Part shown: positions 1 through 64,000 of the stretch, piece after piece
How positions within the stretch are numbered: position 1 is the first letter of the stretch
How the letters are laid out: each line of letters opens with the position of its first letter
Assembly: GCF_000966285.1 (NCBI RefSeq)
Contig: NZ_KQ031391.1
Location: 5,580,430-5,644,429 of the forward strand
DNA from: Pseudofrankia sp. DC12
GTDB lineage: Bacteria > Actinomycetota > Actinomycetes > Frankiales > Frankiaceae
Direction of reading: 5' to 3'
DNA length: 64,000 bases
Program-made: the position numbers and the translations under genes
The notes under the pieces: model-generated
The model's database searches: none
Told to the model about the DNA's origin: nothing
The model's input: the letters and a program-made list of their open reading frames with translations, nothing else

Positions 1-496
1 CGTTCGCCCGGACGGGGAAGGCCGCCCGCTGCCAGCACAGCAGGCCACCGACCAGCACGTTCACCGCCGCCGCCTCGAACTGCAGGCCGCGCAGCAGATG
101 CAGTGCCGCCGACCCGGCCAGGGCGGCCTCGGTACCGAGCAGCGCGAGCCGCTGCCCACGGCGCAGCCCCCGCCCGAGCAGGCACAGCGCGGCGGCGACG
201 AAGACCAGGGCGGCGCCGGCGGTCTGCGGCAGCTCGACCGGGAGCACCTCGACGAGGGCGACGAGCCGGCCCCGGGGAGCGGGCAGCAGCGCCGTCGCGA
301 CGTCCAACGCGGCGACCGCGACGGCCCCCAGGGCGGCCAGTCGGCGGACCCGCTCGCGCTGCCGGCGCCCGGCGGCCAGGGTGCGGCCCCGGTGGAACCT
401 GGGCAGCGTGGCGCTCGGGAGCTGCGTTTCGACGTCGACCACTACGCCCGCCGCCTGCCTTTCGAATGAGGCCTCGGACCCGGTCCCTGGAGTCAC
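1..496 (-). CDS. Partial membrane protein, N-terminal part (LysX/DUF2156-like membrane region)
   Basis: Reading the minus strand, an open frame runs from a GTG at 496 (or a second GTG at 442) off the left edge of the window. It shows several hydrophobic Ala/Leu/Val stretches separated by short Arg-rich loops. The last visible part carries a G-x-x-x-E-A-A-A-V pattern followed by a hydrophobic helix and an Arg. This resembles the last membrane helices before the cytosolic domain of actinobacterial phosphatidylglycerol lysyltransferase-type (DUF2156) proteins. The family call rests on this short pattern only; the catalytic part lies outside. It is divergent from the membrane gene at 571. Confidence 0.45.
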   Translation of the reverse strand, partial: MTPGTGSEASFERQAAGVVVDVETQLPSATLPRFHRGRTLAAGRRQRERVRRLAALGAVAVAALDVATALLPAPRGRLVALVEVLPVELPQTAGAALVFVAAALCLLGRGLRRGQRLALLGTEAALAGSAALHLLRGLQFEAAAVNVLVGGLLCWQRAAFPVRAN

Positions 497-570
497 ATGA
501 ATATCGACGGCCCGCCCTGATCGCAAACGCGCGCCGGGCCTGCGCGGGGGCGAACTGCAAGACTCCGCGC

Positions 571-1320
571 ATGAGGTGGTCCTGGCTTGCCGGCTCGTAT
601 CATGACCAGATCATCAGAACCGGTCGCCAGCCATTGCTTCTGCTTCTCGTCGGCCTTGTCGGCGGATTCCTGTTCATCAGAACCTCGGCCCGGCTTATCC
701 GGGCGAACGTCCGATGGTGGCCCGGGAACATCTCGGCAGGTGGCGTGCACGTGCATCATGAGTTCTTCGGTGTTCTCATCATGCTGACCACCGGCACGAT
801 CGGTTTTGGGACCAGCGGCGCCGGGCCGTGGCGGGATGTTCTCGCGCTGGTCTTCGGCATCGGGGCCGGCCTCGTGCTCGACGAGTTCGCGCTCCTGCTC
901 CACCTGCAGGATGTCTACTGGACCAAGGAGGGGCGTTCCTCGGTCGACGCCGTGATCGTCGCAACGGCGTTGACGGGGCTCTTCCTGGTCCGGGCCGCGC
1001 CCTTCGGCCTGGCCGACATCAGCGACGACGAGCGTTCCGCCCGCTGGTCGCTGGTGGCCCTCGTGCTGTTCAACCTGTCCCTCACGGTGCTGACCGCGAT
1101 CAAGGGGAAGCCCTGGGTCGCGATGTTCAGCGTCTTCGTGACCGTGCTCGGGATCTGGGGTGTGACCCGGCTCGCGGCACCACGAAGCCCATGGGCGCGG
1201 CGCCGCTATGACCCGCCGAAGATGGCGCGGGCCAGGCAGCGGGCCGAGCGCTGGGACCGGCGGCGTGACCGCGCGTTCTCCCTCCTCGCGGGCGCCGACA
1301 GCCCCGATTCCTCGACGTAG
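571..1320 (+). CDS. Conserved integral membrane protein
   Basis: 249 residues starting at ATG 571; the frame is open further upstream, but that part is Arg/Pro-rich and antisense to the previous gene. About six hydrophobic segments are visible, beginning near residue 17. A conserved-looking His-rich stretch (G-G-V-H-V-H-H-E-F) near residue 57 and the D-E-F-A-L-L-L-H-L-Q-D-V-Y-W segment match a family of uncharacterised actinobacterial membrane proteins with a VHVHH signature. The C-terminal 40 residues are basic and presumably cytosolic. The function is unknown; the His cluster could bind a metal, which is speculation. Confidence 0.75.
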   Translation: MRWSWLAGSYHDQIIRTGRQPLLLLLVGLVGGFLFIRTSARLIRANVRWWPGNISAGGVHVHHEFFGVLIMLTTGTIGFGTSGAGPWRDVLALVFGIGAGLVLDEFALLLHLQDVYWTKEGRSSVDAVIVATALTGLFLVRAAPFGLADISDDERSARWSLVALVLFNLSLTVLTAIKGKPWVAMFSVFVTVLGIWGVTRLAAPRSPWARRRYDPPKMARARQRAERWDRRRDRAFSLLAGADSPDSST

Positions 1321-1339
1321 CGGCCGTTCAGCCAGCTGG

Positions 1340-2572
1340 TCAGCCGGCCACCAGGTCGAAGATGCGCGTCGCGATCTCGGCCGGGGTCGGCATGGCGCGG
1401 ATCTCCGCCTGGACCTCGCGGGCACCCGCGCGCAGGTGCTCGTCGCGCACCAGCGCGTCCAGGAGGCCGGCTGGCAGGTCGGGCTCGGCCACCAGGTCCA
1501 GCGCCATGCCGGCGCCGCGCTTCACCACCACGTCCGCGGTGTGCTGGTGGTCGAACAGGTGCGGAACGACGAGCTGCGGGATGCCGGCGTCCAGCGCGCC
1601 CATGCTGGTGCCCGCGCCCCCGTGGTGGATGACCGCGGAGCAGGTCGGCAGCAGCTGGGTCAGCGGCATGTAGCCGACGGCCCGGACGTTCGGCGGGAGC
1701 CCGCCGAGGCCGCTCGGGTCCACGGCGCCCAGCGCCAGCACGAACTCGGCGTCGACGGTGGCCGCCTGCTGGAGGATTCGCCCGACCAGGTTGTGCCCGC
1801 TCGACCCCGACAGCTGGGGGATGAGGTTGCCCAGCGTGACGAGCACCCGCGGCCGGGCCGGCGCCTCGTTCAGCCAGTCGGGCACGACCGCGCCGCCGTT
1901 GTAGGGGACGTACCGCATCGACCAGCCCTGTGGCTCGCTCTCCAGCATGCTCGGCGGTGCCACGTCGATCCCGTACCGCTTGCCCGGCAGGTCCACGCAG
2001 TGCCGGTCGAACACCTCGCCGGCCAGCGCGCGCAGCAGCGGGTCGAGGCCCGCGGTGCGCAGGAAGCCGAAGCCGTGCTCGACGGCGGGGATGTCCAGCT
2101 TGGCGGCGGCGGCCAGCGCGCCGACGGTCATCGGGCCGTAGATGATCACGTCGGGCCGCCACCGCTCGGCGACCTCGACGAAGCCGTGCATCATCTCCAT
2201 GAGCTCGGCGACATCGGCCTCGGGCAGGATCTCGCTCACGTGCGGCAGGAAGCCCGCGTACTCCGGGGCCTCGGTCAGTGCCTCCGACACCGATGGCTGC
2301 GCGGGCGCGGCGGGCTCCGGCTGAGTGGACGGGCTCTCGGCCGGGCCGTCGCCCGAGGTGGACAGGGCAGCCACGTCGAAGGCATTGAGGAACTGGGCGA
2401 TGCCCCGGCCGGGCAGCAGGTCCACCACCGGCAGGCCGGCACCCGCGATCTTGACCACGTCGCCGCCGCTCGCGACGAGCACCTCGGCGCCGGCTGCCCT
2501 CAGCGCCCAGCACACCGGCACCGTCGGCAGGGCGTGGCTCAGCTCGGGGAGTGTCGCCAACAGCACTCGCAT
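1340..2572 (-). CDS. GT1-family glycosyltransferase (nucleotide-sugar dependent, EryCIII/UGT-like)
   Basis: 410 residues. It has the two-domain GT-B pattern: an N-terminal Rossmann start (M-R-V-L-L-A-T-L-P) and a C-terminal donor-binding motif H-H-G-G-A-G-T followed by G-I-P-Q-L-V-V-P and D-Q/H residues, as in macrolide and natural-product glycosyltransferases. The ATG at 2572 is preferred over one at 2590 because a GGTAGG-like ribosome site precedes it and residue 1 then begins the Rossmann strand. It would transfer an activated sugar to a small molecule or lipid; no polyketide or sugar-biosynthesis genes lie beside it, so the acceptor is unknown. Its stop is 19 nt from the convergent membrane gene. 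Confidence 0.85.
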   Translation of the reverse strand: MRVLLATLPELSHALPTVPVCWALRAAGAEVLVASGGDVVKIAGAGLPVVDLLPGRGIAQFLNAFDVAALSTSGDGPAESPSTQPEPAAPAQPSVSEALTEAPEYAGFLPHVSEILPEADVAELMEMMHGFVEVAERWRPDVIIYGPMTVGALAAAAKLDIPAVEHGFGFLRTAGLDPLLRALAGEVFDRHCVDLPGKRYGIDVAPPSMLESEPQGWSMRYVPYNGGAVVPDWLNEAPARPRVLVTLGNLIPQLSGSSGHNLVGRILQQAATVDAEFVLALGAVDPSGLGGLPPNVRAVGYMPLTQLLPTCSAVIHHGGAGTSMGALDAGIPQLVVPHLFDHQHTADVVVKRGAGMALDLVAEPDLPAGLLDALVRDEHLRAGAREVQAEIRAMPTPAEIATRIFDLVAG

Positions 2573-2954
2573 GGTCTGCCTACCACCCATTCAGTGTCAG
2601 TTATGGCCGTAGGAGGGCCGTACAGTCCGCGGCCACGAGTGCCGGTTCGTGCCACTTCCTGCGTCGACCCTACGAGCGGCCACCTGATCTCCCGCACAGA
2701 CCCCCATGGATGGCGCGAAAAGGGTGAGGCGGCCGGCGCGACGTAGCCGCGCTGGTCCCCGGCCTGGCCACCGTCGCGGACCGGGCGGGCTTCGTGGCCA
2801 GACGGGAAGCCCGAGGGCGGCCGCTGCCGGAAGGCCGTCAGCCTCACGGGGACGCCCTACCCGTCTGGGCGCAGACCGCGACGGTGAGTGAAGGGATGCG
2901 TACCCCTCGTCCCGGCTGGCGGCCAGGCCGCGTCCCGGCCGACGGCAGGCCAAG
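2573..2954. other. Intergenic region
   Basis: About 380 nt between the glycosyltransferase start and the katG terminator. Only low-quality short frames are present. It should hold the glycosyltransferase promoter (minus strand); I see no clear promoter hexamers or other element. Confidence 0.4.
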
Positions 2955-2988
2955 GGTTTCCCGGGCGGCCCGGGCCGCCCGGGAAACC
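2955..2988. terminator. Perfect 34-nt palindrome after katG
   Basis: Positions 2955-2988 are an exact inverted repeat (GGTTTCCCGGGCGG and its complement meet in the centre). It starts 10 nt beyond the katG stop on the minus strand. It has no clear U-tract, as is common for actinobacterial hairpin terminators. Confidence 0.7.
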
Positions 2989-2998
2989 TCGGTCGCGA

Positions 2999-5703
<2,705 letters not shown>

Positions 5704-5712
5704 TCTGGCCCC

Positions 5713-5737
5713 CTTTTCTGGAATCTGTCAAGAAAAG
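5713..5737. promoter_or_regulatory. Candidate FurA operator/promoter
   Basis: A perfect 7-bp inverted repeat, CTTTTCT-N11-AGAAAAG, lies 10 nt upstream of the furA GTG in an AT-rich island unlike its surroundings. On the furA strand it contains TTGACA, which could serve as or overlap a -35 element. Position and symmetry suggest FurA autoregulation; binding is inferred. Confidence 0.6.
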
Positions 5738-5981
5738 CTTCATGATCGATCTCGCGCGCAGTTACCTTGTTGCGGAGAGTGCCCGTTCGACGGTCCGCGC
5801 GCCTGGCCCTGGTCGCGGAGCAACGGCCGAGCCCGGCGCCGTGGGCTGTACTCGACAGGCGGTCTCGGCGGCGTCGCTGTCTACGGTGCCGTCCGGTCGG
5901 TGGCGCGGGACCGGCTGGTCCCCGACGCGGGTTCCGCGGCCCGTACCTGTCCAGGGACGTCGCCGGTCAGCACCTGCTGGA

Positions 5982-6881
5982 TCAACCGCGGTGAGCTGAC
6001 GCGCTGACGGCCGGGTCCGGGTGCGGCTCGCGCAGGACGCCGCCCGCGGCCTCGGCTACTGCCGTCACCAGCGCCGCCGGTGCCCCGCGTCGGCCCCGGA
6101 CGTGCAGCGGCTCGGGCTCGACCGCTGGCAGGTCGTACCGCTGTTCCAGGCCCTCCGGCGCCGTGCCGAGGTGGGCGAGCAGTGCGACGCCGAGGCCCGC
6201 GCGCGCGGCGTGCAGCACCCCGGCCAGGTGGCCGGCCTCGCAGACGACCGACCCCGTCAGGCCGCTGTCGCCGAGCACCTTCAGGGCCCGGCGGCGGATG
6301 GTGCAGGGCTCGTCGATGGCGACAAGGGGGATGCCTGCGCGCCGGTCGGCCGGCGGGTGCCAGCCGGGTGCGGCGTACCAGGCGAGCGGGAGCGCTCCGG
6401 CCGGGCTGACGTTGCGCCCGCGGACGTCGCCCATGAACAGGGACGCGTCGAGGGCGCCCTCGTCGAGCCGGTCGTTGAGCTGCCTGCCGCGGTCGATCCG
6501 GAACCGGACCGAGCAGCCGGGGAAGCTTGTCCGCAGCCGGGCGGTGATCGAGGGAAGCAGCAGGTCGGCGGCGTGCTCGGTGGCCCCGATCACCAGGGTG
6601 CGCTCGGGGCTGTGCGCCGCGCGCAGGCGTTCGAGGGCGTCATCGTGGGCCGCCAGGATCTTGCGTGCCTCGGCGAGGAGCAGCTCGCCCTCCGGGGTGA
6701 AGTGCGCGCGGTTGCCGCCGCGGCGTACCAGGGGACGGCCACAGACCTGTTCGAGGCGCCGGACGTGCTGGCTTACGGCGGACTGGGACAGGTGCAGGCT
6801 GTCGGCCGCCCGGCGGAAGCCGCCGGAGTCCGCGATCGACGTAAGACTGCGGAGCGCGACTATGTCCAGTACGCCCACCAT
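5982..6881 (-). CDS. LysR-family transcriptional regulator
   Basis: 299 residues starting at ATG 6881. The N-terminal winged helix is typical: S-G-G-F-R-R-A-A-D-S-L-H-L-S-Q-S-A-V-S-Q-H-V-R-R-L-E, followed by a linker helix and a periplasmic-binding-like effector domain from about residue 90. It is divergent from the leader peptide and operon starting at 7087, and the 200-nt gap between them holds two strong palindromes and a promoter-like sequence. By position it is the probable regulator of the sulfur operon, comparable in role to CysB or Cbl, but its effector cannot be read from sequence. No gene is convincing in the 278 nt between its stop and furA. Confidence 0.88.
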   Translation of the reverse strand: MVGVLDIVALRSLTSIADSGGFRRAADSLHLSQSAVSQHVRRLEQVCGRPLVRRGGNRAHFTPEGELLLAEARKILAAHDDALERLRAAHSPERTLVIGATEHAADLLLPSITARLRTSFPGCSVRFRIDRGRQLNDRLDEGALDASLFMGDVRGRNVSPAGALPLAWYAAPGWHPPADRRAGIPLVAIDEPCTIRRRALKVLGDSGLTGSVVCEAGHLAGVLHAARAGLGVALLAHLGTAPEGLEQRYDLPAVEPEPLHVRGRRGAPAALVTAVAEAAGGVLREPHPDPAVSASAHRG

Positions 6882-6952
6882 GTCGACAGGGTAGCTGGGC
6901 TGTCGTTTCTCGATCGGGGGTTGCGCTGATTGGCCTCGACCGGCGGAACGCC

Positions 6953-6973
6953 ATCACGGATCGTAGCCGTGAT
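6953..6973. promoter_or_regulatory. Inverted repeat, candidate LysR site 1
   Basis: ATCACGG-N7-CCGTGAT, perfect 7-bp arms, in the divergent region between the LysR gene and the leader-peptide operon. Likely a regulator binding site by position. Confidence 0.5.
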
Positions 6974-6993
6974 TCCGGCCGGGGTGATAAGCG

Positions 6994-7016
6994 TTCGCGA
7001 TCGGTGCGATCGCGAA
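6994..7016. promoter_or_regulatory. Inverted repeat, candidate activator site 2
   Basis: TTCGCGATCG-GTG-CGATCGCGAA, a perfect 10-bp-arm palindrome ending 6 nt before a possible -35 element. That is the position expected of an activator-bound box for the operon to the right. Confidence 0.55.
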
Positions 7017-7022
7017 TCGTCG

Positions 7023-7049
7023 TTGGCCGCCGAGGCATCAATCTACTAT
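7023..7049 (+). promoter_or_regulatory. Promoter of the sulfur operon
   Basis: TACTAT at 7044-7049 is a good -10 hexamer, with TTGGCC at 7023-7028 as a weak -35 about 15 nt before it. A start site near 7056 would give a transcript whose first reading frame is the leader peptide. The weak -35 next to a palindrome suggests activator dependence. Confidence 0.5.
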
Positions 7050-7086
7050 GTTCACTGACATGGTCGAGATGAGTCGCGAGGACCGT

Positions 7087-7200
7087 GTGCCGCGGTCGGT
7101 CGCCGAACGCTCGGCCGCGTCCCTGCGCGCTTCCGGACGGCGCCTCACGCGCCGTCGCGTGATCGACTTCATGCGCCGCGGCGCCACCTGTTGTCGTTGA
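7087..7200 (+). CDS. Cysteine-responsive leader peptide (Cys-Cys-Arg C-terminus)
   Basis: 37 residues from GTG 7087, preceded by GAGGA at 7078-7082; ATGs at 7048, 7060 and 7069 are in frame, but the first overlaps the -10 box. The C-terminal half reads L-T-R-R-R-V-I-D-F-M-R-R-G-A-T-C-C-R-stop. This matches the pattern of short actinobacterial leader peptides (basic L-x-x-R-R-H-V-D-L motif ending in one or more Cys) found before sulfur-assimilation genes. Ribosome stalling at the Cys codons when cysteine is scarce is the expected control mechanism. About 200 nt of untranslated leader follow before the first enzyme gene. Confidence 0.7.
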   Translation: MPRSVAERSAASLRASGRRLTRRRVIDFMRRGATCCR

Positions 7201-7399
7201 CCCGCTGACGCCGTAACTACCGCCGCGCCGGCGCGCGGCACCACCTCCTTGTCGTGCGACCGCCCGGCCCCCAGTGCCCGGCGGTCGGCGCCTTCGCCCA
7301 GGCCGCCGGTGTCGCCGGCTGTTGTCTCCTGCCCTGCCCGAGGCCGCCCGACGCGGCGCGCTGGCGCCTGCCCTCGACCTCCTCGACGAAAGGTCCGTC
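7201..7399 (+). promoter_or_regulatory. Leader region between leader peptide and first enzyme gene
   Basis: It contains a CGCGCCGGCGCG palindrome and an anti-Shine-Dalgarno-like CCACCTCCTT (7241-7250). It also has an 8-bp stem (7257-7264 with 7280-7287) and a small GACCT/AGGTC stem (7376-7380 with 7391-7395) that overlaps the GAAAGG ribosome site of the next gene. These could form alternative attenuator structures; no structure has been computed. Confidence 0.4.
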
Positions 7400-8164
7400 A
7401 TGACCCTCGCCCCCGAGACGGCTGTCCGCAGCTGGCACGAGCCCAGCGGCCCGGCGCTGCGCGGCACGCTCGTCGTGCTGCCCGGCCGCGGGGAGGACCC
7501 GCAGGTCTACGAGCGGTTCGGTCGACGGCTGGCCAACGACGCCTACCGGGTCCACGCCGTGGCGGCGCCCAGCGACGATCCCGGCCGGGCCCGCGACGAG
7601 CTGCTCGACGTGCTGGCCAAGGCGGACGCGGAGGTGCCGCGGATCGTGGTCGGCTCGGACGCGGGCGCGGCGTTCGCCACCTACCTCGCGGCGAACGGCG
7701 AGCTGGCCGCGGTGGCCGCGCTCGTGCTGGCCGGCCTGCCGGCCCGCGTCAGCCACTCGGCGGCCACCGAGTGGGACGAGGAGCTCGGCATCCGGACCGC
7801 GTGCCCGGCCCACCAGGCCCGGATCACCGCCGGGGGCGTGCGCCGGGCGGCGCTGTTCGCCGACCCGCCCGCCGCCTGGCTCGACCCGGCCATCCCCGGC
7901 CGGCTCGACCTGCCGCTGCTCGGTCTGCACGGCCGCGACGACATCGTCAGCCCGGTCGCCGGGGCCCGCGGCTGGTACGCGGCGGCGCCGCGCGCCGAGC
8001 TGGTGACGATCGCGGGCGGCCGTCACGACGCGCTGAACGACCAGACACACCGCACCGTCGCCGCGGCGGTGGTGCAGTTCCTCGAGCGGCTGCGCGCCAG
8101 CGCCGAGCTGACCCCGATCGCGGTGACCGAGCCGCTGCGCGCGCCGGTGGGCACCGATGCCTAG
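7400..8164 (+). CDS. Alpha/beta hydrolase-fold protein, Asp at nucleophile position
   Basis: 254 residues from ATG 7400, preceded by GAAAGG. The fold pattern is clear: a strand L-V-V-L-P-G-R-G near residue 24, the nucleophile elbow V-V-G-S-D-A-G at 83-89, an acid in H-G-R-D-D-I-V (D180/D181) and a His in G-G-R-H-D (H209). The central elbow residue is Asp87 where most hydrolases have Ser. Haloalkane dehalogenases and epoxide hydrolases also use Asp; alternatively Ser86 could act. Its gene overlaps the next by 8 nt, so it is co-translated with the reductase-rhodanese fusion. It may cleave a product of organosulfur breakdown; substrate unknown. Confidence 0.8.
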   Translation: MTLAPETAVRSWHEPSGPALRGTLVVLPGRGEDPQVYERFGRRLANDAYRVHAVAAPSDDPGRARDELLDVLAKADAEVPRIVVGSDAGAAFATYLAANGELAAVAALVLAGLPARVSHSAATEWDEELGIRTACPAHQARITAGGVRRAALFADPPAAWLDPAIPGRLDLPLLGLHGRDDIVSPVAGARGWYAAAPRAELVTIAGGRHDALNDQTHRTVAAAVVQFLERLRASAELTPIAVTEPLRAPVGTDA

Positions 8165-10022
8165 ATACGTGATCGTCGGTTCCGGCGCCGTCGGGGTGAC
8201 GCTGGCCGCCGAGCTGCGCTGGGCCGGCCGCGAGGTCGTCCTGGTCGGCCGGGGGCGCCAGCTGGAGCTGCTGCGCGCCGGCCAGGTCCGCTACTTCAAC
8301 CCGGACGGCTCGTGGGCGCTCGACGTCCCTGCCGCCGGCGGCCCGGACGAGGTCGGTCTCGCGCTCGGGGACGTGCTGGTCCTCGCGACCAAGGCCCAGC
8401 AGGCCGACGAGGTGCTCGCCGAGTGGGCCCGCCAGCCCGTGGCCGGTGGCGCGTGGCGGGCCGGTGAGGTGCTGCCGGTCCTGACCGTGCAGAACGGGCT
8501 GGAGGCCGAGCGCGCGGCGCTGCGCCGGTTCGCCACGGTCGTGGGCTCGGTGGTCTGGGTGCCGTCGACCTACGTGGCTGACGGCGAGGTGTCGAACCCG
8601 GCCGGGCCGGCCCGCGGGGTCTTCTGGCTCGGCACCTACCCGGACGGTCCCGCGTCCGCGGCGGCCCTGGAGATCACCGACGACCTGGTCGCGGCCGGCT
8701 TCGAGGCGCAGCTGGTCACCGATCTCTCCCGCTGGAAGGCCGCGAAGCTGCTGGGCAGCGCGACGTTCGCGCTCGACGCCCTCTACGCGCCCGGCCCGCG
8801 ACGCGAGCGTGCCGCGCGGCTCGTCCAGGACGAGGCGCGCGCGGTGCTGGCGGCGGCGGGCTACGACCCGGCCGACGTCGCCCCGGAAAGCACGCTGCGG
8901 CTGGACCGCTTCGCGTTCCGCCCGATCGAGGGGCACGAGCGCGGTGGCAGCTCCACCTGGCAGAGCCTGGCGCGCTCCCGCGACGCCGAGACCGACTTCC
9001 TCAACGGCGAGATCGCGCTGCTCGCCCGGCTGGCCGGCCGGCGGGCCCCGGTCAACGCCGCCGTCGCGGCCCGCGTACAGCGCGCGGTGGCGGAGCGGAC
9101 GCCTCCCGGGTCGCTGCCGGCCGACGACCTCGCCCAGGTGCTCGCGGCGGCGACGGTCCTCGTCGACGCCGACACCCTGCGGGCGGAGCTCGCCGGCGCG
9201 GTGGTGCCCGCGCTGCTGGACGTGCGCTGGGCACTCGGTGACCCGGATGGGGAGAAGCACTACCTGGACGGCCATCTTCCGGGCGCCGTCTACGTCGACC
9301 TGGACTCGGAGCTGGCCGCGCCCGCGTCGAAGGCGGCGGGCCGCCACCCGCTGCCGGAGCTGGCGGACCTCGAACGGGCCGCCCGTCGCTGGGGCCTGCG
9401 CGCGGGCCAGCCGGTCGTCGTCTACGACGACAACGGCGGCCAGAGCGCGGCGCGTGCCTGGTGGCTGCTGCGCTGGGCCGGGGTCGGCGACGTCCGGATC
9501 CTCGACGGCGGCCTCGCCGGCTGGAGCGCCGCCGGCGGTCCGGTCGTCGCCGGAGCGCAGCGGCCCGAGCCGAGCGACATCCGGCTGAGCGCTGGCCACC
9601 TGCCGGTGCTGGACGCCGACGCCGCGGCGGCGCTGCCGGCCAGTGGTGTGCTCGCCGACGCCCGCGGGGCCGAGCGTTACCGCGGCGAGGTCGAGCCGAT
9701 CGACTCCCGGGCCGGTCACATCCCCGGTGCGGTCAGTCTCCCGACCGCGGCCAACCTCGGCGCCGATGGCCGGTTCCTGCCGGTGGCCGCGCTGCGCGAG
9801 CGGTTCGCCGTCCTCACCACGGCCGCCGACGCCGGCGAGCCGGTCGGCGTCTACTGCGGCTCCGGCGTCACCGCCGCCCACGAGATCGCCGCGCTGGCCG
9901 TCGCCGGCATCGACGCGGCCCTCTACCCGGGCTCCTGGTCGGCCTGGTCGGCCGACCTGTCTCGCCCCGTGGCCACCGGCCCCGGCCCCGGCCCCGACCA
10001 GCAAGATCGGACGATCGCATGA
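8157..10022 (+). CDS. Fusion: ketopantoate reductase-like (ApbA/PanE) domain + tandem rhodanese sulfurtransferase
   Basis: 621 residues. Residues 1 to about 320 form a PanE/ApbA-like dehydrogenase, with dinucleotide-binding G-S-G-A-V-G at 8-13, V-Q-N-G-L and a conserved Lys in R-W-K-A-A-K-L (about 194-197). Residues about 325-610 are a two-domain rhodanese of the thiosulfate/3-mercaptopyruvate sulfurtransferase type. The first rhodanese domain has Asp in the catalytic loop (V-Y-D-D-N-G) and is therefore structural. The second has V-Y-C-G-S-G-V-T-A with catalytic Cys567. The open frame is continuous with no ribosome site inside, so this is a true fusion. It may couple reduction of a 2-keto acid with sulfur transfer. 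It overlaps the upstream gene by 8 nt, and its TGA lies within the ATGA of a possible downstream start at 10019. Confidence 0.85.
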   Translation: MPRYVIVGSGAVGVTLAAELRWAGREVVLVGRGRQLELLRAGQVRYFNPDGSWALDVPAAGGPDEVGLALGDVLVLATKAQQADEVLAEWARQPVAGGAWRAGEVLPVLTVQNGLEAERAALRRFATVVGSVVWVPSTYVADGEVSNPAGPARGVFWLGTYPDGPASAAALEITDDLVAAGFEAQLVTDLSRWKAAKLLGSATFALDALYAPGPRRERAARLVQDEARAVLAAAGYDPADVAPESTLRLDRFAFRPIEGHERGGSSTWQSLARSRDAETDFLNGEIALLARLAGRRAPVNAAVAARVQRAVAERTPPGSLPADDLAQVLAAATVLVDADTLRAELAGAVVPALLDVRWALGDPDGEKHYLDGHLPGAVYVDLDSELAAPASKAAGRHPLPELADLERAARRWGLRAGQPVVVYDDNGGQSAARAWWLLRWAGVGDVRILDGGLAGWSAAGGPVVAGAQRPEPSDIRLSAGHLPVLDADAAAALPASGVLADARGAERYRGEVEPIDSRAGHIPGAVSLPTAANLGADGRFLPVAALRERFAVLTTAADAGEPVGVYCGSGVTAAHEIAALAVAGIDAALYPGSWSAWSADLSRPVATGPGPGPDQQDRTIA

Positions 10023-10162
10023 CCGAGTCCGCCCCGTCGCCGAGGTCCGAGACCGAGAGCTCCGCGGGCACCGCCAGCCAGGCGAGCCACCCCGTCGAGT
10101 TCATCAGCGCGGTCAACGCCACCCCGAACCCCGCCGTTCCGCCGCGCCGAGAGGAGCCCCGC

Positions 10163-11380
10163 GTGACCACCGCGCCCGACTTCGGTTCCGCCATCCCCGC
10201 GACCGCTGCGCCCGAGGTCGAGTTCATCAGCCTCTCGCACCTGAACCCGTCGACCGAGCTCAACCCGATCCCCACCCGTGGGATCGACCTGAAGTACTTC
10301 CGCCGCTACGTCCGCTCGCTGGAGGAGGGCGGCTATGACTACACCCTGCTGCCCTACGGCTCGAACAGCGCCGACTCGTTCGTCGTCGCCAGCGCCGTCG
10401 GACAGCTCACCGAGCGGCTTCGCCCGATCGTCGCGCTGCGGCCGAACACCACCTTCCCGACGGTCGGCGCGCAGAAGCTCGCGACGCTGGACCAACTGAC
10501 CGAGGGCCGGGCCGTCGTCCACCTCATCTCGGGCGGGTCCGACGCGGAGCAGGCCCGGCAGGGCGACTACCTGCCGAAGGAGAGGCGCTACGCACGGACC
10601 TCGGAGTACATCGAGGTGCTGCGCCGCTCGTGGACCGAGGCCGCGCCGTTCAGCCACTTTGGCGAGTTCTACAAGTTCGACGACTTCGGCCCCGGCTTCG
10701 CGCCCTATGCGGCGCCGGTCCCGATCTCGATCGGCGGCCAGTCCGACGAGGCCTTCCAGGTCGGCGGCGAGAAGGCCGACATCTTCTCCTTCTGGGGCGA
10801 GCCGCTCGACGACCTGCGCTCGGAGATCGAGCGGGTCAACGGGATCGCGCGCGCCGCCGGGAGGACCACGCTGCCGCGGATCTGGGTCACCTTCCGCCCG
10901 ATCATCGCGCAGACCGACCAGCTCGCCTGGGAGAAGGCGCACGAGTACGTCGCCAAGGTCGCCGCCACCTTCGCGAAGGCCGGCTCCGCCGCGAAGCGGT
11001 TCGTCGGGACCTCCCCGCAGAACGTCGGCTCGCAGCGTGCGCTGGCGTTCGCGACCCGCTCCGAGCTCTACGACCGGGCACTGTGGACGAAGACCGCCGC
11101 CGTCACCAACGCCGCCGGTGCGTCGACCGCGCTGGTCGGCTCGCCGGAGACAGTCGCCGCGGCGATCCTCGACTACGTCGACCGGGGCGCGTCGCTGGTC
11201 TCGATCCGCGGCTACGACACGCTCGCCGACGCGGTCGACTACGGCCGCTACGTGCTGCCGCTGGTCCGGCAGGAGATCGCGCACCGCAAGGCGACCGGCC
11301 AGCGCGGCACCCTGCAGGCCAACCACCTGGGCAACTACGCGCCCGAGTACGGCCAGTACGCAACGGCAGGCTCACAGTGA
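10163..11380 (+). CDS. SsuD-like FMNH2-dependent alkanesulfonate-type monooxygenase (LLM family)
   Basis: 405 residues from GTG 10163, which has an excellent AGGAG 6 nt upstream and gives a length close to SsuD (about 380). An in-frame ATG at 10019, overlapping the previous stop as ATGA, would add 48 residues. Luciferase-like features include G-G-Y-D-Y-T-L-L-P-Y-G, L-R-P-I-V-A-L-R-P-N, the Q-K-L-A-T-L-D-Q-L-T-E-G-R segment and S-I-G-G-Q-S-D-E-A. These match alkanesulfonate monooxygenases, which cleave the C-S bond to release sulfite and an aldehyde using reduced flavin. It overlaps the next gene by 4 nt. A flavin reductase at the operon end could supply FMNH2. Confidence 0.85.
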   Translation: MTTAPDFGSAIPATAAPEVEFISLSHLNPSTELNPIPTRGIDLKYFRRYVRSLEEGGYDYTLLPYGSNSADSFVVASAVGQLTERLRPIVALRPNTTFPTVGAQKLATLDQLTEGRAVVHLISGGSDAEQARQGDYLPKERRYARTSEYIEVLRRSWTEAAPFSHFGEFYKFDDFGPGFAPYAAPVPISIGGQSDEAFQVGGEKADIFSFWGEPLDDLRSEIERVNGIARAAGRTTLPRIWVTFRPIIAQTDQLAWEKAHEYVAKVAATFAKAGSAAKRFVGTSPQNVGSQRALAFATRSELYDRALWTKTAAVTNAAGASTALVGSPETVAAAILDYVDRGASLVSIRGYDTLADAVDYGRYVLPLVRQEIAHRKATGQRGTLQANHLGNYAPEYGQYATAGSQ

Positions 11381-12564
11381 CCACCGCCACGGAGACGTTC
11401 ACCTTCCCGGTCCCGGACCTGTCGACGGAGGCGCTCGCGGCGGTCACCACGGAGATCGCCGCGACCGCGGCCGGGTACGACCGCAGCGGCGAGACCCCGT
11501 GGGCCGGGCTGCGGGTCGCGCACCGGGCCGGCCTGCTCACCGCCACCGTCGGGACGCAGTTCGGCGGACCCGGGGTCGGCCAGCGCGAGCTGGTCCGCAT
11601 CCTCACCGCGATCGGCGAGGGCGACGCCTCCGTCGGCCTGCTCGCGTCGAACCTGCTGATGAGCCACGCCGGCCAGGCCGCGCACCCGCACTGGCCGGCG
11701 GCCTACTACGACGACCTGCTGCGCCGGTCGCTGGACGGCCCGGCGCTGGTCAACGCGATCCGCGCCGAGCCGGAGCTGGGCGCGCCCGCCCGGGGCGGCA
11801 TCCCCAGGACGACGGCCACCCGCACCGCCGACGGCTGGGTCGTCAACGGCCACAAGGCCTACGGGAGTGGCGGCGAGGCGCTCGCGTACCACGTCCTGTG
11901 GGCCACGGCCGACGAGCCGGACGGCGACGCGGCGCGGCCCCGAGTCGGGCACATCATCGTGCCGGGCGACCTGCCCGGCATCAGCTGGATACCGACCTGG
12001 GACCACGTCGGCCTGCGGGCCACCCACACCGACGACGTGGTCTACGAGAACGTCGAGCTGCCCGCCGACGCCTTCGTCGAGATCCCGCGCGGGCCGGACG
12101 GCGTGTACCGGGACCCGGCCGCGATGGCCGGGCCGGGCGGCTTCGGCCACGCCGCGCTGTACGTGGGCGTCGCCCGCGCGGCCCGGACGGCGTTCGCCGA
12201 GTTCGCCCGCGACCGGGTGCCCTCGGCGCTCGGGAAGCCGGTCGCGCAGACCGAGCGCATCCAGGCGGTCGCCGGCGAGATCGACCTGCAGATCACTCAG
12301 GCCGAGACGCTGCTGCACGGCGCCCTGCTGCGGGCCGAGGCCGGCGACGCGTCGATCCTGCCGCAGCTGTCCAACGTCAAGGTGGCGATCGCCCGCTCGG
12401 TGATCGCCGCGACCCAGGCCGCCGTCGCGGCGCTGGGCAACCCGGGCCTGTCCCGGCACCACCAACTGGAGCGGCACCTGCGGGACGCGCTCTGTATCAG
12501 GGTGCACCCGCCGCAGGAGGACACCGTCCTGCTCGCCAGCGGCCGGCGCGTTCTCGGGGTCTGA
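11377..12564 (+). CDS. Acyl-CoA dehydrogenase-family flavoprotein (SfnB-like)
   Basis: 395 residues starting with GTG 11377 in a GTGA overlap with the monooxygenase stop. It shows the acyl-CoA dehydrogenase layout: helical N-terminus, a beta domain with N-G-H-K-A-Y-G-S-G and the D-H-V-G-L-R-A-T-H-T-D segment, and a helical C-terminal domain ending near residue 390. Members next to luciferase-like monooxygenases belong to the SfnB/DszC-like group, which use reduced flavin and oxygen on sulfur compounds rather than dehydrogenating CoA esters. The operon position favours that role. It is followed by a 230-nt gap. Confidence 0.8.
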   Translation: MTTATETFTFPVPDLSTEALAAVTTEIAATAAGYDRSGETPWAGLRVAHRAGLLTATVGTQFGGPGVGQRELVRILTAIGEGDASVGLLASNLLMSHAGQAAHPHWPAAYYDDLLRRSLDGPALVNAIRAEPELGAPARGGIPRTTATRTADGWVVNGHKAYGSGGEALAYHVLWATADEPDGDAARPRVGHIIVPGDLPGISWIPTWDHVGLRATHTDDVVYENVELPADAFVEIPRGPDGVYRDPAAMAGPGGFGHAALYVGVARAARTAFAEFARDRVPSALGKPVAQTERIQAVAGEIDLQITQAETLLHGALLRAEAGDASILPQLSNVKVAIARSVIAATQAAVAALGNPGLSRHHQLERHLRDALCIRVHPPQEDTVLLASGRRVLGV

Positions 12565-12794
12565 CCCCCAGCAGCGCCCCGCCCCTCTCGCTCGGCCGGC
12601 CAGGTCCTCGCCGGCTGGTCCCCCGATCGGCCGATCACCTCGTACCGGCCTGATCACCTTCCTCCGGCCAGGCGCCCCTGCCGGCCGATCGACCGCCCCT
12701 GCCGCGACCGATCACCCCTTTCGCCGTCCGGCCAGCCCCCGCCTTGGACGTCCGGCCACCTCTGTTCGATCTCTCGTCCTGAAAGGGCACCCGT

Positions 12795-14492
12795 ATGTCC
12801 ATCCTCAGACGCCTCGCCCCGGGTTCCCGGGCCTGGCGCCACACCTTCGTCGCGGCCGCGGCCAGTGCCGGGCTGCTCGCCCTGGCCGCCTGCGGCGGCG
12901 GGAACTCCCCGGCAGCCTCGTCGGCGGCCACGGGCGCACCCAAGGCCGGCGGCACGCTGAAGGTCTCGTTCTTCCCGGACAACCCGGCCCTGTCCTGCAT
13001 CGACCCCTTCCAGGTCTACTGGATCGAGCACCGCACGATCATCCGCAACTTCGCCGACTCGCTGACCGACCAGGAACCGGCGACCGGCAAGATCGTTCCC
13101 TGGCTCGCCAAGAGCTGGGAGATCAGCTCCGACGGGCTGAACTACACGTTCCACCTGCGTGATGGCATCACGTTCTCCAACGGCAGGAAGCTCGACGCCC
13201 AGGCCGTCGCCGACGACGCGGCCGGCTGGATCGCGACGGCCAGGGCGAGCAGCGGCGCCGCGTACGGCTCCTCCTACATCCAGGGCCTCACCGGCGCGTC
13301 GGTCCTGGACCCGCTGACGGTCAAGCTGACGCTTTCGCAGCCGAACTCGTCCTTCCTGCAGGCCACCTCGACGACGAACCTGGCCATCACCGACCCGGCC
13401 GAGTACACCGAGACCCCGACCCAGCGCTGCCTGGGCCAGGGCGTGATCGGATCCGGGCAGTTCGTGCTCGACCACTACACGCCCAAGGTCGAGACCGTGC
13501 TGACCAAGCGGCCGACCCCGTACAACTGGGCGTCGAGCCTGGTCAAGAACCAGGGCAGCGCCTACCTGGACAAGGTGACCTTCAACTACGTCGCCGAGGA
13601 CAGCGTCCGCACCGGCAACCTGGTCTCGGGCGCGATCGACGTCGCCTGGCCGCGCAACCCGTTCACGGTCCAGGACGCGAAGCTCATCACCTCCTCCGGT
13701 GACACCCTCGAGAAGCGCTCGCTGCCCGGCGTCTCCTACACCCAGTTCGCCAACACGGCCGACGGCCACGTGCTGAGCGACCTGCAGGTCCGCAAGGCGC
13801 TGCTGAAGTCGGTGGACCTCAAGACGTACGCGGCGACCGTGTACGGACCGGACCACCCGGTCGTGCAGGGCGTCTTCGACTCCACGACGCCCTATTTCAA
13901 GTCCGAGTCCGCGAAGCTGGCCTACGACCCGGCCGGCGCCGCGAAGATTCTCGACGCGGACGGCTGGGTGCTCGGGTCCGACGGCTACCGCCACAAGGAC
14001 GGCAAGGTCCTGGCCCTGGACTACCCGGTGACCCAGTTCTCCGCGGGGCCGGAGCTGCTGCAGGCCCAGCTGAAGAAGGTCGGCATCGACCTGAAGCTGC
14101 GGACGCTGACCCCGGCCGAGCAGACGACCTACACCAGGACCGGGGCCTACGACCTGACGGCGAACTACTTCACCCGGGCGGCCCCCGGCGCGCTGCAGTA
14201 CATCCTCAACCCGGACGTCGCGAACTCGAAGGCCCTGGCGGCCAACTCGGCACCGCCCGAGGTGACCGCGCACATCAGGGAGCTCTTCGCCCAGGCGCTG
14301 CAGACCACCGATGAGAGCCAGGTCGCGAAGGCCTACGGCGAGCTGCAGGACTACCTGATCGACCAGGGCGTCACGTTCCCGCTGTTCGAGCGGGTGCAGG
14401 AGGCCGGCGTCTCCGGCCACGTCCACGGCTTCGCCTTCACGTCGGAAAGCTTCCTGCGGCTCAACGACGTCTGGAAGGACACCGGGGCCTAA
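12795..14492 (+). CDS. ABC transporter substrate-binding lipoprotein (peptide/nickel family 5)
   Basis: 565 residues. The signal sequence has a lipobox L-A-A-C with Cys33, so it is a membrane-anchored extracellular protein. The family 5 (DppA/OppA-like) body includes W-L-A-K-S-W-E, Y-T-F-H-L-R-D-G-I-T-F-S-N-G and V-R-K-A-L-L-K-S-V. ATG 12795 is 8 nt after GAAAGGG. Despite the peptide-type fold, its place between sulfur oxygenases suggests an organosulfur ligand. It may belong to the KPN_01854-type binding proteins that accompany a particular luciferase-like monooxygenase (recalled, not searched). The 230 nt before it contain the palindrome GATCGGCCGATC (12625-12636) but no sure promoter. Confidence 0.9.
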   Translation: MSILRRLAPGSRAWRHTFVAAAASAGLLALAACGGGNSPAASSAATGAPKAGGTLKVSFFPDNPALSCIDPFQVYWIEHRTIIRNFADSLTDQEPATGKIVPWLAKSWEISSDGLNYTFHLRDGITFSNGRKLDAQAVADDAAGWIATARASSGAAYGSSYIQGLTGASVLDPLTVKLTLSQPNSSFLQATSTTNLAITDPAEYTETPTQRCLGQGVIGSGQFVLDHYTPKVETVLTKRPTPYNWASSLVKNQGSAYLDKVTFNYVAEDSVRTGNLVSGAIDVAWPRNPFTVQDAKLITSSGDTLEKRSLPGVSYTQFANTADGHVLSDLQVRKALLKSVDLKTYAATVYGPDHPVVQGVFDSTTPYFKSESAKLAYDPAGAAKILDADGWVLGSDGYRHKDGKVLALDYPVTQFSAGPELLQAQLKKVGIDLKLRTLTPAEQTTYTRTGAYDLTANYFTRAAPGALQYILNPDVANSKALAANSAPPEVTAHIRELFAQALQTTDESQVAKAYGELQDYLIDQGVTFPLFERVQEAGVSGHVHGFAFTSESFLRLNDVWKDTGA

Positions 14493-14511
14493 CCCCAGCA
14501 GGAGCCCGCTC

Positions 14512-14547
14512 GCCGCCGCCCGTCCCGTGTCCGGGGCGGGCGGCGGC
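14512..14547. terminator. Strong intra-operon hairpin after the binding-protein gene
   Basis: GCCGCCGCCCG (14512-14522) pairs with CGGGCGGCGGC (14537-14547), with further C/G pairs inside and a 6-nt loop. It sits 20 nt after the binding-protein stop and before the permeases. There it would attenuate read-through or protect the upstream mRNA so that the binding protein is made in excess. Confidence 0.65.
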
Positions 14548-14611
14548 CCCCTGGGCGACGAGGCCCGCGACCACCCACCGGTAACCACACTCCCGTGAGA
14601 AAGCCAGGCCC

Positions 14612-15601
14612 ATGACCCGATACGTCGTGGGACGCGTGCTCCAGGCGATCGTCGTGCTCTGGGCCGCGTTCACCCTCACCTTCGCGATCCTGTACCTGCT
14701 GCCCAGCGATCCGATGCAGCTGCAGCTCGGCGCCGCGGGCATCGAGGAGGACAGCCTCACTCCCGCCCAGCTGGCCGTCGAGAAACACCGGTTCGGCCTC
14801 GACGAGTCGATCTGGACGCAGTACTGGCACCACCTGTCCGGCGCGGTGCGCGGCGACTTCGGTACCTCGATCGCCCAGGGCGTCCCGGTCACCCACCTGC
14901 TCGGGCAGCGGGCTGGCCAGACCCTGCTGCTCTCGCTGCTCGCGGCGATCCTGGCGCTGGTCGTCGGGACCGCGTTGGCCCTTGTGGCGACCTTCGTGCG
15001 CTGGAACCCGCTGCGGATCTTCCTGACCCGGCTGCCGGCACTCGGCGCGTCTTTCCCGCAGTTCTTCGTGGCGTTGCTGCTCATCGACCTCTTCTCGTTC
15101 CAGCTCGGCTGGTTCCCAGCGAACGGAACTCAGGGCATCGGCTCCGAGGTGATGCCGGTCGTCACCATCGCGGTGCTGGTCTCGTCGGTGTTCGCGCAGG
15201 TTCTCATCAAGAGTTTCGAGGAGACGCTGAGCCAGCCCTACATCGTCACCGCCCGCGCCAAGGGCCTGTCGCGGTCCGCCGTCCACGTGCGGCACGCGTT
15301 CCGCAACGCGGCGCTGCCGGCCGTGACCGTCCTCGGCGTCTTCGCCGGCCTCACGGTCACCAGCTCGATCGTCGTCGAGTCGGTCTTCACCCGGGAGGGC
15401 GTCGGCCGGCTGGCTCAGGAGTCGGTGCTGTCCCAGGACGTGCCCGTGGTCCTCGCGGTGGTGACCGTCACCGCGGCCATGTTCGTGTTCATCAACCTCG
15501 CCGTGGACCTTCTCTACCCGCTGCTCGACCCGCGGATCTCGCCCGCGGGCGGCCGGAAGGTAACGGCACCCAGCGCACCCGTGGAGGTGGGGAGCCTGTG
15601 A
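14612..15601 (+). CDS. ABC transporter permease (DppB-like)
   Basis: 329 residues with six predicted membrane segments. The N-terminus is typical of the DppB/OppB family (R-Y-V-V-G-R-V-L-Q-A-I-V-V-L), followed by a long extracytoplasmic loop. The ATPase-contact loop is in A-R-A-K-G-L-S-R-S-A-V-H-V-R-H-A-F-R-N-A. It forms the channel with the next gene product and is co-transcribed. Its TGA overlaps the next GTG by 4 nt. Confidence 0.9.
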   Translation: MTRYVVGRVLQAIVVLWAAFTLTFAILYLLPSDPMQLQLGAAGIEEDSLTPAQLAVEKHRFGLDESIWTQYWHHLSGAVRGDFGTSIAQGVPVTHLLGQRAGQTLLLSLLAAILALVVGTALALVATFVRWNPLRIFLTRLPALGASFPQFFVALLLIDLFSFQLGWFPANGTQGIGSEVMPVVTIAVLVSSVFAQVLIKSFEETLSQPYIVTARAKGLSRSAVHVRHAFRNAALPAVTVLGVFAGLTVTSSIVVESVFTREGVGRLAQESVLSQDVPVVLAVVTVTAAMFVFINLAVDLLYPLLDPRISPAGGRKVTAPSAPVEVGSL

Positions 15602-16656
15602 CCGATCACGCCCTTCTGGCCCCCGGCCAGGCAGCTGACCAGCCGCCGGCCGGCGCCGCGTCAGCCCCGGCCGGCGCGGCGCCGGCCGGCGGAGACGGAT
15701 CGGCGGCGCCGGCGCCGAGCCCAGCAGCGGCCGCCCACGCGGTGTCGGCCGACGCGGCCGTGAACTCGGTCAGCGTGACCGGGCCGGCCACCGCCGTCTC
15801 CAGGGCGGCGCGGGAGCCGGGCGGGCGGCGGGACGCGCTGCGGGGGGCGGCCCTCGCGCAGCTCGCCCGCAAGCCGATGTTCCTCCTGGCGCTGCTCTAC
15901 GTGCTGTTCGTCGTGGTGTCCGCGTTCGCGCCAGGTCTTTTCACCTCGTTTGGGCCGAACGACGTCCACACGGACGCCGTCGTCCAGGCTCCGAGCATTC
16001 ACCACCTGTTCGGCACGGACACCTACGGACGGGACCTGTTCAGCCGGGTGCTGCACGGCTCGGCGCTGACCATCAAGGCCACCCTGCTAGCGCTGGGCAT
16101 CGCGGGCGTCGCCGGCCTCACGATCGGCGTCGTCGCGGGCTTCGCCGGCGGGTTCGTCGACGCGCTGCTGATGCGGGTCGTCGACGTGCTGCTGGCGATC
16201 CCCAACCTGCTGCTCGCCCTGTCGATCGTCACGGCCATCGGGTACGGGACCCTTCCCGTGGCGTTCGCGGTCGGCGTCGCGATCGTTCCGGGGTTCGCCC
16301 GCACCACCCGGGCCGAGGTACTGCGGGTCAGGACGCTGCCCTACGTGGAGGCTGCCCGCGCGGGCGGCGCTTCGTGGAGCCGGGTGCTGCTGCGGCACAT
16401 CCTGCCGAACTCCTGGGGCCCGGTCGCGGTGCTCGCCGTCCTGGACGGCGGCGTCGCGATCATCGCGATCGCGTCGCTGAGCTTCCTCGGGTTCGGCGCC
16501 AAACCGCCGGCCGCCGAGTGGGGGACGCTGATCGCGAACGGGCGCAACTACCTGCTCACCGCCTCCTGGATCAGCCTGCTGCCCGGTCTGTTCGTGGCCC
16601 TGGTCGTGCTGTCTCTCAACCACATCTCGAAGACGATGCAGGAGCTGGAACGGTGA
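15598..16656 (+). CDS. ABC transporter permease (DppC-like) with Ala/Pro-rich N-terminus
   Basis: 352 residues from GTG 15598 (GTGA overlap). Residues about 1-75 are a low-complexity Ala/Pro/Gly tail not found in standard DppC; the conserved permease starts near residue 80 (L-A-R-K-P-M-F-L-L-A-L-L). The typical H-L-F-G-T-D-T-Y-G-R-D-L-F-S-R motif and the EAA-type loop E-A-A-R-A-G-G-A-S-W-S-R-V-L-L-R-H are present. It partners the preceding permease. The tail may be a flexible cytosolic extension; its role is unknown. Confidence 0.9.
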   Translation: MTDHALLAPGQAADQPPAGAASAPAGAAPAGGDGSAAPAPSPAAAAHAVSADAAVNSVSVTGPATAVSRAAREPGGRRDALRGAALAQLARKPMFLLALLYVLFVVVSAFAPGLFTSFGPNDVHTDAVVQAPSIHHLFGTDTYGRDLFSRVLHGSALTIKATLLALGIAGVAGLTIGVVAGFAGGFVDALLMRVVDVLLAIPNLLLALSIVTAIGYGTLPVAFAVGVAIVPGFARTTRAEVLRVRTLPYVEAARAGGASWSRVLLRHILPNSWGPVAVLAVLDGGVAIIAIASLSFLGFGAKPPAAEWGTLIANGRNYLLTASWISLLPGLFVALVVLSLNHISKTMQELER

Positions 16657-18359
16657 CGACGACCCTTCCCGAGACCATGCCGGCGGCCGAGCTGTCGTCC
16701 CCGGCACTGGTCGAGATCCGCGGTCTGGACGTCGGCTACGTCCGCCATCGCACGGCGCACCCCGCCGTCGTCGGGCTGGACCTGACGGTCCGCTCCGGCG
16801 AGATCGTCGCCGTCGTCGGCGAGTCCGGCTCCGGCAAGACCACCACCGCGAACGCCGTCATCGGGCTGCTTCCGGCGAACGGACGGATCACCGCCGGCTC
16901 GGCCGTCGTCGACGGCGTCGAGACCGCGGGGGCCGGCGAGAGCATCCTGCGGCGGCTGCGCGGATCCGCGGTCGGGCTCGTCCCTCAGGACCCGATGGTC
17001 GGCCTCAACCCGACCACCCGGATCGGCGCGCAGATCGCCGAGGCGGTGAAGCTGCGCGGGGTCCGTGGCCCGGCGGTGGCCGCCGAGGTGCTGGAGTTCC
17101 TCGAGCAGGCGGGTGTCCCCGAACCCGAGCTGCGCGCCAGGCAGTACCCGCACGAGCTGTCCGGCGGGCTGCGCCAGCGAGTCCTGATCGCGATCGCGCT
17201 GGCCGGCCGGCCGAAGCTGATCATCGCCGATGAGCCGACCAGCGCGCTGGACGTCACGGTCGAGCAGAAGATCCTCGACCATCTCACCGGCCTGGTCCGG
17301 GAGCAGGGCATCGCGCTGCTTCTCATCACCCACGACCTGGCCGTCGCGGCGGACCGGGCCGACCGGGTGATCGTCATGCGCGGCGGGCGGATCGTCGAGC
17401 AGGGCGACCCGCGGACGATCCTCGTCCGGCCCCGGGAGGCGTACACCCGCGCGCTCATCGCGGCCGCGCCCGGTCTCGCCCACGGCGGCGTGGTCGTGCC
17501 TCGCTTCGACGTGCGCGGCCAGCCGCTCCCCGAGCCCATCCTGACCCTGACCGAGATCCGCAAGACCTTCCCCACGAACGACGCGCGCCGGGGCCAGCGT
17601 GGCTTCAACGCGCTGGACGGCGTATCCATCCGGGTGCCGCGTGGCCAGACGCACGCCCTGGTCGGAGAGTCCGGCTGCGGCAAGACCACGACGCTACGGG
17701 TCGCGCTCGGCCTGGAGAAGCCGACCAGCGGTTCGGTCGTGCTGGACGGCATTGAGATCGGCGGCCTGTCCTGGGGCAGGCAGCGGCCGCTGCGGCGGCG
17801 GGCGCAGCTGGTGCAGCAGAACCCGTTCGCCGCGCTCGACCCCCGGTTCACCGTCAAGCAGTCGATCACCGAGCCGCTGGTGGCGATGAAGATCGGCGAC
17901 CGGCGCAGCCGGCACGCCCGCGCGAGGGAGCTGCTCGACCAGGTCGCGCTGCCGGCGTCCTATCTCGACCGGCTGCCCGCAGAGCTGTCCGGCGGCCAGC
18001 GTCAGCGGGTCGCGATCGCCAGAGCCCTGGCGCCCAGCCCGGATCTGTTGATGCTCGACGAGCCGGTGAGCGCGCTCGACGTCTTGGTGCAGGAGCAGAT
18101 CCTGCGGCTGCTCAGCGAGCTGCAGACCGAGCTCGGACTGTCCTACCTGTTCGTCTCCCATGACCTGGCCGTCGTCGCGGAGATCTCCCACACGGTGTCG
18201 GTGATGAGCCAGGGGCGGGTCGTCGAGGAGGGGCCGGTCGCCGAGGTGTTCACCAGCCCGCGCAGCCCGCACACCAGGGAGCTCATCGATGCCATCCCCG
18301 GGCAACGCACCGCGGCCCGGGCGCGGGAGGACACGTTGCCGGCAACCGCTGGCTCCTGA
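16653..18359 (+). CDS. ABC transporter ATP-binding protein, two fused ATPase domains (DppD-DppF type)
   Basis: 568 residues from GTG 16653 in a 4-nt overlap with the permease. There are two complete nucleotide-binding domains. The first has Walker [10 protein letters not shown] near residue 57, signature L-S-G-G-L-R-Q-R and Walker B L-I-I-A-D-E-P. The second, after about residue 290, has [17 protein letters not shown] and L-L-M-L-D-E-P. Such fusions replace the separate DppD and DppF subunits. It energises uptake through the two permeases encoded upstream. Confidence 0.93.
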
Positions 18360-18452
18360 CGGCCGTCCACATCCGGGGGCCCGGCGCCCGGCGGCCCAGC
18401 TCGCCGGCGCCCGGGCGAATCCCGGGCCCGCACACGACCGGAGGAAGCACAG

Positions 18453-19553
18453 ATGACCACGCTCGCCAACGCCGAGCATGCCGAGCATGCCGAGGGCTCG
18501 GCCCGGCGGCCCACGAAGCGGCTCGGGTTCAACACCCGGGTCTCGTTCCCGACCGGCGAGGCGGCCCGCGGCCTGCGCGAGGGCATCGAGCTGTTCGTGG
18601 CCGCCGAGGCGCTCGGCTACCAGTCCGGCTGGGCCTACCAGCGGCACTTCGACAACTACCTGTCCTCGCCGCTGCCGTTCTTCGCCGCCGCCGGCCAGCA
18701 CACCACGACCATCACCCTGGGCAGCGCGGTCATCCCGATGCGCTACCAGGACCCGATCCTGCTGGCCGAGGCCGCCGGCACCGCCGACCTGCTGACCTGC
18801 GGCCGGCTGCAGCTGGCGTTCTCCAGCGGCACCGACAGCTGGGACGAGGTCTTCGGCGCCGTCGCGACGGATGCCCGGACCGAGGGCCAGCGGCGGCTGG
18901 CCCGGTTCCTCGCCGGCGTCGCGGGCGAGACCATCCACACCGTCACCGGACAGCGCGGCCCCGCGGGGCCGCCGGCCGGCACGGCCCTGAAGGTCACCCC
19001 GCACAGCCCGGGCCTGCGCGACCGGATCTGGTACGGCTCGGGCCACATCGCCTCCGCGGTGAACGCCGCCCGCCAGGGGCTGCGCCTCATCACCGGCACG
19101 ATCCTGCACGAGGTGACCGAGGAGTCCTTCCCCGAGTACCAGGCCAGGCTGATCGGGGAGTACCGCGCCGCCTGGACCACCGCGCACGGCACCCCGCCGC
19201 CGCCGGTCGCGGTCGCGGCGTCGGTGCTACCGGGGACGACCGCCGAGCTGCGCGCGACCTACGCGGCCTACGACCTGGAACGGCGCACCCAGGGGCCGGC
19301 CGCGTCCCGGCCGAAGGGCGCTTTGGCACCCACCTTCTCGGCCGACCTGCCCAAGGGCTTCCTGATGAGCCCCGTCTACCACGGTGCCCCCGACACCGTC
19401 GCCGCGGCGGTCCTGGCCGACCAGGGCCTCGCCGCCGCGGACGAGCTGGTGCTGTTCCTGCCGCCGGCGTTCGGCCTGGCGGAGAACGTCCGGCTGCTGA
19501 CCGACCTGGCCCGGACCGTCGCGCCCGCACTCGGCTGGACGCCCGCCAGCTGA
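18453..19553 (+). CDS. Luciferase-like flavin-dependent monooxygenase (possibly KPN_01858-type)
   Basis: 366 residues from ATG 18453, with GAGGA 8 nt upstream. Luciferase-like pattern: A-E-A-L-G-Y-Q-S-G-W-A-Y-Q-R-H, I-T-L-G-S-A-V-I-P-M-R-Y-Q-D-P and G-R-L-Q-L-A-F-S-S-G-T. This is a different subgroup from the SsuD-like protein in the same operon. It resembles the monooxygenase family that travels with a KPN_01854-type ABC binding protein, which fits the transporter genes just upstream (recalled, not searched). A 9-nt direct repeat (GCCGAGCAT twice, 18471-18488) gives A-E-H-A-E-H-A-E near the N-terminus. It needs reduced flavin from the next gene product. Confidence 0.83.
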   Translation: MTTLANAEHAEHAEGSARRPTKRLGFNTRVSFPTGEAARGLREGIELFVAAEALGYQSGWAYQRHFDNYLSSPLPFFAAAGQHTTTITLGSAVIPMRYQDPILLAEAAGTADLLTCGRLQLAFSSGTDSWDEVFGAVATDARTEGQRRLARFLAGVAGETIHTVTGQRGPAGPPAGTALKVTPHSPGLRDRIWYGSGHIASAVNAARQGLRLITGTILHEVTEESFPEYQARLIGEYRAAWTTAHGTPPPPVAVAASVLPGTTAELRATYAAYDLERRTQGPAASRPKGALAPTFSADLPKGFLMSPVYHGAPDTVAAAVLADQGLAAADELVLFLPPAFGLAENVRLLTDLARTVAPALGWTPAS

Positions 19554-19616
19554 CGCCCGCGCGCCTGTGGGGCTGCCTTCCGACTTCCAACGCCGCCTAC
19601 CCCGACAGGAGAGACC

Positions 19617-20138
19617 ATGACTGTCAGCCACGCGACCGGACCGGTCACCGACCCCTCCCTGTTCACCGCCGTCCTGAGCCACTTCGCCTCCGGCCTGACC
19701 GTCATCAGCTCCACGAGCGAGGGGCAGCCGGTGGGACTCACCTGTCAGTCCTTCTTCAGCCTGTCGCTCGACCCGCCGATGGTCGCGTTCTCGGTGGCCC
19801 GGAGGTCGAAGTCCTTCGCGGTGATCCGGCGCACCGGCGACTTCGTCGTCAACGTGCTGTCCGCCGAGCAGCGGGACGTGAGCGCCGCGATGGCCCGCAG
19901 CGGTACCGACAAGTGGTCGGGCGTCCGGTGGGAGCAGGGCGAGCTCACGGGCCATCCGGTCATCGACGGAACGCTGGCGCATCTGGAGTGCCGGATCGCG
20001 GCCGAGTACGACGGCGGCGACCATGTGATCGTCACCGCGCACGTCCTCGGGCTCGGTCACGCGACCCACGAGACAGCCCGCCCGCTGCTGTTCTACCGGT
20101 CGGGCTACCACGGCCTGGCCGAGCACGCCCACGCCTGA
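19617..20138 (+). CDS. Flavin reductase (HpaC/RutF-like)
   Basis: 173 residues from ATG 19617, with AGGAGA upstream. Family features include the start F-A-S-G-L-T-V-I-S-S, G-L-T-C-Q-S-F-F-S-L-S-L-D-P-P-M-V and S-F-A-V-I-R-R-T-G-D-F-V-V-N-V-L-S. It reduces FMN or FAD with NAD(P)H and hands reduced flavin to the partner monooxygenases. As last gene of the operon it can serve the SsuD-like, SfnB-like and second luciferase-like enzymes. Confidence 0.9.
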   Translation: MTVSHATGPVTDPSLFTAVLSHFASGLTVISSTSEGQPVGLTCQSFFSLSLDPPMVAFSVARRSKSFAVIRRTGDFVVNVLSAEQRDVSAAMARSGTDKWSGVRWEQGELTGHPVIDGTLAHLECRIAAEYDGGDHVIVTAHVLGLGHATHETARPLLFYRSGYHGLAEHAHA

Positions 20139-20156
20139 CCAGCCGACCCGGCCCGA

Positions 20157-20182
20157 CCGGCCGGGGAGCCCAGCCCGGCCGG
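20157..20182. terminator. Hairpin after the flavin reductase gene
   Basis: CCGGCCGGG-N8-CCCGGCCGG, a perfect 9-bp stem 18 nt after the flavin reductase stop. It probably ends the sulfur operon. Confidence 0.55.
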
Positions 20183-20363
20183 GGCCGCGCTGGGCGCTGA
20201 ACCTGGGCATATCGAGCGCAGCCTGGCCTCGGCGCCGCGGTCGGCTCATACGTCGTGACCGCGGTTCGCCTCGATCGGTGACCACACCGCTGTGACCACA
20301 TCGCAGGACCGGAGCGCTCTTCCCATGGGGCGAGGGGCGGGCGGCGGGTGCGCCGGGGGTCGG

Positions 20364-20768
20364 TCAGTGGCGGCGGGCCTTCGAGGTCGCGGCCGTGTTG
20401 GCCTTCTCGATGGCGGTCACCAGCTGGGCCTTGGTCATCGACGACCGGCCGCGTATGTCGAGGCGTCGGGCGATCTCGAGCAGGTGGGCCTTGGTCGCCT
20501 GGGTGTCGACCCCGCCGTGGCTGGTTCGCTGAACGGTGCGCGGAGTCGCCGCCTGGGCGTCGGACGGGCCCTTCGCGCCCCCCGCCTTGACCTCCCAGTG
20601 ATCACCGACCTTCTCGAACGAGTGCTTGAGCGCGGCGTACGCGGTCTGGCTCGCGCGGCGGCCCGCGCCGTACTGCTTGATGGCCGAGTCGTGGGTCTTC
20701 ACCCAGGTGTCCTGGGCCTTGCGCGACGACCGCGCGACGGTCGACGGCATGTCCTGCCTGCCGGGCAT
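20364..20768 (-). CDS. ChaB-like protein with C-terminal Rho-N/SAP-like domain
   Basis: 134 residues from ATG 20768; GGGAGG lies 12 nt upstream. The N-terminal half matches the ChaB fold pattern: Q-D-M-P-S-T-V, A-Q-D-T-W-V-K-T-H-D-S-A, A-Y-A-A-L-K-H-S-F-E-K-V-G-D-H-W. The C-terminal half (T-K-A-H-L-L-E-I-A-R-R-L-D-I-R-G-R-S-S-M-T-K-A-Q-L) looks like a Rho-N/SAP nucleic-acid-binding helix-extended-loop-helix, then a basic tail. The combination is common in actinobacteria and suggests a DNA- or RNA-associated stress protein. Convergent to the sulfur operon. Confidence 0.8.
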   Translation of the reverse strand: MPGRQDMPSTVARSSRKAQDTWVKTHDSAIKQYGAGRRASQTAYAALKHSFEKVGDHWEVKAGGAKGPSDAQAATPRTVQRTSHGGVDTQATKAHLLEIARRLDIRGRSSMTKAQLVTAIEKANTAATSKARRH

Positions 20769-20932
20769 GTTCGCGGGCACCTCCCGTAGTGCGGCATCCC
20801 CGAGGTCCGGGAGCCGTTGGCGGCAGTAACTACCCCTGCGTCGACCCGCCAACCACACTGGGCCGCGCAAGGCCGGCGGCCGGTGCGGGCGTGCCCTGAG
20901 CGGAGGCGCGGGCGTGTGGGAGGGTCGCAGGT

Positions 20933-21763
20933 ATGGCGACCGTGCCGACCAGGCCGATGAACGACGGCCACCCGCTGCCCGTGCTCGGGCTGGGGACCTA
21001 CCGGACCGATGACGCGGCGGCGGCCGAGGCCGTCCGGGCCGGGCTCGCGGCGGGCTACCGGCTGATCGACACCGCCGCGTCGTACTACAACGAGGCCGGC
21101 GTCGGGCAGGGCATCGCCACGAGCGACGTGCCCCGCGACGAGATCCTGGTGACCACGAAGCTGATGGGCGTCGACCACGGCTACGAGCCGGCGCTGCGCG
21201 CGTTCGACGAGTCCCGCAAGCGGCTCGGCCTGGAGTACGTAGATCTCTACCTGATCCACTGGCCGCTGCCGCGCCTCGACCGGTATGTCGAGTCCTGGCG
21301 GGCACTGCTGCGCCTGCGCGACGACGGGCTGGTCCGGTCGGTCGGCGTCTCGAACTTCAACCCGGCCCACATCGACCGCCTGATCGCGGAGACGGGCGTC
21401 GCCCCGGCCGTCAACCAGGTCGAGATGCACCCGTACTTCGCCCAGGAAGCGGTGCGTGCCTATGACGAGGCGCACGGCATCGTCACGCAGGCCTGGCAGC
21501 CGCTGGCCCGCAAGACCGCCCTGCTGACCGAGCCGCCGCTCGCCGAGCTCGCCGCCCGCCACGGCGTGACGCCCGCGCAGGTCGTGCTGCGCTGGCACCT
21601 GCAGCGCGGCGTGGTCCCGATCCCGAAGTCCGCGACGCCCACCCGGCAGCGGGCGAACCTCGACATCTTCGGCTTCACCCTCACCGACGCCGAGATGGCG
21701 GCGATCGTCGACCGACCGCAGAGCCGCAGCGGCGCCGACCCCGACGACCCGGCCCTGACCTAG
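20933..21763 (+). CDS. Aldo/keto reductase (2,5-diketogluconate reductase-like)
   Basis: 276 residues, a normal length. Catalytic tetrad visible: Asp in G-Y-R-L-I-D-T-A, Tyr in A-S-Y-Y-N-E, Lys in V-T-T-K-L and His in Y-L-I-H-W-P. The NADPH end is I-P-K-S-A-T-P-T-R-Q-R-A-N. ATG 20933 follows GGGAGG by 9 nt. It reduces aldehydes or ketones with NADPH; the substrate cannot be told from sequence. Divergent from the ChaB-like gene. Confidence 0.9.
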   Translation: MATVPTRPMNDGHPLPVLGLGTYRTDDAAAAEAVRAGLAAGYRLIDTAASYYNEAGVGQGIATSDVPRDEILVTTKLMGVDHGYEPALRAFDESRKRLGLEYVDLYLIHWPLPRLDRYVESWRALLRLRDDGLVRSVGVSNFNPAHIDRLIAETGVAPAVNQVEMHPYFAQEAVRAYDEAHGIVTQAWQPLARKTALLTEPPLAELAARHGVTPAQVVLRWHLQRGVVPIPKSATPTRQRANLDIFGFTLTDAEMAAIVDRPQSRSGADPDDPALT

Positions 21764-21964
21764 AGGCCTTTGGTGGATCTTGCCTGCCCCGTCGCGCGCC
21801 ACCCTAGGTGCCGTGATCGTCGATAGCGCCCGCGGGTGGTCACGAACGCCTCCTGAGCACGACCATGCGCGGACCGATGCAGCGATCTACGGCCCGGCCG
21901 CTGGCCGCTGGGTGCTCCGGGGAAACCCGTCGCCCCAGGCGAGGGGACGTGGTCAGATCGGCGG

Positions 21965-22789
21965 ATGGGTGAACCGATCGTGCGGGACGCGGCGCCGGGT
22001 GACCTGGCGGAGGTCCGGGCCATCGCGGACGAGCACGAGATCCGCGCCGGCTGGCCGGACGGCGCACCCGACTTCCTCGATCTGGAGCGCGCCGCCGGGC
22101 GGCTGATGGTCGCCGTGGCGGGCGACGGCGTCGTCGAGGGCTTCGCCGGCACGTTGACCCGTGGGACGCTCACCCACCTCGGTGATCTGTTCATCGCGGC
22201 GCGGGCGCAGTCCGGCGGCCATGGCCGCCGGTTGCTCGACGCGGTCCTGCCGCCCGCCGGGGCGGACGTCGTGACCTTCGCGTCCTCGGACCGGCGGGCG
22301 CAGGCGCTGTACCTGCGGTACGGGCTGGTGCCCGGGCAGCCACTCTGGTACCTGCGCGGTGGACCGGCGGCACGGCTCGGCGTTGGCGCCGAGCTCAGGG
22401 CCGCGTCGAGCGAGGAGGTCGCCGGGCTGGACGCCGCGGCCAGCGGCGGCGAACGGGCCCGGCACCTGGCCTGGTACGCCGGCCTGCCCGGCGTCGCGGT
22501 CTGGGCCGGCCCGGGTGGCTACGTGTTCACCCGTGTCGAGGGCGTCATCTGCCATGTCGGCCCGGCCGGGGGCGACGACGCCGCGGCGTGCACCCAGATC
22601 GTGCTCGCCGCGGCGCGCCTGGCCGCCGCGGACCGGCTGACCGTGAGCGTGGCCGCGTTCGGCGCGCAGCCGGTCGCGCGTGCCCTGGTCGAGGCCGGCT
22701 ACCGGATCGAGGACCAGGACACCCTGATGGTCAGCCGGCCCGGCCTGTTCGACCTCGAGCGTTACGTCCCGCACACCGATCTCGGCTGA
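21965..22789 (+). CDS. GNAT-family N-acetyltransferase
   Basis: 274 residues, longer than a single GNAT domain, so it probably has a second degenerate half. The N-terminal half has V-R-D-A-A-P-G-D-L-A-E-V-R-A-I-A-D and an acetyl-CoA loop-like S-G-G-H-G-R-R-L-L-D-A-V, followed by R-A-Q-A-L-Y-L-R-Y-G-L. The C-terminal half repeats the fold more weakly (V-A-R-A-L-V-E-A-G-Y). The acceptor is unknown. The 200 nt before it hold no recognised element. Confidence 0.8.
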   Translation: MGEPIVRDAAPGDLAEVRAIADEHEIRAGWPDGAPDFLDLERAAGRLMVAVAGDGVVEGFAGTLTRGTLTHLGDLFIAARAQSGGHGRRLLDAVLPPAGADVVTFASSDRRAQALYLRYGLVPGQPLWYLRGGPAARLGVGAELRAASSEEVAGLDAAASGGERARHLAWYAGLPGVAVWAGPGGYVFTRVEGVICHVGPAGGDDAAACTQIVLAAARLAAADRLTVSVAAFGAQPVARALVEAGYRIEDQDTLMVSRPGLFDLERYVPHTDLG

Positions 22790-22818
22790 CGCCCCTGGTC
22801 AGCTCGCCGCCAGGCCGG

Positions 22819-22935
22819 TCATCGGCTCGGGGCCGGCGTCTCCCAGGGAGCGCGGGGGAGCACGTCGCCGGTCTCCAGCAGCGTCTTGAGGTTGGCGAAG
22901 ACGGCGGGCCAGCCGTGCGCGGTCGCCGCGCGGAC
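22819..22935 (-). pseudogene. C-terminal fragment of an SRPBCC/AHSA1 protein
   Basis: On the minus strand a frame ending at the TGA at 22819-22821 reads A-T-A-H-G-W-P-A-V-F-A-N-L-K-T-L-L-E-T-G-D-V-L. The segment L-K-T-L-L-E-T-G is the same C-terminal signature found at the end of the plus-strand SRPBCC gene that starts on top of it. The upstream part of this copy is missing; its position would be where the plus-strand gene begins. It is a broken second copy left by a rearrangement. Confidence 0.6.
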
Positions 22936-23386
22936 CACGGCGAAGGCGACCCAGATCTACCAGGTGTTCATCAAGGCCACCCCGGAGCGGATCTGGGCCG
23001 CGATCACCGACCCGGACCAGACCGTCCGCTACTTCCACGGCGCCCGCATCGAGAACACGCCCACCTGGCACGCGTCCTACGGTCCGGATGGGGCGAAGTG
23101 GGGCGATGGCCCGGTGTTCGAGTGGGACCCGCCGCGGCGGCTGGCCCACCAGTGGAGCTCGCTGTACGACGCGGAGCTGGCGATGGAGCAGCCGAGCCGG
23201 GTGATCTGGGAGATCGAGCCGCGCGACGGCGGCTGCTGCCTGCTGACCGTCACGCACGACCGGCTCGAAGGCGCGCCGAAGACGGCCGAGAGTGTGTCCG
23301 GAGCGGGCTGGATGTTCGTGCTCAGCGGCCTGAAGACCCTGCTGGAGACCGGCCAGCCGCTGCTCGGCGGTGGCGCCGGGTCCTGA
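22886..23386 (+). CDS. SRPBCC (AHSA1/START-like) protein with displaced start
   Basis: The family body starts at T-Q-I-Y-Q-V-F-I-K-A-T-P-E-R-I-W-A-A-I (about 22940) and ends L-K-T-L-L-E-T-G-Q-P-L, a full-length domain of about 148 residues that forms a hydrophobic ligand cavity. The normal Met start is absent. The only in-frame starts upstream are TTG codons at 22886 and 22892, without a ribosome site and inside the antisense fragment of a related gene. The gene may therefore be poorly expressed or dead. Relatives are often encoded beside ArsR repressors; none is here. Confidence 0.6.
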   Translation: MRLAKTAGQPCAVAARTTAKATQIYQVFIKATPERIWAAITDPDQTVRYFHGARIENTPTWHASYGPDGAKWGDGPVFEWDPPRRLAHQWSSLYDAELAMEQPSRVIWEIEPRDGGCCLLTVTHDRLEGAPKTAESVSGAGWMFVLSGLKTLLETGQPLLGGGAGS

Positions 23387-23576
23387 CCGGGCTGCGGACT
23401 CCTGCGGACGCTTGTCCCCTGGCCTGGCCCTGGTGGCGTTTGCCTGGCCGGAGCACGGGTAGCCGACCCAAGGGGTGTAACCAACCGCCGATCAACACAT
23501 GCGGTGCGTGACCAACCTCCGGGCGGACGGTAAGCCCCGCGCAGGTACAGGCGGACAAACGTGAGGAGTGTGGCCC

Positions 23577-25046
23577 GTGACGACCGCAAAGGAGCGTCGC
23601 CCGACGACGACCGACGCCGGTGTGCCGGTTGCCAGCGACGAGCACTCGCTGTCCGTCGGCCCGGACGGTCCGCTGCTGCTCCAGGACCACTACCTGCTCG
23701 AACAGATGGCGAACTTCAACCGGGAGCGCATCCCGGAGCGCCAGCCGCACGCGAAGGGCGGCGGGGCGTTCGGGACCTTCGAGGTGACCCAGGACGTCAG
23801 CCGCTACACCAGGGCCGCCGTGTTCCAGCCGGGCGCCCGGGTCGAGATGCTGGCCCGCTTCTCCACGGTCGCCGGCGAGCGCGGGAGCCCCGACACCTGG
23901 CGTGACCCGCGCGGGTTCGCGCTGAAGTTCTACACGCCCGCGGGCAACCTGGACCTCGTCTGCAACAACACGCCGGTCTTCTTCGTCCGCGACCCGATGA
24001 AGTTTCAGCACTTCATCCGCTCGCAGAAGCGCCGCCCCGACAACAACCTGCGCGACAACGACATGCAGTGGGACTTCTGGACGCTCTCACCGGAGTCGGC
24101 GCACCAGGTCACCTGGCTGATGGGCGACCGCGGTATCCCGCGCAGCTGGCGGCACATGAACGGCTACTCCAGCCACACCTACATGTGGATCAACGCCCTC
24201 GGCGAGCGGTTCTGGGTGAAGTACCACTTCAAGACCGACCAGGGCGTGGACTTCCTGACCCAGCAGGACGCCGACCGGCTGGCCGGCGAGGACGGCGACT
24301 TCCACCAGCGCGACCTGTACCTGGCGATCGAGGGCGGGAACTTCCCGAGCTGGACGCTGAAGATGCAGATCATGCCGTTCGACGAGGCGAAGACGTACCG
24401 GTTCAACCCGTTCGATCTGACCAAGGTCTGGCCGCACGGCGACTACCCGCTGTACGAGGTCGGCCGGATGACGCTGAACCGCAACGTCGAGGACTACCAC
24501 ACCGAGATCGAGCAGGCGGCCTTCGAGCCGAACAACCTGGTGGCGGGCACCGGCCTGTCACCGGACAAGATGCTGCTGGCCCGCGGGTTCAGCTACGCGG
24601 ACGCGCACCGGGCCCGGCTCGGCGTCAACTACAAGCAGATCCCGGTGAACGCGCCGAAGGCCCCGGTGTACAGCTACTCGAAGGACGGGGCGATGCGGAT
24701 GCGCAACGTCACCGGCCCGGTGTACGCGCCGAACTCGTACGGCGGCCCGAAGGCCGACCCGGCGCTGACCGACGACGGCGGCCTGTGGCAGGCCGACGGC
24801 GAGATGATGCGGACGGCCTACACGCTGCGCCGCGACGACGACGACTTCGGCCAGCCCGGCACGCTCGTGCGCGAGGTGCTGGACGACGCGGCCCGCGAAC
24901 GGCTCGTGGGCAACATCGTCGGGCACCTGCTCAAGGGCGTCAGTGAGCCGGTCCTGGTCCGGGCGTTCGAGTACTGGCGCAACGTCGACAAGAACCTCGG
25001 CGACGCCGTCGAGGCCGGCGTCCGCTCCAGCCAGGCCAAGGCCTGA
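23577..25046 (+). CDS. katA: Monofunctional haem catalase
   Basis: 489 residues, small-subunit (clade 3-like) length. Distal His58 lies in [11 protein letters not shown], the distal Asn in [12 protein letters not shown] and the proximal haem Tyr in [13 protein letters not shown] 23577 has GAGGAG 8 nt upstream and is preferred to the GTG at 23568, which overlaps that site. It disproportionates hydrogen peroxide in the cytosol and complements KatG elsewhere in the window. No regulator is adjacent on the same strand. Confidence 0.95.
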
Positions 25047-25059
25047 CATTGACGGAGTC

Positions 25060-25107
25060 GATCTGGCAGGTCGGCGATCTGGGAGGTCGGCGATCTGGAA
25101 GGTCTGG
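25060..25107. repeat. Three 16-nt direct repeats after the catalase gene
   Basis: GATCTGG(C/G/A)AGGTCGGC occurs three times in tandem (25060-25075, 25076-25091 and a diverged copy 25092-25107) between the convergent catalase and TetR genes. Function unknown. Confidence 0.7.
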
Positions 25108-25138
25108 GGCGCTCCGCACCCGTTCCGGCCGCTCCGCC

Positions 25139-25837
25139 TCAGGCGGTTTCGACGCGGGCTGGGATGCCGAGAGCGTTCGCCCACAGCCGGGTGAGCTCGT
25201 CGGTGGCCGTCTGGACGTCCAGGCCGACCGGGTCGCGTGAGTTGAACAGCAGCTCGGCGAAGTGGGCGACCATGCCGCCGAGCGCCTGGGCCGCGTACTC
25301 CGGCTGGACCGCGGGATCGGCGACGCCGTCCTGCTGCAGGGCCCGGATGCGCCGCTCGATGGTCTGCGCGAAGGCGTTCTGGCGCTGGGTCCGGATTCGC
25401 CAGACCTCGGCGTCGATGGTGGCGACCTGGTGGATGACCCGCATGATCCCCGCGTTGGCGGCGTAGGACCGCAGGTAGTGCTCGTTGGCGGCCCGGATGC
25501 GCTCGACCGGGTCGGCGTCGGTGGGGGCCGGGTCGACGGTGAGCAGGTCGACCTCGACCGAGTCGACGACCTTCCGGAAGATCTCTTCCTTGGACACGAA
25601 GTACGTGTAGAACGAGCCGTGGGACGTGCCGGCCTCGTCGCAGATGTCGGCCACGCGGGCGCGCAGGAACCCGTCGCGCTCGAACACGACCCGAGCCGCG
25701 TCGAGCAGCTGGTCATGGGTCTGGCGGCCCCGGCTGGTCCGACCGGTGCCGCGCCGGCTGGTACGTGTGTCATCGCGCCAGCCGCGACTGGCATTGGGTA
25801 AGGAAAGCCGGTCGGCGCGGTCGGTCTGTTCGGACAC
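25139..25837 (-). CDS. TetR-family transcriptional regulator
   Basis: 232 residues from GTG 25837, which has AAGGA 7 nt upstream; a GTG at 25891 would add 18 residues. An Arg-rich N-terminal tail precedes the TetR helix-turn-helix (Q-L-L-D-A-A-R-V-V-F, A-D-I-C-D-E-A-G-T-S-H-G-S-F-Y-T-Y-F). The rest is helical ligand-binding domain. A perfect 18-nt operator-like palindrome lies at 25947-25964, upstream of its start, so autoregulation is likely. It is downstream of, and on the same strand as, a P450 gene it could control. Confidence 0.9.
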   Translation of the reverse strand: MSEQTDRADRLSLPNASRGWRDDTRTSRRGTGRTSRGRQTHDQLLDAARVVFERDGFLRARVADICDEAGTSHGSFYTYFVSKEEIFRKVVDSVEVDLLTVDPAPTDADPVERIRAANEHYLRSYAANAGIMRVIHQVATIDAEVWRIRTQRQNAFAQTIERRIRALQQDGVADPAVQPEYAAQALGGMVAHFAELLFNSRDPVGLDVQTATDELTRLWANALGIPARVETA

Positions 25838-25946
25838 GGAAGATCCTTCCCGGACGGCAGGGGCCGTGGCAGCGGTCTGGTCCACCGGCACGGTAACCCG
25901 CCGCCGTTGGCGGATCTCCTGTTATATCGAGTTCGACGTCGACGTT

Positions 25947-25964
25947 GGACCAGAAGTCTGGTCC
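25947..25964. promoter_or_regulatory. Candidate TetR operator
   Basis: GGACCAGA-AG-TCTGGTCC, perfect 8-bp arms with a 2-nt spacer, 109 nt upstream of the TetR start. A TATAAC-like -10 on the minus strand (25921-25926) lies just downstream, so a bound repressor would cover the -35 region. Confidence 0.55.
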
Positions 25965-26141
25965 GTGCGGGCGGGTCTCGGCAATTTTCGCGCCCAGACC
26001 CGCCTTGCCGGCCCAAATCTCAGGTGATCTCGGCGACCCCGGCCACGCGGGACCGAGGCAGGCCCGCGCGGCGACGGAATCGGGCCCGCGGGTGAGTCGG
26101 CGCGTCAGGCCTCGGGCGCCGCCGGGTGGCGGCTGGCGGCG

Positions 26142-27353
26142 TCAGCCGGTGATGACGGGGAGGGTCTCCCAGCCGCGGACCGTCGAGGTGCGGGCCTGCA
26201 CGGCGTTCGGCCAGTCGACCTCCCACTCCGGGAAGCGCCTGAGCACCTCGTCGAGGGCGACCCGGCCTTCGAGGCGGGCCAGCGCCGCGCCGAGGCAGTG
26301 GTGGATGCCGTAACCGAAGGTGAGATGACGCCCGACGTCGCGGCGGATGTCGAAGCGGTCGGGGTCGGTGTAGCGGCGTTCATCGCGGTTCCCCGAGCCG
26401 TTGAGCAGGACCATGACGCTGCCCTCGGGAACGGTCTGGCCAAGGTGGGTGACGTCGTGGGCGACGTAACGGGCCTGGACCGGGGACGGCGCCTCGTAGC
26501 GGAGCAGCTCCTCGATCGCGTTCGGGATGAGCGAGCGGTCGGCGGCGAGCTCGCGGCGCTGGTCGGGGTTCTCGGCGAGCACCTTGCCGGCCCAGCCGAC
26601 CAGCCTGGTGGTCGTCTCGTTGCCCGCGCCGGTCAGCAGGGCGATGTAGGTGAGGATCTCCTCGCGGGTGAGCGTGCGCGTCGTACCCGTCTCGTCCTCG
26701 AACTGCGCGGTCAGCAGCTCCGTCATGATGTCGTCGGACGGGTTCTTGGCCCGCCAGTCGATGTACGCGCCGAACTCGTCGCCGCCGTAGCTCATGTCCC
26801 ACGACGGAAGTTCGGTCCCGTCACCGGCCAGTTTCAGTCCCTCGTCGAAGCGGTCCCGGATCGCCTCCTGGTCCTCCTCGGGAATGCCGAGCAGGTAGCC
26901 GATGGTGCGCATCGGCATCTGGGCGCCGAGGTCCTTGATGAGGTCGAGCCGGCCCGCGCCGACGAGCGGGTCGAGGCTGCGGGCGCAGAACTCCCGGACC
27001 TTCGGTTCGAGGGCGTTCATCTTCTTCGGCGTGAAGACCTGGGCCAGGATCCTGCGATGGGCCGTGTGGACCGGCGGGTCCTCGAAAAGGATGATCCCGG
27101 GCGGCAGCTCGATGTTCGCCCTGATGAGTTCCAGCACCGAGCCCTGGCCGGACCGGTAGGTATTCCAGTCGGCGAGCGCCGCCTCGACGTCGGCGAACCG
27201 GCTCAGCGCGAAGAAGTCGAACTTCTCGTTGTAGTAGAGCGGTGCCTCGTCGCGCAGCCGGCGCCAGGTCGGATACGGGTCGGCATCGATGGCCGCGTCG
27301 TAGGGGTCGTAGTAGACGTCGCGGCCGACGGTCACGTTCTCGCTGCTCGTCAT
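26142..27353 (-). CDS. Cytochrome P450
   Basis: 403 residues from ATG 27353 (a second ATG at 27368 sits directly on the AGAGG). Hallmarks: I-helix oxygen-binding L-L-T-G-A-G-N-E-T-T, K-helix E-E-L-L-R, and haem loop F-G-Y-G-I-H-H-C-L-G with Cys353. It is a soluble bacterial class I P450 that needs ferredoxin and reductase; neither gene is adjacent. The substrate is unknown; a TetR gene lies downstream. The P450 promoter must lie in 27354-27535, where I see no clear hexamers. Confidence 0.95.
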   Translation of the reverse strand: MTSSENVTVGRDVYYDPYDAAIDADPYPTWRRLRDEAPLYYNEKFDFFALSRFADVEAALADWNTYRSGQGSVLELIRANIELPPGIILFEDPPVHTAHRRILAQVFTPKKMNALEPKVREFCARSLDPLVGAGRLDLIKDLGAQMPMRTIGYLLGIPEEDQEAIRDRFDEGLKLAGDGTELPSWDMSYGGDEFGAYIDWRAKNPSDDIMTELLTAQFEDETGTTRTLTREEILTYIALLTGAGNETTTRLVGWAGKVLAENPDQRRELAADRSLIPNAIEELLRYEAPSPVQARYVAHDVTHLGQTVPEGSVMVLLNGSGNRDERRYTDPDRFDIRRDVGRHLTFGYGIHHCLGAALARLEGRVALDEVLRRFPEWEVDWPNAVQARTSTVRGWETLPVITG

Positions 27354-27535
27354 GCGCGGGCGCTCCATCCTCTGGCGTCGGCGGGGCTGCCCGCGCGTTC
27401 GGCGCGGCGACAGCCTTGGCCACGGCGTGAACCGGCCCGACCCCGGGCGATCGATGCCGTAGAACCCGTTACACCGTCAGCCGTGCAGGAAGCGTGGCAC
27501 GAGCACCACGTCAGGAGCAACGCACCGGTTCCTGC

Positions 27536-28609
27536 CTACCAGGCCGCCGCGAGGAATCCGGTGGCGAGGATCGAGGGCTTCGCGCCGTCGTGAGCGACCT
27601 CCAGGTCCTTGCCGGACAGATACAGCAGCCAGTGCCCGTCGGCGCTCGCGTCGAGGCTGGTGTGGTACCGGTCGGTGAGGCCGACGGCGATCTGCCGGAC
27701 CTGCTGGCCGGTCGCCGGGTCGATCTCCAGCATGTCGACGTTCGTCGTGTTCGGCGGCCAGCCGTCGCAGCACTGCCGTACCGCGAACAGGTGGCCGTTC
27801 GGCAGGTAGACGCCCTCGGCGTAGTAAGTGCCCGCCGGGGCGCCCGGCAGCGGGACCGCGGTCGAGCCGTCGTCCTTGAAGTACGACGTGTCCGCCGCGG
27901 GATTCATGATCGCCAGCTGCCAGCCCTCGTTGTCCTGCACCGAGGAGATCGACACCGCGAGCTTGGCGCCGTCGGGCGACCAGGAGAGGTGGTCGACCGG
28001 CGCGGGCAGACCGGTGGACGCCACCTGGGGCGCCATCGGGTAGCGGTGCGTCTGGTGGGTGGCCAGGTCGACGACGATCACCTGGTACCCGGCGGTCAGG
28101 TCGTTGGCCGGGTAGCAGCTGGGACCCTTGTAGTCCTCGAAGTACAGCGTCGCGTAGGCGAGGCGCTCGCCGTTCGGGCTGAGCGCGGGGGAGCTGCCGG
28201 CCGCCGCGACGCGGGTCTTCGTGCCGTCCGAGGTGCTGACCCGCCAGATCTCGTGCTGGCAGCCGGTGGCGACCTCGTAGTAGACCGTCTTCCCGTCCGG
28301 GCTGACCGCGAGGGCGTCGCCGGCCACGCTGCTGGATACCAGGGTCCGGGTCGCCTGCCCGTTGGCCGGGTCGAGCAGCACCAGCGCGCCCGCCGCCGTC
28401 ACGGCCGCGAGCGTCGGAGTGGCCTGCGCGCTGGTCGACAGGCCGTCCGAGGCCGTCGGCCCGCCACCGTCCGCCGGGGGAGTCGCCGAGCTACCCCCGA
28501 ACGAGCAGGCGGCCAGCACCGCGGCGGCCAGCGCGAGGGTGACCGCTGCGACGAGCGGCCGTGGCCGCGCCGCGCGGCGGACCCGGCCGGCGCGTACCGT
28601 CGACGTCAT
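27536..28609 (-). CDS. Secreted lipoprotein with PD40-like beta-propeller repeats
   Basis: 357 residues. Arg-rich n-region, hydrophobic core and lipobox L-A-A-C with Cys35 indicate export and lipid anchoring. The mature part has repeated S-P-D-G-x-x-x/S-P-N-G-E-x-L-A-Y segments of TolB/PD40-type propeller blades (A-V-S-P-D-G-K-T-V-Y, A-L-S-P-N-G-E-R-L-A-Y, L-S-W-S-P-D-G-A-K-L-A-V). Four Cys in the mature region could form disulfides. Probably a protein- or ligand-binding surface protein; no partner gene is evident. Confidence 0.85.
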   Translation of the reverse strand: MTSTVRAGRVRRAARPRPLVAAVTLALAAAVLAACSFGGSSATPPADGGGPTASDGLSTSAQATPTLAAVTAAGALVLLDPANGQATRTLVSSSVAGDALAVSPDGKTVYYEVATGCQHEIWRVSTSDGTKTRVAAAGSSPALSPNGERLAYATLYFEDYKGPSCYPANDLTAGYQVIVVDLATHQTHRYPMAPQVASTGLPAPVDHLSWSPDGAKLAVSISSVQDNEGWQLAIMNPAADTSYFKDDGSTAVPLPGAPAGTYYAEGVYLPNGHLFAVRQCCDGWPPNTTNVDMLEIDPATGQQVRQIAVGLTDRYHTSLDASADGHWLLYLSGKDLEVAHDGAKPSILATGFLAAAW

Positions 28610-28676
28610 CTGCGCACTCCCTGTTCTTCACGACCAGCGGGACCGAACCGTACCGTCCCATGCCATTCCGGGCGCG

Positions 28677-28892
28677 GTGAGTGCCTCGCACCCGGCACCG
28701 AGCCTGGCGGTCACCAAGGTCGACTGGTTCTCCGGTCTCACCGAGACCGGCGGCGTCACCGCCACCAAGAGGACCAGCCCCGATGGTTTCCGCCGCTCCA
28801 TCGACCTGCTGACCAACAGCTTCGACGCCACCGGCACCCTGACCACGACGGTCAACGGCAAGCAGTACAAACAGCCGGCGAACGCGACCTAG
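28677..28892 (+). CDS. Small hypothetical protein or C-terminal remnant
   Basis: 71 residues from GTG 28677 to TAG 28892, followed after 9 nt by a strong hairpin. The text (A-V-T-K-V-D-W-F-S-G-L-T-E-T-G-G-V-T-A-T-K-R-T) has balanced composition, unlike a shadow frame. There is no good ribosome site, so it may be the tail of a lost larger gene. Not recognised. Confidence 0.4.
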   Translation: MSASHPAPSLAVTKVDWFSGLTETGGVTATKRTSPDGFRRSIDLLTNSFDATGTLTTTVNGKQYKQPANAT

Positions 28893-28901
28893 ACCGGTGG
28901 A

Positions 28902-28947
28902 ACCTCGTCAGGTCCCGGACTCGGCGGCGACCGGGACCTGACGAGGT
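28902..28947. terminator. Long hairpin with 17-bp perfect stem
   Basis: ACCTCGTCAGGTCCCGG (28902-28918) and its exact complement (28931-28947) flank a 12-nt loop. It lies 9 nt after the small frame above and just before a CoA-transferase fragment. Confidence 0.7.
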
Positions 28948-28969
28948 CAAAGGTCCCACTTCGCCCCAA

Positions 28970-29155
28970 GGCCCCGACTTCGATGCCGGCGGCTTCGGCC
29001 TGCCGATGGTCACCGCGCCGGTGCAGTTCGACGGGCGGCCGGGCCAGCCGACCCGCGCGCCCGAGCACGGCGAGCACACCGAGGACCTCCTGCTCGGGCT
29101 CGGCCTGAGCTGGGAGGAGAACACCGCGCTGAAGGAGCGGGGCGCGGTCCTGTAG
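28970..29155 (+). pseudogene. C-terminal fragment of a CaiB/BaiF CoA-transferase
   Basis: The frame ending at TAG 29155 reads F-G-L-P-M-V-T-A-P-V-Q-F-D-G, then P-E-H-G-E-H-T-E-D-L-L-L and ends A-L-K-E-R-G-A-V-L. This is the conserved tail of family III CoA-transferases, with the full protein (about 400 residues) missing upstream. It is a gene remnant. Confidence 0.75.
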
Positions 29156-29220
29156 CCGGCCGCGCGGCCTGCTCGGTTCGGCGCCCGAGACCGTGCGCCC
29201 ACCGGCCGAGGCTCGCTGGA

Positions 29221-29440
29221 TCAGCCGGTACGGCCGGCGGGCGGCAGGGTGGACGCGCGCACGACCAGGTGGGTGGCGAGCGTGAGGTGCGCCGTCGGCG
29301 CCGCCTCGCCACGCAGCAGGGAGAGCAGCAGCGCGGCCGCGCGCCGGCCCATCTCCTTGGTCGGCTGATGGACGGTGGTCAGCGGCGGGGCGTTCAGCGC
29401 CGACTCGGGAATGTTGCCGAAGCCGACCACCGAGAGGCCC
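29221..29440 (-). pseudogene. LacI-family regulator, C-terminal fragment
   Basis: The minus strand encodes G-L-S-V-V-G-F-G-N-I-P-E-S-A-L, P-P-L-T-T-V-H-Q-P-T-K-E-M-G-R-R-A-A and T-H-L-V-V-R-A-S-T, the end of a LacI/GalR effector domain. The DNA-binding domain is absent. The part that should precede it is present but inverted at 29451-29641. Confidence 0.7.
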
Positions 29441-29450
29441 CTGGTCCGAG

Positions 29451-29641
29451 CAGCCGCGCGAGCAGGGGTACCGGGACGCGCTGGCCGCGGCCGGCCTTGA
29501 CGCCGATCCGGCACTGGTCGCCGCCGCCGACCCGGATCCCCGGGCCTGCCGCCGTGCGGCCTTGGCCTTCTTGGGCCGGGCCGAGCGGCCCACCGCGGTC
29601 TTCGCCACGAACGACATCGGCGCTGTCGCGACGGCCCGCGG
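29451..29641 (+). pseudogene. LacI-family regulator, middle fragment in inverted orientation
   Basis: The plus strand reads E-Q-G-Y-R-D-A-L-A-A-A-G-L, then R-P-T-A-V-F-A-T-N-D-I-G-A-V-A-T-A-R. In a LacI protein this segment directly precedes the V-V-G-F block, which here is on the opposite strand. The two fragments abut at about 29440-29450, so roughly 190-200 nt have been flipped inside the gene. Confidence 0.65.
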
Positions 29642-29665
29642 GCCGACGTCGGCCGGTTGGTGGAG

Positions 29666-30439
29666 CTACCAGCGGGCGCGGGTCTGGTCCCGGTCGTCGG
29701 TCCACTGGTCGGAGCCGGGGCGCTCGTCCGGCACGTCCCGCGTGTCCGGGGCGCCGCCGCGCCGGTGCCGCGGCCCGCGCCGGTCGACCGCCATGGCCCG
29801 GTCGTCCTGCCTGCCCGGTGCTCCCGGCACGCCGGCGGCGTTCGCCGCGGCGCGGCTGCGCTTGATGTGCCGGTAGGCGAGGAAGAGCGCGACCACGAGG
29901 ACGATGACGGCGATGATGTACGTCGGCCCGTGGAAGTCGTCGGCGATGTGCTTGTAGTTGCCGCCGACCTGGTAGCCCACGATGGCCAGCGCCGCGGTCC
30001 ACGGGATGCAGCCGAGCGTGGTGTAGATGCCGAACTTGACCGGGTTCATCCGGGCGATGCCGGCGGGCAGCGAGATGAAGGTCCGGATCACCGGCAGCAG
30101 GCGTCCGACCAGGACGGAGACCGCGCCACGGTTGTCGAACCAGCGCTCGGCCTTGTCGAGGTCGTGTTCCCGCAGGAAGATGTACTTGCCGAACCTCATG
30201 ATCAGCGGGGTGCCGCCGTACCGTCCGACGGCCCAGGCGATGTAGCTGCCGATGACGTTGCCGACCACGCCGGCGGCGATCACCAGGACGAGGCTCGGCT
30301 TCGAGCCCGCGAACGCCCCGGCCGACATCGCCCCGCCGACCAGCATGGTGACTTCGGACGGGATCGGGATACACGCGGACTCGAGGACCATCAGCACGAA
30401 CACCGCGGCGATCCCGTAGGTGGTGATGAAGTGCTCCAC
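29666..30439 (-). CDS. DedA-family integral membrane protein
   Basis: 257 residues, about five membrane segments. DedA/VTT features: E-S-A-C-I-P-I-P-S-E near residue 20, G-N-V-I-G-S-Y-I-A-W-A-V-G-R-Y-G-G, and the conserved G-R-L-L-P-V-I-R-T-F-I-S-L-P-A-G-I-A-R-M. DedA proteins act in membrane homeostasis and as flippases of undecaprenyl phosphate or phospholipid carriers. The next gene upstream on the same strand is uppP, the undecaprenyl-pyrophosphate phosphatase, so a shared role in lipid-carrier recycling is plausible. The last 60 residues are a charged tail that runs into the LacI remnant and may be acquired sequence. Confidence 0.9.
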   Translation of the reverse strand: MEHFITTYGIAAVFVLMVLESACIPIPSEVTMLVGGAMSAGAFAGSKPSLVLVIAAGVVGNVIGSYIAWAVGRYGGTPLIMRFGKYIFLREHDLDKAERWFDNRGAVSVLVGRLLPVIRTFISLPAGIARMNPVKFGIYTTLGCIPWTAALAIVGYQVGGNYKHIADDFHGPTYIIAVIVLVVALFLAYRHIKRSRAAANAAGVPGAPGRQDDRAMAVDRRGPRHRRGGAPDTRDVPDERPGSDQWTDDRDQTRARW

Positions 30440-30513
30440 GAGCGTCTAGGCCTCTTTCGCGGGGTGAGTGTGACGGATCGGGCGACGGGCCGGCCGGCGC
30501 CGCCGGGCTTCGC

Positions 30514-31590
30514 TTAGAAGATGGCGAACCGCAGGGTGCACAGCACGCCGGCCACAAAGCAGTAGATGGCGAACGGCGTGAGCGTACGTGTCTCGAAGTA
30601 GCGCACCAGGAAGCGGGTGGTGAGGTAGGCGGCGATCCCGGCGAGTACCGCTCCGAAGACGATCTGACCGTGGATGCCCTTCGTCTCGCTACCGGCGAGC
30701 TCAGGCAGCTTGAACAGGCCGGCCGCGAGGATGATGGGCGTCGCCAGCAGGAAGGCGAACCTGGCGGCGTCCTCGTTGTTGAGCCCGCGGGACAGGCCGC
30801 CGATCATGGTGACGCCGGACCGGGAGATGCCGGCGAGCAGTGCCAGCGACTGGAAGAGGCCGATGACGGTCGCTTCCTTGACGGTGAGGTTCTCGAGGGT
30901 CTTCGCCCGGCCTCGCCCGGTCGGCTGGGCGGTGCCCTGGTCGGCACCAGCCTGGGCCGGCACGCGGGAGCGGGACCGCCCGGGAATGCGGAGCGCCAGC
31001 GTCGGCGCGTCCCCGCCGCCGGCCGTCGTGGCATAACCGGCCTCGGCGCCCGCGCGCGCGTCCGGTGCCAGGGGTGAGGTCACGCCGTCGCGGCTGGTGG
31101 CGACGGCCGCGGGGGAGCGCCGGTCGGCGCGGTCGCGCATCCGCTGCCCGGTGTAGAGGACGACCCCGTTGATGGCCAGGAACAGGGAGACCGCGACCGG
31201 CTTGGCGAAGATCGTCCGCAGGGTGTGCTCGAGCGCGAGGCCGATCAGGCCGGTGGGGATGGTCCCTACGATGACCATCCAGGCCAGCCGCTGCTCCGAG
31301 GTCTCGATCTTCCGGGAGCGCAGCGTCTGTATGAAGGCCTTGATCAGACGGGCCCAGTCGGACCGGTAGAAGACCAGCAGCGCGATCGCCGTCGCCACGT
31401 GCAGGGCGACGATGAAGGCCAGGTACGGCGATTTGTCGGCCGAGTTCTCGGTCACCAGGTGCTTCCACGACCCACCGATCAGGGCCGGGATGATCACCGA
31501 GTGCCCCAGGCTGGAAACGGGGAACAACTCGGTGGCCCCCTGCAGGAGACCGATCACGCCTGACTGCAGATAGGTCAGGTCACTGGACAC
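30514..31590 (-). CDS. uppP: Undecaprenyl-diphosphate phosphatase UppP/BacA
   Basis: 358 residues from GTG 31590, with GGAG 7 nt upstream; the frame is open to 31677 through a tetranucleotide repeat. Both family motifs are present: G-A-T-E-L-F-P-V-S-S-L-G-H-S near residue 18 and G-I-S-R-S-G-V-T-M near residue 255. It dephosphorylates undecaprenyl pyrophosphate for cell-wall synthesis and gives bacitracin tolerance. Between the motifs lies a low-complexity insertion of about 70 residues, making it longer than the usual 270-280. It is divergent from blaI, with operator-like half-sites between them. Confidence 0.93.
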   Translation of the reverse strand: MSSDLTYLQSGVIGLLQGATELFPVSSLGHSVIIPALIGGSWKHLVTENSADKSPYLAFIVALHVATAIALLVFYRSDWARLIKAFIQTLRSRKIETSEQRLAWMVIVGTIPTGLIGLALEHTLRTIFAKPVAVSLFLAINGVVLYTGQRMRDRADRRSPAAVATSRDGVTSPLAPDARAGAEAGYATTAGGGDAPTLALRIPGRSRSRVPAQAGADQGTAQPTGRGRAKTLENLTVKEATVIGLFQSLALLAGISRSGVTMIGGLSRGLNNEDAARFAFLLATPIILAAGLFKLPELAGSETKGIHGQIVFGAVLAGIAAYLTTRFLVRYFETRTLTPFAIYCFVAGVLCTLRFAIF

Positions 31591-31624
31591 ACGGGTCTCC
31601 GCTCGGTTCCGGGCCGGCAGGCGG

Positions 31625-31648
31625 GGCTGGCTGGCTGGCTGGCTGGCT
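31625..31648. repeat. Tetranucleotide repeat (GGCT)6 before uppP
   Basis: Six perfect GGCT units lie 34 nt upstream of the preferred uppP start. On the uppP strand they are translated in the extended frame as S-Q-P-A repeats. Confidence 0.85.
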
Positions 31649-31713
31649 GGGCTTGGCCGGCAGTACTCGCCTGGCAAGGGTGGTTTGGCTGGGCCGGCTC
31701 ATCATACCCGTTC

Positions 31714-31730
31714 TACTACAACCTACTACA
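31714..31730. promoter_or_regulatory. Candidate BlaI operator half-sites
   Basis: TACTACA-ACC-TACTACA: two copies of the TACTACA half-site known from BlaI/MecI operators, here as a direct repeat, between uppP and blaI. Could control both divergent units. Confidence 0.5.
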
Positions 31731-31791
31731 GTGCGGTTGCCGCCCGGACGACCGGTACCGCTGGTGGCGCGGGCCCAGGTAGCTTGGGTGG

Positions 31792-32202
31792 GTGACGATG
31801 GGCTCCGAAGGCAGGTCGCGGCGGCGGCCGGGACAGCTGGAGGCGGAGGTGCTCTCGGCGTTGTGGGCGGCCGACCGGCCACTCGCGCCCGGGGAGGTAC
31901 AGGCCGCCCTTGGTGACGGCCTCGCCTACACCACGGTCATGACCATCCTCAACCGGCTGCACACCAAGGGCGAGCTGACCCGGACCGCCGCTGGCCGCAC
32001 GTTCCTCTACCAGCCGGCCCAGAACACGGCCGAGTTCACCGCCCGGCGGATGCGTGGGCTGCTGGAGCAGGTCGACGACCCGGTCGGGGTGCTGGCCCGC
32101 TTCGTCGGCAGCCTGAAGCCCGGCGAGGAGCAGGCGCTGCGTGACCTGCTGAACCATCCGCGGACCGCTGATGACGCGGCCGGTCCAGGGGGCGAGGGCT
32201 GA
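31792..32202 (+). CDS. blaI: BlaI/MecI/CopY-family repressor
   Basis: 136 residues. The winged helix is plain: L-E-A-E-V-L-S-A-L-W-A-A-D-R-P-L, L-A-Y-T-T-V-M-T-I-L-N-R-L-H-T-K-G-E-L and the wing G-R-T-F-L-Y-Q-P, followed by a dimerisation helix. GTG 31792 is used; an ATG lies two codons on. It overlaps the M56 peptidase gene by 32 nt, the usual repressor/sensor pair in which the peptidase inactivates the repressor. Divergent to uppP, so a cell-wall regulon is likely. Confidence 0.9.
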   Translation: MTMGSEGRSRRRPGQLEAEVLSALWAADRPLAPGEVQAALGDGLAYTTVMTILNRLHTKGELTRTAAGRTFLYQPAQNTAEFTARRMRGLLEQVDDPVGVLARFVGSLKPGEEQALRDLLNHPRTADDAAGPGGEG

Positions 32203-33121
32203 CGCGGTGCTGCTCTCTGTCTGCCTGGCCGGTGGGGCGGCGCTGCTGCTGTTGGCGGTCGCCCGCCCGGCCGCCCGCCGGCTCCCACCGGCGCGGGCGG
32301 CCCTGCTGCTGGCGACCTCCGCGCTGGGGGGTGCCGCCGTCTGGGTGATCGTCGTCGGACTGCTCGCCGTGCTGCTGGTCGGCCAGGCGCCGCCGGTCGC
32401 GGCCGTCGGGCGCTGGTCGGCTCGGCTCGTCGGCGCGGGTGACCCGGTGCCGACGGCCGCGTCGGTCGTCGCGTGGGTCGCGGTCGCCGTCGGGCTCGCG
32501 GGTGCCGCGATGCTGGCCCGCCGGCTCGTGGCGGAGGCGCGCCGCTGGCTGCCGGCCTACCGCTGCGACCGCTGCGCCGGCCTGCTCGTCGTCGTCGACG
32601 ACCCGGAACCGGCCGCGCTGGCGGTGCCGGGCTGGCCCGGGCGGATCGTCGTGTCGTCGGGCATGCTGCGGGCTCTGCCGGCCGAGGAACGCCGGGTGCT
32701 GCTCGCCCACGAGCAATGCCACCTCAACCACGCGCACTGGGTCTTCCGGTTCGTGGTGCGGCTCGCCGCCGCGGCCTGCCCGCTGGCCCGGCCCTACGTC
32801 GCCGCCTGCGACCACGCCCTGGAGCGCTGGGCGGACGAGGCGGCCGCCGCCGCCACCGGCGACCGGCGCCTGACCGCGCAGGCCGTCGCCCGGGCCGCGC
32901 TCGCCCGCCACGACGCGGCGCGAGCCACCGCCCCCGCCTTCACCGACGGCCACATCTCCGACCGCGTAGCCGCGCTGCTGGCTCCACCACCCCGACGGCG
33001 CTGGCTGCCGGCGGCGGCCCCGCTGCTGGTCCTGGCCGTCGCCGCGGTCTGCGCCCTGCTCGCCGGGCACGACGTCCACGAACTCTTCGAGTTCGCCCGC
33101 TACCCACGCCACGGCACCTGA
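32171..33121 (+). CDS. M56-family membrane metallopeptidase (BlaR1-like, without sensor domain)
   Basis: 316 residues with about four membrane segments. The zinc motif H-E-x-x-H is at 180-184 (A-H-E-Q-C-H). There is no C-terminal penicillin-binding sensor domain; only a final membrane helix follows. In BlaI-M56 pairs the peptidase causes loss of repressor activity. It is translationally coupled to blaI by overlap. Confidence 0.9.
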   Translation: MTRPVQGARADAVLLSVCLAGGAALLLLAVARPAARRLPPARAALLLATSALGGAAVWVIVVGLLAVLLVGQAPPVAAVGRWSARLVGAGDPVPTAASVVAWVAVAVGLAGAAMLARRLVAEARRWLPAYRCDRCAGLLVVVDDPEPAALAVPGWPGRIVVSSGMLRALPAEERRVLLAHEQCHLNHAHWVFRFVVRLAAAACPLARPYVAACDHALERWADEAAAAATGDRRLTAQAVARAALARHDAARATAPAFTDGHISDRVAALLAPPPRRRWLPAAAPLLVLAVAAVCALLAGHDVHELFEFARYPRHGT

Positions 33122-33181
33122 CGGGCCCGCCCCGGCCCGGGCGGGAGCGGTCTGTCGCACCCGGCACCTAGGATCGCGGGC

Positions 33182-34156
33182 ATGGAGCGGAGGGTTCTGG
33201 GGCGCACCGGCCGGCCGGTGTCCGTGGCCGGGCTCGGTACCTGGCAGCTGGGTGCCGACTGGGGTGCCGTCGACGAGGCGAGCGCGCTCGACGTGCTCGC
33301 CGCCGCCGTCGAGCAGGGCGTCACGCTCTTCGACACCGCGGACGTCTATGGAGACGGCCGAAGCGAGCAGCTCATCGGCCGGTTCCTGCGGGAGCACCCG
33401 GGCAGCGGCGTCTTCGTCGCCACCAAGATGGGCCGGCGGCTCGCGCAGGTGCCGGAGAACTACGTGCTCGCGAACTTCCGGGCCTGGAACGACCGCTCCC
33501 GGCGCAACCTGGGCACCGACCGGCTCGACCTGGTCCAGCTGCACTGCCCGCCGACCTCGGTGGTCACCGGCGGCGAGGTGTACGACGCGCTCGACACGAT
33601 GGTCGCGGAGGGGCGGATCGCGAGCTACGGCGTGAGCGTCGAGACGGTGGCCGAGGGCCTCGCGGCGATCCGCCGGCCGCATGTCGCGAGCGTCCAGATC
33701 ATCCTCAACGCGTTCCGGCAGAAACCGCTGGAGGATTTCCTGCCGGCTGCGCTGGCCGCCGGCGTCGGCGTCCTCGCTCGCGTCCCGCTGGCCTCGGGCC
33801 TGCTGTCCGGCCGCTACGACGAGAACACCGTGTTCGACCCGTCCGACCACCGGTCGTTCAACCGGCACGGCGAGGCCTTCGACGTCGGCGAGACGTTCTC
33901 CGGTGTGGACTTCCCGACCGGTGTCGCGGCCGCCCGGGCGTTCGCCGGGCTGTCGGACCATCCGGCCCGGCTCGCGCTGCGCTGGGTGATCGACCAGCCT
34001 GGCGTCACGACTGTCATCCCCGGCGCCCGCAGCCGGGCGCAGGCGGCCGAAAACGCGGGCGCCGCCGCGGCACCGCCGTTGGACGCCGCCACCCTTACGG
34101 CCATCCGCGAGATCTACGACGAGCGGATCCGCGGGCTCGTTCATAACCGCTGGTAA
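33182..34156 (+). CDS. Aldo/keto reductase (YajO/Tas-like)
   Basis: 324 residues. L-G-R-T-G-R-P-V-S at the N-terminus, catalytic Asp and Tyr in L-F-D-T-A-D-V-Y-G, Lys in V-A-T-K-M-G and His-like position in Q-L-H-C-P-P. The C-terminal G-A-R-S-R-A-Q-A-A-E-N binds NADPH. A distinct subfamily from the reductase at 20.9 kb. Independent gene 60 nt after the M56 stop. Confidence 0.9.
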   Translation: MERRVLGRTGRPVSVAGLGTWQLGADWGAVDEASALDVLAAAVEQGVTLFDTADVYGDGRSEQLIGRFLREHPGSGVFVATKMGRRLAQVPENYVLANFRAWNDRSRRNLGTDRLDLVQLHCPPTSVVTGGEVYDALDTMVAEGRIASYGVSVETVAEGLAAIRRPHVASVQIILNAFRQKPLEDFLPAALAAGVGVLARVPLASGLLSGRYDENTVFDPSDHRSFNRHGEAFDVGETFSGVDFPTGVAAARAFAGLSDHPARLALRWVIDQPGVTTVIPGARSRAQAAENAGAAAAPPLDAATLTAIREIYDERIRGLVHNRW

Positions 34157-34242
34157 CCCGACTGGTGCGTAGGTCGGACGGCCGCGGGTTCGGCCCGTTT
34201 GGGCCGGGTCCGCGGCCTCCCGGTGCGGCATGATGCGGACTC

Positions 34243-34860
34243 ATGAGCGTCGAGACCCTGGTGCACCGTCCTAACGGATGGGAGCTGCGGCGTGAGCGGG
34301 TGGCCCGGCATCTGGAACGCACCGCGTTGACGCTGTTCGCCCAGGAGGCTCCGCAGGACGTCACGATCGAGCGGATCGCGGCGGCGGCCGGCATCTCGAT
34401 GCGCACGTTCTTCCGCTACTTCGGCAGCCGCGACGAGGTGCTCGCCGCGCTGCCGCGAACCCTGACCGAGATCCTCTGCACCAGGGTCCGCGACCGGCCG
34501 GCGCACGAGTCGCTGGTCGAGGCGTTCTCGGCGGCAGTCCGGGAGACCGAGGCGGAGCGCGGCACCGAGCGCGAGGCGGATCGAGAGCTGCTGCTGACCT
34601 GGGGCCTAGCCGTGCATCGCCTGCCGGAAGCCGTGCTGCTGGCGCTAGCCCGTGGCGCGGTGAGTACCGCGGTGTCGTTCCAGTCCGCCGTCTGCGCGCG
34701 GCTCGGGGTCGCACCCGACGACGCCCGCGCCGGGGCATACGCGGCGGCCCTTTCCGGCGTCGTCAGCTACGCGTTCGAGCGCTGGGTCGCCGGTGGCGGC
34801 GACGGCTCGCTGTCCGAGACGCTTCTCGACGCTCTCGCGACCCTGCCGGACCTGCGTTAG
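34243..34860 (+). CDS. TetR-family transcriptional regulator
   Basis: 205 residues. Helix-turn-helix region A-L-T-L-F-A-Q-E-A-P-Q-D-V-T-I-E-R-I-A-A-A-A-G-I-S with M-R-T-F-F-R-Y-F. C-terminal helical domain ends with a Trp-containing helix (F-E-R-W-V-A-G-G). No obvious operator seen in the 86 nt before it. Target unknown; the next coding remnant is broken. Confidence 0.88.
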   Translation: MSVETLVHRPNGWELRRERVARHLERTALTLFAQEAPQDVTIERIAAAAGISMRTFFRYFGSRDEVLAALPRTLTEILCTRVRDRPAHESLVEAFSAAVRETEAERGTEREADRELLLTWGLAVHRLPEAVLLALARGAVSTAVSFQSAVCARLGVAPDDARAGAYAAALSGVVSYAFERWVAGGGDGSLSETLLDALATLPDLR

Positions 34861-34968
34861 CCCGGACCACCTGCGTCGTGGCCGCGCGGATGTTGGCTTC
34901 TCAGACCTGACGGGTCGTCAGGTCAACGGGCTGGTGGCACCACTCGGCTGGTTGACGAGGTGACGGCG

Positions 34969-35432
34969 ATGGGCGATCCGAGTCCGACGATGGCTGCCCC
35001 GCGAGACCTGCTGGCCCCCCGGGGCGTGGCGGCCGGCTGTGGGACGCGCTGTACGCACGGGACTGGCCGCGGCTGCGGGGCCTTCTTCGGGCCCGACTCG
35101 ATCTACTACGACGTGCCGACGACCGCTGCGGCCGCAGCCCGCGGCCCGGAGCACATCGAGGCTGGCTGAGGACCGCGCTCGCTGGCCTGTCCGAGTACAG
35201 CCACGGCAGCTCCCGCGTCGTCGCCGAAGGTGACCTCGTCATCACCGAGCACGAGGAGCGCTGGGGCTGGCCCACCGGGGGGAAGGTCACCCTGCCGTTC
35301 GTCTCCGTCCAGCGGATCGAGGACAGCGTGATCACGCTGTGGCGGGACTACTGGGACTTCAGGACGCTGCTGGCCGCGGCGCCGCCCGGCTGGCAGGAGT
35401 CAATGGCCTTCGGCGACCCCCGGCTGCCCGGT
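34969..35432 (+). pseudogene. Frameshifted NTF2/SnoaL-like protein
   Basis: The three parts of one protein lie in different frames: L-W-D-A-L-Y-A-R-D-W-P-R-L-R-G, then F-F-G-P-D-S-I-Y-Y-D-V-P, then L-R-T-A-L-A-G-L-S-E-Y-S-H-G and T-L-W-R-D-Y-W-D-F. Joined, they give a nuclear-transport-factor-2-like fold of about 140 residues. At least two frameshifts (near 35090 and 35166) break it. Confidence 0.7.
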
Positions 35433-35640
35433 CCAGGTCGGGATTTGCCAAGAAAGGCTGGCGGCTGCGGGCCGGCCATCTACACTGAGGTGATGCACAT
35501 CACATCTTGCTCAGGACATGCGGGCGGGAGACGGCCGGGCCAGCGCGCCGGCTGTCGACCTCCCCCGGGTGACGGCGCGTCGCCCGCCCGAGGGCGGTCC
35601 CCGGCGCCTCCTGAGGCGGACCGCGTGGACAGGAGCGAGC

Positions 35641-36105
35641 GTGGCTGATGCTGAGGAACTGCCGCCGGTGGACCAGCTGGCCATCACCAATCTGTTGGCG
35701 CGGTACTGCGTGCTGCTCGACCTCGCGGACATCGACGGCTGGGTCGGGCTGTTCACCTCCGATGCGGGCTTCGACATCGACGGGCGGACCTACCGTGGCC
35801 ACGACGGGCTGCGCCGGCTGATGCGGACCGCGCAGCGCGGGACCCACCTCGCCAACCCGCCGGTCATCGAGCCGGTCGGCCCCGGCCGGGTCCGCACCAC
35901 CCGCAATGCGCTGTTCGTCAACCGGCACAACGGCTCGCTGCGCCACACCCTCTATCGGGACGAGGTGGTGCGCACGGCCGACGGCTGGCGGATCCATTCG
36001 GTCGTGTGCCGTTTCGTCACCGGCGACGGGCTGGTCGTCTGGCCCGAACCGGGATTCGAGTCGCCGGTTCACGGCATCGACCTCCCCGACTGGGCGGACG
36101 CCTGA
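35641..36105 (+). CDS. SnoaL-like/NTF2-fold protein
   Basis: 154 residues from GTG 35641, with AGGAG 6 nt upstream. The cone-shaped NTF2 pattern is seen: L-A-I-T-N-L-L-A-R-Y-C-V-L-L-D, D-I-D-G-W-V-G-L-F and a C-terminal T-L-Y-R-D-E-V-V-R-T-A-D-G-W-R-I. Members include dehydratases, cyclases and ring-hydroxylating dioxygenase beta subunits; residues do not decide. It follows a decayed relative of the same fold, so the two may have been a pair. Confidence 0.82.
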   Translation: MADAEELPPVDQLAITNLLARYCVLLDLADIDGWVGLFTSDAGFDIDGRTYRGHDGLRRLMRTAQRGTHLANPPVIEPVGPGRVRTTRNALFVNRHNGSLRHTLYRDEVVRTADGWRIHSVVCRFVTGDGLVVWPEPGFESPVHGIDLPDWADA

Positions 36106-36247
36106 GCTTCCAGTTCCTCGCGGTGGCGACGGCCCGGCCTCGTCTGCGTCGGCGAAGATTGCACCGTGTACGTTCCGTCGCGCTCGGAAACTGCGCCGTT
36201 TGAGCTGAGATGTGGCGCGGCAAACGAAATGGGAAGCGCCCGACACG

Positions 36248-36281
36248 AAAACGGCGCCCTCCGTGCGGAGGACGCCGTTTT
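36248..36281. terminator. Bidirectional terminator
   Basis: AAAACGGCG pairs with CGCCGTTTT, with an inner CCTCCG/CGGAGG stem and a 2-nt loop. The A- and T-runs on the two sides let it end both the SnoaL-like gene (+) and the GlsB-like gene (-). Confidence 0.8.
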
Positions 36282-36314
36282 GCGTTGGCCCGGCGGGTGG
36301 TGCCGGCCGCGTCG

Positions 36315-36578
36315 TCAGCGGCGCGCTGACCGCCAGATGGGCTGGAGGATGACGATGGCGCCGGCCGCGACCGCGATCTGGAGAATGTGGCGGATCCAGT
36401 CGACGCCGCCGGTGTGCCCGACGCCGACGGCGCTGGCGATCACGTTCCCGATCAGCGCGCCGATGATGCCGGCGACGATCGTCAGCCAGATCGGGAGGCT
36501 CTGGCGTCCACGCAGGACGAGCCGCGCGAGTGCCCCGATGATCAGACCCGCAATGATGATCCAGATGATTTGGAACAT
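36315..36578 (-). CDS. GlsB/YeaQ/YmgE-family small membrane protein
   Basis: 87 residues from ATG 36578. Three hydrophobic helices with the family pattern I-A-G-L-I-I-G-A-L-A-R-L-V-L and T-I-V-A-G-I-I-G-A-L-I-G-N. These transglycosylase-associated proteins are induced by general stress; molecular role unknown. Confidence 0.9.
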   Translation of the reverse strand: MFQIIWIIIAGLIIGALARLVLRGRQSLPIWLTIVAGIIGALIGNVIASAVGVGHTGGVDWIRHILQIAVAAGAIVILQPIWRSARR

Positions 36579-36939
36579 GGCACTCTCGCTTCCGCGCGTT
36601 GGCCCCACCGCCGTCGGGGAGGCATGGTACGAAGCCGGACAGTATCGTCTTCGCCCGCGCTTGCAGGTGTAACGCCTCAATCTGACATCGCGTTGCGCGT
36701 CGGGCCCGTGAGATAGCACCTTCTGGCGGTCCTGGCGACCGGTCGAGGTATCGGCACAGGCCCGCCGGCGTCACCGCGAGTATCCGGGCCGGCCGCGCGA
36801 CCGCCGCGAAATCGCACTCATCCGGCCAGCCGTGGGCCGCGGCCGCGATCAACACGTGGCGGGCGGCGCCTACCGGGCGGCCCGACTGTCCTTACCCTGA
36901 GGAAGTGTCCCGGTCCGCCCGCGCCGCGCCGGAGGTGTC
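36579..36939. other. Divergent intergenic region
   Basis: About 360 nt between the GlsB-like gene (-) and pabB (+). A minus-strand frame at 36855 (M-L-I-A-A-A-A-H-G-W-P-D-E) has coding-like composition for about 50 residues but no recognisable family; I do not call it. No clear promoter seen. Confidence 0.3.
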
Positions 36940-38100
36940 ATGGAACGCTCGCACCCCACCGCGCGGTTCGACGACCTGCGGGCCGGAGTGGCCTGGGAGC
37001 TAGGGCCACCCGCCTTCGTCCTGGAGACGAGCCGGCCCGCTGAGGTCGCGCCGCTGCTGGCGGAGCTGGAGCGGGCCACCACCGATGGCTGGTGGGCGTA
37101 CGGATTCCTCGCCTACGAGGCCGCGGCTGGCCTGGACCCCGGGCTCGCGGTCCACCCGGGCGTGGCCGGGCTGCCGCTGGCCTGGTTCGGCGTCTGCTCC
37201 GCGCCCGTGGTCGTCACGCCGGTGCGGCCGGCGGACGGCGGCGCCTACCACCTCGGCCACTGCGAGCTGGCCTGGGACGAGGACACCCACCGCGACCGGG
37301 TCGAGGCCGTCCGCCGGTACATCGCCGCGGGCGAGACCTACCAGACGAACCTGACCACCCGGCTGACGGCGGAGGCGGACGGCGACCCGCGCGCGCTGTA
37401 CGCCGACCTCGCGCTCGGCCAGCGCGGCGCCTACAACGCGTTCGTCGACACCGGCCGGTTCGTGGTCGCGAGCGCCAGCCCCGAGCTGTTCTTCGAGGTC
37501 GACGGCCGCGACGTGCGGACCGGGCCGATGAAGGGCACGGCCGGGCGCGGCGCCACCCCGGCGGCGGACGCGGCGATCCTCGCGGCGCTGCGGGCCAGCG
37601 AGAAGGAACGCGCCGAGAACATCATGATCGTCGACCTGCTGCGCAACGATCTCGCCCGGCTCGCCGAGACCGGCGGGGTGCGGGTGACGTCGCTGTGCCG
37701 GGCTGAGCGGTTCGAGACCGTTTACCAGCTGACGTCGCGGGTCACGGCACGGCTGCGACCGGAGGTCGGGCTGGTCGACGTCTTCCGGGCGCTGTTTCCC
37801 TGCGGCTCGGTGACCGGGGCGCCCAAGCGGCGCACGATGGAGATCGTCCGCGAGCTGGAGGATGGCCCGCGGGGGGTGTACTGCGGCGCCCTCGGCCTGG
37901 TGGCCCCGCCGCGCGCCCGGTTCCAGGCCCGGTTCAGCGTCCCCATCCGCACCGCGGTCCTCGACCGCGCCACCGGCCACGTCGACTACGGCACCGGCGG
38001 CGGCATCACCTGGGACTCGGAGCCGGCCGCGGAGTACGCCGAGCTGTGCGCCAAGGCCAGGGTTCTGACCCGCCTGGCCCGTTCGGCCCTCGTTCGCTGA
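36940..38100 (+). CDS. pabB: Aminodeoxychorismate synthase component I
   Basis: 386 residues. Chorismate-binding core visible: Y-I-A-A-G-E-T-Y-Q-T-N-L-T, the catalytic-Lys motif G-P-M-K-G-T-A (Lys is characteristic of PabB), N-I-M-I-V-D-L-L-R-N-D and F-P-C-G-S-V-T-G-A-P-K. It makes 4-amino-4-deoxychorismate for folate. The N-terminal region is short compared with TrpE. Another folate gene, folD, follows 296 nt later on the same strand. No pabA or pabC is adjacent. Confidence 0.9.
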   Translation: MERSHPTARFDDLRAGVAWELGPPAFVLETSRPAEVAPLLAELERATTDGWWAYGFLAYEAAAGLDPGLAVHPGVAGLPLAWFGVCSAPVVVTPVRPADGGAYHLGHCELAWDEDTHRDRVEAVRRYIAAGETYQTNLTTRLTAEADGDPRALYADLALGQRGAYNAFVDTGRFVVASASPELFFEVDGRDVRTGPMKGTAGRGATPAADAAILAALRASEKERAENIMIVDLLRNDLARLAETGGVRVTSLCRAERFETVYQLTSRVTARLRPEVGLVDVFRALFPCGSVTGAPKRRTMEIVRELEDGPRGVYCGALGLVAPPRARFQARFSVPIRTAVLDRATGHVDYGTGGGITWDSEPAAEYAELCAKARVLTRLARSALVR

Positions 38101-38396
38101 GTCGGGCGGCTGGCGCTGGTCCGGGTCCTCGGTTGCCAGGCCCAGGCCTCCGTCGCGATCGCTCGCCCGCTCGAGATCGCGACCGGGGCGGATGACTGAG
38201 CTCCAATCGACCCTCGGAGGCCCGTTCTGGGTGGCGCACCCGAGCTCGCCTGCGCCGTAGCCTGGCACTGCGACGACCGGGCCGGCTGTGACGCGGGACC
38301 CGACCGCCGCGTTCCAGCGGCCCGTGCCCCAGCGCCCCGCGGCCCGCGCCCGGCCCAGACGACAAGGCGTCCTGGCCGCCTCAGATAGGAGACCGA

Positions 38397-39284
38397 GTGA
38401 CCGCGCAGATCCTCGACGGCCGTGCCCAGTCGGCGGCGATCCTCGACCGGGTGCAACGGGAGGTGGCGGAGTTCGTCGCGGCCCACGGCCGGGTCCCGGT
38501 GCTGGCGACCGTGCTCGTCGGCGACGACCCGGCCTCGCACACCTACGTCCGGATGAAGGCCAACCGGTGCGCCAAGGTGGGCATGCAGTCGCGCCGCCTG
38601 GACCTGGACGCGTCGATCTCGACCGAGACGCTCGTCGAACGGATCCGGGAGCTGTCCGCCGACCCGGAGGTCGACGGCATCCTGCTGCAGCACCCGGTGC
38701 CCGACCACATCGACGAGCGGGCCGCGTTCGAGGCGATCGCCCCGGCCAAGGACGTCGACGGCGTCACCCGCACCTCGTTCGCGATGATGGCCTTCGACGA
38801 GGGCGGGTTCCACTCGGCGACCCCCGGCGGGATCATGGCCCTTCTCGACGCCTACGAGATCCCGCTGGCGGGCCGGCACGCGGTCGTCGTCGGGCGCAGC
38901 CCGATCCTGGGCAAGCCGGTCGGCATGCTGCTGCTGGCCCGCAATGCGACCGTCACCTACTGCCACTCGCGCACCACCGACCTGGCCGACCACGTCGCCC
39001 GCGCGGACGTCGTCGTCGCCGCCGTCGGCCGCCCCGCTCTCATCCGAGGCGAGTGGATCAAGCCGGGTGCGGCCGTCGTCGACGCCGGCTACGCCGACAA
39101 CAGCGGCGACGTCGAGTACGAGCCGGCCGCCGAGCGGGCCTCGTACATCACCCCGGTGCCCGGCGGCGTCGGCCCGATGACGATCGCCGTCCTGATCGAC
39201 CAGACGATGCGGGCGGCCCAGGCCCGCGAGGCTGCCCGCACGGGCCGCCCCCGCCGCACCGGCGTCGCCACCGGCACGCGGTAG
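38397..39284 (+). CDS. folD: Methylenetetrahydrofolate dehydrogenase/cyclohydrolase FolD
   Basis: 295 residues from GTG 38397, with AGGAGA 6 nt upstream. Substrate loop Y-V-R-M-K-A-N-R with the catalytic Lys, Q-H-P-V-P-D-H-I-D, NADP site V-V-G-R-S-P-I-L-G-K-P-V-G and C-terminal P-V-P-G-G-V-G-P-M-T are all present. It interconverts one-carbon folate forms for purine, formyl-Met and Ser/Gly metabolism. Full length and intact. Confidence 0.96.
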   Translation: MTAQILDGRAQSAAILDRVQREVAEFVAAHGRVPVLATVLVGDDPASHTYVRMKANRCAKVGMQSRRLDLDASISTETLVERIRELSADPEVDGILLQHPVPDHIDERAAFEAIAPAKDVDGVTRTSFAMMAFDEGGFHSATPGGIMALLDAYEIPLAGRHAVVVGRSPILGKPVGMLLLARNATVTYCHSRTTDLADHVARADVVVAAVGRPALIRGEWIKPGAAVVDAGYADNSGDVEYEPAAERASYITPVPGGVGPMTIAVLIDQTMRAAQAREAARTGRPRRTGVATGTR

Positions 39285-39371
39285 GGCTGGTCAGGGCACG
39301 TCCGCCGGGCCGGCGCGCCGGTGGCGGCCCGGACGAGGCGTATCGAGATCTATGTCCTACGATGGCGCGCT

Positions 39372-39663
39372 ATGTGCGCTGCTGCCGTCGCGGCACTGCG
39401 CAAGGGGGCGAACGTCACCCTTAGCGCGCTCGCTGACGAACTGGGTTCGGTCTCCGCGATGCTGGAGTGGGGCGTCGAGCGGGGACGGCGGCTCGACGCG
39501 GACGTAAGCGCCGTACTGATCGGCGACGACGGCAGGGCCCGGTCCAACGACGACCTCGTCTTCTACAACCAGAAGGCGGGTGGCGACGGCGCCGTCCGGC
39601 TGCGCGGCAAGGTGTCCTTCGAGGCCGAACGGTTCACCGGCTTCGCCGACGTCATCGAGGATC
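39372..39663 (+). pseudogene. TerD-family stress protein, truncated
   Basis: From ATG 39372 the frame encodes A-L-R-K-G-A-N-V-T-L, S-A-M-L-E-W-G-V-E-R-G, L-D-A-D-V-S-A-V-L-I-G-D-D-G-R and D-D-L-V-F-Y-N-Q-K, the first half of a TerD calcium-binding protein. After V-I-E-D-P-G the text changes to another protein in another frame. About half of TerD is lost. Confidence 0.75.
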
Positions 39664-40023
39664 CCGGGTCTGGCCAACGCGCCCGCGGCGGCGCAGGCCC
39701 TGATGCGGCCGCAGGGCGGCGTCGCGCGCGGCTGGCAGCCGGCCCGGCTCTTCCCCGTCGCCGGCATCGGCGGCGCGCAGGAGCAGGAACGGCGGGCGAC
39801 CTCCGCGCTGCTCGCCGTGCTGGCTGGCGTTGACGAGCTGGGCGCCGTCTTCCTCGACCGGATGCGCGGGCCGCGCGGAGCGAGGCTCACGACGTTCACC
39901 GAGGTGCCCTTCACCCTCAACGGCGGCGCATACCGTCCTGACGGCGTCATCCAGGCCGAGCGGCCAGGGCAACGGCCCTGGACCGGCCTGGTCGAGGTCA
40001 AGACCGGCAAGAACCTGCTCTGC
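39664..40023 (+). pseudogene. Ter-cluster-associated protein, truncated and out of frame
   Basis: In a different frame from the TerD piece, the sequence reads L-M-R-P-Q-G-G-V-A-R-G-W-Q-P-A-R-L-F-P-V, G-G-A-Q-E-Q-E-R-R-A-T-S-A-L-L-A-V-L and L-V-E-V-K-T-G-K-N-L-L. This matches the N-terminal half of a large uncharacterised protein often found near ter genes, with a nuclease-like V-E-V-K-T motif (recalled). It stops being recognisable at about 40023. Confidence 0.6.
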
Positions 40024-40216
40024 GTTCCCTCGGTAGGCCGCGTCGGCCATGCGGGCCAAGGCCAGCTGAACAGCGCAGGTCCTGACGGTTCTCACCCCGA
40101 TCGCGGAGCCGCTCGCCCGGTCGCGGTGGTGAACTGTTGCTGGCCAGTTTCCCGGCCAACCGTCCGGCGTCGCCTCGTCGGGGCCTCCGGCCGGCGGGAC
40201 GAGCAGGGGAGGCACC

Positions 40217-41542
40217 ATTCGCGCGGCCTCGGACCGGAACCGTTGGTCGGTCTGGTTCTCCTACTACCTGTTCGTCATCTTCGGCATCGGGCTGGGCGCG
40301 ACCGGGGTGCTGCTGCCCGCGCAGATGCGCGACTACGGGGTGGACCAGGCGGCGATCGGGGCCACCTTCGTCGCCAACTCGGTCGGGTTCGTGGTGGCCA
40401 GCGCGGTCGTCGGGCCGCTCGGCCACCGGTTCGGCATGCGGCGGATGATCCTGGCCGCCAGCGTCGTGCTCGGCGGCGCCTGCCTGCTGTCCGCCAGCCG
40501 GCCGCCGTTGGTGGTGCTCGTCCTGGCCAGCTTCGTCGTCGGTTCGGCGTCCGGCTCCTGTGAGGGCGTGCTCAACGCGTACGTCGCCGGGCTGCCGTCG
40601 GCCACGGCGGTGATGAACCGGCTGCACGCCTACTTCGGCGTCGGCGCGCTGCTCGGCCCGCTGGCCGCGGCCGGCCTGTTGACCGTGACCGGCTGGCCCG
40701 CGGTGATGATGATCATGGCAGTCCTCGCTCTGCCTCCCGCGGCCATCGGCTGGCTCACGTTCCCCGCCCGTGACGTCGATCCGCTGCTGGTCGCCCACCC
40801 CGGCGCCGTCGTCGCCAGCAGCGCGGCGGGCGCGGACGGGCCCGCGCCCGCCGCCCTGAGCCGCGGCGGCCGGCACGCGCTGCTCGCCGTCGTGCGCCAG
40901 CCCTTGGTGCTGTGGGCCGGGGCCATGCTCTGCCTCTACGTCGGCCTGGAACAGGGCCTTGGAAACTGGGGCTACACCTACCTGGTCGACGCCCGATCGG
41001 TGTCCGGCCTGCTTGCCGGCTACACCGCCAGCGGCTACTGGTTCGGCCTGACGGCCGGCCGGTTCATGGCCACGCCGGCGACCACCCGGCTGCGCCTGTC
41101 GGCGACCCAGCTGCTGTCGGTCTGCATGGTCGGGACGACGGTGAGCTGCGCGATGCTGTGGGCCGCCCCCGCCACCTCGGGCCTGGCGAGCCTTAGCTTC
41201 GTCCCGTTGGGCTTCTTCCTCGGGCCGGTCTACCCGACCACGATGTCGATCATGCACCGGCTGACTGACGCCCGCCTGGTGCCGACCGCGATCGGCGCGC
41301 TGGGCGCTGGCGGGGTCGCTGGCGGCGCCTTGTTCCCCTGGCTCATGGGCACGGTCATCCAGCTGGTCGGGCCGTGGACGCTGCCCCCGGCCGCGCTGCT
41401 GCTGGCGGTGCTGCAGTACGCGCTCTGGCGGGTGCTGGGGCGCCGGCTCGCCGGATCGGGCAGACCGGGCGGTACCGGCCCGGCCGTCGGCCTGCCGAAC
41501 GGGGAGGTCGGACGGTTCGTCCCGAGCCCGGCCGGGGACTGA
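40217..41542 (+). CDS. MFS transporter with apparent ATT start
   Basis: 441 residues if started at ATT 40217. Twelve hydrophobic segments, with a shortened motif A (G-P-L-G-H-R-F-G-M-R-R-M) between helices 2 and 3. The first helix (S-Y-Y-L-F-V-I-F-G-I-G-L-G) lies upstream of the first standard start, GTG 40307. Upstream to the stop at 40130 no ATG, GTG or TTG is in frame, but ATT 40217 has GGGGAGG 4 nt before it. Either AUU is used or a start codon has mutated. Substrate unknown; weak likeness to sugar (FucP-like) porters. Confidence 0.75.
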   Translation: MRAASDRNRWSVWFSYYLFVIFGIGLGATGVLLPAQMRDYGVDQAAIGATFVANSVGFVVASAVVGPLGHRFGMRRMILAASVVLGGACLLSASRPPLVVLVLASFVVGSASGSCEGVLNAYVAGLPSATAVMNRLHAYFGVGALLGPLAAAGLLTVTGWPAVMMIMAVLALPPAAIGWLTFPARDVDPLLVAHPGAVVASSAAGADGPAPAALSRGGRHALLAVVRQPLVLWAGAMLCLYVGLEQGLGNWGYTYLVDARSVSGLLAGYTASGYWFGLTAGRFMATPATTRLRLSATQLLSVCMVGTTVSCAMLWAAPATSGLASLSFVPLGFFLGPVYPTTMSIMHRLTDARLVPTAIGALGAGGVAGGALFPWLMGTVIQLVGPWTLPPAALLLAVLQYALWRVLGRRLAGSGRPGGTGPAVGLPNGEVGRFVPSPAGD

Positions 41543-41545
41543 CCA

Positions 41546-42505
41546 TCACCCGGCGGGCACGATCTCCGGCCGGCCGGTCGGCTTCGGGTCGGCCGCGACC
41601 CGGCGGCGGTAGGCGGACGGGGTCTCGCCCACCCGCAGGGCGAAGGCCCGGGCGAAGGCGCTGACGTTCTCGAAGCCGACCGCGAGGGACACGTCCAGCA
41701 CCGACGGCCCCGGCTCGGCGAGCAGCGCCATCGCTCGCAACAGCCGCGCCTGCAGCAGATAGGCCCGCCAGGACAGGCCCAGCTCGGCGGCGAACTGGCG
41801 GCGCAGCGTCCGCTCGGACACCCCGATCGCCCGGCTCACCGTGGCCGCGGTGACGGTGTCGAGGTTCTCCCTGGTGTAAGCCATCGCCGCCGCGACGAGC
41901 GGGTCCGCCGAGGTCGGCAGGCTCAGCGGGGCCTCGTGGTCGAGCGCCTCGGCCACCAGGTGCGCGAGCGTGCGGAAGAAGCCGTCGGAGACGTCGTCAC
42001 TCTCGGTCCGCGCGATCGGCCAGCGCAGCGCGTAGAGCATCATCTCGCGGATCAGTGGCGAGACCGCGACGATCCGGGCCCGGTCGCCGGGCCGGGGGAC
42101 GATGCGTGGGTCGAACATCACCGACACCGTCCGCACCGCCGTGTTCATCGTCGCCTGGTGCGAGAGGCCGGCCGGGAGCCAGGCGGCCTGCTGCGGCGGC
42201 AGCAGGTAGCGGCCGCCGGAGGTCTCGACCTCGACGACGCCGGAGACGGCGTACTCGATCTGGTGCAGGTCGTGCGAGTGCCAGGGGGTGACCAGGCGCT
42301 GGCCCTCGTACAGGTAGCCGCCGCCGAGAGCCTCGCCGCCGCGGCGCAGGTCGATCGCGCCGACGTGGACGCCGATCAGGTCGAGCTCGCTGGGGAGCGT
42401 GGCCCCGCTGAATCGCAGCGTTCCGGTGTGGCCTGGCACAGTGACGGCCACCGCGAGGTTGGCCGTTTCTGCAGGGTTCCTGGCCGAACGTGCGGAGACG
42501 GACAT
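41546..42505 (-). CDS. AraC-family transcriptional regulator
   Basis: 319 residues from ATG 42505 (frame open to 42577). An N-terminal cupin-like sensing domain (W-H-S-H-D-L-H-Q-I-E-Y, G-G-R-Y-L-L-P-P-Q-Q-A-A-W-L-P) precedes two C-terminal helix-turn-helix motifs: V-S-R-A-I-G-V-S-E-R-T-L-R-R-Q-F and V-S-L-A-V-G-F-E-N-V-S-A-F-A-R-A-F. Divergent from the amidohydrolase gene with a 116-nt gap, so it probably controls that gene. Its stop lies 4 nt from the MFS stop. Confidence 0.92.
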   Translation of the reverse strand: MSVSARSARNPAETANLAVAVTVPGHTGTLRFSGATLPSELDLIGVHVGAIDLRRGGEALGGGYLYEGQRLVTPWHSHDLHQIEYAVSGVVEVETSGGRYLLPPQQAAWLPAGLSHQATMNTAVRTVSVMFDPRIVPRPGDRARIVAVSPLIREMMLYALRWPIARTESDDVSDGFFRTLAHLVAEALDHEAPLSLPTSADPLVAAAMAYTRENLDTVTAATVSRAIGVSERTLRRQFAAELGLSWRAYLLQARLLRAMALLAEPGPSVLDVSLAVGFENVSAFARAFALRVGETPSAYRRRVAADPKPTGRPEIVPAG

Positions 42506-42621
42506 GGCTGGCCAGCGTACAACTAGGTGGGAGGTCCAGCCAACACCGTGATCCAGGCCGCGGAGGGGCTGACCCACGAGGCACTCGTACGGCCCGGCCG
42601 CGCCCGAGGAGGAACTCCCAG

Positions 42622-43884
42622 ATGAACATCGAGGACATGGTCCTGGTGAGCATCGACGACCACGTCGTCGAGCCGCCCGACATGTTCGCCGGCCGTGTGC
42701 CGGCGAAGTGGGCCGACCTTGCGCCCCAGGTGGCCAAGGGCGAGGACGGGATCGAGCGGTGGATCTACCGCGGCCGCCCGACCGGCGTCTCCGGCCTGAA
42801 CGCCGTCGTCTCCTGGCCCGCCGAGGAGTGGGACAAGAACCCGGCGAGCTTCGCCGAGATGCGCCCGGGCGCCTACGACATCCACGACCGGGTCCGCGAC
42901 ATGGACCGCAACGGCATCCTCGCGTCGATGTGCTTCCCGACGTTCACGGGCTTCTCCGCTGGCCATCTCACCCATTACAAGGACGAGATCACCGTCGCGA
43001 TGATCGAGGCCTACAACGACTGGCACATCGACGGGTGGGCGGCCTCCTGCCCGGGCCGGTTCATCCCGATCGCGCTCGTGCCGACCTGGGACCCGCAGCT
43101 GATGGTGGCCGAGATCAAGCGGGTGGCGGCCAAGGGCTGCCGGGCGGTCACCATGCCCGAGCAGCCCCACATCGAAGGCCTGCCGAGCTACCACGACCTC
43201 AACTACTGGGGCCCCGTCTTCCAGGCGATGTCGGACACCGGCCTGGTGTGGTGCCTGCACATCGGCCAGGGCTTCGGCGCCATCAAGGGCGCCCCGGACG
43301 CGCCGATCGACAACCTGATCATCCTCGCCTGCCAGATCTCGGCGCTGGCCGCTCAGGACGTCCTGTGGGGCCCGGCGATGCGCACCTACCCGGACCTGAA
43401 GTTCGCCTTCTCCGAGGGTGGCATCGGCTGGATCCCGTTCTACCTGGACCGCTGCGACCGGCATTACACCAACCAGCGCTGGCTGCGCCGCGACTTCGGC
43501 GGAAAGCTGCCCAGCGAGGTGTTCCGCGAGCACACGCTGGCCTGCTACGTCACCGACCCGACGGCGCTGAAGCTGCGCAACGAGATCGGCATCGACAACA
43601 TCGCCTGGGAGTGCGACTACCCGCACTCCGACTCGATCTGGCCGACCGCTCCCGAGTTCGTTCTGAACGAGCTGAACAACGCCGGGGCGGCGGACTCGGA
43701 GATCGACAAGATCACCTGGCAGAACGCCAGCCGGTTCTTCAACTGGGACCCGTTCGCGGTGATCCCGAAGGAGAAGGCGACGGTCGGGGCCCTGCGGTCG
43801 ACCGCGATGGACGTTGAGACGGCCGTCGTGCCCCGTGCCGAGTGGGCCCGCCGCTACGCCGAGAAGCACGGCGCCACCGCCTGA
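42622..43884 (+). CDS. Amidohydrolase-2 family (ACMSD-like) metal enzyme
   Basis: 420 residues from ATG 42622, with GAGGAGGAA upstream. TIM-barrel metal-site features: S-I-D-D-H-V-V-E-P near the N-terminus, C-L-H-I-G-Q-G in the middle and W-E-C-D-Y-P-H-S-D-S toward the end (conserved Asp and His). Family members decarboxylate or hydrolyse aromatic and related acids (ACMSD, gamma-resorcylate decarboxylase). Substrate unknown; an AraC regulator is divergent. The stop codon is inside a 14-nt tandem repeat. Confidence 0.88.
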   Translation: MNIEDMVLVSIDDHVVEPPDMFAGRVPAKWADLAPQVAKGEDGIERWIYRGRPTGVSGLNAVVSWPAEEWDKNPASFAEMRPGAYDIHDRVRDMDRNGILASMCFPTFTGFSAGHLTHYKDEITVAMIEAYNDWHIDGWAASCPGRFIPIALVPTWDPQLMVAEIKRVAAKGCRAVTMPEQPHIEGLPSYHDLNYWGPVFQAMSDTGLVWCLHIGQGFGAIKGAPDAPIDNLIILACQISALAAQDVLWGPAMRTYPDLKFAFSEGGIGWIPFYLDRCDRHYTNQRWLRRDFGGKLPSEVFREHTLACYVTDPTALKLRNEIGIDNIAWECDYPHSDSIWPTAPEFVLNELNNAGAADSEIDKITWQNASRFFNWDPFAVIPKEKATVGALRSTAMDVETAVVPRAEWARRYAEKHGATA

Positions 43885-43922
43885 CCGCCACGGCCTGACC
43901 GCCACGGCCTGACCGCCACGGC
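43881..43922. repeat. 14-nt tandem repeat across the amidohydrolase stop codon
   Basis: CTGACCGCCACGGC repeated three times exactly, then a partial copy. Each unit carries TGA, the first of which is the gene's stop. Confidence 0.85.
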
Positions 43923-43935
43923 CTGACCGGCTTGG

Positions 43936-43972
43936 ACCGGGGCGGCTCCGGGTCATCCGGAGCCGCCCCGGT
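43936..43972. terminator. Hairpin terminator with 16-bp perfect stem
   Basis: ACCGGGGCGGCTCCGG and its exact complement around a GTCAT loop, between convergent amidohydrolase and SDR-fragment frames. Confidence 0.75.
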
Positions 43973-44352
43973 CACCGGGCCGGGTCGACGGCCTCGGCCG
44001 TGCGGCTCCACAGCCGGCGGCGGAACTCCGGGTCGTCGACGACCTGGTTGCGGGGCGCCGGTTTCCGGTCGATGTAGTAGGCGCCGTCGACGAGTTGTCC
44101 TTCGTCGGCGGTCGCGAGCCACACCAGCGTGTCGGCGCCCTGCTCCGGCGAGCGCATGAGCGCCCGCGCCGGCGAGCGCATGAAGGTCCGGATCACCGGG
44201 GCGCTGCCCGCCGCGAAGTTCGAGCGGATCAGGCCGGGGTGGAAGGACACCGCGCGCACGCCGGGTAGGTGTCCCGGTAGCTCGGCCGCGAAGGCGACGT
44301 TGGCGAGTTTCGCGTTCGCAAAGGCCCGCATCGGTCGGTAGCGACTGACATC
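43972..44352 (-). pseudogene. C-terminal fragment of a short-chain dehydrogenase
   Basis: The minus strand encodes A-F-A-N-A-K-L-A-N-V-A-F-A-A-E-L, V-S-F-H-P-G-L-I-R-S-N-F and V-D-G-A-Y-Y-I-D, the end of a retinol-dehydrogenase-like SDR. The NAD-binding N-terminal half is missing, and the catalytic Tyr of Y-x-x-x-K is Phe (A-F-A-N-A-K). A dead remnant. Confidence 0.7.
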
Positions 44353-44621
44353 TCGTCGGGACCGTGCTGGTGCTCGACTCGGGCGACGGCCCGGTGCGGC
44401 TGGGGGCAACCGGCGGGCGAACCCGTGTGCCTGGCTGGACGCCACCATCGGCCCCGGCGCACGCGCCGCCCTGCGCGGCAAGGGCGGGATTCGCTGCACC
44501 CCGCTGACCGACGGCATTCTGCGCGTCGGCCCGGTCATCGCGGCGATCGAGCGTTGAGCGGGTCTGCTGGCCGGGCTGTCGCCGGCCAGCAGACCCGCTC
44601 AACGGTGTCGCCTGGCGTCCC
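44353..44621. other. Unidentified gene remnant
   Basis: About 270 nt beside the SDR fragment. A plus-strand frame ending at TGA about 44557 reads A-W-L-D-A-T-I-G-P-G-A-R-A-A-L and T-D-G-I-L-R-V-G-P-V-I-A-A-I-E-R. It looks like the last 50 residues of an enzyme I cannot name. No start or ribosome site. Confidence 0.35.
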
Positions 44622-46286
44622 TCACATCTGCGGGCCGGCCGCGAGGCGGGGGATCAGCATGTTGGCGATCACCTTGACCACGTTGCCCGAGGTGGTGTTC
44701 GGCCCGTTGGTGTTGACGTTCATGATCTTCGTTGCGACGTCGACGGTGTTGTTGGTCACCGTGTTGTTCGCGGTCCGGTCGGTGCCGCTGGCATCGTGCC
44801 GGTCCTCCATGTAGATGGTGATCGACGCCCCGTTGTTGTTCCAGGCGAAGTTGCCGGTGGCCGTGTCGCGCCCGCTGCTCTGGATCACGATGCCCACCTT
44901 CCGCCAGCCGTCCGGCTCGTTCGAGCCGTTACCCGCGGCGATGTTGTTCTTGAAGGTGTTGCTGTAGCCGGTCTCGTCGGTGAACCCGGAGCCGTCGTTG
45001 TTGTACGAGATGTTGTTGGTGAACGTGTTGTCGTGGCACGACGCGTCCATCCACAGGCCCGACGGGTGGCCGTTGTCCGAGAACAGGTTCCCGATGAACT
45101 GGTTGTTGGTCTCGACGGTGATCTTCACGCCGCCGCAGTCACCGCCGGGGTCGTTGGCGTCCGGCAGCCGGTTGTGGATGAACTGGTTGTAGCGCCAGAT
45201 GGTGCCGTCCATGCCGCCGGCGGCGCCCTTGCACTCGTTGTCGTGGAACGTGTTGTTCTCGACGAGCGAGTTCATGCCCATCGAGGCACCCAGGTAGTTG
45301 CCGTAGATCTCCGAGTTGGTGAGCTTCCAGCCGCTGGCGGCGTCGGACTCGTGCAGGTTGCTGTCGATCGCGCCGTTGCGGCCGGAGTCGGAGTAGCCGG
45401 TGATGCTGATGTTGTGGATCTCGACGTTGTCCGCGCTGCCGTTCGGCCGCTGGATGCCGAGGCCTACCAGCTTCGTCCCGCCGGGGCCGGCCTTGACGCC
45501 GTAGAACTTGTCGCCGGCCTTGGGGTGGATGACACCGGGGCCGCTGAAGGTGCCGGCGGCCAGGTTGAACTGGGTGCCGGCGCCGTGGCTGTCGATGAAG
45601 GACTGCAGGTCCGAGCCCGCGGGCACGCTCACGCCGCCGGCCGGGATCTTCAGCGGCGCGGGGATGAGTGGCGCGTTCGGGTAGGCGGCGGTGTTGCCCA
45701 GGTCGGTGGTCCCGCCGCGCAGCCGGTCGCCGCCGGTGCTACCACCGGTGGTGGTGTTCGGCGCCCCGCCGGCCGGCGCGGAGGCCGACGGCTGCAGGGA
45801 CGGCGTCAGCTCGGGCCCGTTGATGGGCGCTCCCGCGCTCAGGGACAGCGTCACGTCCTGCGTCGGCGCGCCCTTCGCGGTGGCCGTGACCGTCAGCTTG
45901 CCGCCGCTGCCGAGATGCTCGGGCAGGATGAACCCGACCAGGAAATGGCCGGTCCCGTCGGTGCCGATGGTTCCGTCGCCCGCATAGGCCGTGCCATCGG
46001 GATACGCGAGGTCGGCGTGCAGCTTCACCGTTGACTTGACCGGGAACCCGGTGCCACCGACCACGGCCGTATCCGTGTCATAAAGCGTGATGGTCAACGA
46101 CGGCGGGACGGCGGCCGAGGCCAGATGCGGGGTGAACACCAGCGCGAGCATCGTGGCGACGACGGTCGCGAGTATCCGCCGGGTACGTCGGGTCCGGCGC
46201 CGATGTCGACCGGACGCCTTTCCCCGCTTGGGGCCCGCGACGAGAGCCAGGATCAGGGGCTGCGTGGACGGCCTCATACGGGACAT
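44622..46286 (-). CDS. Secreted right-handed beta-helix protein
   Basis: 554 residues from ATG 46286 (ATGs at 46289 and 46277 also possible). An Arg-rich n-region, hydrophobic stretch and A-S-A-A cleavage-like site near residue 58 indicate export. Residues about 60-150 form a beta-rich domain, then a Pro/Gly/Thr linker. The C-terminal half has repeated N-N/N-T-F/I-x-x-N units (N-S-L-V-E-N-N-T-F-H-D-N, N-N-Q-F-I-G-N-L-F-S-D-N, C-H-D-N-T-F-T-N-N-I-S-Y-N-N) of a parallel beta-helix. Such proteins bind or cleave polysaccharides; no catalytic set is evident. Probably extracellular. Confidence 0.85.
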   Translation of the reverse strand: MSRMRPSTQPLILALVAGPKRGKASGRHRRRTRRTRRILATVVATMLALVFTPHLASAAVPPSLTITLYDTDTAVVGGTGFPVKSTVKLHADLAYPDGTAYAGDGTIGTDGTGHFLVGFILPEHLGSGGKLTVTATAKGAPTQDVTLSLSAGAPINGPELTPSLQPSASAPAGGAPNTTTGGSTGGDRLRGGTTDLGNTAAYPNAPLIPAPLKIPAGGVSVPAGSDLQSFIDSHGAGTQFNLAAGTFSGPGVIHPKAGDKFYGVKAGPGGTKLVGLGIQRPNGSADNVEIHNISITGYSDSGRNGAIDSNLHESDAASGWKLTNSEIYGNYLGASMGMNSLVENNTFHDNECKGAAGGMDGTIWRYNQFIHNRLPDANDPGGDCGGVKITVETNNQFIGNLFSDNGHPSGLWMDASCHDNTFTNNISYNNDGSGFTDETGYSNTFKNNIAAGNGSNEPDGWRKVGIVIQSSGRDTATGNFAWNNNGASITIYMEDRHDASGTDRTANNTVTNNTVDVATKIMNVNTNGPNTTSGNVVKVIANMLIPRLAAGPQM

Positions 46287-46557
46287 CATCGCCCGGCCGG
46301 TCTGGGTGGTATACACCGGGTCCGGCGACAGCCGGCCGTGAGCGTACCCGGTTGGCGCGTCCGGTGGGAAACCGCCCACTTGTCCAGCTTGGCTGCCGAC
46401 GCCGGCTGGCCCGTGCTCGCAGGTCGAAACAGCACCATCTGGGGGCCGTCGGCGCCATCTCGTGCGTACGCCGATAACAAGTCCGCGTTCGTTCAGGCCA
46501 GCGGCCGGCTAAATGTAGATCTATTGCCGCGATCCGTTGCTGGCGTGTTGTGCCGAC

Positions 46558-47196
46558 CTATTGAAAGGCGTCGAGCAGGGCACGCAGCGCATCATCGAGG
46601 TGCTTGCGCTGCTCGGGGGACAGGACGGCGGCCACCCGGTTGACCAGCTCGGCATGCTCGGTGATCGCCGCGTCGACGATCGTCAGGCCCTTCGCGGTGA
46701 GGCAGACGCGGAAGCTGCGCCGGTCGGTCGGGTCGAGGCTGCGCTCGATCAGGCCGGCGGCCTCCAGCCGGTCCAGCCGGTTGGTTATCCCCGCTCGCGA
46801 CATCATCAGCAGGGCGGACAGCTGTGACGGGATCAGCGTGCAGGGCGGGCCGGACCGGCGCAGGGTGGCCAGCACGTCGAACTCGCCCGGGTTCAGGCCA
46901 TGGTGGCTCAGAACCTGGTCGGCCGCGCCGGCGAGGTTCTTCGACAGCAGCTTCATGCGGGCGAAGCAGCCCAGGGCGCTGGCATCGAGGTCCGGGCGTT
47001 CACGGCGCCAGTCGGCGATGAGTTCGTCGATCGGATCCTGTCCACCCACTGACGTGAGCGCGCCCGAGAACGTGCACTCGTCGCCGGCTGAGTCCAGGGC
47101 GTCCGTCGCGCTCATGACGAGGTCGACGGGGCCGTGAGTCGCGGCACCGGGTGCGATGTCGGCGCCCACCGCGGCGCCGTTCGCGCGGCCTTTCAT
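46558..47196 (-). CDS. MarR-family transcriptional regulator
   Basis: 212 residues from ATG 47196; the frame extends to a TTG at 47217. The winged helix is C-terminal to a 70-residue extension: N-P-G-E-F-D-V-L-A-T-L-R-R-S-G, L-M-M-S-R-A-G-I-T-N-R-L-D-R-L-E-A-A-G-L and the wing D-P-T-D-R-R-S-F-R-V. A TACACT -10-like element ends 6 nt before the ATG, suggesting a leaderless transcript. Divergent from an MFS drug-efflux gene, the classic arrangement in which MarR represses the pump and itself. Confidence 0.9.
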   Translation of the reverse strand: MKGRANGAAVGADIAPGAATHGPVDLVMSATDALDSAGDECTFSGALTSVGGQDPIDELIADWRRERPDLDASALGCFARMKLLSKNLAGAADQVLSHHGLNPGEFDVLATLRRSGPPCTLIPSQLSALLMMSRAGITNRLDRLEAAGLIERSLDPTDRRSFRVCLTAKGLTIVDAAITEHAELVNRVAAVLSPEQRKHLDDALRALLDAFQ

Positions 47197-47202
47197 GACC
47201 CG

Positions 47203-47254
47203 AGTGTAGTTGATCAATACAGTTCGATGCCAGTCAAGTTCGATGCCGTACTAT
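47203..47254. promoter_or_regulatory. Divergent marR/MFS promoter-operator region
   Basis: It holds the palindrome TTGATCAA (47210-47217), two direct repeats of AGTTCGATGCC (47221-47231 and 47237-47247, 16 nt apart), a plus-strand -10 TACTAT (47249-47254) and a minus-strand -10 TACACT (47203-47208). Likely MarR sites. Confidence 0.55.
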
Positions 47255-47260
47255 AAGGAG

Positions 47261-47389
47261 GTGAACTACTCCGGCCTGTCCTCCGGAGCGCCCCCCGCTA
47301 CCCGGCGGCCCTCGACCGACGTCCACGGCGGACGTCCACCATCCGCTGTCGCGCACCAACCCTCCGGCGTGCGTGGCTGTTCCAGCTGA
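47261..47389 (+). CDS. Small upstream ORF before the MFS gene
   Basis: 42 codons from GTG 47261 to TGA 47389, directly after AAGGAG and 6 nt after the TACTAT box. The start therefore either sits at the 5' end of the mRNA or uses that ribosome site too closely. The peptide is Pro/Ser/Arg-rich and matches nothing I know. The MFS start is 62 nt further on. Could be a regulatory leader or chance. Confidence 0.3.
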   Translation: MNYSGLSSGAPPATRRPSTDVHGGRPPSAVAHQPSGVRGCSS

Positions 47390-47450
47390 CCGGATCGACT
47401 TCAGCGCCGTGGAGGCTCTCAGTCTCCAGGAGTTGACCCAGGGAGACACT

Positions 47451-49010
47451 GTGACTACAACCACCGACGTCACGCCTGGCGAAGGCCCGGGGGGCGATGC
47501 TGCCCGGGCGGTGTCGGTCCCGGCCCAGGCGACGACGAGCCCGGCCCCCGTCGCCTCGGCGCCGGGTGGCGAGCCGGACCCGCGCCGCTGGCTGGCGCTG
47601 GCCGTGATCGCCGTCGCCCAGCTCATGGTCGTGCTCGACGGCTCGATCGTGACCATCGCGCTGCCGCACGCACAGAAGGCCCTGCACATCTCCACCGCGA
47701 ACCGGCAGTGGGTCATGACTGCCTACTCACTCGCCTTCGGCAGCCTCCTGCTGCTCGGCGGCCGGATCGCGGACTTCGCCGGCCGCAAGCGGGCCTTCGT
47801 CTGGGGGCTGATCGGCTTCGCCGCCGCGAGTGGTCTCGGCGGGTTCGCGCCGAACAGCGGGCTGCTGTTCGCCGCGCGGGCGCTGCAGGGCCTCTGCGCC
47901 GCGGTGCTCGCCCCGGCCGCGCTCTCCCTGATCACCGTGACCTTCACCGAGGAGAAGGAGCGGGCCAGGGCGTTCGGCGTCTACGGTGGCATCTCCGGCG
48001 GTGGCGCGGCGATCGGCCTGATCGCCGGCGGGCTGCTCACCGAGTACGCGTCCTGGCGCTGGTGCCTGTTCGTCAACGTCCCGATCGCGCTCGTCACGGC
48101 GGTCGCGGCCGTGAGCGTCGTGCGCGAGAGCCGGGCGGAGGGCAAGCCGAGCTACGACATCCCCGGTGCGCTGACGGTGACCGGCGGCCTGCTCGCCCTG
48201 GTGTATGGGTTCACCCGGGCGGCTGAGAGCGGCTGGGGCTCCGTGCCGACGGTCTCCCTGCTCGTCGCCTCGGCGGTGTTGCTCGTCGCGTTCGTCGTCA
48301 TCGAGATGCGCACGGCCGCCCCGCTGCTGCCGCTGCGGGTCGTGCTCGACCGGACCCGAGGTGGCGCGTTCGGCTCGTCGCTGTTCTTCGGCGCCGCGCT
48401 GCTGGCGATGTTCCTGTTCATGACGTTCTACTTCCAGAACACGCTCGGCTACAGTGCGCTGCGGTCCGGCTTCGCGTTCCTGCCGTTCAGCGCCGGGATC
48501 GTCTTCGGTGCCGGGCTCGCCAGCCAGTTCATGCCGCGGGTGGGTGCGAAGTCCCCGATGATCGTGGGCTCGGCGATGGCCGTGGTCGGGCTGCTCCTGC
48601 TCACCCAGGTCGACCTGCACACCGGCTACGCGTCGCACGTGCTGCCGGCCGAGCTGCTGATCAGCATCGGCATGGGCCTGGCCTTCGTCCCGATGTCGAG
48701 TGTCTCGCTGATCGGCGTCGCCCCGCACGACGCCGGCGTCGCCAGCGCGCTGGTGAACACCACACAGCAGGTGGGCGGCTCGCTGGGCATCGCCCTGCTC
48801 AACACCATCTACGCGACGGTCGTGGCCAACTACGTCAAGGACCACGGGTCCAGCCCGATCGACCAGGCGCACGCGCAGATCTCCGGCTACACGACGTCCT
48901 TTGTGTGGAGCGCCGTCTTCATGGCGATCGCGCTGGTCATCGTCGTGGTGCTGGTCCGGGCGCGCAAGTCGGACGTGGTCGGGACCGCCACGCCGGTCCA
49001 CGCCGGCTGA
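47451..49010 (+). CDS. MFS drug efflux transporter, DHA2 (EmrB/QacA) family, 14 TM
   Basis: 519 residues from GTG 47451, with AGGGAGA 5 nt upstream; the frame is open to 47373. Fourteen hydrophobic segments. Helix 1 has L-M-V-V-L-D-G-S-I-V-T-I-A-L-P, motif A is G-G-R-I-A-D-F-A-G-R-K-R, and motif C-like G-G-I-S-G-G-G-A-A-I-G-L-I-A-G-G is present. It exports hydrophobic drugs by proton antiport. Divergent MarR gene upstream. Confidence 0.93.
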   Translation: MTTTTDVTPGEGPGGDAARAVSVPAQATTSPAPVASAPGGEPDPRRWLALAVIAVAQLMVVLDGSIVTIALPHAQKALHISTANRQWVMTAYSLAFGSLLLLGGRIADFAGRKRAFVWGLIGFAAASGLGGFAPNSGLLFAARALQGLCAAVLAPAALSLITVTFTEEKERARAFGVYGGISGGGAAIGLIAGGLLTEYASWRWCLFVNVPIALVTAVAAVSVVRESRAEGKPSYDIPGALTVTGGLLALVYGFTRAAESGWGSVPTVSLLVASAVLLVAFVVIEMRTAAPLLPLRVVLDRTRGGAFGSSLFFGAALLAMFLFMTFYFQNTLGYSALRSGFAFLPFSAGIVFGAGLASQFMPRVGAKSPMIVGSAMAVVGLLLLTQVDLHTGYASHVLPAELLISIGMGLAFVPMSSVSLIGVAPHDAGVASALVNTTQQVGGSLGIALLNTIYATVVANYVKDHGSSPIDQAHAQISGYTTSFVWSAVFMAIALVIVVVLVRARKSDVVGTATPVHAG

Positions 49011-49027
49011 CCGCCGTCCGGCGCCGC

Positions 49028-49069
49028 CGAGGCCCCGGCCGCTCCCGCGTGGGAGCGGCCGGGGCCTCG
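49028..49069. terminator. Bidirectional hairpin terminator
   Basis: A 19-bp perfect stem (49028-49046 with 49051-49069) and a GCGT loop lie between the convergent MFS and DUF2236 genes. Confidence 0.75.
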
Positions 49070-49089
49070 TGCGCGATCAGACCGGTGTG

Positions 49090-49998
49090 TCAGACCAGTG
49101 GGAGCCCGCGCCGGATCCGGTGGCGCAGGTCCAGCAGCAGCAGGTTGAACGGGAACAGCCGGACATCACGCGGCAGCCGGCGGGAGACCGCGCCGAGCCG
49201 CCGCAGCGTCCGGTCGAACCGGGCCTCGTCGTCCGCCGACCAGGCGAGCCCCAGCTCGGCGCGGAACCGCGCCGGCAGGAAGCCGGTCGTCATGAACTCC
49301 AGTGGCCGGCGCGGCGGCAGGTTGAACGGGAACCGCAGCGCGCGCCGGCTCACCAGGCCGAGCAGGTAGTCGCGCACGACCGGGTCCACCGACACCTGTG
49401 CCTGGGCTCGCTCCCAGTACTCCTCGAACGCGGCAAGGTCGGCCGGCCACAGGTCCCCGTGGACCTGCAGCGTCGTGCCGAACCGGGCGGCATGGCGGTA
49501 GACCCTGTCCGCGACGGCGGGCTGCGCCGGGCCGTACGTCCGGGTGTAGAAGTCGGTCAGGCCGCGGTACATGCACGCGGCGACCCAGAGCTGCAGGTCC
49601 TGGCGGAACGCGTTGTACTCGACCGGGCTCGCGGCCGTCGAGCGGACGTCGCGGTGGGAGGCGTTGACGGCGTCCCGATACCTGGCCCGCTCCTCGTCGG
49701 TCCCGAGCCACGCCACGGCGATGTAGGTGAGAGTGGTGCGCCCGCGCTTGGCCGGGTGGCGGGTCAGCTGCCCGCCCGGTATCCGGCTTTCCACCACGCC
49801 GTGCCCGACCGGGGCCCAGCTCAGCTGCATGACGACGTTCGCGAGGCCGGCCAGGAACGCGCCCGCGCCGTCGAGGAAGTCCCGGAGATCGACCGGCGTC
49901 GCGGCGTCGTCGGCCACCGGCCCGAACGTGGTCGGGCCGGTCGACGTCGTGCGGGGGAGAGGGATCTCTCGCGTCCCGCGGGCCGGGGCGGTCGTCAC
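49090..49998 (-). CDS. DUF2236 / MpaB-like oxygenase family protein
   Basis: 302 residues from GTG 49998, with AAGGAGG 6 nt upstream. Family pattern: A-N-V-V-M-Q-L-S-W-A-P-V-G-H-G-V, R-T-T-L-T-Y-I-A-V-A-W-L-G-T, and H-R-D-V followed by Y-N-A-F-R-Q-D-L-Q-L-W-V-A-A. These proteins include haem-type oxygenases such as latex-clearing protein and MpaB; conserved Arg and His residues are present. The physiological substrate is unknown. Confidence 0.85.
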   Translation of the reverse strand: MTTAPARGTREIPLPRTTSTGPTTFGPVADDAATPVDLRDFLDGAGAFLAGLANVVMQLSWAPVGHGVVESRIPGGQLTRHPAKRGRTTLTYIAVAWLGTDEERARYRDAVNASHRDVRSTAASPVEYNAFRQDLQLWVAACMYRGLTDFYTRTYGPAQPAVADRVYRHAARFGTTLQVHGDLWPADLAAFEEYWERAQAQVSVDPVVRDYLLGLVSRRALRFPFNLPPRRPLEFMTTGFLPARFRAELGLAWSADDEARFDRTLRRLGAVSRRLPRDVRLFPFNLLLLDLRHRIRRGLPLV

Positions 49999-50333
49999 CG
50001 GGCGCCTCCTTCCGCGTCGCCGCGTCTGTTCGCCGGAGCGGCTGCGCCGGTAGGTCCGCGTCGGCTGACGCGGAGGTGGCCGCTGCTGGGCGCTCGGTCT
50101 CGATGGTAAGCGAGCCCGCCACCCGCGAGATCGCTCCGGGTGACCCTATGGACGCAGTCGAGCGGCCTTGCCGCCTCCGGTAGCACCGCGGTAACCATCG
50201 GTGGCGATCAACGGGCCCAACGCGATTCTTGTCACGGTCCCGCCGCGCTCACCGTCGGGTCGCGGTCTGTTCACGCGGGGGCTGCCCGATCGCAGTCTGT
50301 CGGTCCGGCTGGGCTGGCAGCGTGCTGCACACA
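49999..50333. other. Divergent intergenic region
   Basis: 335 nt between the DUF2236 gene (-) and the mannosyltransferase (+). It should carry both promoters; I recognise no convincing hexamers or symmetric operator. Confidence 0.35.
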
Positions 50334-52106
50334 ATGGGAGAAGCCGGGCCGACGGGCGTCGAACGTAGCCACGACGATCGCACCAACATCGAGTGCACCA
50401 CCATCGGGTGCGGTGACGTGGAATGCGGCGACATCGAAACCAGCGACCTCGGATGTGCCGAGGTCGACGGTAGTGACGTCGAACCAGGCGCCAAGCCGCG
50501 CGTCGGCCGCCGGTGGGCGGCCGTACGCCGGGTGGGCGCGCTGGTCACCGCCGGCGTGACCGGCTCGGTCGGCGCGACGCTCGTCGTCATCACCGGTGGA
50601 CGGCTCGCGCTTGGACCAGTGGTGAAGCCACCGACGGCGTGGTTCGGCCTGCTCGACCCCGTGTCGACGAACGAGCCGTCGGTGCTGCCCGCGGTGCTGA
50701 TCGCCGGGGCCGCGCTGCTCGTGGGTGCCTGGTGGTGGGTCTGCCGGCGCTGCCAGCGCGGCGAGCTGTCGCTGCGCGGCGTCGTCACGCTGATCTGCTG
50801 CTGGGCGGTCGTGCCGCTGGCCGGCCCGCCGATCCTCAGCCTCGACGTCTACAGCTACGTGGCGCAGGGCGTCATGGTCTCCTCCGGCCTCGACCCGTAC
50901 ACCGCCGGCCCGGCGCTGCTCGGCAGTGCTCCGGCCGCGATGGCGGCGGACCCGATCTGGCAGAACACCCCGTCGCCGTACGGCCCGGTCGGCCTCGCGC
51001 TGTTCCACGCCGTCGCGGCGCTGACCGGCGGCCGGGTGGTGCGTTCCGTGCTCCTGCTGCGCGGGGTGACGACGCTCGCGGTCGTGGCGCTCGCGTGGTG
51101 CCTGACCCGCGCCGTCCCCGCGGCCCGCCGGCCGTGGACGCTGGCCGTCACCGTCGGCGGGCCGGTCGTGCTGCTCGAGCTGCTCGGCGCGGTGCACCTG
51201 GAGGCCGTGATGATGGCGCTCGCGGCGGCCGGCCTGCTGGCCGCGCTGCGCGGCCGGCCGGGGCTCGGCCTCGGGCTGCTCACCGCCGCCGCGCTGACGA
51301 AGTGGCCGGCCGCGGTGATCCTGGTGGTGCTTCTGGCCCGCCGCTGGGCCGACCTGGCGACCAAGCCGGTGGACGCCCCGGCGGCAGCCGGGCCAGCGCA
51401 GGACACCTCGGTGGCGAACGGCCGGGCGGACGACGATGGGGTGGTGAGCGCGGCCGGCGGCTCGCGGGCGGGCCGCGCCCGGCGGGTGCTCGTGACAGCC
51501 GGCCGGGATCTCGCGGTGGTCGCCGGCACCGCGGCAGCTTTGTCGCTGTTGCTGGTGCCGGACGGCCTCGGCTGGGTCCGGGCCACGTCGACGCCGTCGC
51601 TCGGGCTCAGCCTCTACTCGCCGGTCTCCGCGCTGGCCAACCTGATCGCGATGATGACCGGCCTACCGGGCGCGGCGCTGCCCGGCAGCGAGCCGCTGCG
51701 GATCGCGCGCGCCGTCGGCATGCTGGTCGCCGCGTTGCTGATCGGCTGGTTGCTGGTCACCGTCCGCCGCCGCGACGTGCTCACGAGCTGTGGCCTCGCG
51801 CTGCTGTGCCTGGCGCTGCTCGGGCCGGTGCTCTACCCGTGGTACCTCGTGTGGGGGACGGTGCCGCTCGCGATGGCGCGCGGAGCCCAGCGCCCGGGGC
51901 TGCTCATCCTGGTCGGCGCGTTCGGCGCGCTGCTGTCCGTGCCGCACCCCGAGCTGCTGTTCGTCGGCCGGCCGGCGGTGACCGACTGGTTCACCCGCGA
52001 GGGGCCGGTCGTGCTGGTCATCCTCGTAGTGGGCGCGGTGGTGGCGTTCCTGGCCCGGCGCCGGCTCACCCAGCCGCCGCGCCGCGACCTCACGCCGTCG
52101 GCCTGA
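50334..52106 (+). CDS. Polytopic membrane glycosyltransferase (MptA/MptB-like, GT-C)
   Basis: 590 residues from ATG 50334; no clear ribosome site. About 12-13 hydrophobic segments. The catalytic-loop pattern of GT-C enzymes is seen in S-L-D-V-Y-S-Y-V-A-Q-G near residue 175, followed by P-Y-T-A-G-P and S-P-Y-G-P-V-G-L-A. This matches actinobacterial alpha-1,6-mannosyltransferases that use polyprenyl-phosphomannose to build lipomannan-type glycans. Residues 26-50 are five pentapeptide-like repeats, an unusual N-terminal addition. galT and galK follow on the same strand. Confidence 0.82.
   Translation: MGEAGPTGVERSHDDRTNIECTTIGCGDVECGDIETSDLGCAEVDGSDVEPGAKPRVGRRWAAVRRVGALVTAGVTGSVGATLVVITGGRLALGPVVKPPTAWFGLLDPVSTNEPSVLPAVLIAGAALLVGAWWWVCRRCQRGELSLRGVVTLICCWAVVPLAGPPILSLDVYSYVAQGVMVSSGLDPYTAGPALLGSAPAAMAADPIWQNTPSPYGPVGLALFHAVAALTGGRVVRSVLLLRGVTTLAVVALAWCLTRAVPAARRPWTLAVTVGGPVVLLELLGAVHLEAVMMALAAAGLLAALRGRPGLGLGLLTAAALTKWPAAVILVVLLARRWADLATKPVDAPAAAGPAQDTSVANGRADDDGVVSAAGGSRAGRARRVLVTAGRDLAVVAGTAAALSLLLVPDGLGWVRATSTPSLGLSLYSPVSALANLIAMMTGLPGAALPGSEPLRIARAVGMLVAALLIGWLLVTVRRRDVLTSCGLALLCLALLGPVLYPWYLVWGTVPLAMARGAQRPGLLILVGAFGALLSVPHPELLFVGRPAVTDWFTREGPVVLVILVVGAVVAFLARRRLTQPPRRDLTPSA
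50409..50483 (+). repeat. Five 15-nt units coding pentapeptide-like repeats
   Basis: In frame with the mannosyltransferase: C-G-D-V-E, C-G-D-I-E, T-S-D-L-G, C-A-E-V-D, G-S-D-V-E. The spacing matches the A-(D/N)-L-x-x pentapeptide pattern. Translated before the first membrane helix. Confidence 0.7.
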
Positions 52107-52130
52107 GCGTTTCCCGGTACCGTCAGCGCC

Positions 52131-53372
52131 GTGACGACCGCGCCCGGGACGCCCGTCCCGCCGGGGCCCGTCCGCGCCGGGCCGGGCAACTCGTGGCCCG
52201 CGGCCAGCCGGACGGCGACGCGGCTCACGGACGGCCGGGAGCTGATCTACTTCGACGACGCGCCCGGCCGAGGCCGTCCCGGCCCGGACGAGCGAGACCT
52301 GCTGGCCCTGGCCCGGCCACCGTCCCAGCTGCGGTTCGACCCGCTGACCGAGGAATGGGTGGTGGTCGCGGCCCATCGGCAGGGGCGCACCCATCTGCCA
52401 GCCGTCGCCGACTGTCCGCTGTGCCCGAGCCGGCCCGGCCGGCCGACCGAGATCCCCGAGGACTACGACGTCGTCGTCTTCGAGAACCGCTTCCCGGCGC
52501 TCGGTCTCCCGCCCGCCCCCGAGCCGCCCGCCCCCGAGCCGCCCGCCCCCGAGCCGCCCGCCCCCGAGCCGCCCGCCCCCGAGCCGCCCGCCTCCGAGCC
52601 GCCCGTCCCTGAACCCCCGGACTGGGGCGCGGGCGGCCCGGCCGCGCCCTACGCGGGCCGGCCAGGAGAGGGGCGCTGCGAGGTCGTGTGCTTCACCGCC
52701 GACCATGACTCGTCGTTCGCCTCGCTCGCGCCGCGCCGGGTCGCCACCGTGCTCGCCGCCTGGACCGACCGCACCGCCGCGCTCGGCCGGTTGCCGGCGG
52801 TCGAGAGCGTGTTCGTGTTCGAGAACCGCGGCGAGGAGATCGGGGTGACGCTCGGTCATCCGCACGGACAGATCTACGGCTACCCGTTCGTCCCCACCCC
52901 GCTCGCCACGATGATCGGAGTCGCCAGGCGCCGCGCGGCCTGCCCGCACTGCGAGATCATCGCCGCCGAGACCGCGGACCGGTCCCGGCTCGTCGCGCGC
53001 ACGGCGGCCTGGGCCGCCTTCGTCCCGTACGCGGCACGCTGGCCGTTCGAGGTGTCGATCTATCCACGCCGGCACGTGCCCGACCTGCCCGCGCTCGACG
53101 ACGCCGAACGGGGCGAGTTCCCCGGGCTCTACCTGGACGTGCTGGGCCGCCTGGACCGGGTGCTCGGTGTCCGGATGCCCTACGTGGCGGGCTGGGAGCA
53201 GGCACCCGTCCGGCGGGACCGACGCTGGGCGCATCTGAGGCTGCGGGTGTTCTCCAACCGGCGCGCCCCGGACAAGCTCAAGTACCTGGCCGGGAGCGAG
53301 GCGGCGATGGGCGTCTACATCAACGACATCGAGCCGGAACGGGCCGCGGCGATGCTTCGGGCCGCTGGCTGA
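52131..53372 (+). CDS. galT: Galactose-1-phosphate uridylyltransferase
   Basis: 413 residues. Active site H-P-H-G-Q with H243/H245 (G-H-P-H-G-Q-I-Y-G-Y-P). Zinc-type Cys pairs are C-P-L-C near residue 100 and C-P-H-C near 270. Further family text: F-E-N-R-F-P-A-L and V-F-E-N-R-G-E-E-I-G-V-T. It exchanges UMP between UDP-glucose and galactose-1-phosphate in the Leloir pathway. GTG 52131 lies 24 nt after the previous stop. Seven P-P-A-P-E repeats interrupt the protein after residue 126, between strands of the first half; the reading frame is kept. Confidence 0.93.
   Translation: MTTAPGTPVPPGPVRAGPGNSWPAASRTATRLTDGRELIYFDDAPGRGRPGPDERDLLALARPPSQLRFDPLTEEWVVVAAHRQGRTHLPAVADCPLCPSRPGRPTEIPEDYDVVVFENRFPALGLPPAPEPPAPEPPAPEPPAPEPPAPEPPASEPPVPEPPDWGAGGPAAPYAGRPGEGRCEVVCFTADHDSSFASLAPRRVATVLAAWTDRTAALGRLPAVESVFVFENRGEEIGVTLGHPHGQIYGYPFVPTPLATMIGVARRRAACPHCEIIAAETADRSRLVARTAAWAAFVPYAARWPFEVSIYPRRHVPDLPALDDAERGEFPGLYLDVLGRLDRVLGVRMPYVAGWEQAPVRRDRRWAHLRLRVFSNRRAPDKLKYLAGSEAAMGVYINDIEPERAAAMLRAAG
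52509..52613 (+). repeat. 15-nt tandem repeat coding PPAPE in galT
   Basis: Seven 15-nt units: five P-P-A-P-E, then P-P-A-S-E and P-P-V-P-E. The first five units are nearly identical in DNA, indicating recent slippage expansion. Confidence 0.9.
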
Positions 53373-53452
53373 CCACCCGGCGACCCTGACCGACGGTAGC
53401 CGTTCAGTGGGGTCCAGGGGATCGCCCGAAAGACTCCGGACGTTGCCTGGAC

Positions 53453-54832
53453 ATGACCGACGGTGTCGCGGCGCGCGGTGTCACGGCGGCCGCCCGGGGT
53501 GGCCGAGGCAGCGGGCCATCGACCGGGCGAGCCGCCAGGGGACGAGCGGACGAGGCACCGGGCGAGCCGGCGGCCGGCCCGGACGGCGAGCCAGACCGGG
53601 TCTCCAGCGGGGCTCGGCGGGCCCGGATGCGGCGCCGGGCCGCGACGGGAGCGAGCCGGTCCGGCCGCGGCGGGCCGGTCTCGGCCGCCGCCTTCGGGCC
53701 GGGCCGGGTCAACCTGGTTGGCGAGCACACCGACTACAACGACGGCCTGTGCCTGCCGTTCGCGATCGAGCTGGGAGTGACTGTCCGGGCCCGTCCGGCT
53801 CCCGACGGCCTGATCCGGGTGCATGCGGCCGACATCGGCGCGCATGACGTCTTCGTCGCCGACGCCCCGGCCCGGGCTGATGGCTGGCGGTCGTTCGCGC
53901 GCGGGGTCGTCGCCGAGCTGGCCGCCGCCGGCTACCCGGTCCGTCCGGCCCGGCTCTCGGTCGTCGGCACGCTGCCGCGCGGCGCGGGCATGTCCTCGTC
54001 GGCGGCGCTGGAGGTCGCCCTGGTCCTCGCCCTGCTCGCGCACAGCGGCTACGGCGAGCCGGACCGCCTCGAGCTCGCCCAGCTGCTGTCCCGGGTGGAG
54101 AACACCTGGGTCGGTGCCCGTACCGGGCTGCTCGACCAGACCGCCTCGCTGTTCGGCCGGCCGGGGCATGCGCTGCGCCTCGACATCCGCGCGCTGACCG
54201 GCGGTGCCGAGACCGTGCCCGAGCCAGCCGCTGAGCCGGTCGGGCCAGCCGCACGGGACGGGCGGGCGGTGCCGCGTCCCCCCGGCCGCTGGCTGTCCGG
54301 ACCGGCCGGCCGGCCCGTCCCCGGTATAGAGCCGGTGCGCCTTGACCTGGGCCGTTGGCGGTTGGTGACGGTCGACTCAGGTGTCCGGCACGCAATCGCC
54401 GCATCGGGCTACAACACCCGGCGCGAGGAGTGCGCCCGGGCCTGTGAGCTGCTCGGCATCTCCTCGCTGCGGGATGCGGACGAGGACGCCCCGGGCCGGC
54501 TGCCCGAGCCGCTGGGTCGGCGGGTACGGCATGTGCTGGACGAGAACGAGCGGGTTCGCCGCGCGGTCGCGGCGCTGCGCGGCGGCGACCTGCCCGAGCT
54601 CGGGCGGCTGCTCGACGCGTCGCACGCCAGCCTGCGGGACAACTACGAGGTGTCTGTGCCGGCGGTGGAGGAGACCGTCGCTCGGTTGACGGCCGCCGGC
54701 GCCGCCGGTGCCCGGCTGGTCGGCGGTGGGTTCGGCGGGTCGGTGCTCGCGCTCTTCCCGCCAGGGAAGCGGCCGCCTGTGGAGGCCCTGCGAGTGGTGC
54801 CCAGCGGCCCTGGGCGGCTCGTCCGCCGTTGA
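53453..54832 (+). CDS. galK: Galactokinase
   Basis: 459 residues; the conserved GHMP kinase core starts near residue 80, so the first 75 residues are an extra Arg/Gly-rich extension or the true start is internal. Motifs: G-R-V-N-L-V-G-E-H-T-D-Y-N-D-G (galactokinase signature), L-P-R-G-A-G-M-S-S-S-A-A-L-E (ATP loop) and V-G-G-G-F-G-G-S-V-L-A-L. It phosphorylates galactose for GalT, encoded 80 nt upstream. An insertion of about 45 Pro/Arg-rich residues lies in the middle. No galE in the window. Confidence 0.93.
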   Translation: MTDGVAARGVTAAARGGRGSGPSTGRAARGRADEAPGEPAAGPDGEPDRVSSGARRARMRRRAATGASRSGRGGPVSAAAFGPGRVNLVGEHTDYNDGLCLPFAIELGVTVRARPAPDGLIRVHAADIGAHDVFVADAPARADGWRSFARGVVAELAAAGYPVRPARLSVVGTLPRGAGMSSSAALEVALVLALLAHSGYGEPDRLELAQLLSRVENTWVGARTGLLDQTASLFGRPGHALRLDIRALTGGAETVPEPAAEPVGPAARDGRAVPRPPGRWLSGPAGRPVPGIEPVRLDLGRWRLVTVDSGVRHAIAASGYNTRREECARACELLGISSLRDADEDAPGRLPEPLGRRVRHVLDENERVRRAVAALRGGDLPELGRLLDASHASLRDNYEVSVPAVEETVARLTAAGAAGARLVGGGFGGSVLALFPPGKRPPVEALRVVPSGPGRLVRR

Positions 54833-55083
54833 GCCGCGAACAGTTCGTTTTCGTCCAGCTGACCGGATCCGCCACGAAATCCGCGGGAAGCACGATGAAA
54901 GTACATCGCGCTCACTCCGCGAACGGCAGGTCGGTCGCCGGCCGGGCCGCGCCGACCAGACCCGGCGTCCGCGCCCAGGCGGAAAGCCCCCCGCGCCGCC
55001 GCACCGCGGGGGATTGGCCGGGACGCGCGACGCCGAACGTCGGGACCCTGCCTGGCCAGCCCCAGACCGGGTCTAAAGTCTCA

Positions 55084-55181
55084 ATGCGTGAGGCCTTAAG
55101 TCCCAGGCGATTCGGCCCGCGCGGGGTGCGCCACCGGCTGCCGGTGGTGCTGTTGTTGTGCGTGGCGGCGGTGCTGTGCGG
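55084..55181 (+). mobile_element. Fragment of an ISAs1-family transposase N-terminus
   Basis: The plus strand encodes S-P-R-R-F-G-P-R-G-V-R-H-R-L-P-V-V-L-L-L and C-V-A-A-V-L-C-G-A, the start of ISAs1-type transposases (D-P-R-x-x-R-G-V-R-H-x-L pattern). At about 55181 the text switches to an antisense hydrolase fragment. Only about 33 residues remain; no terminal inverted repeats were found. The 250 nt before it hold nothing recognised. Confidence 0.5.
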
Positions 55182-55305
55182 GGCGTTGTCCCAGACGTCG
55201 TCGCGGTCCCCGGCGAAGGAGACCCGGCCCGGGGCCGTCTGGTACAGGTGCGTGGCCAGGCGGTAGCGCCAGGTGGTGTCGCCGGCCGACTGGTGCGTGA
55301 TTTCC
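55180..55305 (-). pseudogene. SGNH/GDSL hydrolase fragment
   Basis: The minus strand reads T-H-Q-S-A-G-D-T-T-W-R-Y-R-L-A-T-H-L-Y, then P-G-R-V-S-F-A-G-D-R-D-D-V-W-D-N. This is like the segment after the G-D-S-I block of secreted SGNH hydrolases. The catalytic Ser block upstream and the rest downstream are missing; the downstream side is cut by the IS fragment. Confidence 0.5.
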
Positions 55306-55340
55306 GCGCTTGCGCGACCGCCCCGAAGGGCCCGGGGGAC

Positions 55341-55823
55341 TCAGAGCACGATGGCGGCGACGAGCCAGCTGAGCGCCGCCAGCACCCCGGCGGTCAGTTC
55401 GACGAGCAGGCCGATCCCAATGCCGACGAGGGCCGCCCAGGTCGAGGCGAGCGCCTCCCGCCAGTCCTTGAGCCGGATCGCCTCGGCCACGTAGATGCCG
55501 AGCAGGCCACCGACGATCAGGCCGACCACCGGGATCACGAAGAATCCGACGACCGCGCCGACGGCGCCGATCAGCAGCGTCGTCCAGGGCGCCCCGCGCC
55601 CGGCGGTGGCCCGGGCCGGCAGGACGTACTTGGCCACGGTGCCGAGGGCGGCGAGCACCACCATCACGGCGAACACGACCCACCGCACGCCGCCGCCGTC
55701 GGCGACCGTCCACCACAGCCCGGCGCCGAGGATGACCACCAGGCCGGGCAGCACGGGCGCGACGATCCCGACCAGCCCGACGAGCATCAGCACGCCGACG
55801 ATCACCTGCGCATCGACGCTCAT
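55341..55823 (-). CDS. DUF456 membrane protein
   Basis: 160 residues from ATG 55823, with GGGAAGG 6 nt upstream. Four or five hydrophobic helices. Pattern: P-V-L-P-G-L-V-V-I-L-G-A-G, and glycine-rich G-F-F-V-I-P-V-V-G-L-I-V-G-G-L-L-G-I-Y near residue 95, followed by R-E-A-L-A-S-T-W. Function unknown. Lies downstream of amtB on the same strand with a 106-nt gap. Confidence 0.85.
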   Translation of the reverse strand: MSVDAQVIVGVLMLVGLVGIVAPVLPGLVVILGAGLWWTVADGGGVRWVVFAVMVVLAALGTVAKYVLPARATAGRGAPWTTLLIGAVGAVVGFFVIPVVGLIVGGLLGIYVAEAIRLKDWREALASTWAALVGIGIGLLVELTAGVLAALSWLVAAIVL

Positions 55824-55929
55824 CGACAACCTTCCCCGTCCGGCCGGAACGCCGCCGAAACTACCGGTTCCGCCGACCCGCCGGCCAGACCGCCCGAAAC
55901 CGCCCGCTGGTCCCGCTGGCCGCGAGGCG

Positions 55930-57174
55930 TCAGAAGTCGTAGGCGCGCTCGCCGTGCAGCGCGATGTCCATGCCGTCCTTCTCCTCGTCGACGGACAGCC
56001 GCATCCGGACGAACATGCGGATCACCGTGCCGATGACCAGCGTGACGACGAAGGAGTAGGTGACGACCGCTGCGACGGCCTCTGCCTGCTTGCCGAGCAG
56101 GGTGAGCCCGCCGCCGTAGAAGAGGCCGTCCGCGCCGCCGGTGTCCGACGACCCCCAGAACCCGATCAGCAGCGCGCCCAGGCTGCCGCCGACCAGGTGC
56201 ACCGCGCCGACGTCGAGCGCGTCGTCGATGCCGATCTTGCCCTTGATGCCGGTGACGGACGCGCAGACGATGCCGGCGATGAAACCGATGAAGATCGAGC
56301 CGACGGGTGTCACGAACCCGGCGGCCGGGGTGATCGCCACCAGCCCGGCGACGGCCCCGGAGGCGGCGCCGAGGGTGGTCGCGCGCTTGTCGCGGATCTT
56401 CTCCAGCAGGATCCAGCCGAGCAGCGCACAGGCGGTGGCGGTGTTGGTGTTCATGAACGCGAACCCGGCGAGCTCGTTGGCCTTCAGCGCGGAGCCGGCG
56501 TTGAACCCGAACCAGCCGAACCAGAGCAGCCCGGCGCCGAGCAGCACGAACGGCACGTTGTGCGGCCGGAAGTTGCCGTCCGGCCAGCCCCGGCGCTTGC
56601 CGACCACGATCGCGATCGCGAGCGCCGCCGCTCCGGCGTTGGCGTGCACCACGGTCCCGCCGGCGAAGTCCTCGGCGCCGTGCTTGAACAGCCAGCCGGT
56701 CGGCGAGAAGACCCAGTGCGCGACCGGGGCGTAGACCAGGACCGACCACAGGATGATGAAGGTCGCGAACGGGCCGAAGCGGAACCGGTCCGCCGGCCCG
56801 CCGGTGATCAGCGCCGGAGTGATGATTGCGAACATGAGCTGGAACGCGGCGAAGACGATCGGAGGGATCGTCTGCGCCGCCGCGCCGCTGTAGCCGGGTA
56901 CCTGTTCGTTCATGTGCTGGAGCCCCGCGAAGTGCAGGCCGCCGAAGAACTCGTTCTGGCCGCCGAACGCGATGCTGTAGGTGCACGTCACCCACAACAG
57001 GCTCACGATCCCCATGCAGAAGAAGTTCTGCATGAGCATGCCGAGGACGTTCTCGACCCGGACCATGCCGCCGTAGAAGAACGCCAGACCGGGCGTCATC
57101 ACGAGCACCAGTGCGGAGCTCGCGAGCAGCCACGCGGTGTCTCCGGAGTCGATCGCGCCGATGTTGAACGGCAT
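55930..57174 (-). CDS. amtB: Ammonium transporter AmtB
   Basis: 414 residues from ATG 57174, eleven membrane helices. Twin pore His: one in F-A-G-G-T-V-V-H-A-N-A-G, the second in V-G-A-V-H-L-V-G-G. The conserved D-T-A-W-L-L, F-F-Y-G-G-M-V and W-G/W-F-G-W-F-G-F-N-A-G segments are present. It takes up ammonium at low concentration. A four-half-site GlnR-type box lies at 57290-57327, so nitrogen control is expected. Unusually no glnK or glnD follows; the next gene is a DUF456 protein. Confidence 0.95.
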   Translation of the reverse strand: MPFNIGAIDSGDTAWLLASSALVLVMTPGLAFFYGGMVRVENVLGMLMQNFFCMGIVSLLWVTCTYSIAFGGQNEFFGGLHFAGLQHMNEQVPGYSGAAAQTIPPIVFAAFQLMFAIITPALITGGPADRFRFGPFATFIILWSVLVYAPVAHWVFSPTGWLFKHGAEDFAGGTVVHANAGAAALAIAIVVGKRRGWPDGNFRPHNVPFVLLGAGLLWFGWFGFNAGSALKANELAGFAFMNTNTATACALLGWILLEKIRDKRATTLGAASGAVAGLVAITPAAGFVTPVGSIFIGFIAGIVCASVTGIKGKIGIDDALDVGAVHLVGGSLGALLIGFWGSSDTGGADGLFYGGGLTLLGKQAEAVAAVVTYSFVVTLVIGTVIRMFVRMRLSVDEEKDGMDIALHGERAYDF

Positions 57175-57289
57175 GTCCCGCCTGTCCCTGTGCTGGTCGG
57201 AAGCTGGCGGCCTCCTGGGCGGCGCGGTACCAGAGGGGAACTGGGCACCGGCGGGGGAGAGGCCCAAGGCGGCAGGTTCCGCACCACCC

Positions 57290-57327
57290 GTTCCGCCGTG
57301 GTGTCTCGCGTATTTCCACGGAGTAAC
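57290..57327 (-). promoter_or_regulatory. GlnR-type nitrogen-control box upstream of amtB
   Basis: On the amtB strand: GTTAC-N6-GAAAT-N6-GACAC-N6-GGAAC. Four half-sites, all spaced by exactly 6 nt, match the actinobacterial GlnR consensus gTnAC-n6-GaAAc repeated twice. It sits 116-153 nt before the amtB start. Confidence 0.75.
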
Positions 57328-57580
57328 AGCGAAGATTTGAGCCGGGTTTGTCTGGCCCGTCGGCGTGTGGTGGGCCGCCAGGGTGGCCTGGTTGCGTGAC
57401 GGCCGGATCGCGGCAGTTCCTAGCCACTTTCTGTGGCGTTGTCTATGTGTTCCACATCACGCCGGCATGCCAGGCCCTGCACGGTCGCTGGCTGGTGTCG
57501 TCCGGTCGCGGGAGCTGATCCGCCTGCCACGTACTGTCAGTACATCGTCCTGGATGGTGGCCGCAGGCGCGAGCGCTTGG
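57328..57580. other. Remainder of the amtB upstream region
   Basis: Together with 57175-57289 this makes about 400 nt without a gene. Apart from the GlnR-type box I see no other clear element. Confidence 0.35.
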
Positions 57581-58993
57581 CTACCGGGAGATCAGCCGGC
57601 CGCACTGCGGCAACGGGTCCACCGGAGTGAAGTGCTGGCCGTCCGCGCCGACCTGAACAAAGCTCAGGCACCGGGTCAGCCGGCCGAAGTCGGCGCGGAA
57701 GTCGACCGGCTGGGTCAGCAGCCCGTCGGCCGTGTAGCCGTGCACGGCCCGCAGCGCGGCGACGAGCCCCGCCCTGGTCGGGCAGTCGCCGGCCGCCTGC
57801 AGGCCGCGCAGCGTGATGTCGGCCGAGATCCAGCCGGCGAGCGCGGCCTGCTGGTTCGCGGGCTGCGTCTCCGGGGCGTACTGCGACATCGCGGCCAGGA
57901 ACTCCTGGTGGGCCGGGCTGTCGGCCTCGAAGGGCAGGAAGTCGACGACGAAGTACGCCCCCGCGAGGATCGTCTTGAACGTGTTGAGCAGCCGCGGGTC
58001 GTAGCCGGTCGGCGAGAGCGCGATCTTGATACCGGCCTGGGCGCCGATCGAGGCGAGCACGGACTGGCCGAAGGCGGGACCCGCGACCGCGCCGACCAGG
58101 GCGTCGGCCCCGCTGTCCTTGATCTGATTGCCCAGGTTGGCGTAGTTGATGGGCGACGTCGCGTCGACGGTCGCCACGACCGGAATGCCCACCGACTTCA
58201 GGCTCGCCGTCAGCTCGGCCGCGAACGCGACCGAGGCCGGGGCGAACCGGGAGACGACGATGACGGCCCGATGCCCACCGTGGCTCGCGATGAAGTCGCC
58301 GTAGGTGGTCACCGACCCCGACGCCGCCAGCAGGTTCGAGTAGCTGAACATGTTGTCGTAGACAGTCCACGGCTCCTCGAGGGACGAGCCGACCACAGGG
58401 ATCCCCTGGCTGTGGAGGTACGCGGCCGAGCCGGTCGCGACAGACGTCGACTCCAGCATCGCGAAGACACCGCTGTTCACCAGGGCCGTCGCCGCGGCCA
58501 GGTTCATCTGCGTGGCCGACTCGTCGTCCTGCCAGCTGTAGGTCAGCTTCCGGCCGCGGACCCCACCCGCGGCGTTGGCCACGCCGAAGCGGGCGTCCAC
58601 CCCCGCCCGGAAGGACCCGAACAGCGACGCGGCGTTCCCGGAGTTCGGGTAGATCATGCCCAGCTGGATCTGGTCACGGCTGATCCCGGGCGAGGTGCAG
58701 GTGCCGCGCCCGGTCTCGGCCCGGCTCGGGGCCGCGCAGCCCGTCAGAGCCTCGACCGCGACGAGACAGGCCGCGACCGACAGTGCCGCGGCCGACAGTG
58801 CCGCGGCCGTGCGCGGCCGCCGCCGCCACCGGCGGGGCCGACTACCGAACGTGCGCCGGCGGGCCGAGAAGACAGGCCGACGGGCGGCAGAAGACTTGGA
58901 CGCCTGGGACTGGGACAGGTGGACCGGGCTCGTCCTCACCTCACCCACAATGACGACGAATCGGGCCCGGCGGCGCCGATCTGTTGGGGACAT
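57581..58993 (-). CDS. Branched-chain amino-acid-type ABC substrate-binding lipoprotein (Peripla_BP_6)
   Basis: 470 residues if started at ATG 58993; a later GTG would shorten the Arg-rich leader. The lipobox is L-T-G-C (Cys86 of the long form). The binding fold has I-Q-L-G-M-I-Y-P-N-S-G-N-A, a Peripla_BP_6 hinge (V-I-V-V-S-R-F-A-P-A-S) and L-S-P-T-G-Y-D-P-R-L-L. It is an orphan: no permease or ATPase genes are next to it. Ligand unknown; could be an amide, amino acid or aromatic acid. Confidence 0.85.
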   Translation of the reverse strand: MSPTDRRRRARFVVIVGEVRTSPVHLSQSQASKSSAARRPVFSARRRTFGSRPRRWRRRPRTAAALSAAALSVAACLVAVEALTGCAAPSRAETGRGTCTSPGISRDQIQLGMIYPNSGNAASLFGSFRAGVDARFGVANAAGGVRGRKLTYSWQDDESATQMNLAAATALVNSGVFAMLESTSVATGSAAYLHSQGIPVVGSSLEEPWTVYDNMFSYSNLLAASGSVTTYGDFIASHGGHRAVIVVSRFAPASVAFAAELTASLKSVGIPVVATVDATSPINYANLGNQIKDSGADALVGAVAGPAFGQSVLASIGAQAGIKIALSPTGYDPRLLNTFKTILAGAYFVVDFLPFEADSPAHQEFLAAMSQYAPETQPANQQAALAGWISADITLRGLQAAGDCPTRAGLVAALRAVHGYTADGLLTQPVDFRADFGRLTRCLSFVQVGADGQHFTPVDPLPQCGRLISR

Positions 58994-59319
58994 GTGGTCC
59001 GGACGGCGACAAGTGGGATTTGGGTGTTCCTATGGTGGCTTCGCCCAGCGTATGGCCTGTGATCCAGAAGTGATGAAGGTAGAGCGGCGGGGCGGTGAAC
59101 AGATCCGTCGATCGCCCTCACCGGCCCGCGCCCAGGACTGGCCTCGGGTGGGGCCCGCCGGTGCCGGTCGTGGTCCCCACGTGGCGGTGGCGCAGCGTGG
59201 TCGGTGAAGCCGGCGGCCGACACGGGCGATATACCGGGAATTCAGGTCGTGACGCGGGAGAATCCAGCCATGACGGTCAGCACGGCGGCCTCCGGCCGCA
59301 CGGCCGCGCGAGTCGGTCC
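58994..59319. other. Divergent intergenic region
   Basis: 326 nt between the binding-protein gene (-) and the beta-clamp gene (+). It should contain both promoters; nothing distinctive seen. Confidence 0.3.
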
Positions 59320-60498
59320 ATGAGGGTCACGGTGCCGCGGGCGGAGTTCGCGGAGGCCGCGGGGTGGGTGGCCCGGCATCTGCCGGCACGGATGGCGCCG
59401 GGCATCGTGGCGATCGCCGGGATGCGGCTGGACGCGGCGGAGCGGCTGACGCTTTCCGCGTTCGACTACCAGGTCGCCGTGACCGCGACCGTCGAGGCGT
59501 CGGCCGCCGTGCCGGGTGGGGCGCTGGTGCCCGGCCGGCTGGTGGCGGACATCATGCGCAGCCTGCCGGACGAGACGGTCCGGCTCTCGGTCGACGAGGG
59601 CTGGCTGCTCGTCCGCGCCGCCGGAGCCCACTACCGGGTGCCGATCCTGCCGCTGGAGGACTATCCGGCGCTGCCGGCCTTCCCGCCGCCGGTCGGCGAG
59701 GTGGACACGCTGGGGTTCACCGCGGCGGTCAACCAGGTCGTCCCGGCCGCCGCGCGGGACGAGACGTTCCCGGTGCTGACCGCGCTGCGCCTCGAGCTCG
59801 CCGGCCGCGGCCTCACCCTGGTCGCCACCGACCGCTATCGCCTCGCCGTGCGCTCCATCCCCTGGCAGCCCTCGGTGCGGGCCCCCGAGGCCGTCGCGCA
59901 CGTCCCGGCCCGGCTGCTCGCGGAACTCGCCCGCATCCCGACCGCCGCGTCGCGGCTCGCGCTCGGCCTCGGCGCGGACGACGACGGTGGCCCGCGGTTC
60001 GGGCTCTCGACCGGGTCGCGCCGGATCGTCGTCCGCCTCGTCGACGGGACGTTCCCGCACTACCGCCGGCTTCTCCCCGAGGCCGTCGGGCTCTCGGCCG
60101 GGGCGCAGATCGCGCCGCTCGCGGCGGCGATCCGCCGCGTCGCGGTGGTCGCCCCGCGCACAGGGCCGGTGGTACGGCTGACGTTCTCGGCCGGCACCCT
60201 CACGGCCGACGTCGGCCCGGACGCGGGAACCACCGCGGCGGGCGACTCCGGCCCGCTCAGCCTCGCGGCGGCGACCGACTCGGTCCCGATCGACTACGAC
60301 GGGCCGGACCTGGTCGCCTGGTACAACCCCACCTACCTGCTCGACGGGCTCGTCGCCGTGGACGGCGACGAGGTGACCATCGGCTTCGCCGCCGCGGACC
60401 CGGGCGAGGCGGCCCGGCTGCCCGCGATCATCACCGGCAAGGACGACGACGGCTTCCGCTACGTCCTGATGCCGGTCGTGCGCAGCGAGGCGGCCTAG
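59320..60498 (+). CDS. DNA polymerase III beta sliding-clamp homologue
   Basis: 392 residues from ATG 59320. Three clamp domains are visible. Family text includes M-R-V-T-V-P-R-A-E-F-A-E-A-A-G-W-V at the start, E-T-F-P-V-L-T-A-L-R-L-E, L-V-A-T-D-R-Y-R-L-A-V-R (strongly conserved) and V-D-G-T-F-P-H-Y-R-R-L-L-P. The end is Y-V-L-M-P-V, where DnaN ends in M-P-x-R-L. Its setting (no dnaA, recF or gyrase genes) shows it is not the oriC-linked dnaN, so it is probably a paralogue. Its stop overlaps the convergent LysR gene by 4 nt. Confidence 0.88.
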   Translation: MRVTVPRAEFAEAAGWVARHLPARMAPGIVAIAGMRLDAAERLTLSAFDYQVAVTATVEASAAVPGGALVPGRLVADIMRSLPDETVRLSVDEGWLLVRAAGAHYRVPILPLEDYPALPAFPPPVGEVDTLGFTAAVNQVVPAAARDETFPVLTALRLELAGRGLTLVATDRYRLAVRSIPWQPSVRAPEAVAHVPARLLAELARIPTAASRLALGLGADDDGGPRFGLSTGSRRIVVRLVDGTFPHYRRLLPEAVGLSAGAQIAPLAAAIRRVAVVAPRTGPVVRLTFSAGTLTADVGPDAGTTAAGDSGPLSLAAATDSVPIDYDGPDLVAWYNPTYLLDGLVAVDGDEVTIGFAAADPGEAARLPAIITGKDDDGFRYVLMPVVRSEAA

Positions 60499-61508
60499 CC
60501 GGCCCGCGGGGCCGGTGGGTCGGCTGTCAGGCCGTCGAGGCCGGCGGTCCAGAGCTGGCCGTCCGCGCCACGCCGCACCCCCGGCGCCGGGCGGACGCCA
60601 GGCGGCAGCATGTCGGCCGCGGCCGCGTTGGCGACGAAGTCGACCAGCGTGGCCCGCAGCTCACGGGCCGCCCGCGGCGGCTCGACGTCGCGCCGGTGCG
60701 CCAGCCCGATCGTGCGGTGTAAGCCGGGCTCGGCGAACGGCGTGGTCCGCAGCGGCTGCCGGAACGCGACCATGCTGGGGATCACCGCGATGCCCAGGCC
60801 CGCCATCACGAACCCGCAGACCGCGTCCATCTCGCCGCCCTCGATCGCGAAGGTCGGCTCGAACCCGGCCGTCCGGCAGGCGCCGACGGTGAAGTCGCGC
60901 AGGTCGTAGCCGCGCCGGAACATCACCAGCGGCCGGTCACGCAGATCCTCGACCGCCATCCGGGCGCCCCGCACGGGCGGTGGGCCGTCGGGGGAGGAGA
61001 TGACGACCAGGTCCTCGCGCAGCAGCGGGGCGGTCGCGAGCGCCGGGTCGCTGCCCTGCAGCGGCAGGATGATCAGGGCCAGGTCGAGGGCGCCGACCGC
61101 GAGCTCGCCGACCAGGTCGCGTGAGCCGCCCTCCTCGACGAGCAGCTGAATACCCGGGTAACGCTGCCGGAACAGCCGGAGCACCTCGGGCAGCATGCCC
61201 GTGCACAGGCTCGGGGTGGCGCCGATCCGGACGGTTCCCCGGCGAAGGTCGGTCAGCTCCTGGACCTCGCGGCGGGCCATGTCGGCGTCCGCGAGGATCT
61301 TTCGGGCCAGTGGAAGCAGCGCCTCACCCGCCGCGGTGAGTGTGATATTCCCCCTAGCCCGGTTGAACAGGGGGCTGCCGAGCTCCGTCTCCAGGGCACG
61401 AATCTGCGCGGAGAGTGATGGCTGGGCTACGTGAACGCGCGCGGCGGCCCTCGTGAAGTGCTTTGTCTCGGCCACGGCGACGAAGTAGGCCAGCTGCTGG
61501 AGCTGCAC
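60495..61508 (-). CDS. LysR-family transcriptional regulator
   Basis: 337 residues from GTG 61508 (frame open to 61562). N-terminal helix-turn-helix: L-A-Y-F-V-A-V-A-E-T-K-H-F-T-R-A-A and V-A-Q-P-S-L-S-A-Q-I-R-A-L-E-T-E-L-G. The effector domain follows to about residue 300, then a Pro/Gly-rich tail. Divergent from sdhC with an 83-nt gap containing a T-N11-A palindrome; it may control sdhCAB or itself. Confidence 0.9.
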   Translation of the reverse strand: MQLQQLAYFVAVAETKHFTRAAARVHVAQPSLSAQIRALETELGSPLFNRARGNITLTAAGEALLPLARKILADADMARREVQELTDLRRGTVRIGATPSLCTGMLPEVLRLFRQRYPGIQLLVEEGGSRDLVGELAVGALDLALIILPLQGSDPALATAPLLREDLVVISSPDGPPPVRGARMAVEDLRDRPLVMFRRGYDLRDFTVGACRTAGFEPTFAIEGGEMDAVCGFVMAGLGIAVIPSMVAFRQPLRTTPFAEPGLHRTIGLAHRRDVEPPRAARELRATLVDFVANAAAADMLPPGVRPAPGVRRGADGQLWTAGLDGLTADPPAPRAG

Positions 61509-61517
61509 ACCCGCACC

Positions 61518-61532
61518 ATAGCCTTCGGCTAT
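61518..61532. promoter_or_regulatory. LysR-type T-N11-A box
   Basis: ATAGCC-TTC-GGCTAT, a perfect 15-nt palindrome with the T-N11-A spacing of LysR sites, 10 nt upstream of the LysR start and in the gap to sdhC. Confidence 0.55.
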
Positions 61533-61591
61533 TGAGACGAGCACCTTCATGTCTTGGACCATTGCCAGGTGCCGCCCGTACGGTCGCCGCC

Positions 61592-62314
61592 GTGGCAGTA
61601 GAGACCGCGGCGACCCGGGTAGGTCGCCCCTCAGCCGTGACGGCCCTGTGGCGGTCGAACATCGGCAAGAAGGCAGTGATGGCCACCACCGGCCTGCTCA
61701 TGCTGCTCTTCCTCATTGTCCACATGTTGGGCAATCTCAAGATTTTCTTCGGGCGGACCGATTTCGACGACTACGCGGCCTGGCTGCGCACGATCGGCCA
61801 CCCGGTCCTGCACAACGCCTGGTACCTGTGGATCCAGCGTTTCGGGCTGCTCGTGATCGTCGGCCTGCACGCCGTCACCGCCTACCAGCTGAGCAGGCGG
61901 GACCTGCAGGCGCGGCCCGCGAAGTACGCGCACCGGCTGCGCCCGACGGCGAGCTACGCGACGAACACCATGCGGTTCGGCGGCATCATCCTCGGGCTGT
62001 TCATCATCTACCACATCCTCGACCTGACGGCGCTGGTCGCGAACCCGAACGGGGCCGAGGGGAAGCCCTACGACAACGTCGTCGCCGACTTCTCGCCGTC
62101 GCACTGGTACATCGCGGTGGCGTACATCGTCGCGATGCTGGCGCTCTGCGCGCACATCGCGCACGGCTTCTGGAGCGCCGCCCGCACGCTGGGCGCCGTC
62201 TCCAGTGCCACCCAGGCGACCACCTACAAGGCGATCGCCGGCGTCCTGGCGGCCGTGATCACGCTCGGCTTCCTGTCCGTCCCCATCGCGGTCCTCGCAG
62301 GGCTGGTGAGGTAG
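61592..62314 (+). CDS. sdhC: Succinate dehydrogenase cytochrome b subunit
   Basis: 240 residues from GTG 61592. Five membrane helices, type-B (b558) family. N-terminal S-N-I-G-K-K-A-V-M-A-T-T-G-L and haem-ligand His candidates in L-I-V-H-M-L-G-N-L, V-G-L-H-A-V-T-A-Y, I-I-Y-H-I-L-D and A-H-I-A-H-G. It anchors the flavoprotein and iron-sulfur subunits and passes electrons to menaquinone. Three nt separate it from sdhA. Confidence 0.92.
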   Translation: MAVETAATRVGRPSAVTALWRSNIGKKAVMATTGLLMLLFLIVHMLGNLKIFFGRTDFDDYAAWLRTIGHPVLHNAWYLWIQRFGLLVIVGLHAVTAYQLSRRDLQARPAKYAHRLRPTASYATNTMRFGGIILGLFIIYHILDLTALVANPNGAEGKPYDNVVADFSPSHWYIAVAYIVAMLALCAHIAHGFWSAARTLGAVSSATQATTYKAIAGVLAAVITLGFLSVPIAVLAGLVR

Positions 62315-62317
62315 TCA

Positions 62318-64000
<1,683 letters not shown>

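Follow-up and report, generated by a model that had tools for sequence, protein, structure and literature searches.

A probable leaderless, cysteine-sensing leader peptide ahead of an organosulfur-acquisition operon in Pseudofrankia sp. DC12

Mycobacterial polycysteine leaderless short ORFs are said to provide the experimental precedent for cysteine-responsive leaders, which reportedly comes from Canestrari et al. 2020 (doi 10.1111/mmi.14498). Leaderless ORFs of Mycobacterium smegmatis whose Cys codons are contiguous reportedly tune translation of the genes behind them to the supply of cysteine, by attenuation (PMC9031893), and a paper that cites the same Cys-leader work reports the mycobacterial case as translational (PMC13236596). 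Candidate cys-operon leaders without terminators were described for Mycobacterium and Propionibacterium in 2005, as a prediction made without experiments (PMC1262725). In another phylum, ribosome-mediated attenuation has been predicted for uORFC-8-2, which precedes cysS in Rhodobacterales (PMC8632094). NCBIfam holds two models for the mycobacterial polycysteine leaders, NF042936 (Ms4527A) and NF042933 (Ms5788A), and a class-wide one for Actinomycetes, NF042934 (cis_reg_atten, putative leader peptide).

The window analyzed here is a stretch of 64,000 nt (G000:C1:5580430-5644429) from the 6.88-Mb single-contig genome of Pseudofrankia sp. DC12. It holds a short ORF which most likely belongs with the actinobacterial leaderless Cys leaders, as a longer subfamily lying outside the NCBIfam cut-offs. 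Its elements, in window coordinates, are as follows.

7023..7052, + strand: predicted promoter, with a -35-like TTGGCC (7023-7028), an 18-nt spacer and the -10 box TATGTT (7047-7052)
7060..7200, + strand: leader ORF of 46 codons plus TGA, MVEMSREDRVPRSVAERSAASLRASGRRLTRRRVIDFMRRGATCCR, whose start, frame and C-terminus are kept in relatives
7189..7194, + strand: tandem Cys codons TGT TGT, followed by CGT TGA, to 7200
7192-7194, + strand: the second of these Cys codons, a near-invariant UGU nine codons past the invariant Asp codon at 7165-7167 (Asp36)

The frame ends in LTRRRVIDFMRRGATCCR, running from L-T-R-R-R through V-I-D-F to T-C-C-R, with its stop codon TGA at 7198-7200. This is the end that a preliminary description of the locus had read on the + strand, with the Cys codons at its very end, and the distance of about 200 nt given there to the first enzyme gene is 199 nt when measured to ATG 7400. 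The start had to be moved. A 37-codon frame with its own ribosome site had been proposed from GTG 7087, where close relatives carry GCG or GCC, and this candidate was dropped for lack of conservation, as was ATG 7048, which sits inside the -10 box. ATG 7060 is common to 18/18 aligned orthologues, in none of which is there an SD-like motif within 20 nt upstream. The -10 box ends seven nt before this ATG, and its A and T are invariant in the same 18 orthologues (NANNNT, seven bases 5' of ATG). When leaders of the known type are collected class-wide with NF042936 and NF042934, an in-frame start 5-8 nt past [TC]ANNNT is found in 97/120 of them and in 38/42 of the window type, against 2/120 and 2/42 in a +1-frame control. 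Since there is no ribosome-binding site and the -10 box stands seven bases before the ATG, the message is expected to be leaderless, and the ORF is very likely so: it is short, would lie at the 5' end of the transcript, has no SD and has a suitably placed -10 box.

A frame this short and this rich in arginine, in a genome of high GC content, could be a chance or overpredicted one, without function, and the N-terminal half here is indeed unconserved. The codon-level comparison of orthologous leaders that had been suggested at the outset makes this reading extremely improbable, because the constraint is at the protein level and frame-specific. Across 36 distinct sequences, pN/pS of the C-terminal 17 codons is 0.44 in frame versus 1.15 and 1.77 in the other frames, and it is 0.98 for the 16 codons that precede them. 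As the frame-specific signal is confined to the C-terminus, purifying selection acts on the C-terminal peptide and not on the N-terminal part. The Cys codons adjoin the stop codon, and the CC pair is nearly invariant across relatives while most neighbouring residues vary. A leader profile is matched in 30/35 genomes of the family. In a collection with named genomes the relatives belong to Frankia and Parafrankia, which marks the organism as a Frankia-type actinomycete. That the leader recurs across the family ahead of sulfur genes, has a leaderless promoter arrangement and shares its register with known leaders also argues against a chance frame. The leader peptide is real, far beyond chance.

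The genes that follow the leader in the window are these.

7400..8164, + strand: first enzyme gene (gene 1), alpha/beta hydrolase (Pfam Hydrolase_4, E 2.6e-10)
8157..10022, + strand: ketopantoate-reductase-like domain fused to a tandem rhodanese (3-mercaptopyruvate sulfurtransferase-like)
10004..11380, + strand: alkanesulfonate-monooxygenase-like LLM protein (NCBIfam matches under equivalog cut-offs)
11380-12564, + strand: SfnB-like protein of the acyl-CoA-dehydrogenase fold (NCBIfam matches under equivalog cut-offs)
12795..19553, + strand: ABC transporter of the peptide/nickel type, made up of a binding protein, two permeases and ATPases, plus the LLM monooxygenase of the next line
18453-19553, + strand: second LLM monooxygenase

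The leader thus precedes genes of sulfur or cysteine metabolism. In nearly all loci examined, counting downstream context only where the DNA behind the leader was read, it is 5' of organosulfur-acquisition genes: alpha/beta hydrolase, LLM monooxygenases, SfnB-like protein, peptide/nickel-type ABC transporter and sulfurtransferase. Orthologues of the window's own alpha/beta hydrolase are found behind the same leader in relatives. The fusion of the ketopantoate-reductase-like domain and the tandem rhodanese is also retained in the organosulfur loci of relatives.

The window peptide has no match in NCBIfam, and none to NF042934 at E 0.5 or better; its relatives match NF042936 or NF042933 at 12-18 bits, where the cut-off is 45. 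The leader reaches none of the curated cut-offs of NF042934, NF042936 and NF042933. The register is nevertheless common to window-type and class-wide leaders: basic residues, then [VI]-D, then a Cys nine residues past the Asp (D+9). Like the mycobacterial polycysteine leaders of NF042936 and NF042933, the window leader is very likely leaderless, has basic residues and a V-D motif, and carries its Cys codons near the end, ahead of sulfur genes. It differs in being longer (about 46-57 codons for its type, mostly 19-38 for the known type), in having DF or DY instead of DL, and in preceding an organosulfur operon. With NF042934 it shares the Asp-to-Cys distance, the UGU at D+9 and the leaderless start; unlike that family, it has the core R-R-R-V-I-D-F and CC at D+8/D+9. 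The leaders of PMC1262725 resemble it in having Cys codons near the stop and no conserved terminator hairpin, and precede other downstream genes. Tandem Cys codons are also found in uORFC-8-2, whose peptide and phylum are different, and which ends in an intrinsic terminator and uses mostly UGC (PMC8632094).

At least four more such leaders are present in the genome, and three of these precede sulfur-related genes.

L254: before two NtaA/DmoA-family monooxygenases
L255: before a sulfite/nitrite-reductase-like protein and cysH
L257: before a MoaD-like protein and cysM
L258: before a GNAT-like gene, a second leader of the LTRRR type

Conservation, context, register and the sister leaders before cys genes support the earlier assignment to an actinobacterial RR-x-V-D type of Cys leader preceding sulfur genes. 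In this genome cysH, sulfite reductase and cysM would apparently be under similar leader control, beside the organosulfur operon. One 24-codon sister leader, MRSYSWLTRRRSLDFGHLAASRCR (L050 1486-1560, G000:C1:6598893-6598967), has a single Cys codon (TGT) and precedes a GNAT-like gene, itself no obvious sulfur gene.

The codon at D+9 is TGT in 163/165 leaders (43/44 window-type, 120/121 known-type) and in all 18 further leaders from GC-rich genomes, 181/183 in total. At the other Cys positions of known-type leaders TGT is used 31 times out of 160, a difference whose Fisher p of about 2e-48 ignores shared ancestry, although the leaders represent numerous genera and precede several operons that are unrelated. 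TGT accounts for 45/203 Cys codons in ORFs flanking known-type leaders, 13/113 in the window's own ORFs and 76/494 in those of relatives, that is 12-22% in ordinary genes overall. The base 3' of the UGU is C or T in 159/165 leaders. The two exceptions to the TGT are L091, where it falls at D+10 because of one extra residue, and L129. A UGU rule for all actinomycetes was rejected: one low-GC, small-genome family has 10 TGT and 10 TGC at D+9, and with the codon mixed there the claim is restricted to GC-rich lineages. In L287-L306 (small genomes, 43-52% GC, one family), TGC stands mostly where the Cys is the last residue before the stop or where T comes next. Nor would UGU be a general property of Cys attenuators, since UGC is reported to predominate in the Rhodobacterales cysS attenuator (PMC8632094). 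As far as the literature searched shows, the near-invariance of UGU at D+9 is new: no earlier mention was found in the papers examined, which cover Canestrari et al. 2020 through works that cite it.

Such near-invariance suggests that a single codon, at a fixed place, is the sensor. A tRNA-Cys with anticodon GCA is encoded in the genome (other copies being sought non-exhaustively), so that UGU would be decoded by G-U wobble, and the simplest reading is that the D+9 UGU is the sensor, selected for slow decoding. Among the pairings examined, no RNA-pairing cause for its fixation was found: pairing with the Asp codon was rejected, since covariation is lacking in the neighbouring pair; a downstream complement of UGUY is not enriched; and a sliding duplex scan across loci has no dip at UGU. 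A more specific proposal, which we put forward tentatively and regard as somewhat doubtful, is that sulfur-gene leaders of GC-rich actinomycetes sense cysteine through one fixed UGU, a rare codon read by wobble, which has a pyrimidine after it and stands nine codons past an invariant Asp, with the RR-x-V-D nascent peptide helping the stall from within the exit tunnel, and with UGU, not UGC, being required. The near-invariant UGU bears on which codon does the sensing, and on why the peptide sequence of the leader is conserved at all. These codon data also weigh on the idea that translation of the leader simply feeds ribosomes to the next gene, by reinitiation or coupling, the Cys codons being incidental. 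Leader genes have been proposed to increase downstream translation in this way (PMC4833913), but within the genus the leader and gene 1 are at least 199 nt apart, which is long for reinitiation, and neither the CC kept amid variable neighbours nor the fixed UGU would be expected, making this explanation very unlikely.

The reading we prefer, and consider highly probable, is that the leaderless ORF is regulatory and monitors the supply of cysteine. Membership among the actinobacterial Cys leaders makes cysteine sensing likely, and both the dependence on cysteine and the direction of the response likely follow those of the tested mycobacterial leaders, judging by homology and context. The transcript would begin at ATG 7060 or no more than a few nt from it, and translation would be immediate. 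When charged tRNA-Cys is plentiful, ribosomes would complete the leader at TGA 7198, and downstream expression would stay low. With charged tRNA-Cys in short supply, a ribosome would pause at the terminal Cys codons, chiefly at the UGU nine past Asp36, and would cover the region of the stop codon, raising expression of the organosulfur-acquisition operon. The longer subfamily appears to place organosulfur scavenging of Frankia-type bacteria under ribosome-based cysteine control. The pause would act either by freeing the start region of gene 1 or by keeping Rho off the C-rich spacer, and because of the mycobacterial precedent we slightly favour the unmasking of the start region.

The RNA through which the signal would be transmitted has two elements.

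7201..7399, + strand: spacer rich in C (C 0.46, G 0.32), containing GC-rich hairpins such as GACCGCC/GGCGGTC at 7258-7286
7388-7393, + strand: SD of gene 1, GAAAGG

Alternative stems, one of them over this SD, had been suspected in the preliminary description, and folding of the RNA from the leader to gene 1 does not bear them out. There is no consistent sequestration: in folds of seven species the SD at 7388-7393 is partly to mostly unpaired, masking of the leader end changing little, and across loci it has no pairing preference for the Cys/stop region. Sequestration of the SD by that region was likewise not supported, own and mismatched duplex energies being close, at -15.4 and -14.4 (n=22 window-type). 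Among known-type leaders there are 8 perfect stems of at least 9 bp between the leader end and downstream RNA, versus about 0.6 in mismatched controls, and in window-type leaders such stems are not above the controls. The consensus fold does pair the leader end GUCGUUGAC (7193-7201) with the start region of gene 1, GUCAUGAC (7397-7404). This pairing is intact in 5/6 same-genus sequences and imperfect in one, with no two-sided compensation. An Rfam search gave no match. At 7318-7330 the spacer repeats the string CTGTTGTC found at the Cys codons of the leader; it is unconserved in relatives, and the repeat is probably due to chance.

Since the spacer is C-rich, the output could instead be transcriptional, with cysteine sensed in the same way and the ribosome stalled at the Cys codons shielding a Rho entry site in the C-rich RNA. 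The spacer is rich in C and poorer in G in all orthologues, and no convincing intrinsic terminator follows the leader: the one weak candidate, at 7305-7319, has a stem of 6 bp and an interrupted T tract and falls short of a classical attenuator. Rho was also suggested earlier for the terminator-less mycobacterial cys leaders (PMC1262725). However, C-richness by itself is common in GC-rich genomes and does not mark a specific rut site, and for the mycobacterial leader that was tested the published account is of translational control (PMC13236596). Control by Rho is a real possibility, if one that we would not bet on, and unmasking of the gene 1 start region stays the slightly preferred output for the cysteine-sensing leader.

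Two further elements lie upstream of the promoter.

6994..7016, no strand assigned: dyad TTCGCGATC-ggtgc-GATCGCGAA, immediately 5' of the -35 box
5982..6881, - strand: divergent LysR-family regulator (NCBIfam LysR matches)

The dyad is perfect, with 9 bp and a 5-nt spacer, and its CGATC..CGATCGCG is largely conserved in orthologues. In several loci a LysR relative, 57-59% identical, is oriented away from the leader. The dyad is possibly the operator of this regulator, and as it sits between the LysR gene and the promoter of the leader, a second layer of control, by a protein, is likely. Farther upstream, 2999-5703 on the - strand holds a catalase-peroxidase-like ORF beside one resembling a Fur-family regulator, the translations being judged by eye.

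What the first reader, a model, noticed from the sequence alone, without database searches (positions are those of the whole stretch)
40208..40309. MFS transporter that appears to start at ATT
The first membrane helix is encoded before any ATG, GTG or TTG. ATT at 40217 has an ideal GGGGAGG 4 nt upstream, and no standard start is in frame back to the stop at 40130. AUU starts are known but rare (infC). Alternatively this is a recently mutated ATG.
Basis: partly seen in the sequence, partly recalled or inferred. Interest (0 to 1): 0.55.

Follow-up and report, generated by a model that had tools for sequence, protein, structure and literature searches.

The report
Transporter gene starting at AUU
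A membrane transporter gene in a Frankia-type soil bacterium begins with the rare start codon AUU instead of AUG, GUG or UUG, and the same odd start is kept in related species, so it is neither a sequencing error nor a fresh mutation and probably holds protein output down.

Summary
The MFS gene at 40217-41542 (+) has no ATG, GTG or TTG in frame from the stop at 40130 to 40307, inside membrane helix 1. ATT at 40217 follows GGGGAGG by 4 nt. Orthologues decide the rest: G001 (93% identity) and Frankia sp. AgB1.9 (92%) have the same ATT and Shine-Dalgarno (SD) sequence, with one-base indels just upstream that break every upstream frame. So this is neither a sequencing error nor a recent mutation. 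All seven syntenic orthologues in the genus (MFS, AraC regulator, amidohydrolase; down to about 50% identity) have ATT (6) or ATA (1) behind an SD; three of the seven also offer another plausible start. Homologues in another family start with GTG at the aligned place. In a survey of 325 gene pairs over 1.2 Mb, this gene ranks first for coding sequence ahead of its first standard start. The genus's infC starts at ATC (8 of 8), so IF3 start-codon control is probably present. Best reading: a genuine AUU start, helped by a strong SD, that keeps the transporter low and perhaps IF3-sensitive. This is a new member of a known kind; expression was not tested.

The parts
40128..40152 (+). imperfect inverted repeat GGTGAACT-n10-AGTTTCC, a candidate operator or promoter element
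   Evidence: one match in the window, 0 expected (the pattern was taken from this very site, so the count only shows that it is unique); similar sequence aligns upstream of 6 of 7 orthologues, not clearly G003
40130..40132 (+). in-frame TGA stop that bounds the reading frame upstream
40206..40212 (+). Shine-Dalgarno sequence GGGGAGG
   Evidence: -11.9 kcal/mol against the 16S tail; 12 of 86 reference starts at least as strong
40217..40219 (+). AUU start codon
   Evidence: ATT in own, G001, AgB1.9, G003, G004, G005 and ATA in G006, each behind an SD
40217..41542 (+). MFS transporter gene, 441 aa
   Evidence: Pfam MFS_1 E 2.9e-29; dN/dS about 0.18-0.21 against G001 and AgB1.9
40307..40309 (+). 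first standard start codon in frame (GTG), inside membrane helix 1; judged not the start
   Evidence: weak SD -4.8 kcal/mol; conserved coding sequence upstream of it
41546..42943 (-). convergent AraC-family regulator, frame from stop to stop, syntenic in 7 of 7 orthologous loci
   Evidence: Pfam HTH_18, AraC_binding; synteny
42445..43884 (+). Amidohydro_2 family protein, frame from stop to stop, next in the syntenic block
   Evidence: Pfam E 5.5e-27; synteny

Best explanation
Translation of the MFS transporter starts at AUU 40217. The strong SD GGGGAGG places the ribosome, and the initiator tRNA reads AUU with a third-position mismatch, giving Met. Shown here: no standard start is available, the ATT and SD are conserved, and the coding constraint begins at or next to ATT. 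Inferred: because IF3 destabilises initiation at AUU-type codons, the transporter is made at a low, capped level and may rise when IF3 activity falls. The conservation suggests that this low yield is selected rather than accidental. The adjacent AraC regulator probably controls transcription (inferred from synteny only).
For: (1) No ATG/GTG/TTG in frame between stop 40130 and GTG 40307, nor in the 81 open codons upstream of ATT in G001. (2) ATT and SD identical in position in G001 and AgB1.9, with 1-nt indels just upstream (in the SD G-run, and at about 40148-40150) that put upstream sequence in different frames, and none in the 330 nt aligned after ATT. (3) ATT or ATA at the corresponding place in 7 of 7 syntenic orthologues. 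(4) Five homologues in another family start with GTG within one residue of the aligned position, so the gene's start is where ATT lies. (5) Codon signal of the 20 codons before the first standard start is the strongest of 97 scorable genes: 0.85 per codon, next 0.49 and 0.33. (6) Strong SD at the ATT. (7) Purifying selection on the protein, dN/dS about 0.18-0.21. (8) infC of this genus starts at ATC in 8 of 8 genomes, the signature of IF3 autocontrol. (9) Precedent: S. aureus cvfC1 (AUU) and ccpN (AUA), conserved, with extended SDs and about 10% of AUG yield (PMC13009471, passages); Streptomyces sigR (GTC), repressed by IF3 (PMC5472188, passages).
Against: No expression or peptide data. In three of the seven orthologues another start is plausible: G005 has GTG 10 codons after ATT with a stronger SD (-15.5 against -11.4); G004 has the same GTG (-9.5 against -10.8); G003 has CTG as the next codon and TTG 17 codons upstream (-7.7). 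AgB1.9 has GTG GTG 29-30 codons upstream (SD -5.5 for the nearer), in a frame not shared by its neighbours. Own, G001 and AgB1.9 are close relatives and not three independent cases: ordinary ATT Ile codons stay ATT between own and G001 in 50 of 138. IF3 sensitivity and low yield are inferred, not measured.
Confidence: 0.83

Rival explanations
1. The true start is a downstream codon (CTG 40268, CTG 40292, GTG 40307 or ATG 40325) and the sequence from ATT to there is untranslated.
For: GTG 40307 and ATG 40325 are standard starts.
Against: Starting at 40307 or 40325 removes membrane helix 1; the 20 codons before GTG 40307 are coding-like and 100% identical in amino acids to G001, with changes only at third positions; weak SDs; homologues with GTG starts begin upstream of helix 1.
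Confidence: 0.05
2. Translation starts upstream in another frame, for instance the conserved GTGGTGAAC upstream of 40136, and reaches the MFS frame by frameshifting.
For: GTGGTGAAC is conserved in own, G001 and AgB1.9, and is in frame with the MFS in AgB1.9.
Against: Indels put this GTG in different frames relative to the MFS in the three species; upstream substitutions are spread evenly over codon positions (17, 18, 14); its SD in AgB1.9 is weak (-5.5); I saw no shared slippery site, by eye.
Confidence: 0.04
3. The ATT start is real but a tolerated accident: a nearly neutral loss of GTG or ATG in the ancestor of the genus, kept because a strong SD compensates, with no regulatory role.
For: Homologues outside the genus use GTG; AUU is one base from AUG; two other non-standard starts (both CTG candidates) appear among 325 surveyed pairs.
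Against: Kept as ATT or ATA across orthologues down to about 50% protein identity, although start codons tend to change back to AUG (PMC5622118, passages). That does not exclude neutrality, and the GTG near the ATT in G004 and G005 could be such a return.
Confidence: 0.35
4. Sequencing error or recent mutation of ATG.
For: A single-base difference (ATT against ATG).
Against: The same ATT in independently sequenced G001 and AgB1.9, ATT in three more distant genomes and ATA in one.
Confidence: 0.01

Closest known systems
infC (IF3) AUU/AUC start
   Same: a non-standard AUN start behind an SD; in this genus infC itself starts at ATC
   Different: infC is autoregulated by its own product; an MFS transporter has no such loop
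Staphylococcus aureus cvfC1 (AUU) and ccpN (AUA)
   Same: conserved AUU/AUA starts with strong extended SDs (PMC13009471, passages); both codons occur among the orthologues here
   Different: regulatory or small proteins in a low-GC Firmicute, shown by Ribo-Ret and reporters; here a transporter in a high-GC actinobacterium, sequence evidence only
Streptomyces sigR GTC start
   Same: actinobacterial, genus-wide conserved non-standard start that gene finders miss; shown to be repressed by IF3 (PMC5472188, passages)
   Different: codon GTC, a sigma factor balanced against its anti-sigma factor
E. coli pcnB AUU start
   Same: AUU limits yield (seen only as a title in the reference list of PMC13009471)
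   Different: poly(A) polymerase (recalled), E. coli

Membership tests
genes with an IF3-discriminated non-standard (AUN) start | no standard start codon available at the start of the coding region | tested here: met
   own and G001 have none at all between the upstream stop and helix 1
genes with an IF3-discriminated non-standard (AUN) start | AUU/AUC/AUA at the start position, conserved in orthologues | tested here: met
   ATT 6 and ATA 1 of 7 syntenic orthologues; three of these also have other plausible starts
genes with an IF3-discriminated non-standard (AUN) start | strong SD compensating the weak codon | tested here: met
   -10.2 to -12.2 kcal/mol at 7 of 7 sites; reference median -7.35
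genes with an IF3-discriminated non-standard (AUN) start | initiation at the codon shown by peptide, profiling or reporter | not testable with these tools
   none available
genes with an IF3-discriminated non-standard (AUN) start | repression by IF3 | not testable with these tools
   only indirect: infC ATC start in 8 of 8 genomes of the genus
Major facilitator superfamily (MFS_1) | Pfam MFS_1 match above the gathering score | tested here: met
   102.5 bits, cut-off 33.4; no NCBIfam model reaches its cut-off, so the substrate is unassigned

The most novel reading that the evidence does not exclude
A transporter whose translation is set by IF3: an AUU start kept through the history of the genus couples transport through this MFS to the cell's initiation-factor state, a post-transcriptional layer on top of the AraC regulator, making it a non-autoregulatory IF3-controlled transporter gene in actinobacteria.
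Probability: 0.3. Interest if true: 0.6.

Novelty: new member of a known kind. Interest (0 to 1): 0.42.

Why it matters
Few bacterial genes with AUU starts are documented, and gene finders that allow only ATG, GTG and TTG would cut this transporter inside its first membrane helix, or extend it wrongly, in several species of the genus. It offers a clean actinobacterial case, with a genus-wide comparison set that includes ATA and nearby GTG variants, to test whether IF3 governs genes other than its own and whether weak starts are selected to keep membrane proteins low.

Tried and rejected
Leader RNA: no Rfam match up to E 1 in 39200-41600; the leader folds no better than shuffles (z 0.23). A helix pairing the start codon with GGTGGTG upstream appears in own, G001 and AgB1.9, is weak in G004 and absent in G003, G005 and G006, so it is not counted as a conserved switch.

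Sigma-70-like promoter or terminator at 40000-40330: none. Solved-structure search of the MFS by sequence: no match. NCBIfam gives only sub-cut-off matches (best PcaK-like, 39.7 bits against a cut-off of 770), so no substrate is claimed.

Orthologue neutrality: ordinary ATT codons are conserved in 50 of 138 between own and G001, so ATT identity among the three nearest species alone is weak evidence; the argument rests on the missing alternatives and on the distant orthologues.

Survey: a first version was swamped by shadow reading frames and 5' leaders; a second used substitution position; only the third, 325 pairs of which 97 had at least 12 aligned codons before the first standard start, is used. 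I read the top 45 of the 97 rows and four genes in detail. Genes with a spurious in-frame standard start upstream are missed by this test.

Rows dropped or misread: several loci on the minus strand were read in the wrong orientation and were replaced; G007 (L014, GTG start, contig end, synteny not testable) is not counted among the seven; L043 and L053 were misread and were corrected; other-family homologues L044-L046 have standard starts (ATG or GTG) but less clear positions and are not among the five counted; L047 (half-length match) was not read.

Full report
WHAT IS THERE. The window lies in a 6.88-Mb genome in one contig (G000), and the closest named relative found is Frankia sp. AgB1.9 (Actinomycetota, Frankiaceae). 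From recall only, the sizes of G000 and G001 fit Frankia sp. DC12 and Frankia inefficax EuI1c. At 40217-41542 (+) an MFS transporter of 441 aa is coded (Pfam MFS_1, E 2.9e-29). The in-frame stop is TGA 40130-40132; the first ATG, GTG or TTG is GTG 40307. ATT 40217 follows GGGGAGG (40206-40212) by CACC.

NOT AN ERROR, NOT RECENT. G001 (93% identity) and AgB1.9 (92%; the same contig as G002, judged by its length, 35,528 bases) carry the same ATT and SD. In the alignment of the three one-base indels fall in the G-run of the SD and at about 40148-40150; no indel falls in the 330 nt aligned after ATT. Upstream substitutions are evenly spread over codon positions (17, 18 and 14 in 200 nt); in the first 30 codons there are 4, 0 and 3, and later in the gene they fall on third positions (2, 2 and 15). 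Coding constraint therefore begins at or next to ATT. The gene is under purifying selection (dN 0.040-0.043, dS 0.21-0.22).

WIDER ORTHOLOGUES. The genus has 8 held genomes, all with a match. Seven (own, G001-G006) keep the block MFS, convergent AraC regulator, amidohydrolase (the G004 gene is split over two contig ends, with the AraC and amidohydrolase matches on the contig that holds its 3' part). At the aligned place they read ATT (own, G001, G002 = AgB1.9, G003, G004, G005) or ATA (G006), each behind an SD of -10.2 to -12.2 kcal/mol; in G003 the automatic alignment is off by 3 nt at this point. The eighth, G007, starts with GTG and sits at a contig end. In class-wide sampling 17 of 393 genomes have a match at E 1e-40; five readable homologues of another family (L015, L040, L041, L042, L043) start with GTG followed by Ser-Ala-Leu-Arg-Arg, and the two of them that I aligned begin within one residue of the ATT. 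The non-standard start thus looks specific to the genus and derived from a standard start.

RESULTS AGAINST. G005 and G004 have a GTG 10 codons after the ATT; in G005 its SD is stronger than that of ATT (-15.5 against -11.4), in G004 a little weaker (-9.5 against -10.8). G003 has CTG right after the ATT and a TTG 17 codons upstream (-7.7). AgB1.9 has two GTG 29-30 codons upstream (-5.5 for the nearer). So only own and G001 have no standard start at all; G006 has none between about 40 codons upstream and helix 1, and AgB1.9 only a weakly placed one. Ordinary ATT codons stay ATT between own and G001 in 50 of 138 cases, so identity among close relatives alone proves little.

HOW UNUSUAL. I compared 1.2 Mb of own with 1.2 Mb of G001. 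Of 325 orthologous coding pairs, 97 have at least 12 aligned codons before the first standard start in own; most are conserved 5' leaders or shadow frames by eye. Ranked by codon log-likelihood of the 20 codons before the first standard start, the MFS gene is first (0.85 per codon; next 0.49 and 0.33). Reading the top 45 rows and four genes in detail, two others look non-standard: a DEAD-box helicase and an HExxH membrane protein (both named by eye), with CTG candidates. Non-standard starts are thus rare (about 1% here, a rough count by eye), and an AUN start is rarer still.

MECHANISM. [quoted passage not shown] infC uses ATT in E. coli and ATC in Streptomyces, and sigR of Streptomyces uses GTC and is repressed by IF3 (PMC5472188, passages read). 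S. aureus cvfC1 (AUU) and ccpN (AUA) have conserved non-standard starts with extended SDs and about 10% of AUG yield (PMC13009471, passages read). In this genus infC starts at ATC in 8 of 8 genomes. I infer that the AUU of the MFS gene lowers its yield and makes it potentially IF3-sensitive; none of this was measured. The leader shows no conserved RNA switch. An imperfect inverted repeat at 40128-40152, with similar sequence in most orthologues, may be the operator or promoter; this is inference.

LITERATURE. Searches for AUU or ATT start codons with infC, pcnB, Frankia, Streptomyces, MFS and transporter listed no report of an AUU-start transporter in Frankia; they cover the open-access library only. 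Two papers listed were seen as listings only. PMC11445065 (passages) treats GTG against ATG in lacI and was not used further.

VERDICT. A real, conserved AUU start with a strong SD; a new member of a known kind; mechanism beyond initiation inferred.

Noticed in passing
G000:C1:6013860-6015452 (-), in L105: DEAD-box RNA helicase (by eye) with no ATG, GTG or TTG in frame before codon 117; a CTG with GAGGG upstream is the likely start, identical in G001.
   Followed up: partly
G000:C1:5719972-5720679 (+), in L070: HExxH membrane protein (M50-like by eye) with the first standard start at codon 22; CTG behind AGGGGG is the candidate start, conserved in G001.
   Followed up: partly
window 39285-40040: A TerD-domain remnant (Pfam TerD E 7.7e-15) with broken frames lies between folD and the MFS gene in this genome; in G001 only 170 nt separate folD and the ATT, against 933 nt here.
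   Followed up: partly
G000:C1:1045220-1045429 (-), L049, and relatives L048-L055: infC of the genus starts at ATC behind GGAGGAAACCAG in 8 of 8 genomes.
   Followed up: yes
window 40128-40152: Imperfect inverted repeat GGTGAACT-n10-AGTTTCC with similar sequence upstream of most orthologues, a possible operator of the neighbouring AraC regulator.
   Followed up: partly
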